From: Aromatoleum aromaticum EbN1
GTDB lineage: Bacteria; Pseudomonadota; Gammaproteobacteria; Burkholderiales; Rhodocyclaceae
Direction of reading: 5' to 3'
Length of the DNA stretch: 64,000 nucleotides
Assembly: GCF_000025965.1 (NCBI RefSeq)
Contig: NC_006513.1
Location: 2,728,001-2,792,000 of the forward strand
Position numbers and translations under genes: made by a program. The notes beneath the pieces were generated by a model. It was given only the letters and a program-made list of their open reading frames with translations, made no database searches and was not told the origin of the DNA. Below are positions 1-64,000 of this stretch, piece after piece. How positions within the stretch are numbered: the stretch's first letter is position 1; each line of letters starts with the position of its first letter.

Positions 1-609
1 CGTCGGGCCCGATGCGATGTTCGCCGGATCGTCGCCCGGGACATCCGAAATCAGCAGATTCACGACGCGCGCGGGATGGCAGGCGGCTGCGAGCCGTCCG
101 CCCTTGATCGCCGAAAGGTGGCGGCGCACGCAATTCATCTCCGCGATCGTCGCGCCGGACCTGAGCAGCGCGCGGCTGATCGCCTGCTTGTCGTCGAGGC
201 TGAGGCCGTGCGCCGGCAGCGGCAGCAGCGCCGAGCCGCCGCCCGAGATCAGGCAGATCACGAGGTCGTCCGCGTCGAGGCCGTGCACGAGTTCGAGCAT
301 GCGAAGCGCGGCGGCGAGTCCTGCGCCGTCGGGCACCGGATGCGCGGCTTCGACGATCTCGATGCGCTCGCACGGTATCGCATGGCCGTAACGCGTGACG
401 ACCAGCCCCGACAGCTCGCCCGGCCAGTGGCGCTCGAGCGCCTGCGCCATCGCCGCTGACGCCTTGCCGGCGCCGATGACGATCGTGCGCCCTTGCGGCG
501 GCGCCGGCAGGTGGGGTGGAACGCAGCGCCCGGGCTGCGCGGAAGCGACAGCGGCGGCGAACATGTTCTGCAGGATTTCGCGAGCAGCAGTGTGCGCAGC
601 GCAGGTCAT
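1..609 (-). CDS. Glycerate 2-kinase / hydroxypyruvate reductase-like (MOFRL family), 3' end cut off
   Basis: The reading frame on the minus strand begins MTCAAHTAAREILQNM and continues open to the left window edge, so only about the first 203 residues are present. Family hallmarks visible are an early glycine-rich segment (IVIGAGKASAAMAQAL), the phosphate-binding stretch LISGGGSALLPLP, and the conserved MNCVRRHLSAIKGGRLA and NLLISDVPGDDP segments. This is the GckA/TtuD family, which phosphorylates D-glycerate to 2-phosphoglycerate (some members were named hydroxypyruvate reductase). The start codon overlaps the stop of the hydroxypyruvate isomerase gene in an ATGA arrangement, so the two are translationally coupled and fit a glyoxylate/tartronate-semialdehyde/glycerate pathway. 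Family assignment is firm; exact substrate is inferred. Confidence 0.88.
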   Translation of the reverse strand, partial: MTCAAHTAAREILQNMFAAAVASAQPGRCVPPHLPAPPQGRTIVIGAGKASAAMAQALERHWPGELSGLVVTRYGHAIPCERIEIVEAAHPVPDGAGLAAALRMLELVHGLDADDLVICLISGGGSALLPLPAHGLSLDDKQAISRALLRSGATIAEMNCVRRHLSAIKGGRLAAACHPARVVNLLISDVPGDDPANIASGPT

Positions 610-1448
610 CGTGCTTTCCTTGCCGGTCGGGAGAGGCCGGTTGTCGTCTTCATCGGTCTTGGACGTTCGCGGCCCACCAACGCGTCGATCCAGCCGAGTC
701 CGTTCGTGGTGCCCGCGGCGGGGCGGTATTCGCAACCGATCCAGCCGTCGTAGCCGAGGCGGTCGATGTGGGCGAACAGCCAGGCGAAATTGATTTCGCC
801 CGTGCCGGGCTCGTTGCGCCCCGGCGTATCCGCGAGCTGCATGTGCGCGATCTTCGGCAGAAAGCGCGCGATCGTGTTGCCGAGCTCGCCTTCCATGCGT
901 TGCGCGTGGTAGATGTCGTACTGGATGAAGAGGTTGTCCGAGTCGACCGCTTCGATGAGTTCAGCCGCCTGCGCGGTACGGTTCAGATAGAAGCCCGGGA
1001 TGTCCCAGGTGTTGACCGGCTCGATCAGCAGGCGGATGCCGGCTTCGCCCAGCTTGCCTGCGGCAAAGCGCAGGTTGGCGACGAAAGTCTTGTGCAGCGT
1101 GTCGGGATCGACTCCGTGCGGCGCGATCCCGGCGAGGCAGTTGAGCTGCTTGGAACCGAGCGCCTGCGCGTACTCGATCGCGCATCCGACTCCGTCCTGG
1201 AACTCGCCGATGCGCTCGGGGTGACACGCGATGCCGCGCTCGCCGTGCTCCCAGTCGCCCGCAGGCAGGTTGTGCAGCACTTGCACGAGACCGGCGCGGT
1301 CGAGCCGCTCGGCGATCGCCTCCTTCGGCAGCGCATACGGAAATTGGAACTCGACGCCCCTGAAGCCAGCCTGCGCCGCCGCGCCGAAGCGGTCGAGGAA
1401 GTCGAGCTCGTCGAACAGCATCGTCAGGTTCGCAGCGAATCGGGGCAT
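606..1448 (-). CDS. hyi: Hydroxypyruvate isomerase
   Basis: A 280-residue TIM-barrel protein of the Hyi/IolE (xylose isomerase-like) superfamily. It starts MPRFAANLTMLFDELDFLDR, as is typical of hydroxypyruvate isomerases. Metal-site strands are visible as LLIEPVNTWDIPGFYL (Glu), QYDIYHAQRMEG (Asp/His), HMQLADTPGRNEPG (His/Asp) and GCEYRP (Glu). It interconverts hydroxypyruvate and tartronate semialdehyde in the cytosol. Its stop overlaps the start of the glycerate kinase gene (ATGA), making a two-gene glyoxylate/glycerate unit. The length equals the family norm. The last ~20 residues are rich in Arg/Lys/Pro and probably disordered. Confidence 0.9.
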   Translation of the reverse strand: MPRFAANLTMLFDELDFLDRFGAAAQAGFRGVEFQFPYALPKEAIAERLDRAGLVQVLHNLPAGDWEHGERGIACHPERIGEFQDGVGCAIEYAQALGSKQLNCLAGIAPHGVDPDTLHKTFVANLRFAAGKLGEAGIRLLIEPVNTWDIPGFYLNRTAQAAELIEAVDSDNLFIQYDIYHAQRMEGELGNTIARFLPKIAHMQLADTPGRNEPGTGEINFAWLFAHIDRLGYDGWIGCEYRPAAGTTNGLGWIDALVGRERPRPMKTTTGLSRPARKAR

Positions 1449-1620
1449 TCAGGTTTCTCCGTATCGTTTCAGCCCGCTTGCGGGCGGCAGCGGGTCAGCG
1501 CGGCGGCGATAAAGTGTATTCCCCCGCGCGCCGCGCCGCGATCACGGGTTATGATCCGCGCGGTTTCGCACTTTCCGTCCATTCCTGTCCGCACAAGCGC
1601 CACGCCACCAGACGCTGAGC

Positions 1621-2784
1621 ATGAAATTCTCCACGCACCCCGTATGGCTGGTCGGGTTCCGACCTTTCTTCATCCTCGCCTGCCTGTCCGGCATCGTGTT
1701 TCCGCTGGCATGGGCGGCGATCTTCGCCAATCACGCGGCGCTGCCGTCGCAGCGCTTTTCCGGGCTGCAATGGCACGCGCACGAGATGTTCTTCGGCTTC
1801 GGCTGGGCGGTCATCGGCGGCTTCCTGCTCACGGCGTCGAAAAATTGGGTCCAGATCCGCGGCCATCACGGACCGGCGCTGATGCTGCTGGTGGCGTTGT
1901 GGTTGTTTGAGCGGATCGGCATGTTTTTCGGCGGAAGCTGGCCGCCCGCGCTGTTCGCGCTGTCCAACGTCGCGTTCCTCGTCGCGATCGTCGCGATGCT
2001 GCTGTGGACGCTCCTCCGGCATCGCGCGACCGACAGCTTTCGCCGCGACAACTACTTCTTTCTGCTGATCCTGCCCGCTTTCCTGCTGGCGAAGTACCTG
2101 ATCCTGAGTCCGGAGGACTTTCGCGCCGGCTGGCTGATGGCGCTCGGGCTGTTCCGCGTCGCGTTCCTCGTGATGATGGAGCGCACGCTGACGCAGTTCA
2201 TGAAAGGCATTTTCCAGGTCGAGCTGTTGCGCCATCCGCTGCTCGACACCGCGATCAAGCTGCTCGCGGTGTCGCTCGCGCTCGCCGGCCTCATGCCGCC
2301 GTCGCTCGCGGCGACGCTCTCGTGCGTGCTGGCGCTGCTCTTGGCAATCCGCTTCGTGTTCTGGAAGCCGCAGCTCGGGCTGCGCCGGCTCGACCTCGCG
2401 GTCATGTACCTGGGCTATCTCGCGATCATCGCCCAGTTGCTGCTCGCCGCGCTCGACATCTGGGCTGCGCCGCCATGGATCGGCGCGCTGGCGCTGCATG
2501 TGTTCACGTTCGGCACGATGGGGCTGGTGATCCCGGCAATGCTGGTACGCATCTCGAAAGGCCACACCGGACGCAAAGTGGTGTTCGAGCCGGCCGACAA
2601 GCTTGCGCTATGGATCATGCTCGCGGGCTTCGTGCTGCGCATCGTGCTGACGCAACTCGACCCCGCCCGCTACGAGCTGTGGATCGACCTGTCCGCGCTG
2701 TGCTGGGCGGCCTGCTTCGGCCTTCTCGCGTGGCGCTACACGCCTTTCCTGCTGCAGGCGCGGATCGACGGCAAGGAGCACTGA
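1621..2784 (+). CDS. nnrS: NnrS family heme/copper membrane protein
   Basis: A 387-residue, very hydrophobic polytopic protein with about 12 membrane segments. The N-terminus (HPVWLVGFRPFFILA), the motif LQWHAHEMFFGFGWAVIGGFLLTASKNW and the later HVFTFGTMGLVIPAMLVRISKGHTGR are characteristic of NnrS. NnrS proteins bind heme and copper and are linked to resistance to nitric oxide or nitrosative stress in denitrifiers, where they are often under NnrR/Dnr control. No clear FNR/Dnr box was recognised in the 172-bp upstream gap. It is divergent from hyi. It supports a denitrifying lifestyle for the host; that part is inference. Confidence 0.9.
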   Translation: MKFSTHPVWLVGFRPFFILACLSGIVFPLAWAAIFANHAALPSQRFSGLQWHAHEMFFGFGWAVIGGFLLTASKNWVQIRGHHGPALMLLVALWLFERIGMFFGGSWPPALFALSNVAFLVAIVAMLLWTLLRHRATDSFRRDNYFFLLILPAFLLAKYLILSPEDFRAGWLMALGLFRVAFLVMMERTLTQFMKGIFQVELLRHPLLDTAIKLLAVSLALAGLMPPSLAATLSCVLALLLAIRFVFWKPQLGLRRLDLAVMYLGYLAIIAQLLLAALDIWAAPPWIGALALHVFTFGTMGLVIPAMLVRISKGHTGRKVVFEPADKLALWIMLAGFVLRIVLTQLDPARYELWIDLSALCWAACFGLLAWRYTPFLLQARIDGKEH

Positions 2785-2887
2785 GCGGTGCCGGCACGCA
2801 GCTCGTAATCCCCTGTTGCGGCCCCGGCGTGCAACGTTACCGGGTTGCTATGGTCGACGGGTTTTCCTTCCAGTCGAGGACTGCTCC

Positions 2888-4315
2888 ATGACTCTGGTAC
2901 GCGACAAGCTTTTCATCGACGGCCGCTGGGTCGCTGCGCAAGGCGGCGGCTTCATCGACGTCATCGACCCGAGCGACGCGTCGGTCTACGCCCGCATCCC
3001 CGAAGGCGTGCCGGCGGACGCCGAAGCGGCGATCGCCGCGGCGCGTGGCGCGTTCGATTCGTGGTCGCGCACGTCCCCGGCCGAACGCGCGCAATACCTC
3101 GAACGCATCGCCGCCGGCTTCCAGGCGCGCAGCGACGAACTCGCGGATGCGATCGCGCACGAAGTGGGCATGCCGCTGAAAATGGCATCGCGCATCCAGG
3201 TCGGCGGCCCGCTGTGGAGTTGGCAGCACTACGCGAAGCTCGCGCGCGAGTTCGAATGGGAAGCGCGCGTCGGCAATTCGCTCGTCGTGCGCGAGCCGGT
3301 CGGCGTCGTCGGCGCGATCACGCCGTGGAACTTCCCGCTCAACCAGATCACGCTGAAAGTCGCGCCGGCGCTCGCCGCCGGCTGCACCGTCGTGCTGAAG
3401 CCGTCCGAAGTCGCGCCGATCAACGCGTTCATCCTCGCCGAGATCATCGAGGCAGCGGGGCTACCGGCCGGCGTCTTCAACCTCGTCACCGGCTATGGCC
3501 CGGTCGTCGGCGAAGTGCTCGCGTCGGACCCGCGCGTCGACATGGTGTCTTTCACCGGCTCGACGCACGCCGGGCGGCGCGTCGCCGAGCTGGCCGCGGC
3601 AACGGTGAAGAAGGTCGCGCTCGAACTCGGCGGCAAGTCAGCAGCGATCGTGCTCGACGACGCGGATCTCGCTGCGGCGGTCAAGGGCACGGTGTCGAAC
3701 TGCCTGCTGAACTCCGGGCAGACGTGCTCGGCGCATACGCGGATGATCGTGCCGCGGGCGAAAGTCGACGAGGCGGCGACGCTCGCGGCAGCCGCCGCAT
3801 CGTCGTTCAAGGTCGGCCCGGCGCTCGCCGAAGGCAGCCGCCTCGGGCCGCTGGTGTCGCAGGCGCAGCGCGACCGCGTCGTCGGCTACATCCGCCGCGG
3901 CCTCGACGAAGGCGCGCGCCTCGCGTGTGGTGGCGTCGACGCGGCGCCTGCGGGCGCCGGTTTCTTCGTCGCGCCAACGGTGCTCGTCGTCGAGGACCCG
4001 AAAGCGACGGTCGCGCAGGAGGAGATCTTCGGCCCGGTGCTCGTGATCGTGCCGCACGACGGCGACGAGGATGCGATCTTGCTGGCGAACGATTCGATCT
4101 ACGGCCTCGCCGGCAGCGTGTGGGCCGGCACCGACGAACATGCGCTCGCGGTCGCGCGTCGCATCCGCACCGGCCAGGTCGATGTCAATGGCGCGCCGTG
4201 GAATCCGCTCGCGCCGTTCGGCGGCTACCGCCAGTCGGGCCTTGGGCGCGAGAACGGGGTGTACGGGCTCGAGGAATTCCTCGAGTACAAGGCGATCCAG
4301 CTGCGGCCGCGTTGA
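2888..4315 (+). CDS. NAD(P)-dependent aldehyde dehydrogenase
   Basis: Starting at ATG 2888 (MTLVRDKLFIDGRWVAAQGG, preceded by GAGGA) the product is 475 residues, the usual ALDH superfamily size. An upstream in-frame extension exists but lacks family similarity. Visible features: the Rossmann segment GVVGAITPWNFPLNQI, the general-base Glu in ALELGGKSA, the catalytic Cys in NSGQTCSAHTRMIVPR, and the C-terminal FGGYRQSGLGRENGVYGLEEFLEYK. The substrate cannot be read from the sequence; the length and C-terminus resemble broad-range aliphatic or aromatic aldehyde dehydrogenases. It lies convergent to the iron alcohol dehydrogenase gene. The 156-bp gap between them shows no clear terminator. Confidence 0.85.
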   Translation: MTLVRDKLFIDGRWVAAQGGGFIDVIDPSDASVYARIPEGVPADAEAAIAAARGAFDSWSRTSPAERAQYLERIAAGFQARSDELADAIAHEVGMPLKMASRIQVGGPLWSWQHYAKLAREFEWEARVGNSLVVREPVGVVGAITPWNFPLNQITLKVAPALAAGCTVVLKPSEVAPINAFILAEIIEAAGLPAGVFNLVTGYGPVVGEVLASDPRVDMVSFTGSTHAGRRVAELAAATVKKVALELGGKSAAIVLDDADLAAAVKGTVSNCLLNSGQTCSAHTRMIVPRAKVDEAATLAAAAASSFKVGPALAEGSRLGPLVSQAQRDRVVGYIRRGLDEGARLACGGVDAAPAGAGFFVAPTVLVVEDPKATVAQEEIFGPVLVIVPHDGDEDAILLANDSIYGLAGSVWAGTDEHALAVARRIRTGQVDVNGAPWNPLAPFGGYRQSGLGRENGVYGLEEFLEYKAIQLRPR

Positions 4316-4471
4316 GGCGCGTACTGCGGCTGCGGCTCAGGGCGACTCGAGAATCCGCCTGATCGCGTTCTCGCCGTACGGCTTCGAGACGCGAAGGGGG
4401 AGGCCGATGCGGCCGCCCCCGGTCGGGACGACGAGAAGACGGCCAGGCCGCCGCCTTTCGTCCTTTCGCCG

Positions 4472-5623
4472 TTACAGCGCGCCGCGGAAGATCGCCTCGA
4501 TGTCGGCCTGCGTGGCCGGGCGCGGGTTCGTCAGGCCGCAGGCATCATTCAGCGCGTTTGCGGCGAGCGTCGGGATGTCTTCCGCTTTGACGCCGAGCTG
4601 CGTCAGCCCGGCCGGGATGCCGACATCGGCAGCGAGTCGGCGGATCGCGGCAAGACAACCTTCTGCCGCCGCGGCGTCGTCGAGCGCATCGACGTCGGCG
4701 CCCATCGCGCGCGCGACGTCTGCAAGGCGCGTGGCCGAAAAGCTCGCGTTGAACGCCTCGACGTGCGGCAGCAGCACCGCGTTGCACACGCCGTGCGGCA
4801 GGTCATAGAACCCGCCGAGCTGATGTGCCATCGCGTGCACATAGCCGAGCGATGCGTTGTTGAACGCCATGCCGGCGAGGAACTGCGCATAGGCCATCTG
4901 CTCGCGCGCGTCGAGGTCGTTGCCGTCGGCGACCGCGCGGCGCAGGTTCGCCGCGATCAGCGTTACCGCCTTCAGTGCGCACGCGTCGGTGATTGGCGTC
5001 GCCGCGGTCGACACGTAGGCTTCGACCGCGTGCGTCAGCGCGTCCATACCGGTCGCGGCAGTCAGCGCGGCGGGCTTCGCGACCATCAGCGTCGGGTCGT
5101 TGACCGACAGGATCGGCGTGACGTTGCGGTCGACGATCGCCATTTTGATGTGGCGCGCTTCGTCGGTGATGATGCAAAAGCGCGTCATCTCGCTCGCGGT
5201 GCCGGCGGTCGTGTTGATCGCGACGAGCGGCAGCTGCGGCTTGGCCGAGCGGTCGACCCCTTCGTAGTCGCCGATCCGCCCGCCGTTGGTGGCGACGAGC
5301 GCGATGCCTTTCGCGCAGTCGTGCGGCGAGCCGCCGCCGAGCGAGATCACGCAGTCGCACTGCTTGTCGCGCAGCAGCGCGAGGCCGGCCTCGACGTTGC
5401 CGACGGTCGGATTCGGCTTCGCGCCGTCGAACACCGTCGCCTGGATGTCCTGCTCGGCGAGGAGGGCCGCGACCTTGTCGGCGACCCCGGCACGGGCGAG
5501 GCCGGCGTCGGTGACGATCAGCGCGTGGCGAAAGCCGTAACTGCGGATCGCGGCCATCGCGTCGGCGAGGCAGCCGGCGCCCATCAGGTTGACCGGGGGG
5601 ATGAAGAAAGTCGTCGTGCTCAT
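4472..5623 (-). CDS. Iron-containing alcohol dehydrogenase (group III)
   Basis: A 383-residue Fe-ADH family protein. The NAD-binding motif is [20 protein letters not shown]. Likely metal ligands lie in [13 protein letters not shown] and [41 protein letters not shown] is the family's substrate-side loop. It oxidises primary alcohols to aldehydes with NAD+ in the cytosol. It lies 79 bp downstream of an ExaC-type aldehyde dehydrogenase on the same strand and behind the same sigma-54 promoter, so alcohol to aldehyde to acid is the likely sequence. The start is preceded by AAAGGAAA. The natural alcohol (ethanol, 1-propanol or another) is unknown. Confidence 0.9.
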
Positions 5624-5702
5624 GGTTCGATTTCCTTTGGATGCGGGAATGAGAATGAAATTGAAAGGGCTTTGCGCCCCGTTGTCGTGATTTGAATTGC
5701 GC

Positions 5703-7217
5703 TCAGAAGAAGCCGAGCTTGTCTTCGCTGTAGCTCACGAGCAGGTTCTTCGTCTGCTGGTAGTGATCGAGCATCATCTTGTGCGTCTCGCGGCCCATGC
5801 CCGACTGCTTGTAGCCGCCGAACGCTGCGTGCGCCGGGTAGGCGTGGTAGCAGTTCGTCCATACGCGGCCGGCTTCGATGTGGCGGCCCATGTGGAACGC
5901 GGTGTTGATGTTGCGCGTCCATACGCCGGCGCCGAGCCCGAACGGCGTGTCGTTCGCGATCGCGAGCGCCTCGTCGCGGTCCTTGAACGTCGTCACCGAC
6001 ACCACCGGGCCGAAAATCTCCTCCTGGAAGATGCGCATCTTGTTGTGGCCGCGGAACACCGTCGGTTGGATGTAGAAGCCGCCTTCGAGCTCGCCGTCGA
6101 GGTGCGCACGCTCGCCGCCGGCGAGTAGCTCGGCACCTTCGTCGCGCCCAATCGCGAGGTAGCTCTGGATCTTGTCCATCTGCTCGCGCGAGGCCTGAGC
6201 GCCGATCATCGTGGCCGGATCGAGCGGGTTGCCCTGGCGGATCTCGGCGACGCGTTTCAATGCGCGCTCGATGAAGCGCTCGTAGATCGATTCATGAATC
6301 AGCGCGCGGCTCGGGCAGGTGCACACTTCGCCCTGGTTCAGCGCGAACATCACGAAGCCTTCGATCGCCTTGTCGAAGAACGCGTCGTCCTGCGCTGCGA
6401 CATCGTCGAAGAAGATGTTCGGCGACTTGCCGCCGAGCTCGAGCGTCACCGGAATCAGGTTCTGGCTCGCGTAGCCCATGATCAGCCGGCCGGTGCCGGT
6501 TTCGCCGGTGAAGGCGATCTTCGCAATCCGCTTGCTCGACGCGAGCGGCTTGCCTGCCTCGACGCCGAAGCCGTTGACGATGTTGAGCACGCCCGGCGGC
6601 AGCAGATCGCCGACCAGTTCCGCGAACACGAGGATCGACAGCGGCGTCTGCTCGGCCGGCTTGAGCACCACGCAGTTGCCGGCGGCGAGCGCCGGCGCGA
6701 GCTTCCACGCCGCCATCAGCAGCGGGAAGTTCCACGGGATGATCTGGCCGACGACGCCGAGCGGCTCGTGGAAGTGGTACGCGACCGTGGTGTGGTCGAT
6801 CTCGCCGAGGCTGCCTTCCTGCGCGCGCACGCATGCGGCGAAGTAGCGGAAGTGGTCGATTGCGAGCGGGATATCGGCCGCGCGCGTCTCGCGGATCGGC
6901 TTGCCGTTGTCCCAGGTCTCGACCTGCGCGAGCGTCTCGAGGTTCGCTTCCATGCGGTCGGCGATGCGGTTCAGCACCCCTGCGCGCTCGGCGGCGCTCG
7001 TCCGGCCCCACGCGGCCTTGGCCTTGTGCGCGGCATCGAGCGCGAGCTCGACGTCCTGCTCGTCGGAGCGCGGAATCTCGCAGAGCGGCTTGCCGGTGAT
7101 CGGGGTGATGTTGTCGAAGTGGCGCCCGGCGACCGGCGGCAGCCACTGGCCGCCGATGTAGTTGCCGTAGCGGCCTTTCAGGTTCAGGCCGTAGCGGGCG
7201 GGGTCAAGCTTGTTCAT
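5703..7217 (-). CDS. Aldehyde dehydrogenase, ExaC/AldB type
   Basis: The start at 7217 ([20 protein letters not shown], with AGGAGGAG just upstream) gives 504 residues, matching ExaC/AldB/AcoD acetaldehyde dehydrogenases. A 24-codon upstream extension has no family similarity. The catalytic Cys sits in the diagnostic [16 protein letters not shown], the base Glu in [13 protein letters not shown], and the C-terminus ends [13 protein letters not shown] as in this subfamily. It oxidises short-chain aldehydes to carboxylates. It is the first gene of a two-gene unit with the Fe-ADH, transcribed away from the AcoR-like activator and behind a good -24/-12 promoter. Confidence 0.9.
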
Positions 7218-7265
7218 CGTGCTCCTCCTGTATTGGACGCATCGCTGCGGATGCACAGGACACAA

Positions 7266-7281
7266 CGCACGGAACGTGCCA
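7266..7281 (-). promoter_or_regulatory. Sigma-54 (-24/-12) promoter for the aldehyde/alcohol dehydrogenase unit
   Basis: Read on the minus strand: TGGCAC-GTTCC-GTGC, followed by G. The -24 element matches the TGGCAC consensus fully. The -12 element has one mismatch (GTGC for TTGC) at the correct 5-base spacing. The -12 element ends about 50 bp before the aldehyde dehydrogenase start, giving an expected leader of about 35-40 nt. A sigma-54 activator gene faces it across the intergenic region. Confidence 0.75.
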
Positions 7282-7431
7282 GCTAGCACGCATCGTGCAA
7301 TGCAGCATGAGAGGTTTCTTGCGCAGCAGGGCTTGTGAGGCAGCGATATTGCACCGCAAAAAAGGCGGGCGAAATTCGCCGCTTTTTTCGGCGCCCAAGC
7401 CGCGCATAATCGCGCCTATGACTTTCGTGGA

Positions 7432-7465
7432 GGTGTCGCAGCCCGGGACACCTGTCGCGAGACAG
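7432..7465. promoter_or_regulatory. Paired dyads, likely activator-binding sites (UAS)
   Basis: Two adjoining perfect inverted repeats: GGTGTC-N9-GACACC (7432-7452) and CTGTC-N4-GACAG (7452-7465). They lie about 150-185 bp upstream of the divergent sigma-54 promoter at 7266-7281, a normal enhancer distance, and just before the activator's own GTG start, which would also allow autoregulation. Assignment to the neighbouring activator is inference. Confidence 0.5.
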
Positions 7466-7482
7466 CCTGGACGAGGCCCCCC

Positions 7483-9339
7483 GTGACGCCGCTTTCCCTG
7501 ACCGAAGCCCGCCGCCGCTTTCTCGACGGCGCCGATCTGCCGCCGTGCAGCGTGCCTGAATCGATCCTGCGCTCATGGCGCCGCTGTCAGGGGCTCGGGC
7601 TCGACGTCGGCCGCTGGCGGCCGCCGTCGCGGCTCACCGAGTCCGAGCTGTCGGACCGGCGCGACGAGAACGCCGACTGGCTGCAGCTCGCGCGACCGAC
7701 GATCGACGCGCTGTTCGACAGCGTGCTCGACGACGGCCACGTCCTGATCGTCGCCGACCGCAGCGGGCTGATCCTCGACGAGATGGGCCACCCCGACTTC
7801 CTCGATCGCGCCGAACGCGTCGCGCTGATGCCCGGCATGGACTGGCGCGAGGACGTGCGCGGGACGAACGCGATCGGTACCGCGCTCGTGCTGGGCGGTG
7901 CGGCGACCGTGCGTGGTGGAGAGCATTTCCTCGAGCGTAACCGGCAGCTGTCGTGCACAGCGCAGGCGATCCACGACCCGCAGGGGCAGCTTCTCGGCGT
8001 GATCGACGTCTCCGGCCAACCGCGCCGGCTGCACGACGCGCATCGGCTGCAGGTCGAAGCGGCGGTGCGCCATATCGAGCAGCGGCTGTTCGACCGGCAG
8101 ACTGCGCGGCTGCACGAGCTGCGGCTCGCGTCCGAGCCGGCGCTGCTCGCGACGCCGCGCTGCGGTCGGCTGGGCTTCGACGACGAGGGCGTGCTGCGCG
8201 CGGCCAACCGCGTCGCTCTCGCGTCGCTCGGGCTGGACCGGACGGCGCTCGGCCGCAGCCGTTTCGTCGACCTGTGCGGCCAGAGTCTGGAACACTGGCT
8301 CAGCCGTCACGACACGCATGTCGCATCGCTGCGCCACGCGGGCGGCGTGCTGTCGGCGCGGCTGCTGCTCGCGCGGCCGCCGGCCGAACTGGCCGTTCCC
8401 CGACGAGAATCGTCCGGAAGAAGTCGGGAAACGCCATCCGCAGGGTCGGCGAACGCGGCGACCGGCATGCTCGGCGTCGGTTTGCCGGCGGGCCTGCTCG
8501 ACACCGCGCGCCGCCTGCTCGACGCCGACATCCCGGTGCTGCTGCTCGGCGAGACCGGCGTCGGCAAGGAGCGCTTCGTGCAGGCGTTGCATGCCGGCTG
8601 CAGTCGCCGCGGCCGCCCGCTCGTCGCGGTCAACTGCGCGGCGATTCCCGAAGGGCTGATCGAATCGGAGCTGTTCGGTTACGAGGAGGGCGCCTTCACC
8701 GGCGCGCGCCGCCAGGGCAGCAAAGGCCGGCTGCGCGAGGCCGACGGCGGCGTGCTGTTTCTCGACGAGATCGGCGACATGCCGGCGAGCCTGCAGGCGC
8801 GCTTGCTGCGGGTGCTGCAGGAGCGGGTCGTGCAGCCGCTCGGGGGCGGTGCCGGCCAACGAATCGATGTGCGCATCGTCGCCGCGACCCACCGCGACCT
8901 CGCCCACGAAGTCGCTGGCGGGCGCTTTCGGGCCGATCTCTACTACCGGCTTGGTCATTACCCGCTGCGGCTGCCGCCGCTGCGCGAGCGCGGCGATGTC
9001 GCGCAGATCGCCGCGGCGTTGCTGGCCGATCACGGCGGCGCGCAGCGCGGCATCACGCTGTCGCCGGAGCTGGCCGCTTTCGTCCGCCGCTACCCGTGGC
9101 CAGGCAACCTCAGGCAGCTGGACAACCTGCTGTGCACGCTGCTCGCGCTCGTCGACGACGGCACGCTACTGACGCCGACCCATCTGCCCGACACGCTGCG
9201 TGACGATGCCGCACCGCAAGCCGGGGGCGACGCCGCACTGCAGGCGGCGCTCGCCCGTCATGGCGGCAACGCCAGCGCGGCCGCGCGCGCGCTCGGCATC
9301 AGCCGCAGCACGCTGTACCGTCGCCTCGGCCGGGGCTGA
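7483..9339 (+). CDS. Sigma-54-dependent transcriptional activator, AcoR-like
   Basis: A 618-residue protein with the AcoR/MimR layout. The N-terminus contains the family signature SILRSWRRC, followed by a GAF sensor domain at about residues 65-200 (RGTNAIGTALVLGG, SCTAQAIHDPQGQLLGVIDVSG). The AAA+ domain is at about 330-555, with Walker A GETGVGKE near residue 355 and the sigma-54 contact motif GAFTGA near 403. A Fis-type HTH ends the protein (NASAAARALGISRSTLYRRL). The start is GTG. It probably senses an alcohol, an aldehyde or a related metabolite and activates the divergent dehydrogenase pair through the promoter at 7266-7281. The effector is unknown. Confidence 0.88.
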   Translation: MTPLSLTEARRRFLDGADLPPCSVPESILRSWRRCQGLGLDVGRWRPPSRLTESELSDRRDENADWLQLARPTIDALFDSVLDDGHVLIVADRSGLILDEMGHPDFLDRAERVALMPGMDWREDVRGTNAIGTALVLGGAATVRGGEHFLERNRQLSCTAQAIHDPQGQLLGVIDVSGQPRRLHDAHRLQVEAAVRHIEQRLFDRQTARLHELRLASEPALLATPRCGRLGFDDEGVLRAANRVALASLGLDRTALGRSRFVDLCGQSLEHWLSRHDTHVASLRHAGGVLSARLLLARPPAELAVPRRESSGRSRETPSAGSANAATGMLGVGLPAGLLDTARRLLDADIPVLLLGETGVGKERFVQALHAGCSRRGRPLVAVNCAAIPEGLIESELFGYEEGAFTGARRQGSKGRLREADGGVLFLDEIGDMPASLQARLLRVLQERVVQPLGGGAGQRIDVRIVAATHRDLAHEVAGGRFRADLYYRLGHYPLRLPPLRERGDVAQIAAALLADHGGAQRGITLSPELAAFVRRYPWPGNLRQLDNLLCTLLALVDDGTLLTPTHLPDTLRDDAAPQAGGDAALQAALARHGGNASAAARALGISRSTLYRRLGRG

Positions 9340-9341
9340 AC

Positions 9342-10823
9342 TTGGCTGGCCAACTGCTGCGAACCCTCCACGAGGACCGGGAAACCGTGTTCGATCCGCC
9401 TACCTGCCTGATCCCCGACTTTCTGCGCCCCGCAGGCCTTGCGTTCGTCGACATCGAAACCACCGGCACCACCGCGTCGCACGACTCGATCACCGAAATC
9501 GCGATCATCGAGATCGGCGAGGACGGGGTGCGGGAGTGGTCGAGCCTCGTGCGGCCCGACAGCCGCATCCCCGATTACATCGAAAGGATGACCGGCATCT
9601 CGAACCACATGGTCGCGGACGCGCCGACTTTCGCCGAACTCGCCGAAACGGTCTTCGACCGGCTGCATGAGCGGGTTTTCGTCGCGCACAACGCGCGCTT
9701 CGACCACGGCTTCATCCGCGCGGCGTTCCGGCGACTCGGCGTCGATTTCCGGCCGAAAGTGCTGTGCACCGTGCGGCTGTCGCGCCGCCTCTATCCGCAG
9801 GAGCGGCGACACAACCTCGATGCGCTGATCGCGCGACACGGGCTGGAAGTCGAAGCGCAGCATCGGGCGCTCGGCGATGCCCAGGCACTGTGGCAATTCT
9901 GGCAGCGTGTGCATCGGCAGTTCGGCGCAGCGCACCTCGAGCCGATGCTGCGCGAACTCCTCGGCCGTCCGGCGCTGCCGCCGCATCTCGACTTCGACGT
10001 GATCGACGCGATACCCGATGCGCCGGGCGTCTATCTTTTCTACGGCGAAAACGACCTGCCGCTCTACATCGGCAAAAGCAAGCACTTGCGCACGCGTGTG
10101 CTGGCGCATTTCGGTGCCGATCACCGCAACAGCCGGGAGATGACGCTTTCGCAGCAGGTGCGCCGCATCGACTGGATCGTCACCGCGGGCGAGATCGGCG
10201 CGTTGCTGAAGGAAGCCGAACTGATCAAGTCGCTGCTGCCGACGATGAACCGCAAGCTGCGCCGCAGCCGCGAACTGTGCAGCTGGGAGCTCCAGCCGCA
10301 AGCCGACGGCGGCTGGCGGCCGGAGCTGGTCCATGCGAGCGACCTCGATTTCGGCCGCCAGGAGCACCTCTACGGCCTGTTCCGCACGCGCCGCGCGGCG
10401 ATCGAGGCGCTGCGCAAGATCGCGGCCGAGCAGCAGCTGTGTCCGCCGCTGCTCGGCCTGGAGAAGCCCGCGGGCGACGGCCGCTGCTTCACGCACCAGC
10501 TGCACCGCTGCAAGGGCGCGTGCGCAGGGGGCGAGTCGCGCCGACTGCACGGCGCCCGCCTGATGCTCGCGCTGCACGACCTGCGGGTCGAGCACTGGCC
10601 CTATCCGGGTCCGGTGGGCATCCGCGAGGGCGACGCAATGCACGTCGTCGACAGCTGGTGTTACCTCGGAACCGCGTCGTCGGAAGTCGAGTTGCACGCG
10701 CTCCTCGAGGCGGGGCGGCCGAGTTTCGAACTGGACGCGTACCGCATCCTCGTGAAGGCGATGCGCGGTGCGAAAGTCGTCGATTTGCGGGACATCGCGG
10801 CCGCGTCTCGTGCCCCGGCCTGA
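9342..10823 (+). CDS. DnaQ-type 3'-5' exonuclease fused to UvrC/Cho-like GIY-YIG nuclease
   Basis: 493 residues if translation begins at TTG 9342, just after the activator's stop; a GTG at 9387 is an alternative. The N-terminal half is a DEDDh exonuclease: AFVDIETTGTT, then VFVAHNARFDHGF, then HRALGDAQALWQFW. The second half is a GIY-YIG domain (GVYLFYGENDLPLYIGKSKHLRTRV, then the EAELIKSLLPTMNRKLRRS stretch of UvrC N-domains), with a Cys-containing C-terminal region (GRCFTHQLHRCKGACAG). Each half resembles DNA polymerase III epsilon and Cho/UvrC, suggesting DNA repair or processing. This fused arrangement is known in betaproteobacteria. The 2-bp gap from the activator gene is probably incidental coupling. 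Confidence 0.87.
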   Translation: MAGQLLRTLHEDRETVFDPPTCLIPDFLRPAGLAFVDIETTGTTASHDSITEIAIIEIGEDGVREWSSLVRPDSRIPDYIERMTGISNHMVADAPTFAELAETVFDRLHERVFVAHNARFDHGFIRAAFRRLGVDFRPKVLCTVRLSRRLYPQERRHNLDALIARHGLEVEAQHRALGDAQALWQFWQRVHRQFGAAHLEPMLRELLGRPALPPHLDFDVIDAIPDAPGVYLFYGENDLPLYIGKSKHLRTRVLAHFGADHRNSREMTLSQQVRRIDWIVTAGEIGALLKEAELIKSLLPTMNRKLRRSRELCSWELQPQADGGWRPELVHASDLDFGRQEHLYGLFRTRRAAIEALRKIAAEQQLCPPLLGLEKPAGDGRCFTHQLHRCKGACAGGESRRLHGARLMLALHDLRVEHWPYPGPVGIREGDAMHVVDSWCYLGTASSEVELHALLEAGRPSFELDAYRILVKAMRGAKVVDLRDIAAASRAPA

Positions 10824-10954
10824 ACGGCAGACGCATCGGCGCCAATCGACGGTTTCAGCCGGGAACGCGGCTTGCCGGCGAACGGCAAGCTCGTGCGTGT
10901 CGGCAATTCCAGCCTTCGGTGCGCGCCGCGTCCGGACCGTTGCAGGAGACCCCG

Positions 10955-11754
<800 letters not shown>

Positions 11755-11758
<4 letters not shown>

Positions 11759-12774
11759 ACGCAACGATGTGTCTTCCGCGCCATGTGCCGCTCGTCGTCG
11801 CGACGCGCGGCAACGCCGTCGAATCGGTTCATTACGGGTCGATCGCCGTCGCGGGCGCGGACGGCGGGCTCCTGTGCGGGGCGGGCGATGCCGATTTCCC
11901 CGTCTTCACGCGCTCGACGCTCAAGCCGTTCCAGGCGCTCCCCTTCGTTGCCGACGGCGGTCCGCAGCGCTTCGGGTTCTCGACCGAGCACGTTGCGCTG
12001 ATGTGCGCGAGCCACTCGGCCGAACCCCGGCATGTCGCGGCCGTTTCGGACATGCTCGCGCGGATCGGCTGCAGCGAGCGCGACCTGCAGTGCGGTTCGC
12101 ATCCCCCGATTTTTTACGCTGCGACCGGAATCCCGGTGCCGCCCGATCTGGTGCCGACCCCGCTACATCACAACTGCTCCGGCAAGCACGCCGGCTTCCT
12201 CGCGTGGTGCCGCCTGCATGACGAGCCGAGCGAGACCTATCTCGACCCGGATCACCCGTTGCAGCGCGCGGTGCGGCGAACGTTGGCCAGCCTGCTCGAC
12301 TGCAGCGAGGGTGAACTGGTTGCAGGGACGGACGGCTGCGGTGCGCCGAATTACGCGTTGGCCCTCGCGCAGCTCGCCCGGGCCTATGCACGGCTTGCGG
12401 CGCCGGCTGGCGACAGTGACGTCGCGGCCGACTTCGGTGTGCTTTTCAGGGCGATGATCGCTCATCCCGAAATGGTGTCCGGCGAACGGCGCGACGATCT
12501 GGCGCTGATGCAGGCTGCGCCGGGCGACTGGGTTGCGAAGGGCGGTGCCGAAGGGGTGCAGGCGCTCGGTATCGCCAGCCGCGGCATCGGCATCGCAGTC
12601 AAGATTTCGGACGGCGGGGCGCGGGCAGTGCGAATCGCAACGTATGCGGCACTCGAGCAACTCGGGCTGCTGCCGTCCGATATACGACGCCTGCTGCAAT
12701 GGCGCCGCGACGAGATTCGCAACCACACCGGGGTCGTCACAGGCTGGCTCGTGCCGGTCTTCCGTCTGAGCTGA
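11755..12774 (+). CDS. L-asparaginase II (AnsA/EcaA-type, PF06089)
   Basis: A 339-residue protein of the Rhizobium-type, serine-hydrolase-like asparaginase family, distinct from the E. coli AnsA/AnsB fold. Conserved segments visible: ESVHYGSIAV, FTRSTLKPFQALPFV (Ser/Lys of the active site), MCASHSAEPRH, HNCSGKHAGFLAWC, GTDGCGAPNYALAL and the C-terminal GVVTGWLVP. It hydrolyses asparagine to aspartate and ammonia in the cytosol. Translationally coupled by an ATGA overlap to the DUF1264 gene, an association with no obvious metabolic reason. Confidence 0.88.
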
Positions 12775-12817
12775 TTGGCTGTCCGGGCCCGTGATGCGCC
12801 GGACGTGGCCGATCCGA

Positions 12818-12979
12818 CTACGGCGCGAGCCCCACCGAGCGCATCACGACGCGCAGTACCGCGGCGACGACCATGACCACGGCGACGCTGACGGCCCAGA
12901 TCAACACGAGCCAGCCGATGCGCCTGAGCCATCCACGCGCCGGCGTCGCGGCCGCTCGCGCCTCGACCGGTTCGCGCAT
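12818..12979 (-). CDS. DUF2474 small membrane peptide of the bd oxidase operon
   Basis: A 53-residue protein beginning MREPVEARAAATPARGW. It has one transmembrane helix (about residues 21-43) flanked by Arg residues. DUF2474 peptides follow cydB in cyanide-insensitive (CIO) bd oxidase operons and are presumed accessory subunits comparable to CydX. The start overlaps the cydB stop by one base (TGATG). The gene is short enough to be missed by automatic callers. Function is inferred from size, topology and position. Confidence 0.82.
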   Translation of the reverse strand: MREPVEARAAATPARGWLRRIGWLVLIWAVSVAVVMVVAAVLRVVMRSVGLAP

Positions 12980-13986
12980 CAGTGGTAGCCCTGCGTTTCG
13001 TCCACCTTGCCGCGGAACACGTAATAGCCCCACGCGGTGTACATCAGGATCAGCGGGATGATCAGCAGCGCGCCGACGAGCGTGAACCCCATGCTCTGTG
13101 GCGGGGCGGCCGCTTCCCAGATCGTGATCCCGGGCGGGACGATGTTCGGCCACAGGCTGATGCCGAGCCCGCTGTAGCCGAGGAACACGAGAAACAGCGT
13201 CAGCACGAAAGGCGCGATGTCGGGCGCGCGGCGCAGCCGCTGCAGCAGCTGCCACGCCGTCAGCGCGACGAGGATCGGCACCGGAGCGAACCACAGCAGG
13301 TGCGGCCACGTGAACCAGCGCTGCGCGATGTCCTCGCGGGCGAGCGGTGTCCATACGCTGATCGCGATGATCACGGCCAGCAGAATCCACGTCAGTGGCC
13401 GCGCGATCGCGATCATCCGTGCTTGCAGCGGCCCTTGCGTCTTGACGATCAGCCACGTGCTGCCGAGCAGCGCGTAGGTCACGACGAGGCCGGCACCAAC
13501 GAAGAGCGGGAAGGGCGCGAGCCAGTCGAACGCGCCGCCCGCGTAAGCGCGATCGACGACCTCGATGCCCTGTATGTAGCCGCCGAGCGTGACGCCCTGG
13601 AAGAAAGTCGCCGCGAGCGAGCCGCCGATGAACGCCTTGTCCCACAGGTGGCGGTGCGCATCGTCCGCCTTGAAGCGGAACTCGAACGCAACGCCGCGAA
13701 AGATCAGGCCGAGCAGCATCAGGATCAGCGGCAGGTAGAACGCGCTCAGCACCACCGCGTACGCGAGCGGGAACGCGGCGAGCAACCCGGCGCCACCGAG
13801 CACGAGCCAGGTCTCGTTGCCGTCCCATACCGGCGCGACGGTGTTCATCATCACGTCGCGGTCGGTGCGGTCGGCGAAGAACGGGTACAGCAGGCCAATG
13901 CCGAGGTCGAAGCCGTCCATCACGACGTACATCATCACGCCGAACAGGATGATCACGGCCCACACCAGCGGAAGATCGATGCCCAT
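12979..13986 (-). CDS. cydB: Cytochrome bd-type (CIO) ubiquinol oxidase subunit II
   Basis: Start at 13986 (MGIDLPLVWAVIILFGVMMY) gives 335 residues, a normal CydB/CioB length; a longer open frame upstream overlaps cydA and is not part of the protein. The diagnostic N-terminal MYVVMDGFDLGIGLL and PVWDGNETWLVLGGAGLLAAFP are present, and about eight membrane helices can be counted. It partners CydA in the inner membrane as a quinol:O2 oxidoreductase. It lies 5 bp after cydA and overlaps the DUF2474 gene by 1 bp, so the three form one transcription unit. Confidence 0.95.
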   Translation of the reverse strand: MGIDLPLVWAVIILFGVMMYVVMDGFDLGIGLLYPFFADRTDRDVMMNTVAPVWDGNETWLVLGGAGLLAAFPLAYAVVLSAFYLPLILMLLGLIFRGVAFEFRFKADDAHRHLWDKAFIGGSLAATFFQGVTLGGYIQGIEVVDRAYAGGAFDWLAPFPLFVGAGLVVTYALLGSTWLIVKTQGPLQARMIAIARPLTWILLAVIIAISVWTPLAREDIAQRWFTWPHLLWFAPVPILVALTAWQLLQRLRRAPDIAPFVLTLFLVFLGYSGLGISLWPNIVPPGITIWEAAAPPQSMGFTLVGALLIIPLILMYTAWGYYVFRGKVDETQGYH

Positions 13987-13991
13987 GTCGT

Positions 13992-15425
13992 TCAGCCTCC
14001 GCTGCGCGTGGTGGCGAGGTCGTCGGTCGCATCCGGGGCTGCCGACAGCGGTCGTGCCGGAGTGCGCTGCCGGCCCGGCCCGCCGGGCACGGGCTCCGTC
14101 CCTTCGTGCGTCACCGGTCCGTGCCCGATGAGGCGCAGCAGATAGACGGTTCCCGCGCCGAAGACGACGAAATAGACGACGACGAAGAGCGCGAGCGTCG
14201 TCGCGAGCTGCCCTGCGCCGTGCGACGACACGCCGTCGGCGGTGCGCATCACGTTGTACACGAGCCACGGCTGTCGGCCGATTTCAGTCGTGAACCAGCC
14301 GGCGAGCATCGCGACGAGGCCGGTCGGTCCCATCCACTGCGCGAATCGCAGCAGTACGCGCGAGCGGAACAGCTCGCCGCGCCAGCGCGCCCACAGCGCC
14401 CACAGGCCGAGCGCGATCATCAGGAATCCCAGCCCCACCATGATGCGGAACGACCAGAACACGACCGTCGAATTCGGCCGGTCCTCGCGCGGGAACTCCT
14501 TCAGCCCGGGAAACTGGCCATCCCACGAATGCGTCAGGATCAGGCTGCCGAGACGCGGGATATCGAGCGCGAAGCGCGTTTCCTCGCGCTCCATGTCCGG
14601 CCAGCCGAACAAGGTCAGCGGCACGCCTTCGCCGGGCTTGTTCTCCCAGTGCCCTTCCATCGCGGCGAGTTTCGCCGGCTGGTGCTCGAGCGTGTTGAGG
14701 CCGTGGAAATCGCCGACCACCGCCTGCAGCGGCGCGACGAAAAGCAGCATCCACATCGCCATCGACAGCATCTTGCGGATTGCCGGGCTATCGCGGCCGC
14801 GCAGCAGGTGCCATGCGCCGGAGGCGCCGACGATCAGCGCGGTCGCGAGGAAAGCCGCGATGCCCATGTGGACGAGGCGATATGGAAACGACGGGTTCAG
14901 GATCACCGCGATCCAGTCCGTCGGCACGACGCGCCCGTCGACGATTCCGTAGCCCGCTGGCGTCTGCATCCAGCTGTTCGACGCGAGGATCCACGTCGCC
15001 GACAACAGCGTGCCGGCCGCGACCATCACCGTCGCCAGGAAATGCAGGCCGGGGCCGACGCGCGTCCAGCCGAACAGCATGACGCCGAGAAAGCCGGCCT
15101 CGAGGAAGAACGCCGTCAGGACTTCGTAGGCCAGCAGCGGCCCGGTGACGCCGCCGGCGAAATCGGAAAAGTAGCTCCAGTTGGTGCCGAACTGGTACGC
15201 CATGACAATGCCCGAGACGACGCCCATGGCGAAGTTGACGGCGAAGATTTTCGACCAGAAATGGTACAGGTCGCGGAACACTTCGCGCCCGGTGCGCAGC
15301 CACTGGCCTTCGAGCACGACCAGGTAGCTGGCGAGCCCGATCGTGATCGCCGGAAAGATGATGTGAAACGAGATCGTGAAGCCGAACTGGATGCGGGCGA
15401 GAAGCAGCGCGTCGATGTCCCACAT
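13992..15425 (-). CDS. cydA: Cytochrome bd-type (CIO) ubiquinol oxidase subunit I
   Basis: 477 residues, ending in a Pro/Arg-rich tail. Heme ligands are recognisable: His in FTISFHIIFPAITIGLA, His in LVHMGIAAFLATAL and Met near RKMLSMAMW. The Q-loop region (GDFHGLNTLEHQPAKLAAMEG) is short, as in CIO/CioA rather than E. coli-type long-Q-loop CydA; GRQPWLVYNVMRTADGVS is the conserved helix-end motif. The enzyme is a high-affinity or cyanide-tolerant terminal oxidase. The CIO label agrees with the DUF2474 gene two positions downstream. First gene of the three-gene unit. Confidence 0.95.
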   Translation of the reverse strand: MWDIDALLLARIQFGFTISFHIIFPAITIGLASYLVVLEGQWLRTGREVFRDLYHFWSKIFAVNFAMGVVSGIVMAYQFGTNWSYFSDFAGGVTGPLLAYEVLTAFFLEAGFLGVMLFGWTRVGPGLHFLATVMVAAGTLLSATWILASNSWMQTPAGYGIVDGRVVPTDWIAVILNPSFPYRLVHMGIAAFLATALIVGASGAWHLLRGRDSPAIRKMLSMAMWMLLFVAPLQAVVGDFHGLNTLEHQPAKLAAMEGHWENKPGEGVPLTLFGWPDMEREETRFALDIPRLGSLILTHSWDGQFPGLKEFPREDRPNSTVVFWSFRIMVGLGFLMIALGLWALWARWRGELFRSRVLLRFAQWMGPTGLVAMLAGWFTTEIGRQPWLVYNVMRTADGVSSHGAGQLATTLALFVVVYFVVFGAGTVYLLRLIGHGPVTHEGTEPVPGGPGRQRTPARPLSAAPDATDDLATTRSGG

Positions 15426-15481
15426 GGTCGAGCCTTTTCAGCTTGTCGGCGATCGGAACGAGGACAGGACCGGTTCGCGTT

Positions 15482-15865
15482 CTAGGTCCGCCGCTGCCGC
15501 CACGCGTCGATGCTGAACGCGCCGGGCCCGTGGGCGCTCAGGACGAAGAAACCGCCGGCGATCGCGAGGTTCTTCATGAACGAGATGAACTGCATCGGGT
15601 TCGAGAAATCGGTGTGGAAGAACACTGCGGCGAGCAGGCAGAACACGGCCAGCCCGACCGCGGCGAGCCTCGTCAGCAGGCCGAACGCAATCGCGAGGCC
15701 GCCGCCCAGTTCGGCGAAAATCACCAGCGGCAACAGCGCACCGCTCACGCCCATCGATTCCATGTACTGCTGGCTGCCGGCGTAGCCTTTGATCTTCCCC
15801 CAGCCGCTGAGGATGAAGATCAGCGCGAGCAGCAGACGCCCGGCCAGAACGGTGAAATCCTTCAT
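15482..15865 (-). CDS. DoxX family membrane protein
   Basis: 127 residues from ATG 15865 (MKDFTVLAGRLLLALIFILSGWGKI, with GAAGGAGAAC upstream). Four membrane helices and the motif FILSGWGKI...AELGGGLAIAFGLLTR place it in the DoxX/DoxD-like family. Members are small inner-membrane proteins found beside respiratory or sulphur-oxidation genes; function is poorly defined. It lies 56 bp upstream of cydA on the same strand and may be co-transcribed with the oxidase. The upstream gap (15866-16003) contains an AT-rich stretch (TAAATATAAG on the minus strand) that could serve as a -10 region. Confidence 0.85.
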   Translation of the reverse strand: MKDFTVLAGRLLLALIFILSGWGKIKGYAGSQQYMESMGVSGALLPLVIFAELGGGLAIAFGLLTRLAAVGLAVFCLLAAVFFHTDFSNPMQFISFMKNLAIAGGFFVLSAHGPGAFSIDAWRQRRT

Positions 15866-16003
15866 CACTTGTTCTCCTTCGTGTCGTGGGTCCGGATCGT
15901 TCCTTATATTTAGACGACAAATCGAAGGCTCACCGGCCGGGATCGCTCCGGCCGGGAGGGCGCGCCCTGCGGACAAGGAGCGGGGAGGCGGCGAAACCCG
16001 GGC

Positions 16004-16555
16004 CTACGCCCAGCCGAGCGCGCCGGCGACGGCGCCGAGGGCGATCAGCCAGATCGGTGCGAGGCGCGTGCGCAGCATCGCGACCACCGTCGCCGCGATC
16101 AGCACGATGCCGCCGACGCGGTGGGCCGGCTCGCGCACGAAAGGCAGCGCGAGCACCCAGCCGGACGAGAACATCAGCCCGACGGTGACCGGCGCGAGTC
16201 CGGCGGTGAACGCGCGCACCGCCGGGGTGTCGCGGCGCCGGCTGCCCCAGCGGCTGACGCCGAGCGACAGCAGCGTCGACGGCAGCAGGATGCCGACGAA
16301 CGCGGCAGCGGCTCCGGGCAGACCGGCCACCTGGAAGCCGAGCACCGGCACGAACAGCACGTTCGGCCCCGGCGCCGCCTGCGCGAGCGCGATCGCGGTC
16401 GTGAAGTCCGCGTCGGTGAGCCAGCCGCGATCGTGCACGAGCAGGCGATGCATTTCCGGCGCCGTCGACATCGCGCCGCCGATCGACAGCAGCGACAGTG
16501 TCAGAAAGTGCAGGAAGAACTCCGGCAGGTCGGACAGCATGAAACCGGTCGTCAT
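16004..16555 (-). CDS. chrA: Chromate transporter, second half-size subunit
   Basis: 183 residues beginning MTTGFMLSDLPEFFLHFLTL, with about 5-6 membrane segments. The CHR signature is present: LSLLSIGGAMSTAPEMHR, DRGWLTDADFTTAIALAQAAPGPN. This is one half of the split (short-chain CHR) form of ChrA, where two adjacent genes encode the N- and C-halves of the usual ~400-residue exporter. The start overlaps the stop of the upstream half by ATGA. Family role is chromate (or sulfate) transport across the inner membrane. Real substrate in this organism is not known. Confidence 0.85.
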   Translation of the reverse strand: MTTGFMLSDLPEFFLHFLTLSLLSIGGAMSTAPEMHRLLVHDRGWLTDADFTTAIALAQAAPGPNVLFVPVLGFQVAGLPGAAAAFVGILLPSTLLSLGVSRWGSRRRDTPAVRAFTAGLAPVTVGLMFSSGWVLALPFVREPAHRVGGIVLIAATVVAMLRTRLAPIWLIALGAVAGALGWA

Positions 16556-17157
16556 GGCTGCCGCTCCTGCCGCGCGATGCACCAGCGGGCGAGCCCCCAC
16601 GCGAAGACGCCGAACCCGATCACGACCCACGCCAGCGGCACGCGCAACACCGCGACGGCGACGATCGTCGCCAGGCCGAGCAGCGCGCACAGCACGAGCC
16701 CCATCGGGTTGCGCCGCAACGTGCCGAGCATCTTGAAGCCCATCGCCAGCATCAGCCCCGCGGCGACGGCCCCCATGCCGCGCAACGCGCCGGCGACGAC
16801 CGGGTAATCGGAAAGCCGGTTGTAGCTCGCCGCGAGCACCAGCACCAGCACGAGCGGCGCGAGCAGCATGCCGCCGATCGCCGCGAATGCGCCGCGCCAG
16901 CCGAAGAAGCGGTCGCCGAGCATCAGCGACAGATTGACGACATTCGGGCCCGGCAGCAGCTGCGCGAGCGAATACGCGGCGATGAATTCCTCCCGCGTCA
17001 GCCAGCCGCGGCGATCGACGAGTTCGCGCTGGGCGACTGCCAGCACGCCGCCGAAGCCCTGCAGCGCGAGCACGGTGAAAGCGATGAACAGATCGAGCGG
17101 CGAGCGCGGACCGGGACCGGCTGCAAGGGTCGCGATCGCGGGTTGCGGTGAAGTCAG
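16552..17157 (-). CDS. chrA: Chromate transporter, first half-size subunit with probable CTG start
   Basis: The frame carries the CHR motifs LDLFIAFTVLALQGFGGVLAV and REELI-like WLTREEFIAAYSLAQLLPGPN, and its C-terminus is complete. The first ATG/GTG/TTG-type codon available is the GTG at 17073, which would cut into the conserved first helix (PRSPLDLFIAFTVLALQGFGG). Upstream, the same frame stays open back to a stop near 17200. It offers no ATG, GTG or TTG, only CTG codons. CTG at 17157 has GGAG six bases before it and would give 201 residues (MTSPQPAIA...), a normal length. I annotate that start as a noncanonical initiation, with moderate certainty; a sequencing error at an ATG is the alternative. 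The split exporter partner follows with an ATGA overlap. Confidence 0.78.
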   Translation of the reverse strand: MTSPQPAIATLAAGPGPRSPLDLFIAFTVLALQGFGGVLAVAQRELVDRRGWLTREEFIAAYSLAQLLPGPNVVNLSLMLGDRFFGWRGAFAAIGGMLLAPLVLVLVLAASYNRLSDYPVVAGALRGMGAVAAGLMLAMGFKMLGTLRRNPMGLVLCALLGLATIVAVAVLRVPLAWVVIGFGVFAWGLARWCIARQERQP

Positions 17158-17261
17158 TTTGGGCTCCGGCAGTGGGGGGCGGCGAACGAAGGCGGGAGCT
17201 TATCGCAAACGATGCTCCGGGCGCGCCCCCGCGGCGCGATCCTCCCTGCGGGCGCCGCCTT

Positions 17262-17909
17262 TCAGTCCGCTGCCGGCGCGCCCGGTTTCGTGCGAAACCG
17301 CTCGAGGCAGGCCACGACCTCGTCATCCTCGACCTGATCGAAGTTGCGATAGAACTCCCCGACGGCGTGGAAATTCGCCGGCGTGTACAGGCACACGACT
17401 TCGTCGGCGTAAGGCTTCACTTTTTCCACGCTCGCCGGGGCTCCGACCGGCACCGCGCAGATCAGCTGCTGCGGGCCTTTGCTGCGGACCGCATGCAGCG
17501 CAGCGATCATCGTCGCCCCGGTCGCGAGCCCGTCATCGACGACGATGACGATGCGCCCGGCGGGATCGACCGGCGGATGTCGCGGCGAATACGAGCGGCG
17601 CCGTTCCTTCAGGCGCTCGAGCTGCCGCGCGCGCTCGCCCTCGAGGTACTCCTCACTGGCGGCATCGGGATCGGAGACGAACGACCAGCCGCTCTCGTCG
17701 ATCGCCCCGACTGCGTATTCCGGCTGCCACGGCGCGCCGAGCTTGCGCACCAGCACGACGTCGAGGTCGGCCTGCAATGCTTCGGCCAGGGCGGCGCCCA
17801 TCGGCACGGCGCCGCGGGGAATCGCGAGGACCAGCGCGTGCTTCCCGCGCCACGCGTCGAGTGCGGCGGCAAGCTGGGCAGCCGCGTCCATTCGGTCTGC
17901 GAACTGCAT
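17262..17909 (-). CDS. Phosphoribosyltransferase domain protein
   Basis: 215 residues. The PRPP-binding loop is VIVVDDGLATGATM (about residue 120). An early PRGAVPMGAALAEAL and LVRKLGAPWQPEYAVGAIDESG complete the pattern of the stand-alone type I PRTase group that often accompanies stress and dienelactone-hydrolase genes. The base substrate is not evident, so it is not assigned to a particular salvage enzyme. Start ATG 17909 is followed by QFADRMDAAAQLAAAL and preceded by AAGGAGAC. The 223-bp gap to the divergent gene at 18133 shows no recognisable feature. Confidence 0.83.
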   Translation of the reverse strand: MQFADRMDAAAQLAAALDAWRGKHALVLAIPRGAVPMGAALAEALQADLDVVLVRKLGAPWQPEYAVGAIDESGWSFVSDPDAASEEYLEGERARQLERLKERRRSYSPRHPPVDPAGRIVIVVDDGLATGATMIAALHAVRSKGPQQLICAVPVGAPASVEKVKPYADEVVCLYTPANFHAVGEFYRNFDQVEDDEVVACLERFRTKPGAPAAD

Positions 17910-18132
17910 GATGTCTCCTTGACTGCGCCCGTCCCAGACACTCGGGTTGCGGGCGCAGGGGTTTCATAAACGCGTCGACGCGTGCGCCGCGGGGAAGTTC
18001 GGCGATGAAAGGGATGGTTTCGCGCGCCCCTGCCGGCGTCGCGGCGGCGAGAAATTTCGCCAGGTGCATCGCGCGAGACAGCCGCGCACCGCCTGTTGTA
18101 CCTTCGGACTTCACCGCCGCCGGAGCCCCGCG

Positions 18133-18444
18133 ATGCATCTCGTCCAGATCCTGATCCCCGTCACCGACAACGACGGCCTGCGCTTCGAGCGGCGCACGTT
18201 CGAGGGCGTGCGGCGCGAGCTGATCGCGCGCTTCGGCGGGCTCACCGCCTTCGTGCAGGCGCCCGCGCTCGGGCTATGGAAGGATGCGCAGAGCGGCACG
18301 ACTGCGAAGGACGACATGATCCTCGTCGAAGTGATGGTCGAGGCATTCGACCGCGAGTGGTGGGTCGGCTACCGCGCGGAACTCGAGCACACGTTCCGCC
18401 AGGACGAAATCGTCGTGCGCGCGATCGTCTGCGAGCGGATCTGA
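18133..18444 (+). CDS. Conserved hypothetical protein, 103 residues
   Basis: Begins MHLVQILIPVTDNDGLRFER and ends VRAIVCERI; no signal peptide or membrane segment. The alternation of strands and helices (ILIPVTDN ... FEGVRRELIARFGGLTAF ... DMILVEVMVEAFDREWWVGYRAELEHTFRQDEIVVRAIV) suggests a small alpha/beta ferredoxin-like fold. I do not recognise a functional family. It stands alone between the PRTase gene and two further unknown genes. Codon use looks like that of neighbouring genes. Confidence 0.7.
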   Translation: MHLVQILIPVTDNDGLRFERRTFEGVRRELIARFGGLTAFVQAPALGLWKDAQSGTTAKDDMILVEVMVEAFDREWWVGYRAELEHTFRQDEIVVRAIVCERI

Positions 18445-18583
18445 CCAAGTTCTGCGGCGTGCCAGTTGCTCAATGGCATTCCCGCGGTTCAGCGTCTAGT
18501 GTTCGAACTGGCGTCGGCGGCGCGACTTGCAGGCGTACCGGGATCTGCGCGGCCCAGCTGCGCCCCGCACGACGGGTGAAGTG

Positions 18584-19183
18584 ATGGACCTACTCGATGA
18601 AGCCGAAGCGCACTTTCGCGCGCTGGAAAGCTATCGCGCGACGCTGCACTCGATCGGGCCCAACGGCGATCGGCAGGTGATGCGTTACTTCTATCGCAAA
18701 CCGGGCTGGGTCCGGATCGACTGCGTCGAGCCGCATCGCGGCGCGGTGCTGATCTACGACCCCGGGGCGCGGAAGGTGCGGCTGTGGACGTTCGGCCTCG
18801 GCTTCGGCGGGGGCTTCGGATTTATGCCGGCGTTGAGCCTCGCGCCCGACAATCCGCTGGTACGCAGCCCACGCGGTCACACTGTCGATCGCTCCGACGT
18901 CGGCGCGCTGTTCGAGAATCTGCAGTCGCTGCGCGCCGGCGGAAGCTTCACCCCGCTCGGCGCGGGAACGGTCTCCGGGGAACCGGCCGTCGGCTTCGAA
19001 GTCGCCGGCGTGGCCGGCCTCATCGTGGATGGAGCGCATCGCAACCGGGTGTGGCTTGCGCAGGACACGTTGTTTCCGCGGCGAGTCGAAAATTTCGACG
19101 AGGCGGACGATCTCGTTGAAATCGTCGACCTCATCGATGTCGAACTCGACGTCGATTTTCCCGAGCGGTTCTTTGCGCCGTGA
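18584..19183 (+). CDS. Hypothetical protein, LolA/DUF1571-like
   Basis: 199 residues from ATG 18584 (MDLLDEAEAHFRALESYRATL); the frame continues upstream to 18527 with non-ATG codons, but no better ribosome site is seen. The pattern (early helix, then GDRQVMRYFYRKPGWVRID, GAVLIYDPGARKVRLW) resembles DUF1571/LolA-fold proteins that bind lipid-like ligands, but there is no signal peptide with this start. A Gly/Phe-rich stretch (GLGFGGGFGFMPALSL) is notable. Its stop overlaps a GTG start of the next gene. Function unknown. Confidence 0.68.
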   Translation: MDLLDEAEAHFRALESYRATLHSIGPNGDRQVMRYFYRKPGWVRIDCVEPHRGAVLIYDPGARKVRLWTFGLGFGGGFGFMPALSLAPDNPLVRSPRGHTVDRSDVGALFENLQSLRAGGSFTPLGAGTVSGEPAVGFEVAGVAGLIVDGAHRNRVWLAQDTLFPRRVENFDEADDLVEIVDLIDVELDVDFPERFFAP

Positions 19184-19707
19184 GAATGGACGAACCGCGG
19201 ATGACTCATGCGCGCGAACGCGTGATCCGATACGACGTGACGACGTGGTGGCGATTCGACGCGCCGCTCGAAGCGGTCTGGGACGCGATCGTCGACGCCG
19301 AGAACTGGCCCGTCTGGTGGTCCGGTATCGAGGAAGTCGTCACGCTCGCGCCCGGCGACGGGAGCGGAATTGGCGCGAGGCGCCGCTGCACCTGCCGCGG
19401 CCTGCTGCCGTTCCGCCTGACGATCGTCACCTGCGTCACGCGGGTCGAACCTTTGCGCCTGATCGAAGGGCGGGTCAGCGGCGAACTCGAAGGCGTCGGC
19501 CGCTGCCATCTCGGCCGCGACGCGCGTTTCACGACGGTGCGCTACGAGTGGCAGGTGCGCACGGTGCGCCGGTGGATGAACTGGCTCGGCCCGTTCGCGA
19601 AACCGATCTTCCGCTGGAACCACGTCGCGATGATGCACGCCGGCGGCGTCGGCCTCGCGCGTCACCTCGACAGCCGCGCGGTCCCGCGGACCGGCGACTC
19701 CGCGTGA
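19180..19707 (+). CDS. SRPBCC (polyketide cyclase/START-like) family protein
   Basis: 175 residues if started at GTG 19180, which overlaps the previous stop (GTGA); ATG 19186 and ATG 19201 are alternatives. The N-terminal segment VTTWWRFDAPLEAVWDAIVDAENWPVWWSGIEEV is a typical SRPBCC beginning, with a helix-grip fold following. The C-terminus (KPIFRWNHVAMMHAGGVGLARHL) is the long ligand-cavity helix. Ligand unknown. Coupled to the LolA-like protein, so the pair may handle a hydrophobic ligand; this is speculation. Confidence 0.78.
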   Translation: MRMDEPRMTHARERVIRYDVTTWWRFDAPLEAVWDAIVDAENWPVWWSGIEEVVTLAPGDGSGIGARRRCTCRGLLPFRLTIVTCVTRVEPLRLIEGRVSGELEGVGRCHLGRDARFTTVRYEWQVRTVRRWMNWLGPFAKPIFRWNHVAMMHAGGVGLARHLDSRAVPRTGDSA

Positions 19708-19775
19708 CCTCGATCCGGGAGCTTGTCGGTAGCATTTCGATACCTTCCCGGCGGCGCGGGCCGGCAAGGCCTTCC

Positions 19776-20837
19776 CTATGCTTCCGAGGCGCTTGTCGCC
19801 GCTACTACGCGGCTGCGGAAGGCGGTCGGCGAATCGCCGGTCCATTGACGGAACGCGCGTGAAAAGCTCTTTTCGTTGCGAAAACCGGTCGAGAGCGCGA
19901 TCTGCTTGATCGACCGGTTCGTGCGGTTCAGCAGGTCGACGGCGCGCTCGCGGCGGGCTTCGTCCTTCAACTGCTGCACCGACGCGCCTTCCTCTTCCAG
20001 TTGGCGGTGCAGCGTGCGCGGTGAAAGGTGCAGCCGTTCGGCGAGCGTCTCGGCAGTCGCGCCTTCGTCCAGGCGTTCGCGCAGCAGATGGCGCACGCGC
20101 TGCACGAGCAAGCGGTCGCGGCGGTACTGCAGCACGGTCAGCGGCAGCGCGCGGCGCAGCATCTGCTGCAGCGCCGCCTCGTCGCGCCGCAGCGGCAGGC
20201 TCAGGTACTGCGCGTCGAAGCTGATCCCGGCCTGTTCGGCGTCGAAGTGCACCGGCCCCTGGAACAGCAGCGGATAGACGGAACGGTGCGGCGGCGGCGG
20301 AAACGGGAAGCGTGCGCCGAGCAGCGGGATGCGCGAGTCGATGACCCAGCACGCGTAGCCGAGCAGATAGCGCAGGATCGTCACTATGCAGAACTCGTGC
20401 ATCTCGCCGAGGTAACGGCGCACTTCGATCCGCACGTGCGCGACGTCGCGCTGCGCGTCGAGGTGCAGCAGGATGTCGTCGGTGAGCAGACGATGGTGAC
20501 GGCACCAGCGCTTGATCGCGACGCCGAGGTCGGGAGACGTGATCGACGCGCGGCACAGCATTCCATATGACCCCCACGGCAGGCGGCGCGAGAACCAGCC
20601 GAGCGCCTCGTCGTCGAGCTCCTGCATCGCGACGGCGGAGATCAGCTCCATCTGTGCTGCCGTCACCCGCGCGTCGGGGTTGTCGAGCGCGGCCGGCGCG
20701 ATCTGCGCTTGTCGGAGCGCATTGGCAGGATTGATACCGTAGCGGCGGTACGCCGCGACGATTGCGCGGATGAACGCGATCGGCGTCGCCGCTGACCCAT
20801 GCATGGGATCGGGGATCGGGGGAAGTGTCGCAGCCAT
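19776..20837 (-). CDS. AraC-family transcriptional regulator
   Basis: 353 residues. The N-terminal ~200 residues match the Arabinose_bd-type ligand domain of OruR/ArgR-like AraC regulators (FIRAIVAAYRRYGINPANAL ... LPWGSYGMLCRASITSPDLGVAIKRWCRHHRLL). The C-terminal double HTH is clear: TAETLAERLHLSPRTLHRQL and SIKQIALSTGFRNEKSFSRAFRQWTGDSP. It is divergent from the isovaleryl-CoA dehydrogenase gene across 154 bp, so it is the best local candidate to control the leucine/isovalerate operon. Many proteobacteria use a MerR (LiuR) or TetR (LiuQ) regulator instead. Confidence 0.88.
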   Translation of the reverse strand: MAATLPPIPDPMHGSAATPIAFIRAIVAAYRRYGINPANALRQAQIAPAALDNPDARVTAAQMELISAVAMQELDDEALGWFSRRLPWGSYGMLCRASITSPDLGVAIKRWCRHHRLLTDDILLHLDAQRDVAHVRIEVRRYLGEMHEFCIVTILRYLLGYACWVIDSRIPLLGARFPFPPPPHRSVYPLLFQGPVHFDAEQAGISFDAQYLSLPLRRDEAALQQMLRRALPLTVLQYRRDRLLVQRVRHLLRERLDEGATAETLAERLHLSPRTLHRQLEEEGASVQQLKDEARRERAVDLLNRTNRSIKQIALSTGFRNEKSFSRAFRQWTGDSPTAFRSRVVAATSASEA

Positions 20838-20991
20838 GCGGCGATGATAGGGAGCATGGCAGGATTTGCAACCACGTTGGCGCCTGCGGCCCTCTCGCGC
20901 GGCCTACTCTTGCGAGGTTACGACGATCTGGCGAGCCCGCCTCGCGCGACGTCCCGAAACAACGCCATCCACAAGGAACGAGGAGACCCCG

Positions 20992-22185
20992 ATGAACATA
21001 CCGAGCCTGAACTTCAACCTCGGTGAAACGATCGAGATGCTGCGCGACACGGTGCAGTCCTTTGCCGCCGACCAGATCGCGCCGCGTGCTGCCGAAGTCG
21101 ACCGTACGAACGAGTTCCCCGCCGACCTGTGGAAGAAGCTCGGCGAGCTCGGCCTGCACGGCATGACCGTCGAGGAGGAATACGGCGGCACGAACATCGG
21201 CTACCTTGCGCACATCATCGCGCTGGAAGAAGTCTCGCGCGCGTCGGCGTCGGTCGGCCTGTCCTACGGCGCGCATTCGAACCTGTGCGTGAACCAGATC
21301 CGTCGCAACGGCAACGCCGCGCAGAAGAAGAAATACCTGCCGAAGCTGATTTCCGGCGAGCACGTCGGCGCGCTCGCGATGAGCGAGCCGAACGCCGGGT
21401 CGGACGTCGTGTCGATGAAGCTGCGCGCCGACAGGCGCGGCGACCGCTTCGTGCTCAACGGCGCGAAAATGTGGATCACGAACGGCGGCGACGCCGACAC
21501 GTTGGTCGTCTATGCGAAGACCGATATCGACGCCGGCCCGCGCGGCATCACCGCCTTCATCGTCGAGAAGGGCATGAAAGGCTTCACGCACGGCACGCAC
21601 CTCGACAAGCTCGGCATGCGCGGCTCGAACACGTTTCCGCTGTTCTTCGACGACGTCGAAGTGCCGGAGGAGAACGTGCTCGGCGGCGTCGCAAACGTTG
21701 GCCAGGGCGTCAAGGTGCTGATGAGCGGCCTCGACTACGAGCGCGCGGTGCTGTGCGGCGGCCCGCTCGGCATCATGGCGGCGTGCATGGACGCGGTCGT
21801 GCCGTATCTGCACGAGCGCAAGCAGTTCAACCAGCCGATCGGCGAATTCCAGCTGATGCAGGGCAAGCTCGCCGACATGTATTCGACGTGGATGGCGACG
21901 CGCGCCTACGTGTATGCGGTCGGCCAGGCGTGCGACTCATTGACCAAAATGAGCGACCACGCGCGCACGCTCCGGAAGGACGCCGCCGGCGCGATCCTGT
22001 ATTCGGCCGAGAAGGCGACGTGGATGGCCGGCGAGGCGATCCAGACGCTCGGCGGCGTCGGCTACACGAACGAGTACCCGGTCGGGCGGCTGTGGCGCGA
22101 CGCGAAGCTCTACGAGATCGGCGCCGGCACGAGCGAGATCCGCCGCATGCTGATCGGCCGCGAGCTGTTCTCGGAGACCGAGTGA
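20992..22185 (+). CDS. ivd: Isovaleryl-CoA dehydrogenase
   Basis: 397 residues from ATG 20992 ([19 protein letters not shown], with GAGGAGAC upstream). Acyl-CoA dehydrogenase signatures: [34 protein letters not shown] and [20 protein letters not shown]. The catalytic Glu sits in [16 protein letters not shown], a position diagnostic for isovaleryl-CoA dehydrogenases. The FAD enzyme oxidises isovaleryl-CoA to 3-methylcrotonyl-CoA in leucine breakdown. First gene of the operon; overlaps the next gene by one base. Confidence 0.95.
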
Positions 22186-23792
22186 TGTCCGTCCTCAAAT
22201 CGAACATCAACAGCCGCAGCGAAGAGTTCCGGGCGAACGCACAGGCGCTGAAGAGCCTCGTCGCCGACCTGCGCGACAAGGCCGCGGAAGTGAGCTTCGG
22301 CGGCGGCGCCGCGGCGCGCGACAAGCACACCGCGCGCGGCAAGCTCTTGCCGCGCGACCGCGTCAATCACCTGCTCGACCCGGGCACGCCGTTCCTCGAG
22401 ATCGGCCAGCTCGCCGCGTACGGCATGTACGACAACGAGGCCGCGTCGGCCGGCGTCGTCGCCGGCATCGGGCGCGTCAAAGGGCTCGAATGCATGATCG
22501 TCGCGAACGACGCGACGGTGAAAGGCGGCAGCTACTTTCCGATGACCGTCAAGAAGCATCTGCGCGCGCAGGAGATCGCGCAGATGAACCGCTTGCCGTG
22601 CATCTACCTCGTCGACTCCGGCGGCGCGAACCTGCCGACGCAGGACGAGGTGTTCCCCGACCGCGAGCACTTCGGCCGGATCTTCTTCAATCAGGCGAAC
22701 ATGTCCGCGGCGGGCATTCCGCAGATCGCGGTCGTCATGGGTTCATGCACCGCGGGCGGCGCGTATGTGCCGGCGATGAGCGACGAGGCGATCATCGTCA
22801 AGAACCAGGGCACGATCTTCCTCGGCGGGCCGCCGCTCGTGAAGGCCGCGACCGGTGAAGTCGTCAGCGCCGAGGACCTCGGCGGCGGCGACGTGCATAC
22901 GCGGATCTCCGGCGTCGCGGATCACCTCGCCGAGAACGACGCGCACGCGCTGTACATCGCGCGCCGGATCGTCGGCAACCTGAACCGCACGAAGCCGGTC
23001 GAGATGAACCTCGGCGCCGGCGACGAGCCGCTGTACGACCCCGAGGAGATCTACGGCATCATCCCGAGCGACACGAGAAAGCCGTACGACGTGCGCGAAG
23101 TGATCGCGCGCGTCGTCGATGGCTCGCGCTTCGACGAATTCAAGGCGCGCTACGGCACGACGCTCGTGACCGGCTTCGCGCAGCTCTACGGCTATCCGGT
23201 CGGCATCGTCGCGAACAACGGCATCCTGTTCGGCGAGTCGGCGCAGAAAGGCGCGCACTTCGTCGAGCTGTGCGCGCAGCGCGGCATTCCGCTCGTCTTC
23301 GTGCAGAACATCACCGGCTTCATGGTCGGCCGCAAGTACGAGAACGCCGGCATCGCGAAGGACGGCGCGAAGATGGTCACCGCGGTCGCGACCGCGCAGG
23401 TGCCGAAACTGACGATGATCATCGGCGGCTCGTTCGGCGCCGGCAACTACGGCATGTGCGGCCGCGCGTACTCGCCCCGCTTCCTGTGGATGTGGCCGAA
23501 CTCGCGCATTTCCGTGATGGGCGGCGAACAGGCGGCGAGCGTGCTCGCGACCGTGCGCCGCGACGGCATCGAGGCGAAGGGCGGCGCGTGGAGCAAGGAA
23601 GACGAGGAAGCCTTCCGCGCGCCGATCCGCGAGCAGTACGAAGTGCAGGGCCACCCCTACTACGCGACCGCGCGCCTGTGGGACGACGGCGTCATCGACC
23701 CGGCGCAGAGCCGCCGTGTGCTCGGCCTGTCCCTGTCCGCGACGCTGAACGCTCCGATCCCGCAGACGAAGTTCGGCCTGTTCCGGATGTAA
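22185..23792 (+). CDS. liuB: 3-Methylcrotonyl-CoA carboxylase, carboxyltransferase (beta) subunit
   Basis: 535 residues ([20 protein letters not shown]). It has the two crotonase-like halves of acyl-CoA carboxyltransferases: [26 protein letters not shown] and [40 protein letters not shown] in the first half, [23 protein letters not shown] and [38 protein letters not shown] in the second. These match MCC-beta (LiuB) rather than propionyl-CoA carboxylase. It transfers CO2 from carboxybiotin to 3-methylcrotonyl-CoA. TGATG coupling with ivd; 15 bp before the biotin subunit gene. Confidence 0.95.
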
Positions 23793-23807
23793 GGGGAGGA
23801 GACAAGA

Positions 23808-25811
23808 ATGTTCGAAAAAATCCTCATCGCTAACCGCGGTGAAATCGCCTGTCGGGTGATCAAGACCGCGCGCCGCATGGGCATCAAGACCGTCGCGGTG
23901 TATTCCGAAGCCGACGCGAGCGCCCGCCACATCCGGCTCGCCGACGAAGCGGTGCTGATCGGTCCCGCCGCGGCGAAGGAAAGCTATCTCGTCATCGAGC
24001 GCATCATCGCCGCGGCGAAGCAGACCGGCGCGCAGGCGATCCATCCGGGCTACGGTTTCCTGTCCGAGAACGAGGAGTTCTGCGACGCGTGCGAACGGAC
24101 CGGCATCGTGTTCATCGGCCCGCCGGTGTCGGCGATCCGCGCGATGGGCTCGAAGTCCGAAGCGAAGAAGCTGATGGAAGAAGCCCGGGTACCGCTGACG
24201 CCGGGCTACCACGGCGACAACCAGGAACCGGCTTATCTGCACGAGCAGGCCGACAGGATCGGCTATCCGGTGCTGATCAAGGCGGCAGCGGGCGGCGGTG
24301 GCAAGGGCATGCGGCTCGTCGAGAAGTCCGGGGACTTCATCGCCGCGCTCGCGTCGTGCAAGCGCGAAGCCGCGTCGTCGTTCGGCGACGAGCATGTGCT
24401 GGTCGAGAAGTACATCACCCGCCCGCGCCATATCGAGATCCAGGTGTTCGGCGACTCGCACGGCAACTGCGTTTATCTCTTCGAGCGCGACTGCTCGGTG
24501 CAGCGCCGCCACCAGAAAGTGCTCGAGGAAGCGCCCGCGCCCGGGATGACACCCGAGCGGCGCGCAGCGATGGGCAAGGCCGCGGTCGAGGCGGCGAAGG
24601 CGGTCAGCTACGTCGGCGCCGGCACCGTCGAGTTCATCGCCAACCAGGACGGCTCGTTCTACTTCATGGAGATGAACACGCGGCTGCAGGTCGAGCATCC
24701 GGTCACCGAGATGATCACCGGCCTCGATCTCGTCGAGTGGCAGCTGCGCGTAGCCAGCGGCGAGCCGCTGCCGCTCACGCAGGAACAGCTCGCGATCCGC
24801 GGCCACGCGCTCGAAGCACGAATCTATGCGGAAGACCCGGCCAAGGGCTTCCTGCCTTCGACCGGCAAGCTCGTGCATCTTGCTCCCCCGGCCGAAGGCC
24901 TGCACGTGCGCGTCGACACCGGTGTCGAGGAGGGCGACGAGATCAGCCCGTTCTACGATCCGATGATCGCGAAGCTGATCGTCTGGGACGAGACCCGCGA
25001 GCAGGCGCTGGCGCGGATGCTGCAAGCGCTCGCGGACTACCGCGTCGTCGGCGTCGCGAACAACATCGAGTTCCTGTCGCGGCTCACCGCGTGTCCGGCG
25101 TTCGCCGGCGCTGACCTCGACACCGGGCTGATCGAGCGCGAGAAGGCCTATCTCTTCCCCGAGGGCGAAACGCCGCCGGTCGAGACGTACTTCGTCGCCG
25201 CGCTCGCCGAACTGCTGCGTGAGAATGCGCGCGCCGAAGATGAAGCGCGTCGCGGCAGCGATCCGGTGTCGCCGTGGCACATGCGCGACGGCTGGCGCCT
25301 GAACTCGACCGCGAATCGCGGGCTGATCTTCCGAGTCGGCGACGCGCAGAAGACGGTGCAGGTCGCCTACCGCGGCGACCGCTACACACTGGCGGTTGAC
25401 GGCCATTCGGCGGAAGCGCGCGGCCGGGTGAATGCGCACGGCGGGCTGCGCGTCGAGCTCGACGGCACGCGGATGGACGCGACGGTGATTTCCGCCGGCC
25501 GCATGCGCCATGTGTTTCTGCATGGCAGGAGCTGGCAGCTCGCGAATGTCGACCCGCTGCATTTTGCCGGCGAAGGGGGCGGTGCCGAAGGCGGACTGCT
25601 CGCGCCGATGCCGGGCAAGGTCATCGCGCTGCTTGCCGACGCCGGTGCGAAAGTCGCGAAAGGTGCGCCGCTGCTGATTCTCGAAGCGATGAAGATGGAG
25701 CACACGATCAACGCACCGGCTGCGGGCACCGTGAAAGCGTTCCGTTACGCGGTCGGCGACCAGGTCGGTGACGGCGCGGAGCTCGTCGAGTTCGAAGCCG
25801 AGAAAGGTTGA
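23808..25811 (+). CDS. liuD: 3-Methylcrotonyl-CoA carboxylase, biotin (alpha) subunit
   Basis: 667 residues. The biotin carboxylase domain occupies the first ~450 ([39 protein letters not shown]-grasp loop, [20 protein letters not shown]). A linker domain follows, and the biotinyl carrier domain lies at the C-terminus with the acceptor lysine in [16 protein letters not shown]. It carboxylates biotin with ATP and bicarbonate and works with the beta subunit to make 3-methylglutaconyl-CoA. Ribosome site GGGGAGGAGAC. Length matches MccA/LiuD. Confidence 0.95.
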
Positions 25812-25828
25812 TTCGAGGGGAGAGACAA

Positions 25829-27517
25829 ATGACGCAGTTGAGCTACGTCCACGGCGCATCCGCCAAAACGCTGATTGGCCAGACGATCGGACGCTTCTTC
25901 GACGAAGCCTGCGCACGGCACGCGCAGCGCGAGGCGCTCGTCGTGTGCCACCAGAACGTGCGCCTGACCTATGCCGAACTGAGGCTGAAAGTCGATGCGC
26001 TCGCGTGCGCACTGGTGCGCCTCGGGCTCGCGCCGGGTGACCGCGTCGGCATCTGGTCGCAGAACAACCTCGAATGGATACTGACGCAGTTCGCGACGGC
26101 GAAAGCCGGCCTCGTGCTCGTCAATATCAACCCCGCTTATCGCCGCAGCGAGCTCGAATATGCGGTGAACAAGGTCGGCTGCCGGGCGCTGGTGCTGTCG
26201 CCGTCGTTCAAGGGCAGTGACTACCTCGCGATGCTCTCCGATCTCGCACCGGAGCTTGCCGACTGCGAGCCGGGCGCCCTCGAAGCTGCGCGGATGCCGT
26301 CGCTGAACTGGGTCATCCGCATGGGCGCGGAGAAGAGCGCCGGGATGCTGAATTTCGATGACCTGCTCGCGCCGCCGTCGCGCGACGAGCTCGTCGAGCT
26401 CGCGATACGCGGCGAGAAGCTGCAGTTCGATGACCCGATCAACATCCAGTTCACTTCGGGCACGACCGGCCAGCCGAAAGGCGCGACACTGTCGCACCAC
26501 AACATCCTCAACAACGGCTTTTTCGTCGGCGAGGCGATCCGGCTCGTTGAAGGCGACCGCGTCTGCATCCCGGTGCCGCTGTACCACTGCTTCGGCATGG
26601 TGATGGGCAACCTCGGCTGCGTGACGCACGGCGCGACGATGGTCTATCCGGCCGAAGCGTTCGAGCCGGTCGCGGTGCTCGAGACGCTCGCGGAGGAGCG
26701 CTGCACCGCCGCGTACGGCGTGCCGACGATGTTCATCGCGATGCTCGACCACCCGCGCTTCGGTGACTTCGACCTGTCGCGCCTGCGCACCGGCATCATG
26801 GCCGGCAGCCCGTGCCCGATCGAAGTGATGAAGCGCGTCATCGACAGGATGAACATGCGCGAAGTGACGATCGCGTACGGCATGACCGAGACGTCGCCGG
26901 TGAGCTTCCAGAGCGGCACCGGCGATCCGGTCGAGCGGCGCGTGTCGACGGTCGGCCGCGTCCAGCCGCATCTCGAGGTCAAGATCGTCGACAACGACGG
27001 ACGCATCGTGCCGCGGGGCGTCGCCGGAGAACTGTGCACGCGCGGCTACTCCGTGATGCTCGGCTACTGGAATGACGTCGACCGGACGCGCGACGCAATC
27101 GACGCGGCCGGCTGGATGCACACCGGGGACCTCGCGACGATCGACGACGAGGGATACTGCAACATCGTCGGCCGCATCAAGGACATGGTGATCCGCGGCG
27201 GCGAGAACCTCTATCCGCGCGAGATCGAGGAGTTCCTGTACCGCCATCCGAAAATCCTCGACGTGCAGGTCGTCGGCGTGCCGGACCAGAAATACGGCGA
27301 GGAGCTGTGCGCGTGGATCATCGTGCGCGAAGGCGAAGCGCTTTCCGCCGACGAGGTCAGAGCGTTCTGCCAAGGCCAGATCGCGCATCACAAGGTGCCG
27401 CGCTACATCAAGTTCGTCGACAGCTTCCCGATGACGGTGACCGGCAAGATCCAGAAGTTCCAGATCCGCGAGCAGATGAAGCGCGAGCTCGGGCTCGACG
27501 AGGCGCGCACCGCGTGA
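25829..27517 (+). CDS. Acyl-CoA synthetase (AMP-binding, FadD3/AlkK-like)
   Basis: 562 residues from ATG 25829 ([20 protein letters not shown]). The adenylate-forming signature is [20 protein letters not shown]. Also present are [52 protein letters not shown] and the catalytic lysine in [15 protein letters not shown]. It activates a carboxylic acid to its CoA thioester. In this operon the natural substrate could be isovalerate, methylcrotonate or a medium-chain acid. It sits at the place where liuC (methylglutaconyl-CoA hydratase) would be expected in many liu operons; no hydratase gene is present in the cluster. Confidence 0.87.
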
Positions 27518-27542
27518 CGACGACCACGACGAGGGACAAGCG

Positions 27543-28454
27543 ATGAAGCTGCCGAACGCGGTGAAGATCGTCGAAGTCGGCCCGCGCGACGGCCTGCAGA
27601 ACGAGAAGGCGGTGGTCGCGACCGACACCAAAGTCGAGCTGATCGCGCGGCTCGCCGACGCCGGCTTGAAGGCGATCGAGGCGACGTCGTTCGTGTCGCC
27701 GAAATGGGTGCCGCAGATGGCGGACGCGGCCTTCGTCATGGCACGGATCGAGCGCCGGGCGGGCGTCGCCTACCCCGTGCTGACGCCGAACCTCAAAGGC
27801 TTCGAAGCGGCGCTCGCCGCCGGCGCCGACGAGGTCGCGGTGTTCGGCGCGGCGTCCGAGTCTTTCAGCCAGAAGAACATCAACTGCTCGATCGCCGAAT
27901 CGCTCGCGCGCTTCGAACCGGTGATGGACGCGGCGAAAGCGGCCGGCGTGAAGGTGCGCGGCTACGTGTCGTGCGTGCTCGACTGCCCGTACGAAGGGGA
28001 AATCCGGCCGGAAGCGGTCGCGCTCGTCGCCGGCACGCTGTTCGAGATGGGCTGCCACGAAGTGAGCCTCGGCGACACGATCGGCACCGGCACGCCGGCG
28101 AGGACGCAACGCATGCTCGAGGCCACGATGCGCCGCGTGCCGGTCGAGCGGCTCGCAGGCCACTACCACGACACTTACGGCATGGCGATCGCAAACATCT
28201 ACGCGTCGCTCGAACTTGGGCTGGCGGTGTTCGACGCGTCGGTCGCCGGCCTCGGCGGTTGTCCGTACGCGAAAGGCGCCTCCGGCAACGTTGCGACAGA
28301 GGATGTCGTCTGGCTCCTGAACGGACTCGGTATCGACAGCGGTGTTAATCTCGACCGGCTCGTCGACACTGGCGCGTGGATCAGCAGCCTGCTCGGGCGT
28401 GAGCCAGCCTCCCGGGTTTCACGCGCGTTGCGCGCAGGCTGCGCCGCGGGTTAG
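27543..28454 (+). CDS. liuE: Hydroxymethylglutaryl-CoA lyase
   Basis: 303 residues. N-terminal [16 protein letters not shown] is diagnostic, with [13 protein letters not shown], the [14 protein letters not shown] metal-side segment, [10 protein letters not shown] (His ligands) and the catalytic-Cys loop [21 protein letters not shown]. It cleaves HMG-CoA to acetyl-CoA and acetoacetate, the last leucine-specific step. Located 25 bp after the acyl-CoA ligase gene. The acetoacetate formed can be activated by the AacS encoded two genes downstream. Confidence 0.95.
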
Positions 28455-28503
28455 CAACGACGCAGCCCTGCCGCTCATCCAAGCCTTCAGGAGCCGGATA
28501 CCG

Positions 28504-29181
28504 ATGACGATGACCCTCTACCATTGTCTGAGCGCACGTTCGTTCCGCCCGTTATGGATGCTCGAAGAACTCGGGCTGCCGTACGAGCTGAAGGTGCTGC
28601 CGTTCCCGCCGCGGCGCGAGGCCGAGCCGTATCTCGCGGTCAATCCGCTCGGCACGATCCCGGCGTTCTTCGACGGCGACACGCGCCTGACCGAATCGGT
28701 GGCGATCTGCCAGTACCTCGCCGCGCGCCATTCGCCGCGGCAACTCGACGTCGGGAGCGACGAGCCGGCGTTCGGCGCCTACCTGAACTTCCTGCATTTC
28801 GGCGAGGCGACGCTGACGTTCCCGCAGACGCTGATCCTGCGCTACAGCCGCTTCGAGCCGCCGGAACGTCGGCTGCCGCAGGCGGCCGAAGACTATACGC
28901 GATGGTTCCTGTCGCGGCTGCGCACGCTCGAGCCGCTGCTCGAGCATCAGGAATATCTGTGCGCCGCTCGCTTCACCGCGGCCGACGTGTCGGTCGGCTA
29001 CGCGCTGCTGCTCGCCGACGATATCGGGCTTCGGGACCGCTTCAAGCCGGCGACGCGTGCGTACTGGCAGCGCCTGCAGGCGCGCGACGGATTTCGACGG
29101 GCCCTCGCGGCGCAGCAGCGCGCGGCGGTCGAGCAGGGCGTGGCACCGCAATCGGTCGCCCGGGCGAGCGGCCCGTTCTGA
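28504..29181 (+). CDS. Glutathione S-transferase family protein
   Basis: 225 residues from ATG 28504 ([29 protein letters not shown]). The thioredoxin-like N-domain contains the cis-Pro segment [13 protein letters not shown] and the [13 protein letters not shown] glutathione-contact motif. An all-helical C-domain follows ([19 protein letters not shown]). Possible roles are detoxification or a GSH-dependent isomerisation; nothing fixes the substrate. It is wedged between HMG-CoA lyase and acetoacetyl-CoA synthetase and is likely co-transcribed (19 bp to the next start). Confidence 0.85.
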
Positions 29182-29200
29182 ACGAGGAGACAGAAAAGAG

Positions 29201-31189
<1,989 letters not shown>

Positions 31190-31231
31190 GGTCCGCTCCG
31201 GGGCGATCCGCGCTGCCTTCGCCGGCAGGAA

Positions 31232-31328
31232 CGTAGGGCGGGAAAGCGAAGCGCCTCCCGCCAAAACGGCAGGGGGCCGCTTCCGGCGTTCGATTGGCGG
31301 ATAACGCCTTCGGCTCATCCGCCCTACG
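31232..31328. repeat. REP-like / MITE-like intergenic element of two hairpins
   Basis: A 97-bp element bounded by perfect 10-bp inverted ends CGTAGGGCGG (31232-31241) and CCGCCCTACG (31319-31328). Inside are two stem-loops: GGCGGGA...TCCCGCC (31237-31262) and GGCGGAT...ATCCGCC (31296-31323), with matching but diverged sequences in opposite orientation. This is the layout of paired REP sequences mobilised by RAYT transposases. It lies between the convergent ends of aacS and guanine deaminase and may also stop transcription from either side. No transposase is nearby. Confidence 0.75.
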
Positions 31329-31354
31329 AAAAACCTCACCTCACAGACGTCACC

Positions 31355-32656
31355 TCACGGCCGGCGCCACGCCGGTTCGCCCATCACCCACGTCGCCGCG
31401 ACGGCGCGGTCGTCGCCGAGCAGCATCAGCGCGAACAGCCGCTCGGCGAGGGTCGTGGCGACGGCCGTGCGCCGGGCGAGCAACGGCGTCGCGGCCGGGT
31501 CCAGCACCACCAGGTCGGCTTCGCGTCCGGTGTCGAAACTGCCGATGCGGTCGTCGAGATACAGGCTGCGCGCGCCGCCGCGGGTCGCGAGGTAGAAGCC
31601 GCGCTCGACCGGCAGCCGCTGTCCCCGGAGTTGCTGCACCTTGTAGGCTTCGTTGAGCGTCTGCAGCATCGAGAAGCTGGTGCCGCCGCCAACGTCGGTG
31701 CCGAGCCCGACCCGCACGCCCGCGGCGTGCGCCCGGTCGAGATCGAACAGGCCCGAGCCGAGGAACAGGTTCGAGGTCGGGCAGAAGCTGATCGCCGCCC
31801 CCGTCGCCGCCAGGCGGGTGCGATCGGTGTCGTCGATCCACACGCAGTGCGCGAACACGCTGCGCGCGCCGAGCTGGCCGTAGCGTTCATAGACGTCGAG
31901 GTAGCTGCGCGCTTCCGGGTAGAGCCTCGCGACCCAGGCCACTTCGCGCTCGTTCTCGGCGAGGTGGGACTGCAGATAGACGCCGGGATGATCGGCGAAG
32001 AGGCGTCCGGCAAGCGCCATCTGCGCAGGCGTCGAGGTCGGGGCGAAACGCGGCGTCACCGCATACAGCAGGCGATCGCGGCCGTGCCAGCGCTCGATCA
32101 GCGCCTTCGATTCCGCATCGCCGCCGTCGGCGGGGTCGCGCAGGAAGTCCGGGCAGTTACGGTCCATCAGCACTTTGCCGGCGATCATCCGCATGTGCCG
32201 TTTGCGCGCCGCGGCGAACAGCGCATCGACGGACGCTGGATGCACGGTCGCAAACGCCATCGCGGTCGTCGTGCCGTTCCGCAGCAGCTCGTCGCAGAAG
32301 AACTCCGCGACCGCCGCCGCGTGAGCCGGATCGGCGAAACGCCGTTCGGTCGGGTAGGTATATTTCTCGAGCCACGCGAGCACCTGTTCGCCATAGCTCG
32401 CGACGATGTCGGTCTGCGCGTAATGGATGTGCGTGTCGATGAAGCCGGGCAGGACGAGCTTGCCACGGTAGTCGTCGACAGTCGTTCCGGCCGGCAGCCG
32501 GGGCAGGAGGTCGGCGGCGGGGCCGAGTTCGGCGACGAGGCCGTCGCGCACGATCAGCAACCCGTCCGGAAAGTGCGCCAGCGCGTCGGCGCCGAGGTCC
32601 GCCGGGTCGCCGAGGAAGTGCACGATCTCGCCGCGGATTGCCCGCAATCCGCTCAT
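31355..32656 (-). CDS. guaD: Guanine deaminase
   Basis: 433 residues of the amidohydrolase superfamily. The zinc motif is LPGFIDTHIHYAQTDIVASYG, followed by YTYPTERRFADPAHAAAVAEFF (a guanine-deaminase signature), QSHLAENEREVAWV (His), FAHCVWIDD (His) and GLGTDVGGGTSFSML (Asp). It converts guanine to xanthine and ammonia. No xanthine dehydrogenase or other purine genes are adjacent in the window. It is convergent with aacS and probably monocistronic. Confidence 0.92.
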   Translation of the reverse strand: MSGLRAIRGEIVHFLGDPADLGADALAHFPDGLLIVRDGLVAELGPAADLLPRLPAGTTVDDYRGKLVLPGFIDTHIHYAQTDIVASYGEQVLAWLEKYTYPTERRFADPAHAAAVAEFFCDELLRNGTTTAMAFATVHPASVDALFAAARKRHMRMIAGKVLMDRNCPDFLRDPADGGDAESKALIERWHGRDRLLYAVTPRFAPTSTPAQMALAGRLFADHPGVYLQSHLAENEREVAWVARLYPEARSYLDVYERYGQLGARSVFAHCVWIDDTDRTRLAATGAAISFCPTSNLFLGSGLFDLDRAHAAGVRVGLGTDVGGGTSFSMLQTLNEAYKVQQLRGQRLPVERGFYLATRGGARSLYLDDRIGSFDTGREADLVVLDPAATPLLARRTAVATTLAERLFALMLLGDDRAVAATWVMGEPAWRRP

Positions 32657-32745
32657 TGCCCGCCTCCGTCAGCGCGTTCCGACAGGCCAGAACGCGCCGG
32701 CTCGAGGAAGCCGGCGGGGAGATGCTGGAAGGGGGCGCTCACTTT

Positions 32746-33393
32746 TCAGGGAACGTGCAGCCGGCTCTGGTGCGGCAGGTGGCGGGCGAGGAAATCCATC
32801 TGGTCGGCGAGGATCTGGCGGTTGCACAGGATCAGGTATTCGGCCTTGTTCGGCACGTACGGTGCATACAGCAGCGGCATCCGCGCCTGTTCCGGCGTGC
32901 GCCCGCTCTTGCGCTGGTTGCAGGGCCGGCACGAGGTTACGACATTCATCCACACGTCGCGCCCGCCCTGCGAAACCGGGACGATGTGCTCGCGCGTCAG
33001 GATGTGGCCCGAGAAGCGGTCGCCGCAATAGGCGCAGATGTGACGGTCGCGGTGAAACAGTTCGCGGTTGTTCAGCGGCGGAACCTGGCTGTGGCTGTCC
33101 GGACGGAAGCTGCGTCCCTTGATCGCGATGATGCTGTTCGCGGTGATTTCGGAACGCAGCCCGGTGGCGCGACAGATTCCCCCGACGAAGCGGAACTGCC
33201 GGTTTCCGACGACCCATGCGACCATGTCGAGAGCATAGTAGTGGCACGCCGCCTGCCAGCTTATCCAGCGGTGCGGCAGGCCGCGGCTGTCGAGCGTGAG
33301 GATCCAGGGGTGTTGCACGACAGGGAGCCTTGCCCGCGGCTGGCCCGGTCGTCGTTCGGATTCGATTGCGTTGTCATGAGCCGCTGTCGGCAC
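32746..33393 (-). CDS. HNH endonuclease
   Basis: 215 residues from GTG 33393, chosen because AGGAGG lies 4 bases before it. The frame is open further upstream, but that part is Arg-rich and resembles non-coding translation. The HNH motif is complete: CAYCGDRFSGHILTREHIVPVSQGGRDVWMNVVTSCRPCNQRKSGRTPEQA, with two CxxC zinc pairs and the EH dyad. The N-terminal region (WILTLDSRGLPHRWISWQAACHYYALDMVAW) is the conserved non-catalytic domain of a widespread housekeeping-type HNH family in proteobacteria. Cellular role unknown; nothing suggests a restriction system or intron. Confidence 0.85.
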   Translation of the reverse strand: MPTAAHDNAIESERRPGQPRARLPVVQHPWILTLDSRGLPHRWISWQAACHYYALDMVAWVVGNRQFRFVGGICRATGLRSEITANSIIAIKGRSFRPDSHSQVPPLNNRELFHRDRHICAYCGDRFSGHILTREHIVPVSQGGRDVWMNVVTSCRPCNQRKSGRTPEQARMPLLYAPYVPNKAEYLILCNRQILADQMDFLARHLPHQSRLHVP

Positions 33394-33518
33394 GATACCT
33401 CCTGCGCTGCTGTTCTGTCGGCACACGGGGCGCCGGCACGGTCCTGCCGGACCGATGATGCGAACCGGCAGTGTATCGGCCGGCCTTTTGTCATTCGATC
33501 GGCGGCGGCCGCAGTGGT

Positions 33519-34070
33519 TCAGGCAGTGCCGACTGGCGGGGGCGGGGCGAGATCGCTGGTGCGGAAGCGGAAAGTGCCGCGGCGCCGGTCGTCGAAATAA
33601 TGCTGCAACGTCAGCGCGATCGACCGGAACGCGATCTCGTTCCACGGGATTTCATGCTCCGCAAACAATCCGACCTCCAGCGATTCCTCGCCGGGCGCGA
33701 AATCCAGGTCGATCAGGCGCGCCCGATAGACGATGTGGACCTGGCTGATGTGCGGGACGTTGATCAGCGTAAATATTTCGCCGACCTCGATCCGCGCGCA
33801 GGCTTCCTCGAGGGTCTCGCGCGCCGCGGCCTGTGCCGTCGTCTCGTCGTTTTCCATGAAACCCGCCGGCAGCGTCCAGAAGCCGTGGCGCGGTTCGATC
33901 GCGCGCCGGCAAAGCAGGATGCGGTCTTCCCATTCCGGGATCGCGCCGACGACGATCTTCGGATTGACGTAATGAATACTGCCGCAGGTCGCACACACAT
34001 GGCGCGGCAGCGAGTCTCCGGGAGGAATGCGCAACTCGACGGTCGCGCCGCAGTTCGAGCAGAACTTCAT
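33519..34070 (-). CDS. NUDIX hydrolase with N-terminal zinc ribbon (NudC/YgdP-like)
   Basis: 183 residues from ATG 34070 (MKFCSNCGATVELRIPPGD). A zinc ribbon comes first (CSNCG ... CATCGSIHYVNPKIVVGAIP). The Nudix box is GFMENDETTAQAAARETLEEACARI, matching GX5EX7REUXEE, with Cys where the last consensus Gly often is. The ribbon and the HYVNP motif resemble ADP-ribose/NADH-pyrophosphatase-like Nudix proteins. Substrate not fixed. It is followed (in its direction) by the HNH gene after 125 bp. Confidence 0.88.
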   Translation of the reverse strand: MKFCSNCGATVELRIPPGDSLPRHVCATCGSIHYVNPKIVVGAIPEWEDRILLCRRAIEPRHGFWTLPAGFMENDETTAQAAARETLEEACARIEVGEIFTLINVPHISQVHIVYRARLIDLDFAPGEESLEVGLFAEHEIPWNEIAFRSIALTLQHYFDDRRRGTFRFRTSDLAPPPPVGTA

Positions 34071-34494
34071 GGCAGTGGCTGAAGGCTGGGGGTCGCTGGA
34101 TTCTAGCCCGGAACGCCGGCGCCTCGGTGGCGGGGGGCGCAAAAGGGCCCGCGAGCGCTGCGTAAACCGCATTCGTCGGGCATGCGGAAGGGCAGCTCGC
34201 ACAGGAGTGCCGTCGATATAACAGACGACTCGTGAAGTGTGTAATCCTGCCGCTCCCGTCGTGGATCTCGCTTGCAATTGCTAACAATTGAACGAGCCGC
34301 AGAGTTTCAATCGCGTGTATGTGTGCGGATTGTCGAGGTCTCGCCGGCGTGACGACGCTTTCGAACAGCCAGCTCGTGTGGTGATCCTTGGCCTGAAGGA
34401 GCTGCTCCCGCTGCAATGCGAGCGGCTGCGGGCGTTCGGCGAAATACCGAAAGCGGGGCGAACGGACGGCGGGGCGAACGCTGCCGCCCGAAGC
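34071..34494. other. Intergenic region, no gene seen
   Basis: This 424-bp gap lies upstream of the Nudix gene and downstream of transaldolase, both on the minus strand. Open frames within it look like non-coding translation. The one distinct feature is an AT-rich dyad, CAATTG-CTAA-CAATTG (34275-34290), about 205 bp upstream of the Nudix start, which could be part of a promoter or a protein-binding site. No RNA gene was recognised. Confidence 0.4.
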
Positions 34495-35574
34495 TCAGGC
34501 AGTGAGGTCGAGAAGCCCGGCAAAGGCTTCTTCGAACTGGCGCAGTCCTTCGTCCTGCAGACGCTTCCCGGCCGTCGTCATGTCGATGCCGAGCCTTTCC
34601 AGTGCAGCGAACTGCGCTCGCGCCGCGTCGACATCCCGGTCGAGCGTGCGGGCGACAGTGCCGTGGTCGCGCAGCGCCGCGAGCGTCGCGTCGGGCAGCG
34701 TGTTGACCGTCTCCGGCCCGATCAGCGGTTCGACGTACATGAGGTCGCTGTAAGCGGCGTTCTTCGTCCCGGTGCTCGCCCAGAGCATGAGCTGCGGCCG
34801 TGCGCCGGCGCTGCGCAGGCTGGCGAACGCGGGACCGTGGAAGCGTTCGCGATAACGCTCGTACGCGAGCTTCGCCATCGCGACGGCGGATTTTCCGCGC
34901 AGCGCGAGCGCAGCGTCACTACCGATCTCGCCGAGCTGACTGTCGAGCAGCGTGTCCACGCGGCTCAGGAACAGGCTCGCGACCGACATCACGCGCCCGA
35001 CGTCGCCTCCCGCCTGCTGCCAGGCCGCGAGGCCGCCCAGGTAGGCTTCGGCGACTGCGTCGACGTGCGCCAGCGAGAACATCAGCGTCACGTTCACGCT
35101 CACTCCGTGTCCGGTCAGCTGCTCGATGGCTTCGAGGCCGGCGGAGGTTGCGGGCACCTTGATCAGCACATTGTCGCGCCCGACCGCATGCTTCAGGCGC
35201 AGCCCGGCAGCGACGGTCCGCGCCGTGTCGTGCGCGAGCGCCGGCGACACTTCGAGACTCACGTAGCCGGCATTGCCGCGGCTCTCGTCGAACACCGGGC
35301 GCAGCAGGTCGCAGGCGCGCTGCACGTCCGGGATCACGAGCCGCTCGTAGCGGGTTTCGGCGTCGATCGCTTCGCCCTTGAGACGGGCGAGGTCTTCTTC
35401 GTAGTAGCGTCCGCCGGCGATCGCCTTGTGGAAGATCGCCGGATTGGTCGTGACGCCGGCGATGCCGTCCGCGGCGATCAGTTGGGCAAGGTGCCCTTCG
35501 TTGAGAAGGGTGCGGGAAAGATTGTCGAGCCAGACCTGCTGGCCTTCGGCGCGTACGCGGAGCAGAGGATTCAT
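34495..35574 (-). CDS. tal: Transaldolase
   Basis: 359 residues, the long (TalB-distinct, cyanobacterial/actinobacterial-like) class. Hallmarks: VWLDNLSRTLL, GVTTNPAIFHKAI, the Schiff-base lysine K139 in NVLIKVPATSAGLEAI, VNVTLMFSLAHVDAVAEAYL and LMLWASTGTKNAAYSD. It exchanges three-carbon units between sugar phosphates in the non-oxidative pentose phosphate pathway. It stands alone between the Nudix and cysteine synthase genes. Confidence 0.93.
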   Translation of the reverse strand: MNPLLRVRAEGQQVWLDNLSRTLLNEGHLAQLIAADGIAGVTTNPAIFHKAIAGGRYYEEDLARLKGEAIDAETRYERLVIPDVQRACDLLRPVFDESRGNAGYVSLEVSPALAHDTARTVAAGLRLKHAVGRDNVLIKVPATSAGLEAIEQLTGHGVSVNVTLMFSLAHVDAVAEAYLGGLAAWQQAGGDVGRVMSVASLFLSRVDTLLDSQLGEIGSDAALALRGKSAVAMAKLAYERYRERFHGPAFASLRSAGARPQLMLWASTGTKNAAYSDLMYVEPLIGPETVNTLPDATLAALRDHGTVARTLDRDVDAARAQFAALERLGIDMTTAGKRLQDEGLRQFEEAFAGLLDLTA

Positions 35575-35665
35575 GGATGACTGCGATGAGAGGTTGCTCG
35601 AGGATTCATTGTGCTATGAATCATCGGGCGCCGAAAGCTTGCACGACCCGGCGCGGGCCTCGCTT

Positions 35666-35689
35666 GGCAGCCCCCGTGCGGGGGCTGCC
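35666..35689. terminator. Strong hairpin after cysteine synthase, terminator-like but no T-run
   Basis: A perfect 10-bp stem (GGCAGCCCCC / GGGGGCTGCC) with a 4-base loop (GTGC) sits 75 bp past the end of cysK and 90 bp before the transaldolase start. No run of T follows on either strand, so it may act as a pause/termination or mRNA-protection hairpin rather than a classical intrinsic terminator. Confidence 0.5.
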
Positions 35690-35763
35690 GCCGCGCGATT
35701 CGGGCAGTCGGCCGCCGCAAATCACCGGTGTTCCGGGCGAGGGCGGCCGCGCGCAGGCGTCGT

Positions 35764-36741
35764 TCAGATCGCCACGCCCGAAGCGTCGAAAAGGCCTTCG
35801 AACAGGATCGAGCTGAGGTAGCGTTCGCCCGAGTCCGGCAGCACTACGACGATCGTCTTGCCGGCATTCTCCGGGCGCTGGGCGATGCGCGCAGCTACCG
35901 CCACCGCGGCGCCGCAGGAGATGCCGGAGAGGATGCCTTCCTCGCGCGCGAGCCGATGCGCGTAGAGAATCGCGTCTTCGTTGCTGACCGTCTCGACGGC
36001 GTCGATCAGCGACAGGTCGAGCACTTTCGGCACGAAGCCGGCGCCGAGTCCCTGGATCTTGTGCGGCCCCGGCTTGAGCGGCTCTCCGGCGCGCGTCTGC
36101 GTCAGTACCGGGCTGGCTTCCGGTTCAACCGCGACCGAAACGATCGGCTTGCCCCGCGTCTCCTTGAAGTAACGCGACACGCCCGTGATCGTCCCGCCGG
36201 TACCGACGCCGGAAATGAAGATATCGACGTTGCCGTCGGTGTCGTTCCAGATCTCCGGGCCTGTCGTCGACGCGTGGATCGCCGGATTTGCGGGGTTGTT
36301 GAACTGTTGCAGCAGCACGTAGCGACCGGGGTCGGACGCGGCGATCTCCTCGGCTTTCGCGATCGCGCCGTTCATGCCCTTGGCTCCCTCGGTCAGCACC
36401 AGCTTCGCGCCGTATGCGACGAGGAGCTTGCGCCGTTCGACGCTCATCGTCTCGGGCATCGTCAGCGTGATCGGGATGCCGCGCGCGGCGGCGACGAACG
36501 CCAGCGCGATGCCGGTGTTGCCGCTCGTCGGCTCGACGATTTCCTTGCCGGGGCCGAGCAGGCCGCGTTGCTCGGCGTCCCAGATCATCGCAGCGCCGAT
36601 ACGGCATTTCACCGAATAGGCGGGGTTGCGGCCTTCGATTTTCGCAAGGACGGTCGCCGTGGCGCCGTCGGTGACGCGATTCAGCTTGACCAAGGGTGTC
36701 TTGCCGATCGACAAGGCATTGTCGGAATACCAGTTCGACAT
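35764..36741 (-). CDS. cysK: Cysteine synthase A (O-acetylserine sulfhydrylase)
   Basis: 325 residues from ATG 36741 ([23 protein letters not shown]); a longer open frame upstream has no family similarity. PLP lysine K45 lies in [15 protein letters not shown]. Also visible are the substrate loop [16 protein letters not shown], the [15 protein letters not shown] phosphate-binding loop and [12 protein letters not shown]. It makes cysteine from O-acetylserine and sulfide in the cytosol. Length and motifs match CysK rather than CysM. Confidence 0.94.
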
Positions 36742-37206
36742 AATCGGACTCCATGAAAGAGTGGAATGAATGCTCACGGCCCCGGCCCGTTCGGGCGCGA
36801 GGGCCGAGACACGGATCGACGAATGAACGAGAGCAGCTTCAGACAGGAAGATTACGACAGTCGGCGTCGGTTTAGCGAAGAACCTCTCCGATGACTCGTG
36901 ACTGCGAGGCATCCGCGCGCGAAGCGGCCGGCTGCATCCACCCTGCTTGCGGCACTGCAGCCGGGGCGATGCGCTTCCAGCCGGCGGCACGACGTGTTTC
37001 ACGAACGAAACACTTCGCGATGGCCAGGTTACTGAAAAAAACGAGCTACTACAAAGCCTTGTCTTTGAATCCGGCGAAAGAGCCGGGTTTTGCCACGGCA
37101 AGGTTGTACAACTTCTGAACAGTCAGGCATGCATCTCGTCGAGACCAATGCCGCTGCGACAGAATAGGTGACGTTCAATCAATACCTTGGCGGCGCCGCG
37201 CATCAA
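36742..37206. other. Intergenic control region between cysK and the Fap-like operon
   Basis: A 465-bp gap between divergent genes. It holds no convincing reading frame. It contains the perfect dyad at 36994-37013 and ends at the sigma-54 promoter at 37207. The remainder shows nothing I can name. Confidence 0.5.
36994..37013. promoter_or_regulatory. Perfect dyad, candidate enhancer (UAS) for the sigma-54 promoter
   Basis: GTGTTTC-ACGAAC-GAAACAC: 7-bp perfect arms with a 6-base spacer. It is about 195-210 bp upstream of the -24 element at 37207, a usual place for a bacterial enhancer-binding protein, and the only strong dyad in the gap. The candidate binder is the VpsR-like activator encoded at 42279-43619; that link is inference. 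Confidence 0.5.
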
Positions 37207-37221
37207 TGGCACAGCTCTTGC
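37207..37221 (+). promoter_or_regulatory. Sigma-54 (-24/-12) promoter of the Fap-like operon
   Basis: TGGCAC-AGCTC-TTGC: both core elements match the consensus exactly with the required 5-base spacing. Expected transcription start is near 37233, giving a leader of about 47 nt to ATG 37280, which has GAAGGGGA just before it. Confidence 0.85.
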
Positions 37222-37279
37222 GCAAGGTCGGCACCGGGCTTGGCATGGGGCTGGCCCTGGCTCTCGAAGGGGAAGTGCA

Positions 37280-38638
37280 ATGAGAAAAACATTGATTTCA
37301 GCCGCGATCGGACTTGCCTTTGGTCTTGCCGGGCAAGCTTGGGCGAATCCGGTGAATACGGTCACGGACACTACCGACGACAACACGCAAACCGCAACGG
37401 CGAATTCGACGCAGAGCGGACCCGGACCACAAGCGAACGAGTATTCGAACGCTACCGATAACACGGATAACCGCGTCGACAACTCGGACAATTCGGACAA
37501 CCGGACGGACAACAACTCCGACAATCGCGTCGACAACTCCGACAATTCCGACAATCGCGTCGACGACAACTCCGATAACCGCGTCGACAACTCGGACAAC
37601 TCGGACAACCATATCGACGACGACTCGGACAATCGCGTCGACAACACGAACAACTCCGATCAGAACAACGACAAGAGCGCCGGCGACAATCGCAACAACG
37701 ACGGCACGGCGCGCGCCGAGGGCTATGGCACGGCCGCGGCGAACAACGGCTCGACCTCGACGGCTACGTTCACCAACGCATTCAATACCACTGAGGTAAT
37801 GGCGATTGCGACCCTCAACGGCACGGTCAGCGGCGTGTCCGTGAGCAACGTCGGCAACATCGCGACAAACCACGGCAGCGCATACGGCGGCAATGGGGCG
37901 GCCGGCGGAGCCGGCAATGGCGGCGACGGGATCGGCGGGAATGCCAATGGCGCGGGCGGTGCCGGCGGAGCAGCCGCAGGTGGGGAAGGTGGCATGGGCA
38001 GCAATGGCGGGGACGGCGCCGGTGGGGCCGCCGCCAGTGGCACTGCGAACGGCGCCACCGGATCGACTGGCGGAAGTGCTTATAGCGCCAACGGGGATGG
38101 TGGCGACGGCAGCGGTGGTGGCGGCTCGGGCAGCGCCAGCAACGGTTCGAGCGGTGGCTCGGGCGTCCCGGGCGGGGAGGGTGGCCTGGCCGGAGGCGCG
38201 GGTAATTCGGGCGACTCGAGTGCGGCCGCCAATGGCGGCAGCGGGACCGGCGGCGCGGGCGGCACGGCCACCAACACAGCGGGCAACGGCGGCAACGGCG
38301 GCACGGCGACCAGCGGCGCTGCGACCGCCGGTAACGGCACTGCCGGCAACGGCGGCAACGGCGGCAACGGCGGCACCAACACGGCCGGCAACGGCGGTGA
38401 CGGCGGCACGAACACTGCGGGTGCCGGAACGGGCGGTGCGGGTACAGGCGGCGCCGGCGCTGCGGGCGGCGCGGGTGGCACGGCGTATGCCGATGCAGGC
38501 GCCTTCAACATGTCCAACACCGTCGGCGGCGGCAGCCTGGCCAACTCGGCCGGCATCTCGATGACCTCGCTGAACAGCGGCATCGGTGCACTCGTGCAGC
38601 AAAGCGCAAACGTTCAGGCCAACCTGACGGTGCGGTAA
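37280..38638 (+). CDS. Secreted Asn/Asp-repeat and Gly-rich protein, candidate amyloid-like fibre subunit
   Basis: 452 residues from ATG 37280 (MRKTLISAAIGLAFGLAGQA), with a Sec signal peptide cleaving after AWA. Residues 63-133 are four near-identical 18-residue units (DNRVDNSDNSDNRTDNNS type). Residues ~155-190 form a hydrophobic beta-prone island (NAFNTTEVMAIATLNGTVSG). Residues ~195-405 are extremely Gly/Ala/Asn/Ser/Thr-rich with GNGG-type repeats, recalling PGRS-type or fibre-forming sequences. The C-terminal ~43 residues return to a beta-prone, Asn/Ser/Gln-rich segment ending IGALVQQSANVQANLTVR. No cysteine occurs. First gene of the sigma-54 operon with a C39 peptidase. The parts suggest the exported structural subunit of a Fap-like functional amyloid or adhesin. 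I do not recognise a named family. Confidence 0.8.
   Translation: MRKTLISAAIGLAFGLAGQAWANPVNTVTDTTDDNTQTATANSTQSGPGPQANEYSNATDNTDNRVDNSDNSDNRTDNNSDNRVDNSDNSDNRVDDNSDNRVDNSDNSDNHIDDDSDNRVDNTNNSDQNNDKSAGDNRNNDGTARAEGYGTAAANNGSTSTATFTNAFNTTEVMAIATLNGTVSGVSVSNVGNIATNHGSAYGGNGAAGGAGNGGDGIGGNANGAGGAGGAAAGGEGGMGSNGGDGAGGAAASGTANGATGSTGGSAYSANGDGGDGSGGGGSGSASNGSSGGSGVPGGEGGLAGGAGNSGDSSAAANGGSGTGGAGGTATNTAGNGGNGGTATSGAATAGNGTAGNGGNGGNGGTNTAGNGGDGGTNTAGAGTGGAGTGGAGAAGGAGGTAYADAGAFNMSNTVGGGSLANSAGISMTSLNSGIGALVQQSANVQANLTVR
37466..37678 (+). repeat. In-frame tandem repeat, 54-bp unit, about four copies
   Basis: Codes for residues 63-133 of the fibre-candidate protein. Units read DNRVDNSDNSDNRTDNNS, then the same with RVDDNS, then with HIDDDS, then a degenerate copy DNRVDNTNNSDQNN. 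Within each unit a shorter DN-S/x-x rhythm recurs every three residues. Third-position differences between copies show it is maintained as protein, not a very recent DNA duplication. Confidence 0.88.
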
Positions 38639-38703
38639 GCAGCACGATCGAGCCGGGGGAGAAGCTTCCCCCGGCTTCACCTTTGCAGTCGAGGAGTGAA
38701 GCC

Positions 38704-39090
38704 ATGAGACAGGTACTGCCCCTGCTGACTCTCGGTATCGCGCTGGCCCTCCTGGCCGGCGGCACCCGCCTCGTGCATGCCGACGACGTCGTGATGCTCG
38801 GGGACGCGCAATCCGTCGCGCTGCAGCGCCCGGCGCAGAGGCTGATGGGCGGGCCTACGGTGGATGACGCGGTGCTTTCGGGGCAGCGCGGTGGCGCCGA
38901 TACGCACATCAGCGAAATACGCGCGGTCGGTTCGATGAGCGAAGTTTCCGTGTCGGATGCCGTCACCGGCTACAACCTGATCACCGAGGGCGCATTCGCC
39001 AATGCGAACATGATGGGAACCGTGGTCCAGAACAGCGGCAACGGCGTCATGATCCAGAACGCGGTAATCCTCAATCTCGAGGTGAAATGA
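38704..39090 (+). CDS. Small secreted protein, candidate minor fibre subunit
   Basis: 128 residues from ATG 38704 (MRQVLPLLTLGIALALLAGG, with GAGGAG upstream); an in-frame ATG 21 bp earlier is less likely. The signal peptide ends near LVHA-DD. The C-terminal 40 residues (NLITEGAFANANMMGTVVQN ... GVMIQNAVILNLEVK) share the TVVQNS-x5-IQ-x4-(I/L)N pattern with the protein encoded at 39803 (TVIQNS-x5-IQ-x4-IN). The ending resembles the Q/N-rich strands of minor curli/Fap-type subunits. Located 65 bp after the Gly-rich protein gene and 10 bp before the C39 peptidase gene, in one operon. No family name is known to me. Confidence 0.78.
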   Translation: MRQVLPLLTLGIALALLAGGTRLVHADDVVMLGDAQSVALQRPAQRLMGGPTVDDAVLSGQRGGADTHISEIRAVGSMSEVSVSDAVTGYNLITEGAFANANMMGTVVQNSGNGVMIQNAVILNLEVK

Positions 39091-39100
39091 CGAGGCCGTC

Positions 39101-39793
39101 ATGAAAGTCCGCCCGCTGTTCTTCATCGCGCTGCTGGGCGCGTCGGTGTGCCAGCCTGCGGCGGCGCAATCCGATCCGGCCAGGATTCTGGGGCCGTCCG
39201 GGAGCAGTTATGCAGTGCCCGTGACGAGCCTGAAAGGGGCGCGCTTCGTGTCGACGCTGCGTCAGCAATACGATTTCAGTTGCGGCTCCGCGGCGGTCGC
39301 GACGCTGCTCACGCATCATTACGACCGCAAGGTCGACGAAGTCGAGGTGTTCAAGCACATGTTCGAGCGCGGCGACCAGGCGAAGATCCGACGCGAGGGT
39401 TTTTCGATGCTCGACATGAAACTCTATCTCGACAGCAGCGGCTTTCGCGCCGAAGGCGTGCGCGCGTCGCTCGACCAGCTTTCCGCGGCACGTGTCCCGG
39501 CAATCGCGCTGATCAGGGAAAACGGCTACGCGCACTTCGTCGTGGTCAAGGGCCTGCGGGCGAAACGCGTCGTCATCGGCGACCCGGCAATGGGGACGCG
39601 CGTGCTCGATCGTACCGACTTCGAACGCTTCTGGACCAACGGCATCCTGCTCGTCATCAACGACCAGCCCGAGCGTGCCCGCTTCGACCGCGACGAGGAC
39701 TGGCGCGTCCGGCCTCCGGCGCCGATCGGGCAGGGGATCGGCGGCAATGCAACGGACGTCCTGCTGCTGCGCCGCGGGCCGATGGATTTTTGA
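39101..39793 (+). CDS. Secreted C39-type (bacteriocin-processing-like) cysteine peptidase, FapD-like
   Basis: 230 residues with signal peptide MKVRPLFFIALLGASVCQPA (cleavage near AAA-QS). The papain-like C39 domain has Gln55/56 and catalytic Cys61 in LRQQYDFSCGSAAVATLLTHHY, His145 in NGYAHFVVVKG and Asp161 in VVIGDPAMGTRVL. Unlike bacteriocin exporters it has no ABC or membrane domain, so it acts on its own in the periplasm. Stand-alone secreted C39 peptidases of this kind are the FapD component of functional-amyloid operons. Here the likely clients are the three secreted neighbours. No double-glycine leader cleavage sites were recognised in them, so the processing target is open. Confidence 0.85.
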   Translation: MKVRPLFFIALLGASVCQPAAAQSDPARILGPSGSSYAVPVTSLKGARFVSTLRQQYDFSCGSAAVATLLTHHYDRKVDEVEVFKHMFERGDQAKIRREGFSMLDMKLYLDSSGFRAEGVRASLDQLSAARVPAIALIRENGYAHFVVVKGLRAKRVVIGDPAMGTRVLDRTDFERFWTNGILLVINDQPERARFDRDEDWRVRPPAPIGQGIGGNATDVLLLRRGPMDF

Positions 39794-39802
39794 GTCTTTT
39801 CG

Positions 39803-40813
39803 ATGATCACTTTGCGGAACAAACGCGTGGCCGGGCTCATGGCGATGCTCGCCGTAGGTGCCGGAATCCCGGAAATTCCGCTCCGGTTGCTGGAGCATGC
39901 GTATGCGGCGGACGATGTGGTCGAAGGTTTCTTCCCTGCACTGTGTGCCGACGACATGCCGCCCGCCGAACTCCTCGCGCTCGCCGACTGGCCGCTGGAT
40001 GCCGAAGGGATCGGCTGCCGGCCCCACCCCGGGGTGCTCGACGCGCTCGCTGCGGCGTCGAACGACGGAAGTCGCCCGGGAACGATATCGCGGCGCCTGG
40101 CCGAATACGTCCTGTCGCTCGATGTTCCGCCTGGAGCCTCCGAAGAGAGTGCGCTGCCGGAGTCCCCGCGGGCCCCGCTCGCGAACGGCGCGAACGCAAG
40201 GCTTCCTGGTGCTGCGGCCGCCACGCCTTTCGCCGTGTCGGCGCCGGATTCGTACCAGTCCGTGCCGCTCGCCGCGCTCGGCGAACCGCTCCCGACGCCC
40301 GCGCCGTCAACCGTAGCGGCGCGCGACCCCGACCTGGAACCGGTCCCTCAGATACTCGTGGAAGGCCGCCCACCCGAGGGCGAGAAGATGCTGTTCTCCG
40401 GTCTGCTGGTCGATGACGACACGCTCGGTGGCCTGCGTGGCGGCTTCGAGACACCGGGCGGACTGGTGCTTTCGTTCGGTATCGAGCGGGTGGTCCTCAT
40501 CAACGGCGTGCTGTCGAGCACGACGACGCTGAACGTCGCCGATCTGAGCCAGCTCGCCGGCGGTGCGGCGGGCCTGCAGGCGCTGCCCGTCGGCACCAGC
40601 GTGGGCCTGATCCAGATCGGGGCGAACAACAGCTTCGATCCGGCCGTGCTCGCCTCCGGCTCCTTCGCGACGGTGATCCAGAACAGCCTCGACAATCAGA
40701 AGATTCAGACGGTCACGACGATCAATGCGCAGGCCAACAGCATGGATATGCTGCGCGCCCACCGACTCGGAGAGTCGTTGAGGAATGCTTTGAACAGTTC
40801 GTTGCTCAGGTGA
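39803..40813 (+). CDS. Secreted protein with C-terminal Q/N motif, candidate Fap-like accessory subunit
   Basis: 336 residues. A hydrophobic segment (residues 8-21) and the sequence HAYA-AD near residue 36 indicate export, although the segment between them is longer than a usual signal peptide. Residues ~110-190 are Pro/Ala-rich and likely disordered. A folded region from ~195 contains LGGLRGGFETPGGLVLSFGIERVVLING. Residues 285-312 carry the TVIQNS-x5-IQ-x4-IN motif shared with the small protein at 38704. Last gene of the operon, 9 bp after the C39 peptidase gene. A strong hairpin follows. Comparable in position to FapE, but I see no clear homology to it. Confidence 0.75.
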   Translation: MITLRNKRVAGLMAMLAVGAGIPEIPLRLLEHAYAADDVVEGFFPALCADDMPPAELLALADWPLDAEGIGCRPHPGVLDALAAASNDGSRPGTISRRLAEYVLSLDVPPGASEESALPESPRAPLANGANARLPGAAAATPFAVSAPDSYQSVPLAALGEPLPTPAPSTVAARDPDLEPVPQILVEGRPPEGEKMLFSGLLVDDDTLGGLRGGFETPGGLVLSFGIERVVLINGVLSSTTTLNVADLSQLAGGAAGLQALPVGTSVGLIQIGANNSFDPAVLASGSFATVIQNSLDNQKIQTVTTINAQANSMDMLRAHRLGESLRNALNSSLLR

Positions 40814-40842
40814 AAGACCGGAGTCGGGCCGACACGGAGGAA

Positions 40843-40888
40843 CTCGCCGGCAACAGTGTTTGATTACGGAACCGCTGTTGCCGGCGAG
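40843..40888. terminator. Bidirectional hairpin between convergent Fap-like genes
   Basis: Perfect 14-bp inverted repeat: 40843-40856 (CTCGCCGGCAACAG) and 40875-40888, with an 18-base loop. It occupies most of the 81-bp gap between the ends of the plus-strand operon and the minus-strand barrel gene, so it can terminate both. Only short T-runs follow (CTTT on the plus strand), making it a weaker intrinsic terminator than the stem suggests. Confidence 0.72.
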
Positions 40889-40894
40889 CGCGCT

Positions 40895-42229
40895 TTACAG
40901 CGTGATCGGCATCCGCAAGGTCAGTTGCAGGTCCGGTGTGTCCTCGGTGAGACCGGCGCCGACCGACAGGTTCAAAGTCCGGTTCGGCGCCATGCGGTAG
41001 GAGTAGCCGAGCAGCAGGGTGCCGAGCTGAACGCGCACTGAAGTCGCTGCGGTCTCGCCGTTCTGCTTGACCTTTCCGACCGACAGGTGGTCGTAGCCGA
41101 TGCTGAACGAGGAGCGCTCGTTCAGTGCGAGACCCATGCCGAAGTTGAAACCGAAAGCGCCGCCCGGCTGGACTTCGCCGAGCTCGATGTCGCCCTCGTT
41201 CGTCTTCTGCTTCACGTTGTCGCGCTTGAAGCTGTATTGGTAGCTGACGCCGCCGAAAAAGACCACGGGGTCGGAAGGAATCAGCACCGTCAGGCCCGGC
41301 TGGAGAGAGTAGAACCCCGAGCCGGTCGGAATTTCGGTCTGAAGACCCACTCCCCCGGTCGTCGATCTGATCGTCCTGTCGATTTCGACTTCGAACGGAT
41401 CCGTTCCGGTGCGCGACTTGAAGCGCAGCGACGCGATGTAGTACGGCCGGTCGGCCCCGCCGTCGTTGAGCTGGTACCGGCCGGTCAACTCGATGTCGCC
41501 GATGTCGTCCCCGTCCGTGTCGAATACCTCGGGATTGGCACTTCCTACGGCCACTTCCCGGCTCACGCTCGAATCCCAGCGATAGACGTACGGAATTTTC
41601 GCCTCGAGTTCGAAGCGGTTCGTAATGCCGCGTCGCACGGTCAGCGCCGCGGTCAGTGAGTTGCTCTTGACCTCCCGAACATCGATCAGACCGATCAGGA
41701 GTGCGGGGATGATCGTGTAGCCGATCAGTGCAATGCGATTGCTCGAGGAATACGCATACTGCAGCGAAGGCTCGAGGATCCACGTCCCTCGCGGCGTCAG
41801 CACGCCCGGCTGTTCGAAGATCGGTGCGACCGGGGGCGGGCGGTTGTCGGTGCGGGTCGGCGCCTCGCCGACAGGACGCTGCACCGGTGCCTGGGCGACC
41901 TGTTGCGCGGGCGTGCTGCCTGCCGGGGGCGGCGGCGCGGCGACCGTGGCGGGGATGGCGGGCGCGGCCGGCGGAGAACCTCGGCCGCTGATGCCGCTGA
42001 TGTCCAGCGCACGACGCATGTCGTGCAGTACTGCCTGCTGGCGCGACAGATCCTGCTGCAGCGATTCGATCTGCCGGCTCTGTTCCTCGATCCGCTGTCT
42101 AAGTGTATCGACGCTGCCGTCGAAAGCCGCGTCATCGGCAGCGTGGAGGAACGGGCTCGATGCGGCCAGCACCAGCCCGGCCACGCTGCAGCCCACGACG
42201 GCGCCGGACCGGCGTCCCGAGGTTTTCAT
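40895..42229 (-). CDS. Outer-membrane beta-barrel with N-terminal coiled coil, FapF-like exporter
   Basis: 444 residues. A signal peptide ends near FLHA-ADD (residue 30). A coiled coil spans ~38-75 (DTLRQRIEEQSRQIESLQQD...), followed by a Pro/Ala-rich linker to ~140. A beta-barrel domain of about 12 strands starts near 148 (GTWILEPSLQYAYSSSNRIA) and ends with a short terminal strand (LQLTLRMPITL). The strand patterns ITNRFELEAKIPYVYR, DIELTGRYQL, SSDPVVFFGGVSYQYSF-like and LALNERSSFSIGYDH match the FapF type of outer-membrane amyloid exporter. There, the coiled coil trimerises and gates the pore in the periplasm. Downstream of the VpsR-like activator gene by 49 bp on the same strand and convergent with the secreted subunits. 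Confidence 0.8.
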   Translation of the reverse strand: MKTSGRRSGAVVGCSVAGLVLAASSPFLHAADDAAFDGSVDTLRQRIEEQSRQIESLQQDLSRQQAVLHDMRRALDISGISGRGSPPAAPAIPATVAAPPPPAGSTPAQQVAQAPVQRPVGEAPTRTDNRPPPVAPIFEQPGVLTPRGTWILEPSLQYAYSSSNRIALIGYTIIPALLIGLIDVREVKSNSLTAALTVRRGITNRFELEAKIPYVYRWDSSVSREVAVGSANPEVFDTDGDDIGDIELTGRYQLNDGGADRPYYIASLRFKSRTGTDPFEVEIDRTIRSTTGGVGLQTEIPTGSGFYSLQPGLTVLIPSDPVVFFGGVSYQYSFKRDNVKQKTNEGDIELGEVQPGGAFGFNFGMGLALNERSSFSIGYDHLSVGKVKQNGETAATSVRVQLGTLLLGYSYRMAPNRTLNLSVGAGLTEDTPDLQLTLRMPITL

Positions 42230-42278
42230 GGTTATCCCCCCTGTATTTCCTGTCTTCGATATTGGCGGCCGGTCACGG

Positions 42279-43619
42279 CTAAAGAACGATTTTCAGGCGG
42301 TCCATCATGCGATACAGCGTCACGCGCGAAATGCCGAGTTGCCGCGCCACTTCCGAAACGTTGTTGCGGTACTTGTGGAGACTGCTGACGATGACTTCCT
42401 TTTCGACTGTCGCACGCACTTCGTCGAGCGTCGGGCCGACGCCGGACATCTCCGGGGGGGCGATGCCCAGGTCGGCGGCGGCGATGAGCTTGGACTCGGT
42501 CATGATCATGGCGTACTGAACGCGGTTGATCAGTTCGCGCACGTTGCCCGGCCACGGGTATTCCCACATCGCATGGACCGCCTCCGAGCTGAAGCCTTTC
42601 ACCTGCGAACTCTTCTGGTGCCGGTTCTGGGCGAAGATCGAATTGGCGAGCAACGGAATGTCGCTGGTGCGTTCGCGCAGGGGCGGCACCTTGAGATGCA
42701 GGACGTTGAGCCGATAGAAAAGATCTTCGCGAAACCGCCCCTGCTCGACGGCGCGCTCGAGGTCGACGTGCGTCGCCGCGATCACCCGCACGTCGACGCG
42801 GATGCGCTGCGTGGAGCCGACGCGCACGATCGTCTTTTCCTGCAGGAAGCGCAGCAGGTTCACCTGCAGATCGAGGGGCAGGTCGCCGATTTCGTCGAGG
42901 AACAGGATGCCGCGATGCGCGGCTTCGATGTTTCCGATCTTGCGCTGGTGGGCTCCTGTGAACGCGCCGCGCTCGTGGCCGAAAAGCTCGGACTGGATGA
43001 GATTCGGCGCAATCGCACCGCAGTTCATCGTGACGAACGGCCAATCCGCCCGGGCGGAATAGCGGTGGATCGCGTGTGCCACGAGTTCCTTGCCGGTGCC
43101 CGATTCGCCGCCGATCAGCACCGGCGCGTCGACACCGACGATCTTGTCGATCTGGCTGAAGAGCTGAAGCATCCTGGCGTGGCGTCCGACCATGCCGAAC
43201 CGGCTGTCGCCTTGCCCGGTTCGAGTCGAGCAGTCCTCGATGCTCTGCAGCATCAATGCCTTGCCGTAAGCATGGCCCAGCGTCACCATCAGCCGCTCGC
43301 GATCGAGCGGCAGCGTGTGAAAGTCGTGGAAATTGCGCAGCACCATCGGCCCGTGCTGCTGGTTGCGCAGCAGATCCTTGCCGAGGATCGCGATCCATTC
43401 GACGTCGTTGGAGATCAACGCTTCCATTTCGCGCGGCGGCCAGGGGTGGGTCGAACTGAAAGCCACCAGCCCGACCAGCGGCGAGCCGGCGGTCAACGCC
43501 TTGCGGGCCTCGTCGATGGATGAAACCACCTGAAGTTCCCAGCCGGTCAAGCCCATGCTCCTCAGGTCGGCGGCCACATCGCCCGTCTGGTCCAGCAGCA
43601 AGCCTTTACGTTTCGTCAT
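42279..43619 (-). CDS. Sigma-54-type activator with VpsR-like receiver-like domain
   Basis: 446 residues, the length of Vibrio VpsR. The first ~125 residues form a receiver-like domain without the usual acidic pocket (KGLLLDQTGDVAADLRSMGL ... VEWIAILGKDL), as in VpsR, so phosphorylation is not expected in the normal way. The AAA+ domain follows with Walker A GGESGTGKE (170-178), GAFTGA in FGHERGAFTGAHQ (required for sigma-54 contact), and a C-terminal Fis-like HTH (NVSEVARQLGISRVTLYRMM). VpsR binds c-di-GMP and controls biofilm genes; a similar role here over the Fap-like operon (sigma-54 promoter 37207-37221) is inference. Unlike VpsR itself, which works with sigma-70, this one keeps GAFTGA. 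Confidence 0.85.
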   Translation of the reverse strand: MTKRKGLLLDQTGDVAADLRSMGLTGWELQVVSSIDEARKALTAGSPLVGLVAFSSTHPWPPREMEALISNDVEWIAILGKDLLRNQQHGPMVLRNFHDFHTLPLDRERLMVTLGHAYGKALMLQSIEDCSTRTGQGDSRFGMVGRHARMLQLFSQIDKIVGVDAPVLIGGESGTGKELVAHAIHRYSARADWPFVTMNCGAIAPNLIQSELFGHERGAFTGAHQRKIGNIEAAHRGILFLDEIGDLPLDLQVNLLRFLQEKTIVRVGSTQRIRVDVRVIAATHVDLERAVEQGRFREDLFYRLNVLHLKVPPLRERTSDIPLLANSIFAQNRHQKSSQVKGFSSEAVHAMWEYPWPGNVRELINRVQYAMIMTESKLIAAADLGIAPPEMSGVGPTLDEVRATVEKEVIVSSLHKYRNNVSEVARQLGISRVTLYRMMDRLKIVL

Positions 43620-44721
43620 CAGGGGTGTCCCTTTCCGCTCCGGACATAACGGCCTTCATTTTCTTTCGTGTCGAATCGAAATATCCCTGTCGTTCGTCCC
43701 AATGCATTTCAGTCCCGGAATGAACCTGCCCTACGAAGCAAGAACCATGCGAATAACGAATGAATCGCATTCTCCGCTCAGTGTGCAGACTTCATCGAGC
43801 CGGGCCGAACATGTCGAATGCAAGCGAGGAATATTCCGCGTCAATCGGAATCGCTGAGCGAAGCAGCCGACTCATACCGAATCAATATTTGTTGATGCCT
43901 GAGCGGCCACGCCTGAAACGACCGCTTCGGCATACCTTGCCTGGGGGTTTCAGGCTTCAGAGACGCCGGTAGAAAGCACCCGAATACGCCCCAGTTTGGG
44001 GAAGTGCGAACGACGAAACTGCGCATGTCGATGCAGCGGGAAACGCAACAAAAGTGCGCCCAGCGTGAGTTCCAGGAAATCGGCGCGCGTTTCCTGTCGC
44101 ATTTTTCACCCTGGCCGGCTACCCGAATTTGATCGTGACGAAAATACATACGACATGAGTTCTCACGACGCGCTGTCCGGCGACAGCGCCCCGGGTGTAA
44201 GAAATGCCGACAGCGGCTCGAGCCGCCAGGCCGAAGAAATTGCGGCGGCTGCAGGATCGGCCCCCAGCGTGAGCGTACGAGGGAGACCGCTGATGCGATC
44301 AGCCTGGTTCAAAGAGTAGGGCCCGACGAAGTGCCACGACGCCGCTTGACGCGCCGGAAAAACGGAGATCGGTGTAAAGAGTCCTGACGACGCATGGTGG
44401 AGGACCTCTCGGCGTCAGTCGCGATAGCGGCTCCGGCAACGGCTCCGCGCCGGAGCCGCACGGGGTTGGCGACAGAGGGAGCGCTCGATCCCTGGCACCC
44501 GTTCGTCCTCGCGAACCATATTCCCCCCCCCGCAGCGCGGTCAGTCCCGGCCTACTTCACGCTTGTCGGCCGCTGCGTGCACGACGTTCGATTTCCGTAC
44601 GTTCCTCCGTTTTTCGATCGGCCGTTTCGATCGGTCGCGCTTGTTGCGACGCAATGACAAATATTTTGAAAGCCTGTCTTCGTCTGTTTTTCACTGTTGC
44701 TGCATCGCAGCGGAAGAAGGA
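43620..44721. other. 1.1-kb intergenic region between the VpsR-like gene and acxA
   Basis: No convincing gene. A 107-codon frame at 43996-44319 is Ser/Arg-rich with no recognisable domain and I reject it. Three strong dyads are present: GCCTGAAAC/GTTTCAGGC (43911-43919 and 43947-43955), CAGGAAA/TTTCCTG (44073-44079 and 44090-44096), and an 11-bp repeat GCGGCTCCGGC/GCCGGAGCCGC (44427-44437 and 44449-44459). The last ~140 bp hold the acx operator and lead to the sigma-54 promoter. Part of the region is less GC-rich than the flanking genes. A structured leader or an sRNA cannot be excluded. Confidence 0.45.
44585..44601. promoter_or_regulatory. Candidate activator-binding site for acx (CGTTCG-N5-CGTACG)
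   Basis: A 17-bp imperfect dyad, CGTTCGATTTCCGTACG, located 121 bp upstream of the acxA -24 element. The same 17 bp with one substitution (G for T at position 14) occurs at 60005-60021, 117 bp upstream of the -24 element assigned to the sigma-54 activator gene. Shared sequence and spacing make it a probable enhancer site for that activator. Confidence 0.7.
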
Positions 44722-44736
44722 TGGCACGGACAGTGC
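44722..44736 (+). promoter_or_regulatory. Sigma-54 (-24/-12) promoter of the acx operon
   Basis: TGGCAC-GGACA-GTGC followed by A. The -24 element is consensus; the -12 element has one mismatch (GTGC), as in the promoter at 7266-7281. Expected start near 44748, about 52 nt before the acxA ATG at 44800. Confidence 0.82.
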
Positions 44737-44799
44737 AATAGGACCTCCGGGGGCCGGAAGAATCGGCGACTCGCTAATCAAGAGGAGATGGAGATAAAC

Positions 44800-46950
44800 A
44801 TGGAAGCCCTACAGGCATCACAAGTACAGGTCATGGGCATCGATGCCGGCGGCACGATGACCGACACGTTCTTCGTCCGCGAAGACGGGCGCTTCGTAGT
44901 CGGCAAGGCACAGAGCAATCCGGCCGACGAGTCCCTCGCAATTTTCAACTCGTCGCAGGACGCGCTGGCCCATTGGGAGCGCGACGTCGATGAGGTCTAT
45001 CCGGAACTCGTCACCTGCGTCTATTCGGGCACTGCGATGCTGAACCGCATCCTGATGCGCAAGGGCCTCGACGTCGGGCTGATCTGCAACCGCGGCTTCG
45101 AGCAGATCCATTCGATGGGCCGCGCGCTGCAGAGCTACCTCGGCTATGCGCTGGAAGACCGCATCCATCTCAACACGCACCGCTACGACGAGCCGCTGGT
45201 GCCAGTGTCCCGCACGCGTGGCGTCGCCGAGCGCACCGACGTGCAGGGCAAGGTCGTGATCCCGCTGCGCGAGGACGAAGTGCGCCAAGCCACCCGCGAG
45301 CTGGTCGAGGCCGGGTCCCAGGCGGTCGTGATCTGCCTGCTGCAGTCGCACAAGAACGAGACCAGCGAGCAGCGCGCCCGCGACGTGGTCAAGGACGAGC
45401 TGAAGAAGCTCAAGGTGGACATTCCGGTGTTCGCGTCGGTGGATTACTACCCGTCGCGCAAGGAAAGCCACCGGATGAACACCACGATTCTCGAAGCGTA
45501 TGGTGCCGAGCCGTCGCGCCAGACGCTGAAGAAAGTCAGCGACCGCTTCAAGAAGCACGGCGCGAAGTTCGATCTGCGCGTCATGGCGACGCATGGCGGC
45601 ACGATCAGCTGGAAGGCGAAGGAACTGGCGCGCACGATCGTCTCGGGCCCAATCGGCGGCGTCATCGGCTCGAAGCTCCTCGGCGAGTACCTGGGTGACG
45701 AGAACATCGCGTGCTCGGACATCGGCGGCACGTCGTTCGACGTCGCGCTGATCACCAAGGGCAGCTTCGCGATCAAGTCCGACCCGGACATGGCCCGCCT
45801 GGTGCTGTCGCTGCCGCTCGTCGCGATGGACTCGGTCGGCGCGGGCGCGGGCAGCTTCGTGCGCCTCGATCCGTACAGCAAGTCGATCAAGCTCGGCCCG
45901 GACAGCGCCGGCTACCGCGTCGGCACATGCTGGCCGGAAAGCGGCCTCGACACGGTATCGGTGTCCGACTGCCACGTCGTGCTCGGTTACCTCAACCCGG
46001 ACAACTTCCTCGGCGGCGCGATCAAGCTCGATGTGCAGCGCGCCCGCGACCACATCAAGGTGCAGATCGCCGACCCACTCGGCCTGTCGGTCGAGGACGC
46101 CGCGTCCGGCGTCATCGAGCTGCTGGATCTGACGCTGTCCGAGTACCTGCGCGCCAACATCAGCGCGAAGGGCTACAACCCGGCCGAATTCACGTGCTTC
46201 TCGTACGGCGGCGCGGGTCCGGTGCATACCTACGGCTACACCGAAGGCGTCGGCTTCAAGGACGTCGTCGTGCCCGCGTGGGCGGCGGGCTTCTCGGCGT
46301 TCGGCTGCGCGTGCGCGGACTTCGAGTATCGCTACGACAAGTCGGTCGACCTCGGGGTGGCGCAGTTCGCGAGCGACGAGGTGAAGGCGGCGGCCTGCGT
46401 GAGCCTGCAGGCGGCGTGGGAAGAGCTGGCGGTCAAGGTCATCGACGAATTCATCATCAACGGCTACAAGCCGGAGGACGTGCTGCTGATCCCTGGCTAC
46501 AAGATGCAGTACATGGGGCAGCTGAACGACCTCGAAATCGTGTCGCCGGTATCCACGGCGGCGACGGCGGGCGACTGGAACCAGATCATCGAGGCCTTCG
46601 AGACGACCTACAGCCGCGTCTATGCCAACTCGGCGCGCTCGCCGGAACTGGGTTTCTCGATCACTGGCGCGATCCTGCGCGGCATGGTCGTGACGCAGAA
46701 GCCGGTGCTGCCGGAAGACGCCGACTGCGGCCCGACGCCGCCGAAGGAAGCCTATCTCGGCACTCGTCCGTTCTATCGCCACAAGCGCTGGGTCGAGGCC
46801 ACGCTGTGGAAGATGGAATCGCTCAAGGCCGGCAATCACATCGTCGGTCCCGCGATCATCGAGTCCGACGCGACGACCTTCGTCGTGCCCGACGGTTTCG
46901 AAACGACGGTCGACAAGCACCGCCTGTTCCATCTCAAAGAAGTGAAGTAA
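44800..46950 (+). CDS. acxA: Acetone carboxylase, beta subunit
   Basis: 716 residues from ATG 44800 (MEALQASQVQVMGIDAGGTMTDTFF), chosen over ATG 44788 because GGAG lies 6 bases before it. It is a HyuA-type ASKHA ATPase: phosphate-1 loop GIDAGGTMTDTFFV, second loop SDIGGTSFDVALIT (near residue 305), and YGGAGPVHTYGYTEG. Length and sequence match AcxA rather than hydantoinase or acetophenone carboxylase. In the alpha2-beta2-gamma2 enzyme, beta handles ATP-dependent activation of bicarbonate and acetone, which are joined to make acetoacetate. First gene of the sigma-54 operon. Confidence 0.95.
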   Translation: MEALQASQVQVMGIDAGGTMTDTFFVREDGRFVVGKAQSNPADESLAIFNSSQDALAHWERDVDEVYPELVTCVYSGTAMLNRILMRKGLDVGLICNRGFEQIHSMGRALQSYLGYALEDRIHLNTHRYDEPLVPVSRTRGVAERTDVQGKVVIPLREDEVRQATRELVEAGSQAVVICLLQSHKNETSEQRARDVVKDELKKLKVDIPVFASVDYYPSRKESHRMNTTILEAYGAEPSRQTLKKVSDRFKKHGAKFDLRVMATHGGTISWKAKELARTIVSGPIGGVIGSKLLGEYLGDENIACSDIGGTSFDVALITKGSFAIKSDPDMARLVLSLPLVAMDSVGAGAGSFVRLDPYSKSIKLGPDSAGYRVGTCWPESGLDTVSVSDCHVVLGYLNPDNFLGGAIKLDVQRARDHIKVQIADPLGLSVEDAASGVIELLDLTLSEYLRANISAKGYNPAEFTCFSYGGAGPVHTYGYTEGVGFKDVVVPAWAAGFSAFGCACADFEYRYDKSVDLGVAQFASDEVKAAACVSLQAAWEELAVKVIDEFIINGYKPEDVLLIPGYKMQYMGQLNDLEIVSPVSTAATAGDWNQIIEAFETTYSRVYANSARSPELGFSITGAILRGMVVTQKPVLPEDADCGPTPPKEAYLGTRPFYRHKRWVEATLWKMESLKAGNHIVGPAIIESDATTFVVPDGFETTVDKHRLFHLKEVK

Positions 46951-46966
46951 GGAGAGGAGACCCATC

Positions 46967-49291
46967 ATGAATATGCTGACAAACAAGGAAGTTGGCTTTG
47001 CCGACCTGCTGAAGAACGGCCAGACGCTCAAGCAGTTCCGCGACGGCATCATCGAGCGCACGAAAGCCAGTGGCTGCTACAACGGCATCGAGAAGCTGGA
47101 GTTCCGCGACAGCGATCCGATCGGCTACGAGAAGCTGTTCTCCAAGCTGCGCGGCGGGCTGGTGCATGCCCGCGAGACCGCGAAGAAGATTGCTGCGAGC
47201 CCGATCGTCGAGCAGGAAGGCGAGCTGTGCTTCACGCTATACAACGCCGCGGGCGACTGCGTGCTGACCTCGACCGGCATCATCATCCACGTCGGCACGA
47301 TGGGCGCGGCGATCAAGTACATGATCGAGAACAACTGGGAAGGCAACCCCGGCATCAATCCCCGCGACATGTTCACGACCAACGACTGCGCGATCGGCAA
47401 CGTGCACCCGTGCGATATCGCGACGATCGTTCCGATCTTCTGGGAAGGCAAGCTGATCGGCTGGGTCGGCGGCGTCACGCACGTCATCGACACCGGCGCG
47501 GTGACGCCGGGCTCGATGTCCACCGGCCAGACGCAGCGCTTCGGCGACGGCTACATGATCACCTGCCGCAAGACCGGGGTGAATGACGAGCCGCTGCGCG
47601 ACTGGCTGCACGAGTCGCAGCGTTCGGTGCGCACGCCGAAGTACTGGATCCTCGACGAGAAGACCCGCATCGCCGGCTGCCACATGATCCGCGAGCTGGT
47701 CGAGGAAGTGATCCGCGCCGACGGCCTCGATGCTTATGAAAAGTTCGGCTTCGAAGTCATCGAGGAAGGCCGCCGCGGTCTGATGAGCCGCGTCAAGGCG
47801 ATGACACTGCCGGGCAAGTACCGCAAGGTGTCGTTCGTCGACGTGCCCTTCAAGCACGAGGACGTGCAGGTGTCGAACGCCTTCGCCAAGCTCGACTCGA
47901 TCATGCACTCGCCGGTCGAGATGACGATCAAGCCGGACGGCAAGTGGCGGCTCGACTTCGAGGGCGCGAGCCGCTGGGGCTGGCATACCTTCAACGCGCA
48001 CCAGGTGGCCTTCACCTCGGGCATCTGGGTGATGATGTCGCAGACCCTGGTGCCGACCCAGCGCATCAACGACGGCGCCTACTTCGCGACCGAGTTCAAG
48101 CTGCCGAAGGGCACCTGGTGCAACCCGGACGACCGCCGCACCGGCCACGCCTACGCCTGGCACTTCCTGGTCTCCGGCTGGGCAGCGCTGTGGCGCGGCC
48201 TCTCGCAGTCGTACTTCAGCCGCGGCTATCTCGAAGAGGTCAACGCCGGCAACGCGAACACCTCGAACTGGCTGCAGGGTGGCGGCATCAACCAGGACGG
48301 CGAGATCCACGCGGTCAACAGCTTCGAGGCGAGCTCCTGCGGCACCGGGGCCTGCGCGGTGAAGGACGGCCTGAACCACGCTGCCGCGATCTGGAACCCC
48401 GAAGGCGACATGGGCGACATCGAGATCTGGGAGATGGCCGAGCCGCTCCTCTACCTCGGCCGCAACGTCAAGGCCAACTCGGGCGGCTACGGCAAGTACC
48501 GCGGCGGTTGCGGTTTCGAGACGCTGCGCATGGTGTGGAACGCCCAGGACTGGACGATGTTCTTCATGGGCAACGGCTACATGAACAGCGACTGGGGGAT
48601 GATGGGCGGCTACCCGTCGGCGACCGGTTACCGCTTCGAAGCGCACAAGACGGGTCTCGAGCGCCGCATCGCCAACGGCGAAAGCCTGCCGCTGGGCGGA
48701 GACATCGACCCCGCGGCGCCGACCTACGAGCGCAACATCGACGCGACGTCCGTGGTCAAGCGCGACAAGCAGTGCATGACCACCGAGGACTGCTACGAGA
48801 ACCACGACCTGTACCTGAACTACCTGCGCGGTGGCCCGGGCTTCGGCGATCCGATCGATCGCGAGCCGAAGGCGATCGAGAACGACCTGAACCAGAAGTT
48901 CCTGCTGCCGGAGTATGCGGAGAAGGTCTATGGCGCTGTCATCACTCAGGACGCGAAGGGCGTGTTCACGGTGGATGCAGCGAAAACGGCTGCCCGTCGG
49001 GCCGAGGTGCGCAAGGAGCGGCTCGCCCGCGCCGTGCCCACGCATGAGTGGATGAAGCAGGAGCGCGAACGGATCCTCATCAAGGACGCGGCCGTTCAAG
49101 TGCAGCACATGTTCGCGACCAGCTTCGGGTTGTCAGAGAAATTCACGAAAGAGTTCAAGGCGTTCTGGAGCCTGCCGGACGACTGGCAGCTGCTGGAGTC
49201 CGAGCTCAACGTTCCGACCTACGGTTCGAAGCACCGCATGGACCTGTCGCTGCTGCCCGACGTCACCACCGTCGTCCAGGTCGAAGAGTAA
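46967..49291 (+). CDS. acxB: Acetone carboxylase, alpha subunit
   Basis: 774 residues (MNMLTNKEVGFADLLKNGQT), the HyuB-family subunit, close to the 776 of characterised AcxB. The segment TTNDCAIGNVHPCDIATIVP with His147 and Asp150, and VGGVTHVIDTGAVTPGSMST with His172, fits the Mn-binding site where acetone enolate is carboxylated (assignment by analogy with known AcxB). Large parts (WHTFNAHQVAFTSGIWVMMSQ, YFATEFKLPKGTWCNPDDRR) are characteristic of AcxB. Starts 16 bp after acxA, with GGAGAGGAGACC upstream. Confidence 0.95.
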   Translation: MNMLTNKEVGFADLLKNGQTLKQFRDGIIERTKASGCYNGIEKLEFRDSDPIGYEKLFSKLRGGLVHARETAKKIAASPIVEQEGELCFTLYNAAGDCVLTSTGIIIHVGTMGAAIKYMIENNWEGNPGINPRDMFTTNDCAIGNVHPCDIATIVPIFWEGKLIGWVGGVTHVIDTGAVTPGSMSTGQTQRFGDGYMITCRKTGVNDEPLRDWLHESQRSVRTPKYWILDEKTRIAGCHMIRELVEEVIRADGLDAYEKFGFEVIEEGRRGLMSRVKAMTLPGKYRKVSFVDVPFKHEDVQVSNAFAKLDSIMHSPVEMTIKPDGKWRLDFEGASRWGWHTFNAHQVAFTSGIWVMMSQTLVPTQRINDGAYFATEFKLPKGTWCNPDDRRTGHAYAWHFLVSGWAALWRGLSQSYFSRGYLEEVNAGNANTSNWLQGGGINQDGEIHAVNSFEASSCGTGACAVKDGLNHAAAIWNPEGDMGDIEIWEMAEPLLYLGRNVKANSGGYGKYRGGCGFETLRMVWNAQDWTMFFMGNGYMNSDWGMMGGYPSATGYRFEAHKTGLERRIANGESLPLGGDIDPAAPTYERNIDATSVVKRDKQCMTTEDCYENHDLYLNYLRGGPGFGDPIDREPKAIENDLNQKFLLPEYAEKVYGAVITQDAKGVFTVDAAKTAARRAEVRKERLARAVPTHEWMKQERERILIKDAAVQVQHMFATSFGLSEKFTKEFKAFWSLPDDWQLLESELNVPTYGSKHRMDLSLLPDVTTVVQVEE

Positions 49292-49314
49292 TCACCGCAT
49301 ACAGGAGTTCGAAA

Positions 49315-49821
49315 ATGTCTACCTACACCAACGAACAGGTCGCCCACCTCGTCGAAGGCTCGCTCGACTGGGAAACCACCTTCCGCATGCTGTCGATGCC
49401 CAAGGACAACAGCCGCTTCGAGCAATACCTGAAGGCGCTGCAGGCCAAGGTCTCGTTCCCGGACAAGATCGTGCTGCCGCTCGGGCCGCATCTCTACATC
49501 GTGCAATCCGCCAAGACGAAGCAGTGGGTGACGATGTGCGACTGCGGTCACGTGTTCGGCGATTACCGCGAGAACTGGAAGCTGAACGCGGCGATCTACG
49601 TGCGCGACACCGAGGAGGCGATGACGGAGGTGTATCCCAAGCTGATGGCGCCGGATACTCAGTGGCAGGTGTACCGTGAGTACTACTGCCCGACCTGCGG
49701 GACGATGCACGACGTCGAGGCGCCGACGCCGTGGTATCCGGTGATCCACGACTTCGAGCCGGACATCGAGGCGTTCTACCAGGAATGGGTCGGCTTGCCA
49801 GTTCCCGAACGCGCAGCCTGA
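49315..49821 (+). CDS. acxC: Acetone carboxylase, gamma subunit
   Basis: 168 residues from ATG 49315 (MSTYTNEQVAHLVEGSLDWE, with AGGAGTTC upstream), the known AcxC length; a longer frame upstream overlaps acxB and is not coding. It carries a zinc-ribbon built from CDCGHVFGDYREN and EYYCPTCGTMHDVE. The small subunit is needed to assemble the heterohexamer. A 196-bp gap to the next gene is GC-rich with potential secondary structure (GGGCCCGGCGCCCGCGGCCC), so transcription into the membrane module may be reduced there. Confidence 0.95.
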   Translation: MSTYTNEQVAHLVEGSLDWETTFRMLSMPKDNSRFEQYLKALQAKVSFPDKIVLPLGPHLYIVQSAKTKQWVTMCDCGHVFGDYRENWKLNAAIYVRDTEEAMTEVYPKLMAPDTQWQVYREYYCPTCGTMHDVEAPTPWYPVIHDFEPDIEAFYQEWVGLPVPERAA

Positions 49822-50017
49822 TCCACGCCAGCCGGGCGGGCCCGGCGCCCGCGGCCCGACGCTTCCCGCCATGGGGAGCGCCGGCTGCGGGCCGCGCTCC
49901 GCTTCGCGCCGGTTTTCCCTCTTCAAGCAACGAGCCATGCGAGGCGAATGCCCCGCAGGGTCCCGGCATGCCAAAAAAACGAAGCTCGCGCCGTTCCGGA
50001 GCGTGAAGGAGACAGTG

Positions 50018-51037
50018 ATGCTGCGTCGATTGAGAAAATATGGAGGCGGCGCCCGCGGCGTCGTGACGTTGATAAGTTCGACCGCACCCCTGGTGATTGT
50101 CGGTGGGCTCCTTTACGCGGGCCTGTTCGTCAAGGCCGAGGCGGTCGTGCAGAAGGTTGAGCCGCCGCCGATCGAGCGGCGCGACACGTTCTACGCCGTC
50201 GTCGCTCCGGACAGCCACGTGGTGTGGGCGGCCGGGACGGGCGGCAAGATCGTCCGCAGCGAGGACGGCGGTCAGTCGTGGGTGCGCCAGGCCTCTAATA
50301 CCGAGGCCAATCTGCAGGGTATCGCGGCGTGGGATAGCGATAACGCGATGGCCGTGGGCAACGACGGCGTCGTGATCGTGACGCGCGACGGCGGCCGGAG
50401 CTGGACGCGCGCCGAAATTCCTCCGAGCACCAATCCGAACAAGCTGTTCCGCGTCCGCATCGCCGGCGAGGCGGCATGGGCGGTGGGCGAATTCGGCGCC
50501 GTGCTGCGTTCGACCGACCGCGGCGCGAACTGGTCGCGCGTGCTGCCGGAAGAGGACCGTGCGTGGAACGACATCACCTTCGTCGACGACGCGGGCTGGC
50601 TCGTGGGCGAATTCGGCGCCCTGATGCGCACGGCCGACGGCGGCGCGACCTGGGAGTCGGTGGCAACGCCGAACGAGGTGAGCCTGATGAGCGTCGCGTT
50701 CCGGGACGCCGAGCACGGCGTCGCCGTCGGACTCGCCGGCACGCTGCTCGTCACCGAAGACGGCGGAGCGTCATGGCAGCAGGTGCCGGCCTTCACTCGC
50801 GAACACCTCTACGCGGTGATGTGGGACGAGGACCACTGGCTTGCCGTCGGCGACAAGGGCGAGATGGCCACGGCGCAAGCCGACGCGCAGCAATGGCAGC
50901 TCGGGCGCGTGGCCGAAGGCGATGTGTCGTGGCGCACCGGCGTCGCCCGTGCGGGAACCCGCTATTTTCTTGCCGGCAGCAATCTCGCAGTGCTCGACAA
51001 CGGCACGCTGAGCGTCGCCGGCCACAAGCGGATGTGA
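50018..51037 (+). CDS. YCF48/BNR-repeat beta-propeller protein with N-terminal anchor
   Basis: 339 residues from ATG 50018 (MLRRLRKYGGGARGVVTLIS, with AAGGAGAC upstream). One hydrophobic segment (~18-38) anchors or exports it. The rest is made of about six YCF48-type repeats (VWAAGTGGKIVRSEDGGQSW, AMAVGNDGVVIVTRDGGRSW, AWAVGEFGAVLRSTDRGANW, GWLVGEFGALMRTADGGATW, GVAVGLAGTLLVTEDGGASW), forming a periplasmic beta-propeller. In similar clusters it sits beside an MMPL protein, a DUF1302 and a DUF1329 protein; the partners are assumed to work together in the envelope. Function unknown. Confidence 0.88.
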   Translation: MLRRLRKYGGGARGVVTLISSTAPLVIVGGLLYAGLFVKAEAVVQKVEPPPIERRDTFYAVVAPDSHVVWAAGTGGKIVRSEDGGQSWVRQASNTEANLQGIAAWDSDNAMAVGNDGVVIVTRDGGRSWTRAEIPPSTNPNKLFRVRIAGEAAWAVGEFGAVLRSTDRGANWSRVLPEEDRAWNDITFVDDAGWLVGEFGALMRTADGGATWESVATPNEVSLMSVAFRDAEHGVAVGLAGTLLVTEDGGASWQQVPAFTREHLYAVMWDEDHWLAVGDKGEMATAQADAQQWQLGRVAEGDVSWRTGVARAGTRYFLAGSNLAVLDNGTLSVAGHKRM

Positions 51038-51047
51038 GGGGACGAGG

Positions 51048-53423
51048 ATGAAAAACACGACATTTGGCAAGGTCGATCGGGCCTTCGCCTTCCTGATCCG
51101 CTTTCGCGCGTTCGTCGTCGCGGCGGTCGCGCTGGTGACCTTGGCAATGGGCTACCAGGCGAGCCAGATCGAGGTGAAGACGATCTTCAGCGACCTGCTC
51201 CCCAAGGACCACCCGTACGTCGCCGTGAACCAGCGCTTCAAGCAGACCTTTGGCGGTTCGAACATGGTCAGCATCATGATCGAGGCCAGGGACGGCGACA
51301 TCTTCAACCCGGACGTGCTGGGCAAGGTGCAGAAGCTCACTGTCGACCTGCAACAGGTCGAGGGCGTCGACACCTACCAGATCATTTCGCTTGCATCGAA
51401 GAAGATCAAGGAAGTGCGCGCGTCGACCGAGGGTGTCGAATCGCGTCCGCTGATGTGGCCCGAGCTGCCGCGCAGCGCGGCCGAGTTTGCGGCGCTGAAA
51501 GCCTCGGTGCTCAACAATCCGCTGGTCTACGGGCCGTACGTATCGACGGACCTGAAGGCGACGCTGGTTACCGTTGATTTCAACGACGGCAACATGGACT
51601 ACACGCGTGCCTTCGACCAGCTGATGGCGTTGGTCGAGGAGGCGAGCGGCGACGGCGTCGAGGTCCGTATCGTCGGCGAACCGGTGCTCTACGGCTGGGT
51701 GAACCACTACCTGCACGAGACGCTGATGATCTTCTTTGCCGCAGTGGCCGCGCTGGTGGTGCTGCTGTGCCTGATCACGCGCACTTGGCACGGCACGATC
51801 CTGCCGCTGCTCGCGGGTGCGGTGAGTGCAGTCTGGGCGCTGGGGGCGGCGCGGCTGATGGGATTCCATCTCGATCCGCTGGTCGTCGTCGTCGCGTTCC
51901 TGATCACCGCGCAGGCGATCTCGAACTCGGTGCAGCTCATCGCCCGCTTCGATGACGAGATCGGCCACGGCGTCGCCTCCGCCGCAGCCGCGGCGCGGGC
52001 CAGCGCGCGCAACCTGTTCAAGCCGAGCATGCTCGCAATCGTCGCCGACGCTGGTTGCGTGCTCGTGGTCGCGCTCACGCCGATCCCGCTGCTGCAGAAG
52101 ATCTCGTTCATCGGCACGGTGTGGGTGCTGACGATTCTCGTCAGCGCGCTGATCCTCACTCCGGTGATGCTGTCGTGGTTCGGCGCCCGCCAGCGCTACA
52201 TCCACCCGATCGACATCAACCCGGTGCTGATGCGCATCCTCGGCCTGTGCTCGGCGATCGTCACGACGCGCTGGCGCTATGCGGTGCTGGGCGCGGCCGG
52301 CGTGGCTTTCGTGGTCTCGGGCCTGTACGCGTTCAACCTGAAGGTCGGCGACGCCAATCCGGGTTCGCCGATCTTGTGGCCGGACTCGAGATACAACCGC
52401 GACGCGGCGGAGATTAACCGCCAGTTCCAGGGCTCGGACCGCATGTTCGTCGTCGTCGCCGGAAACCAGCCCGGTGCGCTGCGCGAGCCCGAAGTGCTGT
52501 CGAGCATGACGCGCTTCCAGAAGTACATGGAGGCCCAGCCGGAAGTCGGCGGCAGCATCTCGCTCGCCGACATCCTGCCGCAGGTCAAGCGCGTACTGCG
52601 CGAAGGCAACCCGATGTACCAGGAGCTCGGGCAGAGCGGCGACGAGAATGGCGAGCTGATGTACATGTTCGTCTCCGGCTCCGACCCCGGCGACATGGAC
52701 CGCTACGCTGACGCCGATGCGAAGAACGGCGCGGTGACGCTGTTCTTCCGCGACCACCAGGGCGAGACGATCCGCACCGCGATCGCCCGCGTGCGCGACT
52801 ACGTCGAGCAGCACCCGATCAAGGATGCGCAGTACCTGCTTGCCGGCGGCCTCGTCGGCGTGCTCGCCGCGGTCAATGAAGTGATCCTCGCCGGCCAGAT
52901 CGAGGCGATCGCGCTCGCGCTGCTGGTGCTGGTGGTGTGCTGCACGATCACTTACCGGTCCACGGTCGCCGGAGTGTTCTTCATGATCCCGGTGCTGCTG
53001 TCGAACACGATCACGTTCAGCTACATGGCGTGGGCGGGCATCGGCATGAACATCAACACGCTGCCGGTGGTCGCGCTGGGGATCGGCCTCGGTGTCGATT
53101 ACACGTTCTACATCGTCGATGGCATCCGCGAGAACCTGCACCGCTCGCGCAACGTCGAGCATGCCATCGTCAATGCGCTGATGGGCCCCGGCAAGGGCGT
53201 GCTGATCACCGCGATGACGCTGATCACCAGCGTCGTGCTGTGGCACTTCTCGTCGCTGCGGCTGCAGGCCGACATGGGCGTGCTGATCGCGCTGTGGCTG
53301 TTCATCTCGGCCTTCAGTGCGCTGTTCATCATGCCCGCGATGGTCTATGTGTTCCGGCCCGAATTCATCGTCGGCAGCAAGCGCCGCCCGATCGTGCAGG
53401 CCGACCTGGTGACGGTCAGCTGA
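51048..53423 (+). CDS. MMPL/RND superfamily transporter
   Basis: 791 residues, beginning MKNTTFGKVDRAFAFLIRFR. Twelve membrane segments fall in two repeats: TM1, a periplasmic loop, TM2-6 (LMIFFAAVAALVVLLCLI, PLVVVVAFLITAQAIS), a second loop, then TM7-12 (AIALALLVLVVCCTITY, TLPVVALGIGLGVDYTFYIVDGI, ALWLFISAFSALFIMPAMVY). The GIGLGVDYTFYI stretch is the conserved TM10-type motif. The loops are shorter than in AcrB, as for hydrophobe/lipid-type RND (HpnN/MmpL-like) proteins. Only 10 bp after the YCF48 gene. Substrate unknown. Confidence 0.88.
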   Translation: MKNTTFGKVDRAFAFLIRFRAFVVAAVALVTLAMGYQASQIEVKTIFSDLLPKDHPYVAVNQRFKQTFGGSNMVSIMIEARDGDIFNPDVLGKVQKLTVDLQQVEGVDTYQIISLASKKIKEVRASTEGVESRPLMWPELPRSAAEFAALKASVLNNPLVYGPYVSTDLKATLVTVDFNDGNMDYTRAFDQLMALVEEASGDGVEVRIVGEPVLYGWVNHYLHETLMIFFAAVAALVVLLCLITRTWHGTILPLLAGAVSAVWALGAARLMGFHLDPLVVVVAFLITAQAISNSVQLIARFDDEIGHGVASAAAAARASARNLFKPSMLAIVADAGCVLVVALTPIPLLQKISFIGTVWVLTILVSALILTPVMLSWFGARQRYIHPIDINPVLMRILGLCSAIVTTRWRYAVLGAAGVAFVVSGLYAFNLKVGDANPGSPILWPDSRYNRDAAEINRQFQGSDRMFVVVAGNQPGALREPEVLSSMTRFQKYMEAQPEVGGSISLADILPQVKRVLREGNPMYQELGQSGDENGELMYMFVSGSDPGDMDRYADADAKNGAVTLFFRDHQGETIRTAIARVRDYVEQHPIKDAQYLLAGGLVGVLAAVNEVILAGQIEAIALALLVLVVCCTITYRSTVAGVFFMIPVLLSNTITFSYMAWAGIGMNINTLPVVALGIGLGVDYTFYIVDGIRENLHRSRNVEHAIVNALMGPGKGVLITAMTLITSVVLWHFSSLRLQADMGVLIALWLFISAFSALFIMPAMVYVFRPEFIVGSKRRPIVQADLVTVS

Positions 53424-53485
53424 AGCCGCCCGTTTCCCAATGAAATCTTCAAGGCAGTCAAAAAACACAAGGAAGGAGCGAGGAG

Positions 53486-55069
53486 ATGACGAGCAAGGGA
53501 GTGGCAAAAAAGATGAAGACGGCCTCGGTTGTGATGGCGGCCGCCGTCGCCGCGATCGCGGGGGGCCCGGCGCAGGGCGCCGAGGGCGAGGAGGGCGGGA
53601 GTTCGTGGGGCGAGGATTTCAGCTTCAACCTGTCGGGCTATGCGCGCGGCTGGCTGGGGGTGAACCTGCAGAACCAGCCTGAGCTGGAGGCGATCGACAA
53701 GGACAGCAAGGGCAAGCTGTCGATGGTGCGCGGCTCGCTGCTGCTCGACGCCGACGCGAAGACCGGGCCGGTCAAGTGGAAGGCGATCGGCCGCGCCGAC
53801 CGCGAGCACAAGACCAGCTACCTCAACGACCTGGAGCGGCTGCGCACGACGAACGGCACTGCCGTCGGGGGGCACAGCAGCAGCATTCTCGACAACTACA
53901 ACAACACCGAGCTGCGCGAGTTCTGGGCGGAAATGGCGTTCGGTGAGCGCACCACGGTGAAGATCGGCAAGCAGCAACTGGTGTGGGGCGAGTCGGACTT
54001 CTTCCACGCGATGGACCTCGTGCATGGCTACGACCTGTCGTGGCACCTGTACTTCGAGCCCGAGAACGAGGAATGGCGCAAGCCGCTGACGCTGATCTCG
54101 ACGAAGATCCGCGTTCCGGAAGCCGACGGCATGCTTGCCGCGTATGTCCGCCCGGGCTGGGACCGCTGTGAAGACATCGGCAACACCTACGATATCAAGG
54201 GCGGGCGCTGGTTCTTCCAGCCTTACCGTGGCTTCGATCTCAGCGCGGTGACCGACAAGGACTGCGACCATCCGGACGGCGACCGCGACGACCTCACCGG
54301 TGGCGTGCGCTGGTCGGGCGAAGCCTACGGCCTGAGCTACTCGCTGGCCTGGCTCACGACGTTCTCGGCCGATCCGGTCGCGAACTCGTCGTTCAAGCCC
54401 TACAAGAAGGCGCCGAGCGGCTCGGTGTTCGACCTGATCCATCCGCGCGTCGACGTCTTCGGGGCGACGGTGAGCGGCTACAGCGGGACGCTCGACGCAG
54501 TGCTCAGCGCCGAGATGGCCTACACCGAGGACCAGCCTTTCAACATCGGAACCGGTGCATTCCTCGCACCGCGCGTGCCGGGCAACGTCGGCATCGGCCT
54601 CGGTGGCGTGAAGAAGAAGAACACGCTGACGACGATGCTGCGGATCGACAAGGACCTGAATTTCCAGGGCCTGTTCGGGACGTCACGGCCGTCGTTCTCG
54701 TCGATCCAGCTGTTCAACACGCAGGTGCTCGGTTTCGATCGTGACGACGACCTGGTGCGCCTGTTCGCGTTCGGCACGCCGCTCACTGAGCACAACACGA
54801 TCCTCACCGCCTTCACGACGCTGAACTATGCCAACGACACGATCAACCCGGGGTTCGCGATTGGTTTTGACCTGACGCACGGCGGCGGCTTTGCGATCCC
54901 GAGCCTGTCGCTGACCTTGTCCGACGCATGGCTCGCGCGGATCGAGGCCGACATTTTCTGGAGCGGCAACAAATCGAACAAGGTGCAGTTCAGCGACCAG
55001 TCGTCGCAGTTGTTCGGTTATTTCGACAACGCCAGCCAGCTTGTTTTTCGCTTGACCCGGCAGTTCTGA
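53486..55069 (+). CDS. DUF1302 outer-membrane-type protein
   Basis: 527 residues with an N-terminal signal peptide ending near GPAQGAEG. The remainder is a beta-barrel-type sequence: alternating strands, NLSGYARGWLGVNLQNQPEL, the conserved GKQQLVWGESDFFHAMDLVHGYD signature, and a terminal Phe (LVFRLTRQF). DUF1302 proteins accompany DUF1329 and MMPL proteins in operons for hydrophobic or ketone-like substrates, and are thought to be outer-membrane channels. The linked role here is inference. Confidence 0.88.
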   Translation: MTSKGVAKKMKTASVVMAAAVAAIAGGPAQGAEGEEGGSSWGEDFSFNLSGYARGWLGVNLQNQPELEAIDKDSKGKLSMVRGSLLLDADAKTGPVKWKAIGRADREHKTSYLNDLERLRTTNGTAVGGHSSSILDNYNNTELREFWAEMAFGERTTVKIGKQQLVWGESDFFHAMDLVHGYDLSWHLYFEPENEEWRKPLTLISTKIRVPEADGMLAAYVRPGWDRCEDIGNTYDIKGGRWFFQPYRGFDLSAVTDKDCDHPDGDRDDLTGGVRWSGEAYGLSYSLAWLTTFSADPVANSSFKPYKKAPSGSVFDLIHPRVDVFGATVSGYSGTLDAVLSAEMAYTEDQPFNIGTGAFLAPRVPGNVGIGLGGVKKKNTLTTMLRIDKDLNFQGLFGTSRPSFSSIQLFNTQVLGFDRDDDLVRLFAFGTPLTEHNTILTAFTTLNYANDTINPGFAIGFDLTHGGGFAIPSLSLTLSDAWLARIEADIFWSGNKSNKVQFSDQSSQLFGYFDNASQLVFRLTRQF

Positions 55070-55085
55070 CAAGGAGGAGACTACG

Positions 55086-56411
55086 ATGCAAAACGCTACC
55101 CAATCCGTTGCCCGCCCACCCGCTCCCCGCGCGGCCGTGGCGGCCGCCCTCGGCCTGATGCTGCTGCTGCCCACGCACAGCGTGTCCGCGAAGGAGCTCG
55201 AGGCCGGGCTCGTCATCGGCAAGGACAACTACGAGGCCGTCAAGAACGACACTTTCGAGAACAAGACCATCGCCAGCATGGTCCCGGAAAAGCTCGAATG
55301 GATGATCAAGAACTACGACCTGACGATCAAGCTGGCCCACTCGAAGAAGATCGAGATGGACCCGAAATACGTCGAGGCGACGAAGAGCGGGTCGAAGGAC
55401 GTCAAGTTCAACCCCGAGGACCGCACGATCAGCGGCTGGAAGGCCGGGATGCCGTTCCCGCCCGAGACGATCAAGCTCGATGACCCTCATGCCGGTGACA
55501 AGGTCATCTGGAACCTGCGCGCCGCGACCTACGGAGCGACGATGGACCTGCGCGACATCGCGTGGGTGTTCCTCGATGCGAAGAAAGGGTACGAGCGCGT
55601 CCAGGCGTTCCAGTCGCGCCGCTACTACATGGAAGGGCGGCTCGACGGCGGCCCGGTCTCGGTCGGCGACGGCGACGTTTCGCAGAAAACCTACTTCGTC
55701 GCCCACTATCCGCAGGATATCCGTGGTCTGGGCACGTTCTCGGTGCGCTACAACCAGGCCGACTCGAAGAAGCCGGACGACTCCTACGCGTACCTGAAGT
55801 CGGTGCGGCGCACGCGGCGGCTGTCCGGCGGCGCGTGGATGGACCCGATCGGCGGTACCGACCAGCTCTACGATGACTGGGACATCTGGGACGCCTGGCC
55901 GACGAAATACGTCGAGAACAAGCTGATCGAAAAGCGCTGGGTGCTGGCGATCGCGCACAGCCCGGAGATGAGCGTCGATACGTCGCAGGCCTGGACCGAG
56001 CCGCAGAAGCGCTTCCCGCGCATCAACATGAGCGAGCCGCCATACTGGAACCCGGCGAAGGACGTCGAATGGGAGCCGCGCGAAGTGTATGTCGTCGAAG
56101 GCACGCCGCCGCCCGAGCACCCGTACAGCAAGAAGGTCGCGTACATCGAAGTGGACTTCCCGCGGCCGTACCTCGGCTATGCGCTCGACCGCAAGGGGGA
56201 GTTCTGGAAGATGTTCATCTTCCAGAACCGGCCCGACGTCGGTGACGACGGCTACAAGGCAGTCATGCCTGTCATCGGCCACATCATCGACGTCAAGCGC
56301 GGCCATGCCACCAACTGGTCGTCGAACATGAAATCCAACCCGAAAGGCGTGAAGGACACCGACGTGTCGCTGAACGTCCTCGAGGAAGTCGCGACCGGCG
56401 CGGGCCGCTGA
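55086..56411 (+). CDS. DUF1329 secreted protein
   Basis: 441 residues. N-terminal signal peptide (RAAVAAALGLMLLLPTHSVSA). Conserved pattern AGLVIGKDNYEAVKNDTFENKTIASMVPEKLEWMIKNYDLT and VWVFLDAKKGYERVQAFQ-type repeats. The fold is related to LolA/LppM-like lipoprotein carriers, which would suit a periplasmic ligand-carrier role between MMPL and DUF1302 proteins; this is a hypothesis. Starts 16 bp after DUF1302 and is followed by a strong intrinsic terminator, so it closes the acx transcription unit. Confidence 0.87.
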   Translation: MQNATQSVARPPAPRAAVAAALGLMLLLPTHSVSAKELEAGLVIGKDNYEAVKNDTFENKTIASMVPEKLEWMIKNYDLTIKLAHSKKIEMDPKYVEATKSGSKDVKFNPEDRTISGWKAGMPFPPETIKLDDPHAGDKVIWNLRAATYGATMDLRDIAWVFLDAKKGYERVQAFQSRRYYMEGRLDGGPVSVGDGDVSQKTYFVAHYPQDIRGLGTFSVRYNQADSKKPDDSYAYLKSVRRTRRLSGGAWMDPIGGTDQLYDDWDIWDAWPTKYVENKLIEKRWVLAIAHSPEMSVDTSQAWTEPQKRFPRINMSEPPYWNPAKDVEWEPREVYVVEGTPPPEHPYSKKVAYIEVDFPRPYLGYALDRKGEFWKMFIFQNRPDVGDDGYKAVMPVIGHIIDVKRGHATNWSSNMKSNPKGVKDTDVSLNVLEEVATGAGR

Positions 56412-56456
56412 CGGCCCACGCCACCGCATCCTGTGCCGGCACGCTGTCCTCCCCTC

Positions 56457-56492
56457 GTCCGCCCCTGGCCCGTTTCGGGGGCGGACATTTTT
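56457..56492 (+). terminator. Rho-independent terminator after the acx/membrane module
   Basis: Perfect 9-bp GC-rich stem GTCCGCCCC (56457-56465) / GGGGCGGAC (56478-56486), 12-base loop, followed directly by ATTTTT. It separates the acx-membrane genes from the acyl-CoA ligase gene, which therefore needs its own promoter or readthrough. Confidence 0.88.
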
Positions 56493-56557
56493 CCCGCCGT
56501 GCGGGCAGGGCGGAACCGGCGCGGAGGCATCGACGACAAGGGGAGGAGGACTCCGAT

Positions 56558-58549
<1,992 letters not shown>

Positions 58550-58568
58550 TTTTTACCAGGAGAACCTT

Positions 58569-59267
58569 ATGAGCAAAGTGTATCCCGACGCCGGTTCCGC
58601 GCTGGCCGACGTCGTACGGGACGGCCAGACCGTCGCGGTCGGAGGCTTCGGCCTGTGCGGCATCCCCGAGCAGCTGATCCACGGCCTGCGCGACGCAAAG
58701 GTCAAGGACCTGACCGTGATCAGCAACAACGCAGGCGTCGACGGCATCGGCCTCGGCCTGCTGCTCGAGACGCGGCAGATCCGCAAGATGGTCGCGTCCT
58801 ACGTCGGCGAGAACGCCGAGTTCGAGCGTCAGCTGCTCGCCGGCGAACTCGAAGTCGAGCTCACGCCGCAGGGCACGCTCGCCGAGAAGCTGCGCGCCGG
58901 GGGAGCCGGCATTCCCGCGTTCTACACCCGCACCGGCGTCGGCACCCTCGTCGCGGAAGGCAAGGAGGAGCGCGACATCGATGGTAAGCGCTACCTGCTT
59001 GAGCGTTCGCTCACGGCCGACGTCGCGCTCGTCAAGGCGTGGAAGGCCGACCGGGCGGGCAACCTCGTCTATCGCAAGACCGCGCGCAACTTCAATCCGG
59101 TGGTCGCCACTGCCGGGCGCATCACCGTTGCGGAAGTCGAGGAACTGGTGGACACCGGCACGCTCGATCCCGATCACATCCACACTCCCGGCATCTTCGT
59201 CCAGCGCATCGTCGTCAATTCGCGCCCGACGAAACACATCGAACAACGCACCGTGAGAGAGGGATGA
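58569..59267 (+). CDS. 3-Oxoacid CoA-transferase, subunit A
   Basis: 232 residues from ATG 58569 ([20 protein letters not shown]), with AGGAGAAC upstream. Conserved [71 protein letters not shown] and [19 protein letters not shown] mark the SCOT/AtoD-type alpha subunit. With the next gene it transfers CoA from succinyl-CoA (or acetyl-CoA) to acetoacetate. Its stop overlaps the next start by ATGA, ensuring a 1:1 ratio. Confidence 0.93.
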
Positions 59268-59917
59268 CCATGGCCTGGACACGCAACGAGATGGCCCGCC
59301 GCGCGGCGCAGGAGCTGCGCGACGGTTACTACGTGAACCTCGGCATCGGCATGCCGACGCTGGTCGCGAATCATATTCCCCCCGGCATGGACGTGTGGCT
59401 TCAGTCGGAAAACGGCCTGCTCGGCATCGGGCCGTTTCCGACCGACGCCGAGGTCGACGCCGATCTCATCAACGCCGGAAAGCAGACCGTCACGACGCTC
59501 GCCGGCAGCAGCCTCTTCAGCAGCGCCGACTCCTTCGCCATGATCCGCGGCGGCCATATCGATCTGGCGATCCTCGGCGCGATGCAGGTCAGCGAGCACG
59601 GCGACCTCGCCAACTGGATGATCCCGGGCAAGCTGGTCAAAGGCATGGGCGGGGCGATGGACCTGGTGGCCGGAGTGCGTCGCGTGGTGGTAATGATGGA
59701 GCACTGCAGCAAGGGCGGCGAGCCGAAGATATTGCGTCGCTGCGAGCTGCCGCTGACGGGAGCAGGCGTCGTGAACCGCATCATCACCGACCTGTGCGTA
59801 CTCGATGTCACGCCGCGCGGGCTGCGGTTGCGGGAAGTCGCGCCGGGAGTCGGAATCGAGAACGTCCTCGCGCAAACCGGTGCGCCGGTCGACGTCGATG
59901 AGATGGTGATCAGCTGA
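59264..59917 (+). CDS. 3-Oxoacid CoA-transferase, subunit B
   Basis: 217 residues from ATG 59264 ([20 protein letters not shown]). The catalytic Glu that forms the enzyme-CoA thioester is in [42 protein letters not shown] and [24 protein letters not shown] follow. It forms the active enzyme with subunit A. Acetoacetyl-CoA made here would be cleaved by a thiolase encoded outside the window. Confidence 0.93.
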
Positions 59918-60004
59918 ACGGGGAGTTCGCCCGTAATTCTCCGCGGCGCGGCTGCCCGGCGCCTGTTGCTGGCCGAGGTCGCTGCAGCCGCCCGGACGTG
60001 CGTC

Positions 60005-60059
60005 CGTTCGATTTCCGGACGCCGTCCGACGCTGACCGTCCGGAATCCGGACGGTCAGC
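60005..60059. promoter_or_regulatory. Two in-phase operators upstream of the acetone-locus activator
   Basis: O1, 60005-60021: CGTTCG-ATTTC-CGGACG, the acx operator with one change. O2, 60037-60053: CGTCCG-GAATC-CGGACG, the core of a larger perfect dyad spanning 60031-60059 (14-bp arms around a single A). Centres are 32 bp apart, about three helical turns, so two activator dimers could bind on the same face. O1 is 117 bp from the -24 element at 60138. The larger dyad could also fold as a hairpin at the end of the CoA-transferase transcript, though no T-run follows. Confidence 0.65.
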
Positions 60060-60137
60060 AGTTTCGCCTCTCGGACGCTCCGCCGCGGAGTGTCTGGCCA
60101 TTAGAGTGTGAAGAGATGTTTCCTTTGATGTGTCTCA

Positions 60138-60152
60138 TGGCATCGATTTTGC
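60138..60152 (+). promoter_or_regulatory. Candidate sigma-54 promoter of the activator gene
   Basis: TGGCAT-CGATT-TTGC followed by T. One mismatch in the -24 element (T for the last C); the -12 element is consensus. It lies 168 bp before ATG 60320 and at the same distance from the shared operator as the acx promoter. It suggests positive autoregulation. Confidence 0.6.
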
Positions 60153-60319
60153 TATTCTGCTAAGGCCGCAACGGAGGCTGGTGTTGCGGCTTCCGATCAG
60201 CCGCAGAGCTGACCATCCAAAACGCGTTCGATGGGCCTTCGCGGGCAGAATCCAAAGACTTCATCCAACGGCCGTGCTTGCCTCGGCCCGCCGCGAAGCA
60301 CGCCCGAGGAGGAGACTTG

Positions 60320-62362
<2,043 letters not shown>

Positions 62363-62520
62363 CGGTTTCCCCGGCCGGTTCGCCGTGCCGCAGGGGACGT
62401 CGGGCGGCGGCGAGCGGGCACTTTTCGGTGCGCGGGATCACACTCTCTTGCAGTCGGCCGAAATGGCAGACGGGTTTTTATCGTATCCTCGCGCGAGCCG
62501 GGCAGTGCCTGTACCCGACT

Positions 62521-62540
62521 CCGGCGTGCGCGCACGCCGG
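62521..62540. repeat. Perfect 20-bp palindrome upstream of the guanylyltransferase gene
   Basis: 10-bp perfect arms with no spacer (CCGGCGTGCG and its complement), ending 28 bp before the ATG. It may be a protein-binding site, a cruciform or a transcript hairpin between the activator gene and this gene; the sequence does not decide. Confidence 0.55.
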
Positions 62541-62568
62541 TTCCTACCGAATCTCGACGGATCCCGCA

Positions 62569-64000
62569 ATGAAACTTCACCCCGTTATCCTCTCCGGCGG
62601 CTCCGGCACGCGACTGTGGCCATTGTCCCGCGAACAGTATCCGAAACAGCTGCTGGCGCTGATCGGCGACGACACGATGCTGCAGCAGACGGCGCTTCGC
62701 CTCGCCGGTTTTTCCGGAGGCCTGCCGGTTTCCGACCAGCCGCTGGTCGTGTGCAACGAGGAATACCGCTTCATCACCGCCGAGCAGATGCGGGCGGCAG
62801 GGTGCCCGACGAACCACATCCTGCTCGAGCCCGTCGGACGCAATACCGCGCCGGCACTGACGCTTGCCGCGCTGACGGTGCGGCGCGACAGCGACGATGG
62901 GGTCTTGCTCGTGATGCCGGCCGATCACGTCATCCGTGACCGTGAGGCTTTCCACCGGGCAATCGACATTGGCATCGAAGCGGCGCTGGCCGGCGCGATG
63001 GTGACGTTCGGCATCGTGCCGGAGCGCGCCGAAACGGGCTACGGCTACATCCGCGTTGGCGCCGAAGCTAGTCCCGGCATTCACGCAGTCGCGTCCTTCG
63101 TCGAGAAACCCGACGCCGGGACGGCGGCCGAGTATGTCGCGAGCGGCGCGTACCTGTGGAACAGCGGCCTGTTCATGGTCAAGGCCGGCGTGTGGCTGAA
63201 GGCGCTCGGGCATTTCAATCCGGAAATGCTGGCAGCGTGCGAATCGGCGCTCGAGACGGCCGGCCGTGATGCCGACTTCGTCAGGGTCGGTTGCGAGGCG
63301 TTCCAGGCCTGTCCGTCGGATTCGATCGACTACGCAGTCATGGAGAAGCTCGCGGCGACGCCGGAGCTGGGCATTGCGCCGCAAGTCGTGCCGATGTCGG
63401 TCGGGTGGTCGGATGTCGGCGCCTGGGACGCGCTGTGGACGCTCGCCGACAAGGACGACGACGGCAATTCCGGACGCGGCGACGTGATGTTCGAAGGCAC
63501 GACTGGGAGTCTCGTCCATGCGACGAGCCGCATGGTCGTGTGCCTCGGCGTCGAGGAACTGGTGATCGTCGAAACGCCTGACGCGGTGATGGTCGCGCGC
63601 AAGGACCAGACGCAGGACGTCAAGAAGATCGTCGCGCGGCTCAAGTCCGACAGCCGCCCGCAGGCGCTGGCACACCGCAAGATACACCGGCCGTGGGGCT
63701 GCTACGACTCGATCGACACCGGCGGCCGTTTCCAGGTCAAGCACATCGAGGTCAAGCCGGGCGCCTCGCTGAGCCTGCAGATGCACCATCACCGGGCGGA
63801 ACACTGGATCGTCGTGCGCGGCACCGCGAGAGTCACGCGCGGCGACGAAACTTTTCTGCTATCCGAGAACCAGTCGACCTACATCCCGCTCGGCGTCACG
63901 CATCGTCTCGAAAACCCGGGAAAGATGCTGCTGGAGATGATCGAGGTGCAGTCGGGAAGTTACCTGGGCGAAGACGACATCGTGCGCTTCGAGGATACGT
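62569..64000 (+). CDS. manC: Mannose-1-phosphate guanylyltransferase / mannose-6-phosphate isomerase (bifunctional), 3' end cut off
   Basis: 477 codons present, running off the right edge; typical length is about 475-485, so only a few residues are missing. The N-terminal nucleotidyltransferase domain begins HPVILSGGSGTRLWPLSREQYPKQLL, with PADHVIRD, FVEKPD and YLWNSGLFMVKA. The C-terminal type II PMI cupin begins HRPWGCYDSIDTGGRFQVK and includes LSLQMHHHRAEHWIVV and the ENQSTYIPLGVTHRLENPGK motif. It supplies GDP-mannose for exopolysaccharide or lipopolysaccharide. Whether it belongs to a polysaccharide cluster lies outside the window. Confidence 0.93.
   Translation, partial: MKLHPVILSGGSGTRLWPLSREQYPKQLLALIGDDTMLQQTALRLAGFSGGLPVSDQPLVVCNEEYRFITAEQMRAAGCPTNHILLEPVGRNTAPALTLAALTVRRDSDDGVLLVMPADHVIRDREAFHRAIDIGIEAALAGAMVTFGIVPERAETGYGYIRVGAEASPGIHAVASFVEKPDAGTAAEYVASGAYLWNSGLFMVKAGVWLKALGHFNPEMLAACESALETAGRDADFVRVGCEAFQACPSDSIDYAVMEKLAATPELGIAPQVVPMSVGWSDVGAWDALWTLADKDDDGNSGRGDVMFEGTTGSLVHATSRMVVCLGVEELVIVETPDAVMVARKDQTQDVKKIVARLKSDSRPQALAHRKIHRPWGCYDSIDTGGRFQVKHIEVKPGASLSLQMHHHRAEHWIVVRGTARVTRGDETFLLSENQSTYIPLGVTHRLENPGKMLLEMIEVQSGSYLGEDDIVRFEDT

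Follow-up and report, generated by a model that had tools for sequence, protein, structure and literature searches.

The closest described relative of the locus considered here is the Fap amyloid system of Pseudomonas, encoded by fapABCDEF. FapC contains three conserved repeats; between them run linkers, some 30 to 260 residues long, that are not part of the ordered core (PMC12392863). Conserved segments parted by variable linkers are likewise described in PMC3792158. FapC also carries a conserved CxxC motif (PMC6173800). True fap operons are often without fapA, and FapD and FapF are members of wider protein families (PMC3792158). Pairs of fapD and fapF outside fap operons are reported from five more phyla (PMC6173800), in passages that name no cargo for them.

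A locus in Aromatoleum aromaticum resembles Pseudomonas Fap in having a FapF-type channel with a putative N-terminal coiled coil, a Cys/His/Asp C39 peptidase, a FapE-like protein, two secreted subunits of unequal size, and variable linkers between conserved segments. Unlike Pseudomonas Fap, its channel falls in a separate FapF clade, its substrate has Gly-rich and D/N-rich linkers and no CxxC motif, and no fapA was found upstream in the window. Loci of this second type have no detectable FapB/FapC repeats, and at 40 of 54 loci fapF and the operon face each other. The substrate probably serves a second branch of Fap-type amyloid secretion, sister to the first, as the principal fibre or matrix subunit; this reading is based on the homology of FapF and FapD, the conserved gene set, the FapF phylogeny, profile links, the arrangement of conserved blocks and linkers, and the sigma-54 site. 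The secretion route is well supported, and amyloid formation is presumed.

Gene content, distribution and promoter of the locus

The window, meaning the whole 64 kb stretch of DNA analyzed, contains a four-gene operon encoding, in order, the substrate, a small QNSG protein (the partner), a FapD-like C39 peptidase and a FapE-like protein. The operon converges on the genes for a FapF-type outer-membrane channel and a sigma-54 activator. The features are as follows, with residue numbers referring to the substrate.

37207..37221, + strand: sigma-54 (-24/-12) promoter, TGGCAC-N5-TTGC, 73 nt upstream of the substrate start codon
37280..38638, + strand: substrate gene, candidate secreted low-complexity fibre/matrix protein of 452 aa (ORF, homologues)
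37280..37345, + strand: Sec signal peptide, residues 1-22 (MRKTLISAAIGLAFGLAGQAWA, followed by NP), from sequence and strongly kept among homologues
37346..37450, + strand: N-terminal conserved motif NP.N...NTQTATA..TQ.G..PQANE.S, residues 23-57 (profile match in 63/100 homologues)
37451..37681, + strand: linker 1, residues 58-134, D/N-rich, net charge -16, with 18-residue repeats at 37466-37681
37682..37891, + strand: conserved block 1, residues 135-204 (profile match in 83/100 homologues)
37892..38500, + strand: linker 2, the glycine/alanine-rich body, residues 205-407, 44% Gly (composition)
38501..38635, + strand: conserved C-terminal motif, residues 408-452, ..AGI....NSGIGALVQQSANVQANLTVR (in the substrate gene at 54/54 fully visible loci)
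38704..39090, + strand: second secreted subunit (partner), 128 aa, ending VQNSGNGVMIQNAVILNLEVK, with a C-terminal motif akin to that of the substrate (hhalign E 2e-7)
39101..39793, + strand: periplasmic C39 cysteine peptidase, FapD-like, C61, H145, D161 (Pfam C39 5.7e-25; NCBIfam C39_FapD 6e-42)
39803..40813, + strand: FapE-like secreted accessory protein, 336 aa (profile against canonical FapE, E 4e-4)
40895..42229, - strand: FapF-type outer-membrane channel with an N-terminal coiled-coil-like segment (NCBIfam FapF 1.8e-48)
42279..43619, - strand: sigma-54-dependent activator with a VpsR-type receiver domain (Pfam Sigma54_activat 1.5e-70, VpsR 3e-12, HTH_8)

The machinery is the best recognized part of this set. 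The peptidase has a signal sequence and its catalytic C61/H145/D161 are in place. The FapF model covers residues 34-441 of the channel, and the solved FapF structures 5o65, 5o67 and 5o68 match its residues 125-442 with E-values to 2e-35. A search of the A. aromaticum genome returned this channel as the single FapF relative; there is one FapD-like gene, and another, more distant C39 domain lies elsewhere. Pfam and NCBIfam gave no convincing match for the substrate, the partner or the FapE-like protein (P0001, P0002 and P0004), and no fapA gene was found upstream within the window. AlphaFold gave no confident fold for the partner (51 sequences, mean pLDDT 60) or for the mature substrate (32 sequences, mean pLDDT 40); single amyloid-type chains are uninformative in such models, and these low values neither support nor exclude amyloid. 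The 128-aa partner would have a FapB-like role.

The same gene order is found in ten relatives, and the nearest named relatives of the channel are from Aromatoleum. Within that genus the module is present in 9 of 17 genomes and absent from 8, making it an accessory trait. Genome contigs were also scanned with a FapF alignment and the best 80 loci were considered, chiefly from Rhodocyclales and Burkholderiales with some from Lysobacteraceae. The profile of the C-terminal 45 residues matched the substrate in nearly all of these 80 loci, and also the partner, with weak E-values. Where at least 6 kb could be seen on both sides (54 fully visible loci), substrate and peptidase were found in 54/54, the partner in 52/54 and the activator in 50/54; as the loci had been selected for a similar channel, and some of them had supplied seed sequences for the substrate profile, these counts describe co-occurrence within this branch and not across all bacteria. 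Tandem duplicates or triplicates of the substrate gene occur at seven loci (L038, L051, L054, L057, L062, L078, L099), which suggests mixed fibres or a dosage effect.

The promoter is the sole strict sigma-54 match on both strands of the window. Of 96 homologous genes, 69 have an upstream match to at least 9 of the 11 consensus positions, in nearly every case 73-98 nt before the start, compared with 3.4% of shuffled sequences. This contrast overstates independence, since the shuffled controls preserve single-base composition alone and the genes are related by descent. More telling is that the distance stays fixed from genus to genus. An adjoining sigma-54 activator is also a feature of several canonical fap loci: an apparent sigma-54/Fis-type activator gene adjoins canonical fap genes in L157, L158, L159, L164 and L166, and, in several genera, sigma-54-like sites lie near the first genes of canonical fap loci, at L157:7051, L158:3168, L159:6907, L164:4102 and L170:5905.

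Conserved segments and variable linkers of the substrate

The earlier note, made from the letters of the DNA, had proposed a fibre protein built from an 18-residue Asp/Asn repeat, a Gly-rich body and a beta-prone C-terminus, with no Cys in the sequence. These elements hold. The open reading frame is real, but it begins at the ATG at 37280 with a signal peptide, and position 37466, from which the note had counted, corresponds to residue 63. The body spans 203 aa (residues 205-407, 44% G), with a period-3 Gly autocorrelation of 0.25; the composition check bore out the absence of Cys, which is also missing from 94 of 103 homologues. By simple scales, the last 45 residues are the most beta-prone and the sole net-hydrophobic part. 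The designation as a fibre candidate gains support from the neighboring FapD-like peptidase, FapE-like protein and FapF-type channel, which are kept in many genera. Antisense to the substrate gene there is a 460-aa open frame (37298-38680, - strand), which was dismissed as an apparent side effect of the GC-rich repeats.

Comparison with homologues separates what is kept from what varies. Across eight homologues, with L036 set aside for a frame error, identity to the A. aromaticum substrate is 12-61% in the D/N tract, 40-94% in block 1 and 27-98% in the C-terminal motif, where the lowest block 1 and C-terminal values come from the most distant and poorly aligned homologue (L042). The tract before block 1 is N/D/S/T-rich and usually 28-200 aa long. 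The Gly-rich body is kept in kind, usually with 28-45% Gly, and has a length of about 50-850 aa, usually 200-540. In one Rhodoferax homologue (L072:5030-6877), exceptionally, 431 aa of N/T/K-rich sequence precede block 1 and the body is just 49 aa long, and from these proportions the two linkers seem interchangeable in size. Given such variation in length and sequence, the two low-complexity parts singled out by the earlier note are the variable parts. To judge from these alignments, what evolution has conserved is a short N-terminal motif, a block of ~65 residues and the 45-residue C-terminal motif (AGI..QNSG..LVQQS.NVQANL in the family). This layout of three conserved segments and two linkers parallels that of FapC.

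The D/N repeat itself exists as described, with four 18-mers at residues 63-134 (DNRVDNSDNSDNRTDNNS, DNRVDNSDNSDNRVDDNS, DNRVDNSDNSDNHIDDDS and DNRVDNTNNSDQNNDKSA), three of them close and one degenerate; agreement is 14-16 of 18 positions among the first three and 10 for the fourth. DN does recur in the unit, but every 3-4 residues and not strictly every three. Tandem Repeats Finder reported 54 bp x 3.5 copies (score 237), and matches at an offset of 18 over residues 58-134 numbered 42 of 59, whereas 5000 shuffles averaged 11.5 and never exceeded 25. A repetition so far above chance, in a tract with 58% D+N and a net charge of -16 for which loose cation binding is conceivable, is what favors the repeat as a functional part of the protein, either a Ca2+-binding or a stacked-strand (solenoid) module. 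This reading is nonetheless very improbable. The 18-mer is specific to A. aromaticum: three congeners with a 97-98% identical channel have S/D/N arrays such as SDNSNNSDNSDN, further Aromatoleum congeners carry NQGNNSSTNSADSS-type arrays in its place, other genera have N/T- or N/S-rich tracts at this position, and in the two tandem substrate paralogues of L038 the array is nearly absent. The tract is usually the least conserved region, only 6 of its 77 residues are hydrophobic, and a search of the substrate for an EF-hand or RTX motif (GGxGxDx(hydrophobic)x or DxDxDG) gave no match. Residues 63-133, for which a beta-solenoid had been suggested, have AlphaFold pLDDT values in the 40s and look like a disordered linker, the outcome that the earlier note had named as refuting its idea, in models that, for a single amyloid-type chain, are uninformative. 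With its replacement in close relatives, its low conservation, its lack of a Ca2+ motif and its predicted disorder, the 18-mer does not stand as the working unit. The tract is best read as a fast-changing spacer and is the most dispensable-looking part of the substrate.

Relation to canonical Fap and to other systems

The earlier remark that the protein differs from FapC is right for its sequence, but the accompanying secretion machinery is of the Fap type and ties the system to Fap. Both machinery proteins score below the NCBIfam equivalog cut-offs, the peptidase with 143 of 330 bits and the channel with 165 of 700 bits; the FapF cut-off is very strict, as none of the 369 genomes surveyed from the class reached it. 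The survey gave bimodal FapF scores, with canonical proteins at 300-456 bits and the group of the A. aromaticum channel at 171 or less. A branch with 100/100 support parts canonical FapF from this group in a maximum-likelihood tree. One genome (G072) carries a canonical fap operon and a second-type locus together (L163 and L179), so that both types could be compared within one host.

The secreted proteins are linked to Fap through a series of profile comparisons. By hhalign, the FapE-like family matches canonical FapE at E 4e-4; the score is 31.6, and none of 30 column shuffles exceeded 16.2. The C-termini of substrate and partner (E 2e-7), the partner and the FapE-like protein (E 3.5e-9), and canonical FapE and the FapB/FapC repeats (E 4e-4) are each related clearly above column-shuffled controls. 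The partner is marginal against the FapB/FapC repeats (19.3 vs 19.0 in shuffles), and a direct comparison of the substrate motif with these repeats, made at two alignment depths, shows the expected register without reaching significance (E 0.02, score 13.6 vs 13.1 in shuffles). Since only a chain of short motifs connects the substrate to FapC, their homology is something we infer. Several distant second-type loci (L172, L175, L176, L178, L180, L181, L183, L184, L185) have intermediate substrate ends; for instance, that of L178, GSFANATGI..AQNSGENSLIQQNFTVQAN, lies between the substrate and partner motifs. These ends would be useful bridges for homology tests.

Two further readings concern the identity of the substrate. 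It could be an ordinary FapC orthologue in a canonical fap operon, as its genes run in an order like that of fapB/C-D-E and fapF stands apart, a variation already known (PMC3792158). This is the least credible of the readings: the canonical Fap-repeat profile (E 1e-3) matched nothing in second-group loci and only L044, a canonical fap locus, while canonical FapF forms a separate clade and the substrates have neither FapC repeats nor CxxC, and no fapA was found upstream in the window. A more serious candidate, though still unlikely, is export through the Fap-type channel of a non-amyloid, Gly-rich, hydrated and flexible matrix protein or adhesin, PGRS- or silk-like, in which the C-terminal motif is an export or docking signal only. 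The chain is mostly low complexity, the body has the Gly periodicity given above, AlphaFold found no confident fold, and conservation peaks at the extreme C-terminus, where an export signal is expected. Yet that motif has regularly spaced N/Q like known amyloid repeats, the partner shares it without any Gly body, and block 1 and the N-terminal motif are kept too, beyond the needs of an export tag. A Fap-type fibre subunit is the preferred reading.

Other secreted systems share single features with this one. The FilB/FilC "putative pilus system" of NCBIfam has the same pairing of C39 peptidase and channel, and the comparison covers these two proteins; the peptidase matches FilB with 4.9e-32 and the channel FilC with 1.5e-20, both weaker than the FapD and FapF matches. 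Curli (CsgA/CsgB) offers an analogy in its short motif with spaced N/Q and its pair of secreted subunits. Unlike curli, the A. aromaticum system has a FapF-type transporter and not CsgG, has a C39 peptidase, and has no tandem curlin repeats. The PE_PGRS proteins of mycobacteria show a GGxGG-type Gly-rich composition like that of the substrate, a resemblance that is compositional only; they differ in domains, secretion route and phylum.

Proposed assembly and significance

By analogy with Pseudomonas Fap, the substrate would cross the inner membrane by Sec, for which a signal peptide is seen, and would stay unfolded in the periplasm, where the C39 peptidase, which is presumably required, and the FapE-like protein may handle it before exit through a trimeric FapF-type channel (PMC5557850, PMC12392863). 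Assembly would occur outside the cell, with the 128-aa partner possibly seeding or capping the fibre. Stacking (cross-beta) or export/docking is the likely task of the conserved segments, above all of the C-terminal QNSG motif common to the partner. As the two variable linkers, the D/N tract and the Gly-rich body may govern the fibre surface in its length, hydration and charge, as L1 and L2 do in FapC, and tune surface and stiffness of the fibre (PMC5557850, PMC12392863). The adjoining sigma-54 activator would turn on expression via the conserved -24/-12 promoter.

The literature consulted held no description of the substrate family, no account of it in Aromatoleum and no experiment on it. The locus is best filed as a real, conserved system in which Fap-type amyloid secretion takes a variant form, with substrates of an undescribed family. 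A broader proposal, which is possible but somewhat short of an even chance, is that the family represents a widespread, undescribed class of functional amyloid in Beta- and Gammaproteobacteria, secreted via a sister branch of FapF, with a major subunit in which an interchangeable N-terminal polar-repeat linker and a polyglycine-type body interrupt a short conserved cross-beta core. If this is true, the bulk of the fibre would be a non-amyloid, species-specific coat. For one large branch of fapD-fapF pairs, the analysis offers an answer as to what is exported: a defined family of substrates, recognizable by their C-terminal motif, together with a partner subunit and a sigma-54 switch. The result is a fibre system open to direct testing in Aromatoleum, Thauera, Azoarcus, Rhodoferax, Polaromonas, Variovorax, Massilia and Janthinobacterium. 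Several of these genera are frequent inhabitants of sludge, sediment or soil.

Follow-up and report, generated by a model that had tools for sequence, protein, structure and literature searches.

The window, which is the whole analysed stretch of 64,000 nucleotides on contig 1 of the Aromatoleum aromaticum EbN1 genome (searched whole; 4,727,255 bases in three contigs), was found to hold a row of six genes. On the forward strand, those for a fibre candidate (P0006), a small secreted protein (P0001), a C39-family peptidase (P0002), and a larger secreted protein (P0003) lie in this order, followed on the reverse strand by those for an outer-membrane barrel (P0004) and a regulator (P0005). The features, in window positions, are as follows.

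37207..37221, + strand: exact match to the sigma-54 promoter consensus TGGCAC-N5-TTGC, 58 bases 5' of the P0006 start codon, upstream of the operon
37280..38638, + strand: P0006, Gly/Asn-rich secreted fibre candidate of 452 aa, from its translation and positional homologues
38513..38635, + strand: C-terminal repeat-like segment of P0006, residues 412-452, matched by the mature profile of the small protein
38704..39090, + strand: P0001, small secreted protein of 128 aa
38860..38895, + strand: P0001 leader site V53-G64, VDDAVLSGQRGG; predicted first mature residue A65
39019..39075, + strand: P0001 C-terminal motif, residues 106-124
39101..39793, + strand: P0002, C39-family cysteine peptidase with a Sec-type N-terminus (Pfam PF03412, E=5.7e-25; NCBIfam FapD NF058616)
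39803..40813, + strand: P0003, FapE-like secreted protein of 336 aa
40409..40444, + strand: P0003 leader site V203-G214, VDDDTLGGLRGG; predicted first mature residue F215
40670..40726, + strand: P0003 C-terminal motif, residues 290-308, modelled as two strands
40895..42229, - strand: P0004, FapF-like outer-membrane barrel (NCBIfam FapF NF058560, FilC NF050079)
42279..43619, - strand: P0005, VpsR-domain sigma-54 activator, likely the regulator (Pfam PF00158 and PF20161)

When P0003 was searched against 150 genomes of the same family, 14 were matched, the window's own included, and the same six kinds of gene were clustered in all 14 of these Rhodocyclaceae loci, each with a P0006 homologue at the equivalent position and a P0005-type gene. 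P0006 itself matched no Pfam or NCBIfam model at E<=1. The sigma-54 site was the single match to the consensus in the 64-kb window (0.09 expected by chance), and this perfect site shares the window with the gene of the sigma-54 activator P0005 beside the operon. At 44563-49291, the window also contains two large ORFs which we take to resemble acetone/acetophenone carboxylase-type subunits. A second C39-type match in the same genome (locus L225; contig 1, 975653-976048, reverse strand) lies within a 1064-residue open frame, perhaps that of a type I exporter.

A wider set of loci was obtained with a C39 peptidase as bait, the best 80 of 585 being named; near relatives thus dominate counts over these 80 loci, and the nearest named ones are from A. 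anaerobium and A. toluolicum. A protein of the P0001 type (hereafter small) lay upstream of the peptidase in 76 of the 80 loci and one of the P0003 type (big) downstream in 77, the remaining three being L171, L190, and L173, the last of which is cut by a contig end. Fibre-like ORFs, picked by composition, were present upstream in 65 of 76 loci; in L025, L027, L030, L031, and L032, two tandem fibre genes take the place of one. For the profiles, hand-trimmed alignments were made of the window's big protein with 52 of 64 references (A4) and of its small protein with 63 of 71 (A5). A5 lacks five small proteins whose site is degenerate (L153, L176, L178, L189, and L191) and thus favours GG, as do its conservation line and the small-big profile scores for the leader alone and for the whole length, none of which were relied on.

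The starting point was a C-terminal motif which the sequence-only reading had noticed in P0001 and P0003, and which was confirmed at residues 106-124 of the former (TVVQNSGNGVMIQNAVILN) and 290-308 of the latter (TVIQNSLDNQKIQTVTTIN), together with the related ALVQQSANVQANL from residue 437 of 452 at the end of P0006. In its literal form, the pattern was rare among homologues (8 of 76 small and 4 of 77 big proteins); its core, hydrophobic-hydrophobic-Q-N within the last 75 residues, was present in 76 of 76 and 76 of 77, respectively, and Q[NT]xG occurred in the tails of 62 of the 65 fibre-like ORFs. The motif was hence kept in close homologues that keep the operon, and it was found again in secreted genes next to FapF-like barrels.

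As single sequences, the mature parts of P0001 and P0003 gave a score that was equalled in 15 of 1000 shuffles, so that the pairwise similarity of the tails is modest when taken alone. Family profiles went well beyond chance: comparison of the post-RGG parts of small and big proteins scored 34.0, where 60 column shuffles reached at most 20.3, and that of the small protein with the fibre C-terminus scored 33.8 (maximum of 23.6 in 60 shuffles); the big protein against the fibre C-terminus, at 11.7, was not above chance (shuffled maximum 16.3). Among the six window proteins, the small-protein mature profile matched residues 412-445 of P0006 (E=4.4e-6) and 284-310 of P0003 (E=8.9e-5), and a small-protein profile run over the window's whole genome had just two matches at E<=1, P0001 (3e-27) and the C-terminus of the fibre (0.04). 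A neighbouring secreted protein in locus L090 was also matched by this profile (1.7e-7) and appeared by eye to consist of four copies of the tail-type unit. Based on this four-copy protein and the small-fibre profile match, the small protein may be about one fibre repeat carried behind a leader, a reading that goes a step beyond the match itself.

For P0003, a structure model of residues 203-336 (mean pLDDT 70) comprised a low-confidence leader helix (model residues 3-10), five strands (20-31, 34-43, 64-70, 86-94, and 97-109), of which the last two fall on the motif, and a helix at the C-terminus; it had no Foldseek match at E<=0.001, and VIA-align against the PDB returned nothing at Z>=5. The P0001-family profile found nothing in the PDB at E<=10. 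A model of P0001 residues 53-128 gave no fold (mean pLDDT 51; unstructured except for a short helix at the leader) and was set aside.

Apart from the tail, P0001 and P0003 had been taken to be unlike each other, which proved incorrect: their best common segment lies upstream and reads VDDxxLxGxRGG. In BLASTP, the best segment between the two proteins was that around VDDAVLSGQRGG and VDDDTLGGLRGG (E=5e-4), and in an ungapped scan the leader parts ranked top with a score equalled in none of 1000 shuffles. This segment is spaced like a C39 double-glycine leader, with a hydrophobic residue at -12, L at -7, and G at both -2 and -1, and it lies behind a Sec-type N-terminus in the proteins that flank a periplasmic-type C39 peptidase. 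In a study on C39 exporters (PMC6959990), the characterised leaders are given as L(-12)XXXE(-8)L(-7)XXXXG(-2)G(-1), with a helix at -10 to -4, positions -12, -7, and -4 important for binding, and -4 tuning specificity. Hydrophobic residues at -12 and -7 and glycines at -2 and -1 were present in both window proteins (V203, L208, G213, and G214 of P0003; V53, L58, G63, and G64 of P0001), and -8 was T in P0003 and V in P0001 rather than E.

The leader was invariant among big proteins. With a profile built only from the part downstream of the site, LxxxRGG was found in all 77 named ones and in all 12 of a second, class-wide sample. In a class-wide scan of 369 genomes, the P0003-domain profile matched 13 genomes including the window's own, the other 12 each having a C39 match nearby on the same contig; the FapD model matched 43 of the 369 at 1e-20. 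The exact leader-spacing pattern occurred in 64 of the 77 big proteins, where shuffled sequences would give 2.7; among background ORFs it was seen in 73 of 3141. In the site table, big sites were chosen by [LMIVF]xxxRGG and small sites by [LMIVF]x4GG, which fixes -7, -2, and -1 by construction; at positions free of this choice, the 104 big proteins were hydrophobic at -12 in 94% and at -4 in 76%, with E at -8 in 15. The big protein of L088, in which another RGG was picked, was omitted from the table; it does have LAELRGG. Small proteins were more variable: among the 84 with a GG site only 42% were hydrophobic at -4, and no GG site was found in 19 of 103. Lxxx[RKSHTA]GG was present in 68 of the 76 named small proteins and in 2 of 12 class-wide (downstream-only profile), the class-wide ones having RGR, RAK, RGT, and similar instead of GG. 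The small protein thus may not be a substrate everywhere, considering the missing site in those 19 of 103 and in 10 of the 12.

The two sides of the site also differed in length. Before it, big precursors have 37-685 residues (upper bounds, taken from the longest ORF), and the mature part is near 121 residues (quartiles 120 and 125, range 97-229). Identities to P0003 in the pro-part and the mature part were 80/201 and 64/117 for L022, 67/180 and 64/119 for L024, 53/183 and 60/121 for L028, 50/116 and 80/122 for L021, and 192/214 and 114/122 for the near relative L020. At the distant loci L092, L171, and L190, the big protein no longer has the exact QN tail, and the leader (L092 and L190) and the neighbouring genes stay. 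In the two of these that are alphaproteobacterial and where both profiles fail, leader-like sequences were present in the gene before the peptidase of L171 (VDAAQMGELRGR) and in the gene after that of L190 (VSLAEMSDLRGG). Since the leader outlasts the QN tail at such loci, the tail cannot be the sole tie of the subunits to the machinery.

In the peptidase itself, Q55, C61, H145, and D161 were invariant in 27 aligned homologues of P0002, and the family profile retrieved C39 peptidase domains from the PDB, 6mpz and 4ry2 among them. The window proteins share with the substrates of C39 peptidase-containing exporters (PCAT) the leader spacing at -12, -7, -4, -2, and -1; unlike those exporters, P0002 stands alone with a Sec-type N-terminus and no ABC transporter domain, and the proteins proposed as its substrates are Sec precursors in which the spacer is long.

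We then compared the locus with the functional amyloid system Fap. P0002 matched the FapD model at 6e-42 (143 bits; NCBIfam cut-off 330) and P0004 the FapF model at 1.8e-48 (165 bits; cut-off 700), and P0005-like sigma-54 regulators were present in 12 of the 15 Fap loci examined. In contrast, the window proteins matched no FapA, FapB, FapC, or FapE model at E<=1, P0006 and P0001 among them as regards the Fap subunit models; the fibre candidate is a Gly/Asn-rich protein, and P0001 is without a counterpart in the classical six-gene operon. The FapE model found nothing in the window's genome at 1e-10. Small-protein profiles scored marginally against FapB and FapC (15.5 and 18.0 versus shuffled maxima of 14.1 and 13.6 in 40), and against the pooled FapB and FapC profile 15.9 versus a shuffled maximum of 16.9; similarity of the fibre or big tails to the FapB/FapC profiles was not supported. 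The window system probably works like Fap and, as FapB and FapC were looked for and not found, is not filed as Fap. In some Fap loci, we noticed an extra small gene near fapB (L100 10749-11168; L101 3864-4199; L102 10267-10581; L105 9479-9847; L108 5530-5868) that has a leader-like site (e.g., IADEELSSMRG or LNDDQLGQVRG) and a C-terminal ILWDE or TLWDE, possibly a counterpart of P0001 outside the six-gene scheme.

The closest tie to Fap was found in FapE. The P0003-type profile (A4) scored 39.2 against a FapE profile (maximum of 19.6 in 50 shuffles), the match lying on the leader and the first mature residues; FapE beyond its first 60 alignment columns scored 14.7, within the shuffles. In 14 of 15 true Fap loci, the gene after fapD was FapE, with a site ending in RG[RK][FY] in place of the window's RGG; FapE was not found in L110. 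In these 14, which were chosen by RG[RK][FY] alone, -12 and -7 were hydrophobic in all and -8 was E in 10. A scan of 398 genomes gave 20 with a FapE match, seven of them above the FapE cut-off. Over 31 distinct FapE sequences, from which L220 was excluded for a stop inside its frame, -12 was hydrophobic (31), -8 was E (26), -7 was L or M (31), -2 was G (31), and -1 was R or K (31), of which only the count at -8 is free of the picking pattern, which fixes -12, -7, -4, -2, and -1. On these alignments, true FapE bears a putative site homologous to the P0003 leader and ending in RG[RK].

This site bears on what has been described for FapD. According to PMC5557850, the active-site Cys of FapD is needed for secretion of FapC, the target of FapD was unclear because no canonical C39 sequence was apparent in the Fap proteins, FapF was proposed as a further target, and FapE alone among the Fap proteins gave no MS peptides in its first ~70 residues; a 2025 review goes no further than naming FapE and FapF as presumed substrates of FapD (PMC12822426). 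Cleavage of FapE at RG[RK] fits these MS data in direction, which do not fix the bond because, in the seven FapE sequences above the cut-off, the start of the pattern lies at index 28-66 when counted along the longest ORF. No report of a double-glycine-type leader for FapD/FapE was found in the open PubMed Central literature (main texts), that on Fap in Azoarcus, Thauera, and Burkholderia included.

A second related system is Fil (NCBIfam 'putative pilus system' FilA-C; Pfam DUF6160). P0002 matched FilB (111 bits), P0004 matched FilC NF050079 (74 bits), and the FilA-like subunits of L097 bear the leader-like MTDTAMSNATGQ after the signal peptide. In Fil, however, it is the subunits that bear the leader-like site, which ends in GQ or AG; neither the small nor the big profile has a match at Fil loci at E<=0.01, and the window proteins match neither DUF6160 nor FilA at E<=1. 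In ten C39-barrel loci that have neither the small nor the big protein (L094 being excluded for a broken peptidase frame), signal peptides were called crudely, and leader-like sites came after them in 16 of the 50 ORFs on the same strand versus 2 of the 58 on the opposite strand, counts that are not independent because the ORFs overlap. By inspection, the sites of L096, L097, L098, L115, L118, and L119 look convincing and those of L095, L099, L116, and L117 do not; one tested subunit of the MTDTAMSNATGQ type was FilA/DUF6160-like. Secreted subunits in tandem, in which the signal peptide is followed by a site of the kind LSDADMDGVTAG or MTDTAMSNATGQ, occur at L119 (4199-5347), L115 (4731-5978), and L097 (7360-11691). 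In open PubMed Central main texts, we found nothing on FilB/FilF and nothing relevant on FilA/DUF6160.

Curli (CsgA/CsgB, CsgF), which to our knowledge uses a different pore and has no C39 peptidase, has in common with the window system its Q/N-rich repeats and the concept of both an anchor and a nucleator; P0001, P0003, and P0006 showed no Pfam match to the curlin repeat at E<=1. FapE has been likened to CsgF (PMC12822426).

All these observations led us to an explanation in two modules, which as a whole, judged from sequence, we consider probable. P0001 and P0003 would be Sec-exported precursors built alike: behind the signal peptide comes a spacer that can have any length, then the C39-type double-glycine leader site (RGG, with L at -7 and a hydrophobic residue at -12), and last a mature part ending in a beta-prone Q/N motif. 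The upstream module most likely marks both proteins for the neighbouring peptidase: periplasmic P0002 would bind the leader and cut after RGG, and the freed mature parts would leave through the barrel P0004 together with the fibre protein P0006. The downstream module most likely places them in the fibre; outside the cell, the small protein, with its mature part similar to a single fibre repeat, would join or start the fibre, and FapE-like P0003 may act as its anchor or initiator. A point that counts against this scheme is the R or K at -1 of FapE, a poor fit for the narrow GG cleft reported for C39 exporters (PMC6959990). So do the scarcity of E at -8 in window-type proteins, the low share of hydrophobic -4 residues and the missing GG sites among small proteins, the big-fibre profile score within chance, the marginal small-protein scores against FapB and FapC, and structure models that were unstructured (P0001) or middling without a convincing PDB match (P0003).

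Other accounts of the tail have to be weighed against this two-module scheme. That the tails came to resemble each other by convergence, as beta-prone sequence rich in Q, N, S, and V, rather than by common descent is somewhat unlikely: composition is biased in all three proteins, shuffles reached the pairwise score 15 times in 1000, and the big and fibre tails do not match each other, but composition-keeping column shuffles were exceeded and the small profile matched only two places genome-wide at E<=1. The sequence-only reading had held the tail to be an incorporation, nucleation, or export signal. Of these roles, incorporation or nucleation is favoured by the likeness of the small and fibre profiles, and export is better assigned to the RGG leader, given that a C39-type double-glycine site adjoins a C39 peptidase; the motif may therefore be read as a fibre-type repeat or docking strand with a predicted role in the fibre. 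Against the near-complete retention of its core in small and big proteins and the relation of the small tail to the fibre end stand the diverged big-protein tails of L092, L171, and L190, where leader (L092, L190) and neighbours remain, and the FapE comparison beyond the first 60 columns, which stayed within shuffles; we thus regard it as quite improbable that the tail alone serves as the export or incorporation signal.

The peptidase could also be involved differently. RGG might never be cut and instead form a structural turn where a folded domain begins, or serve to dock a C39 protein that acts as a chaperone, in keeping with the RG[RK] that FapE has in place of GG at the same position (-2 G and -1 R/K in 31 of 31), with the RAK or RGT of some small proteins, and with the inactive, substrate-binding C39-like domains mentioned in PMC5557850. 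Nevertheless, the catalytic residues are invariant in the 27 aligned peptidases, the FapD Cys mutant loses secretion (PMC5557850), and the stretch before the leader may be of any length and the stretch after it may not, all of which make an uncut RGG unlikely. Processing of the barrel P0004 or of the fibre, instead of P0001 and P0003, would accord with the proposal in PMC5557850 of FapF as a FapD target; P0006, however, shows by eye no leader-like site after its signal sequence, and the leader sites sit in the two genes on either side of the peptidase, so that this alternative seems very unlikely. Cleavage of both P0001 and P0003 after RGG hence remained the preferred reading.

The leader site suggests a target for the FapD-type protease. 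FapD is essential for secretion of the Fap amyloid and its target has been reported to be unclear (PMC5557850); the relatives in the window type display a near-textbook site, LxxLRGG, and their alignment to FapE names one exact candidate bond there. In addition, a Fap-like fibre system without FapB or FapC recognisable by the models used, present in many Burkholderiales and Xanthomonadales relatives among the best 80 of 585 loci, would be missed by searches that require the Fap repeats. More broadly, and tentatively, stand-alone periplasmic C39 peptidases and FapF-like barrels may form one wide export route, whose cargo bears a Sec signal peptide and then a double-glycine-type leader as in bacteriocin export, located on FapE in Fap, on the FapE-like and small proteins in the window type, and on the subunits themselves in Fil-like loci (LSDADMDGVTAG, MTDTAMSNATGQ); removal of this leader in the periplasm would license passage through the outer membrane.
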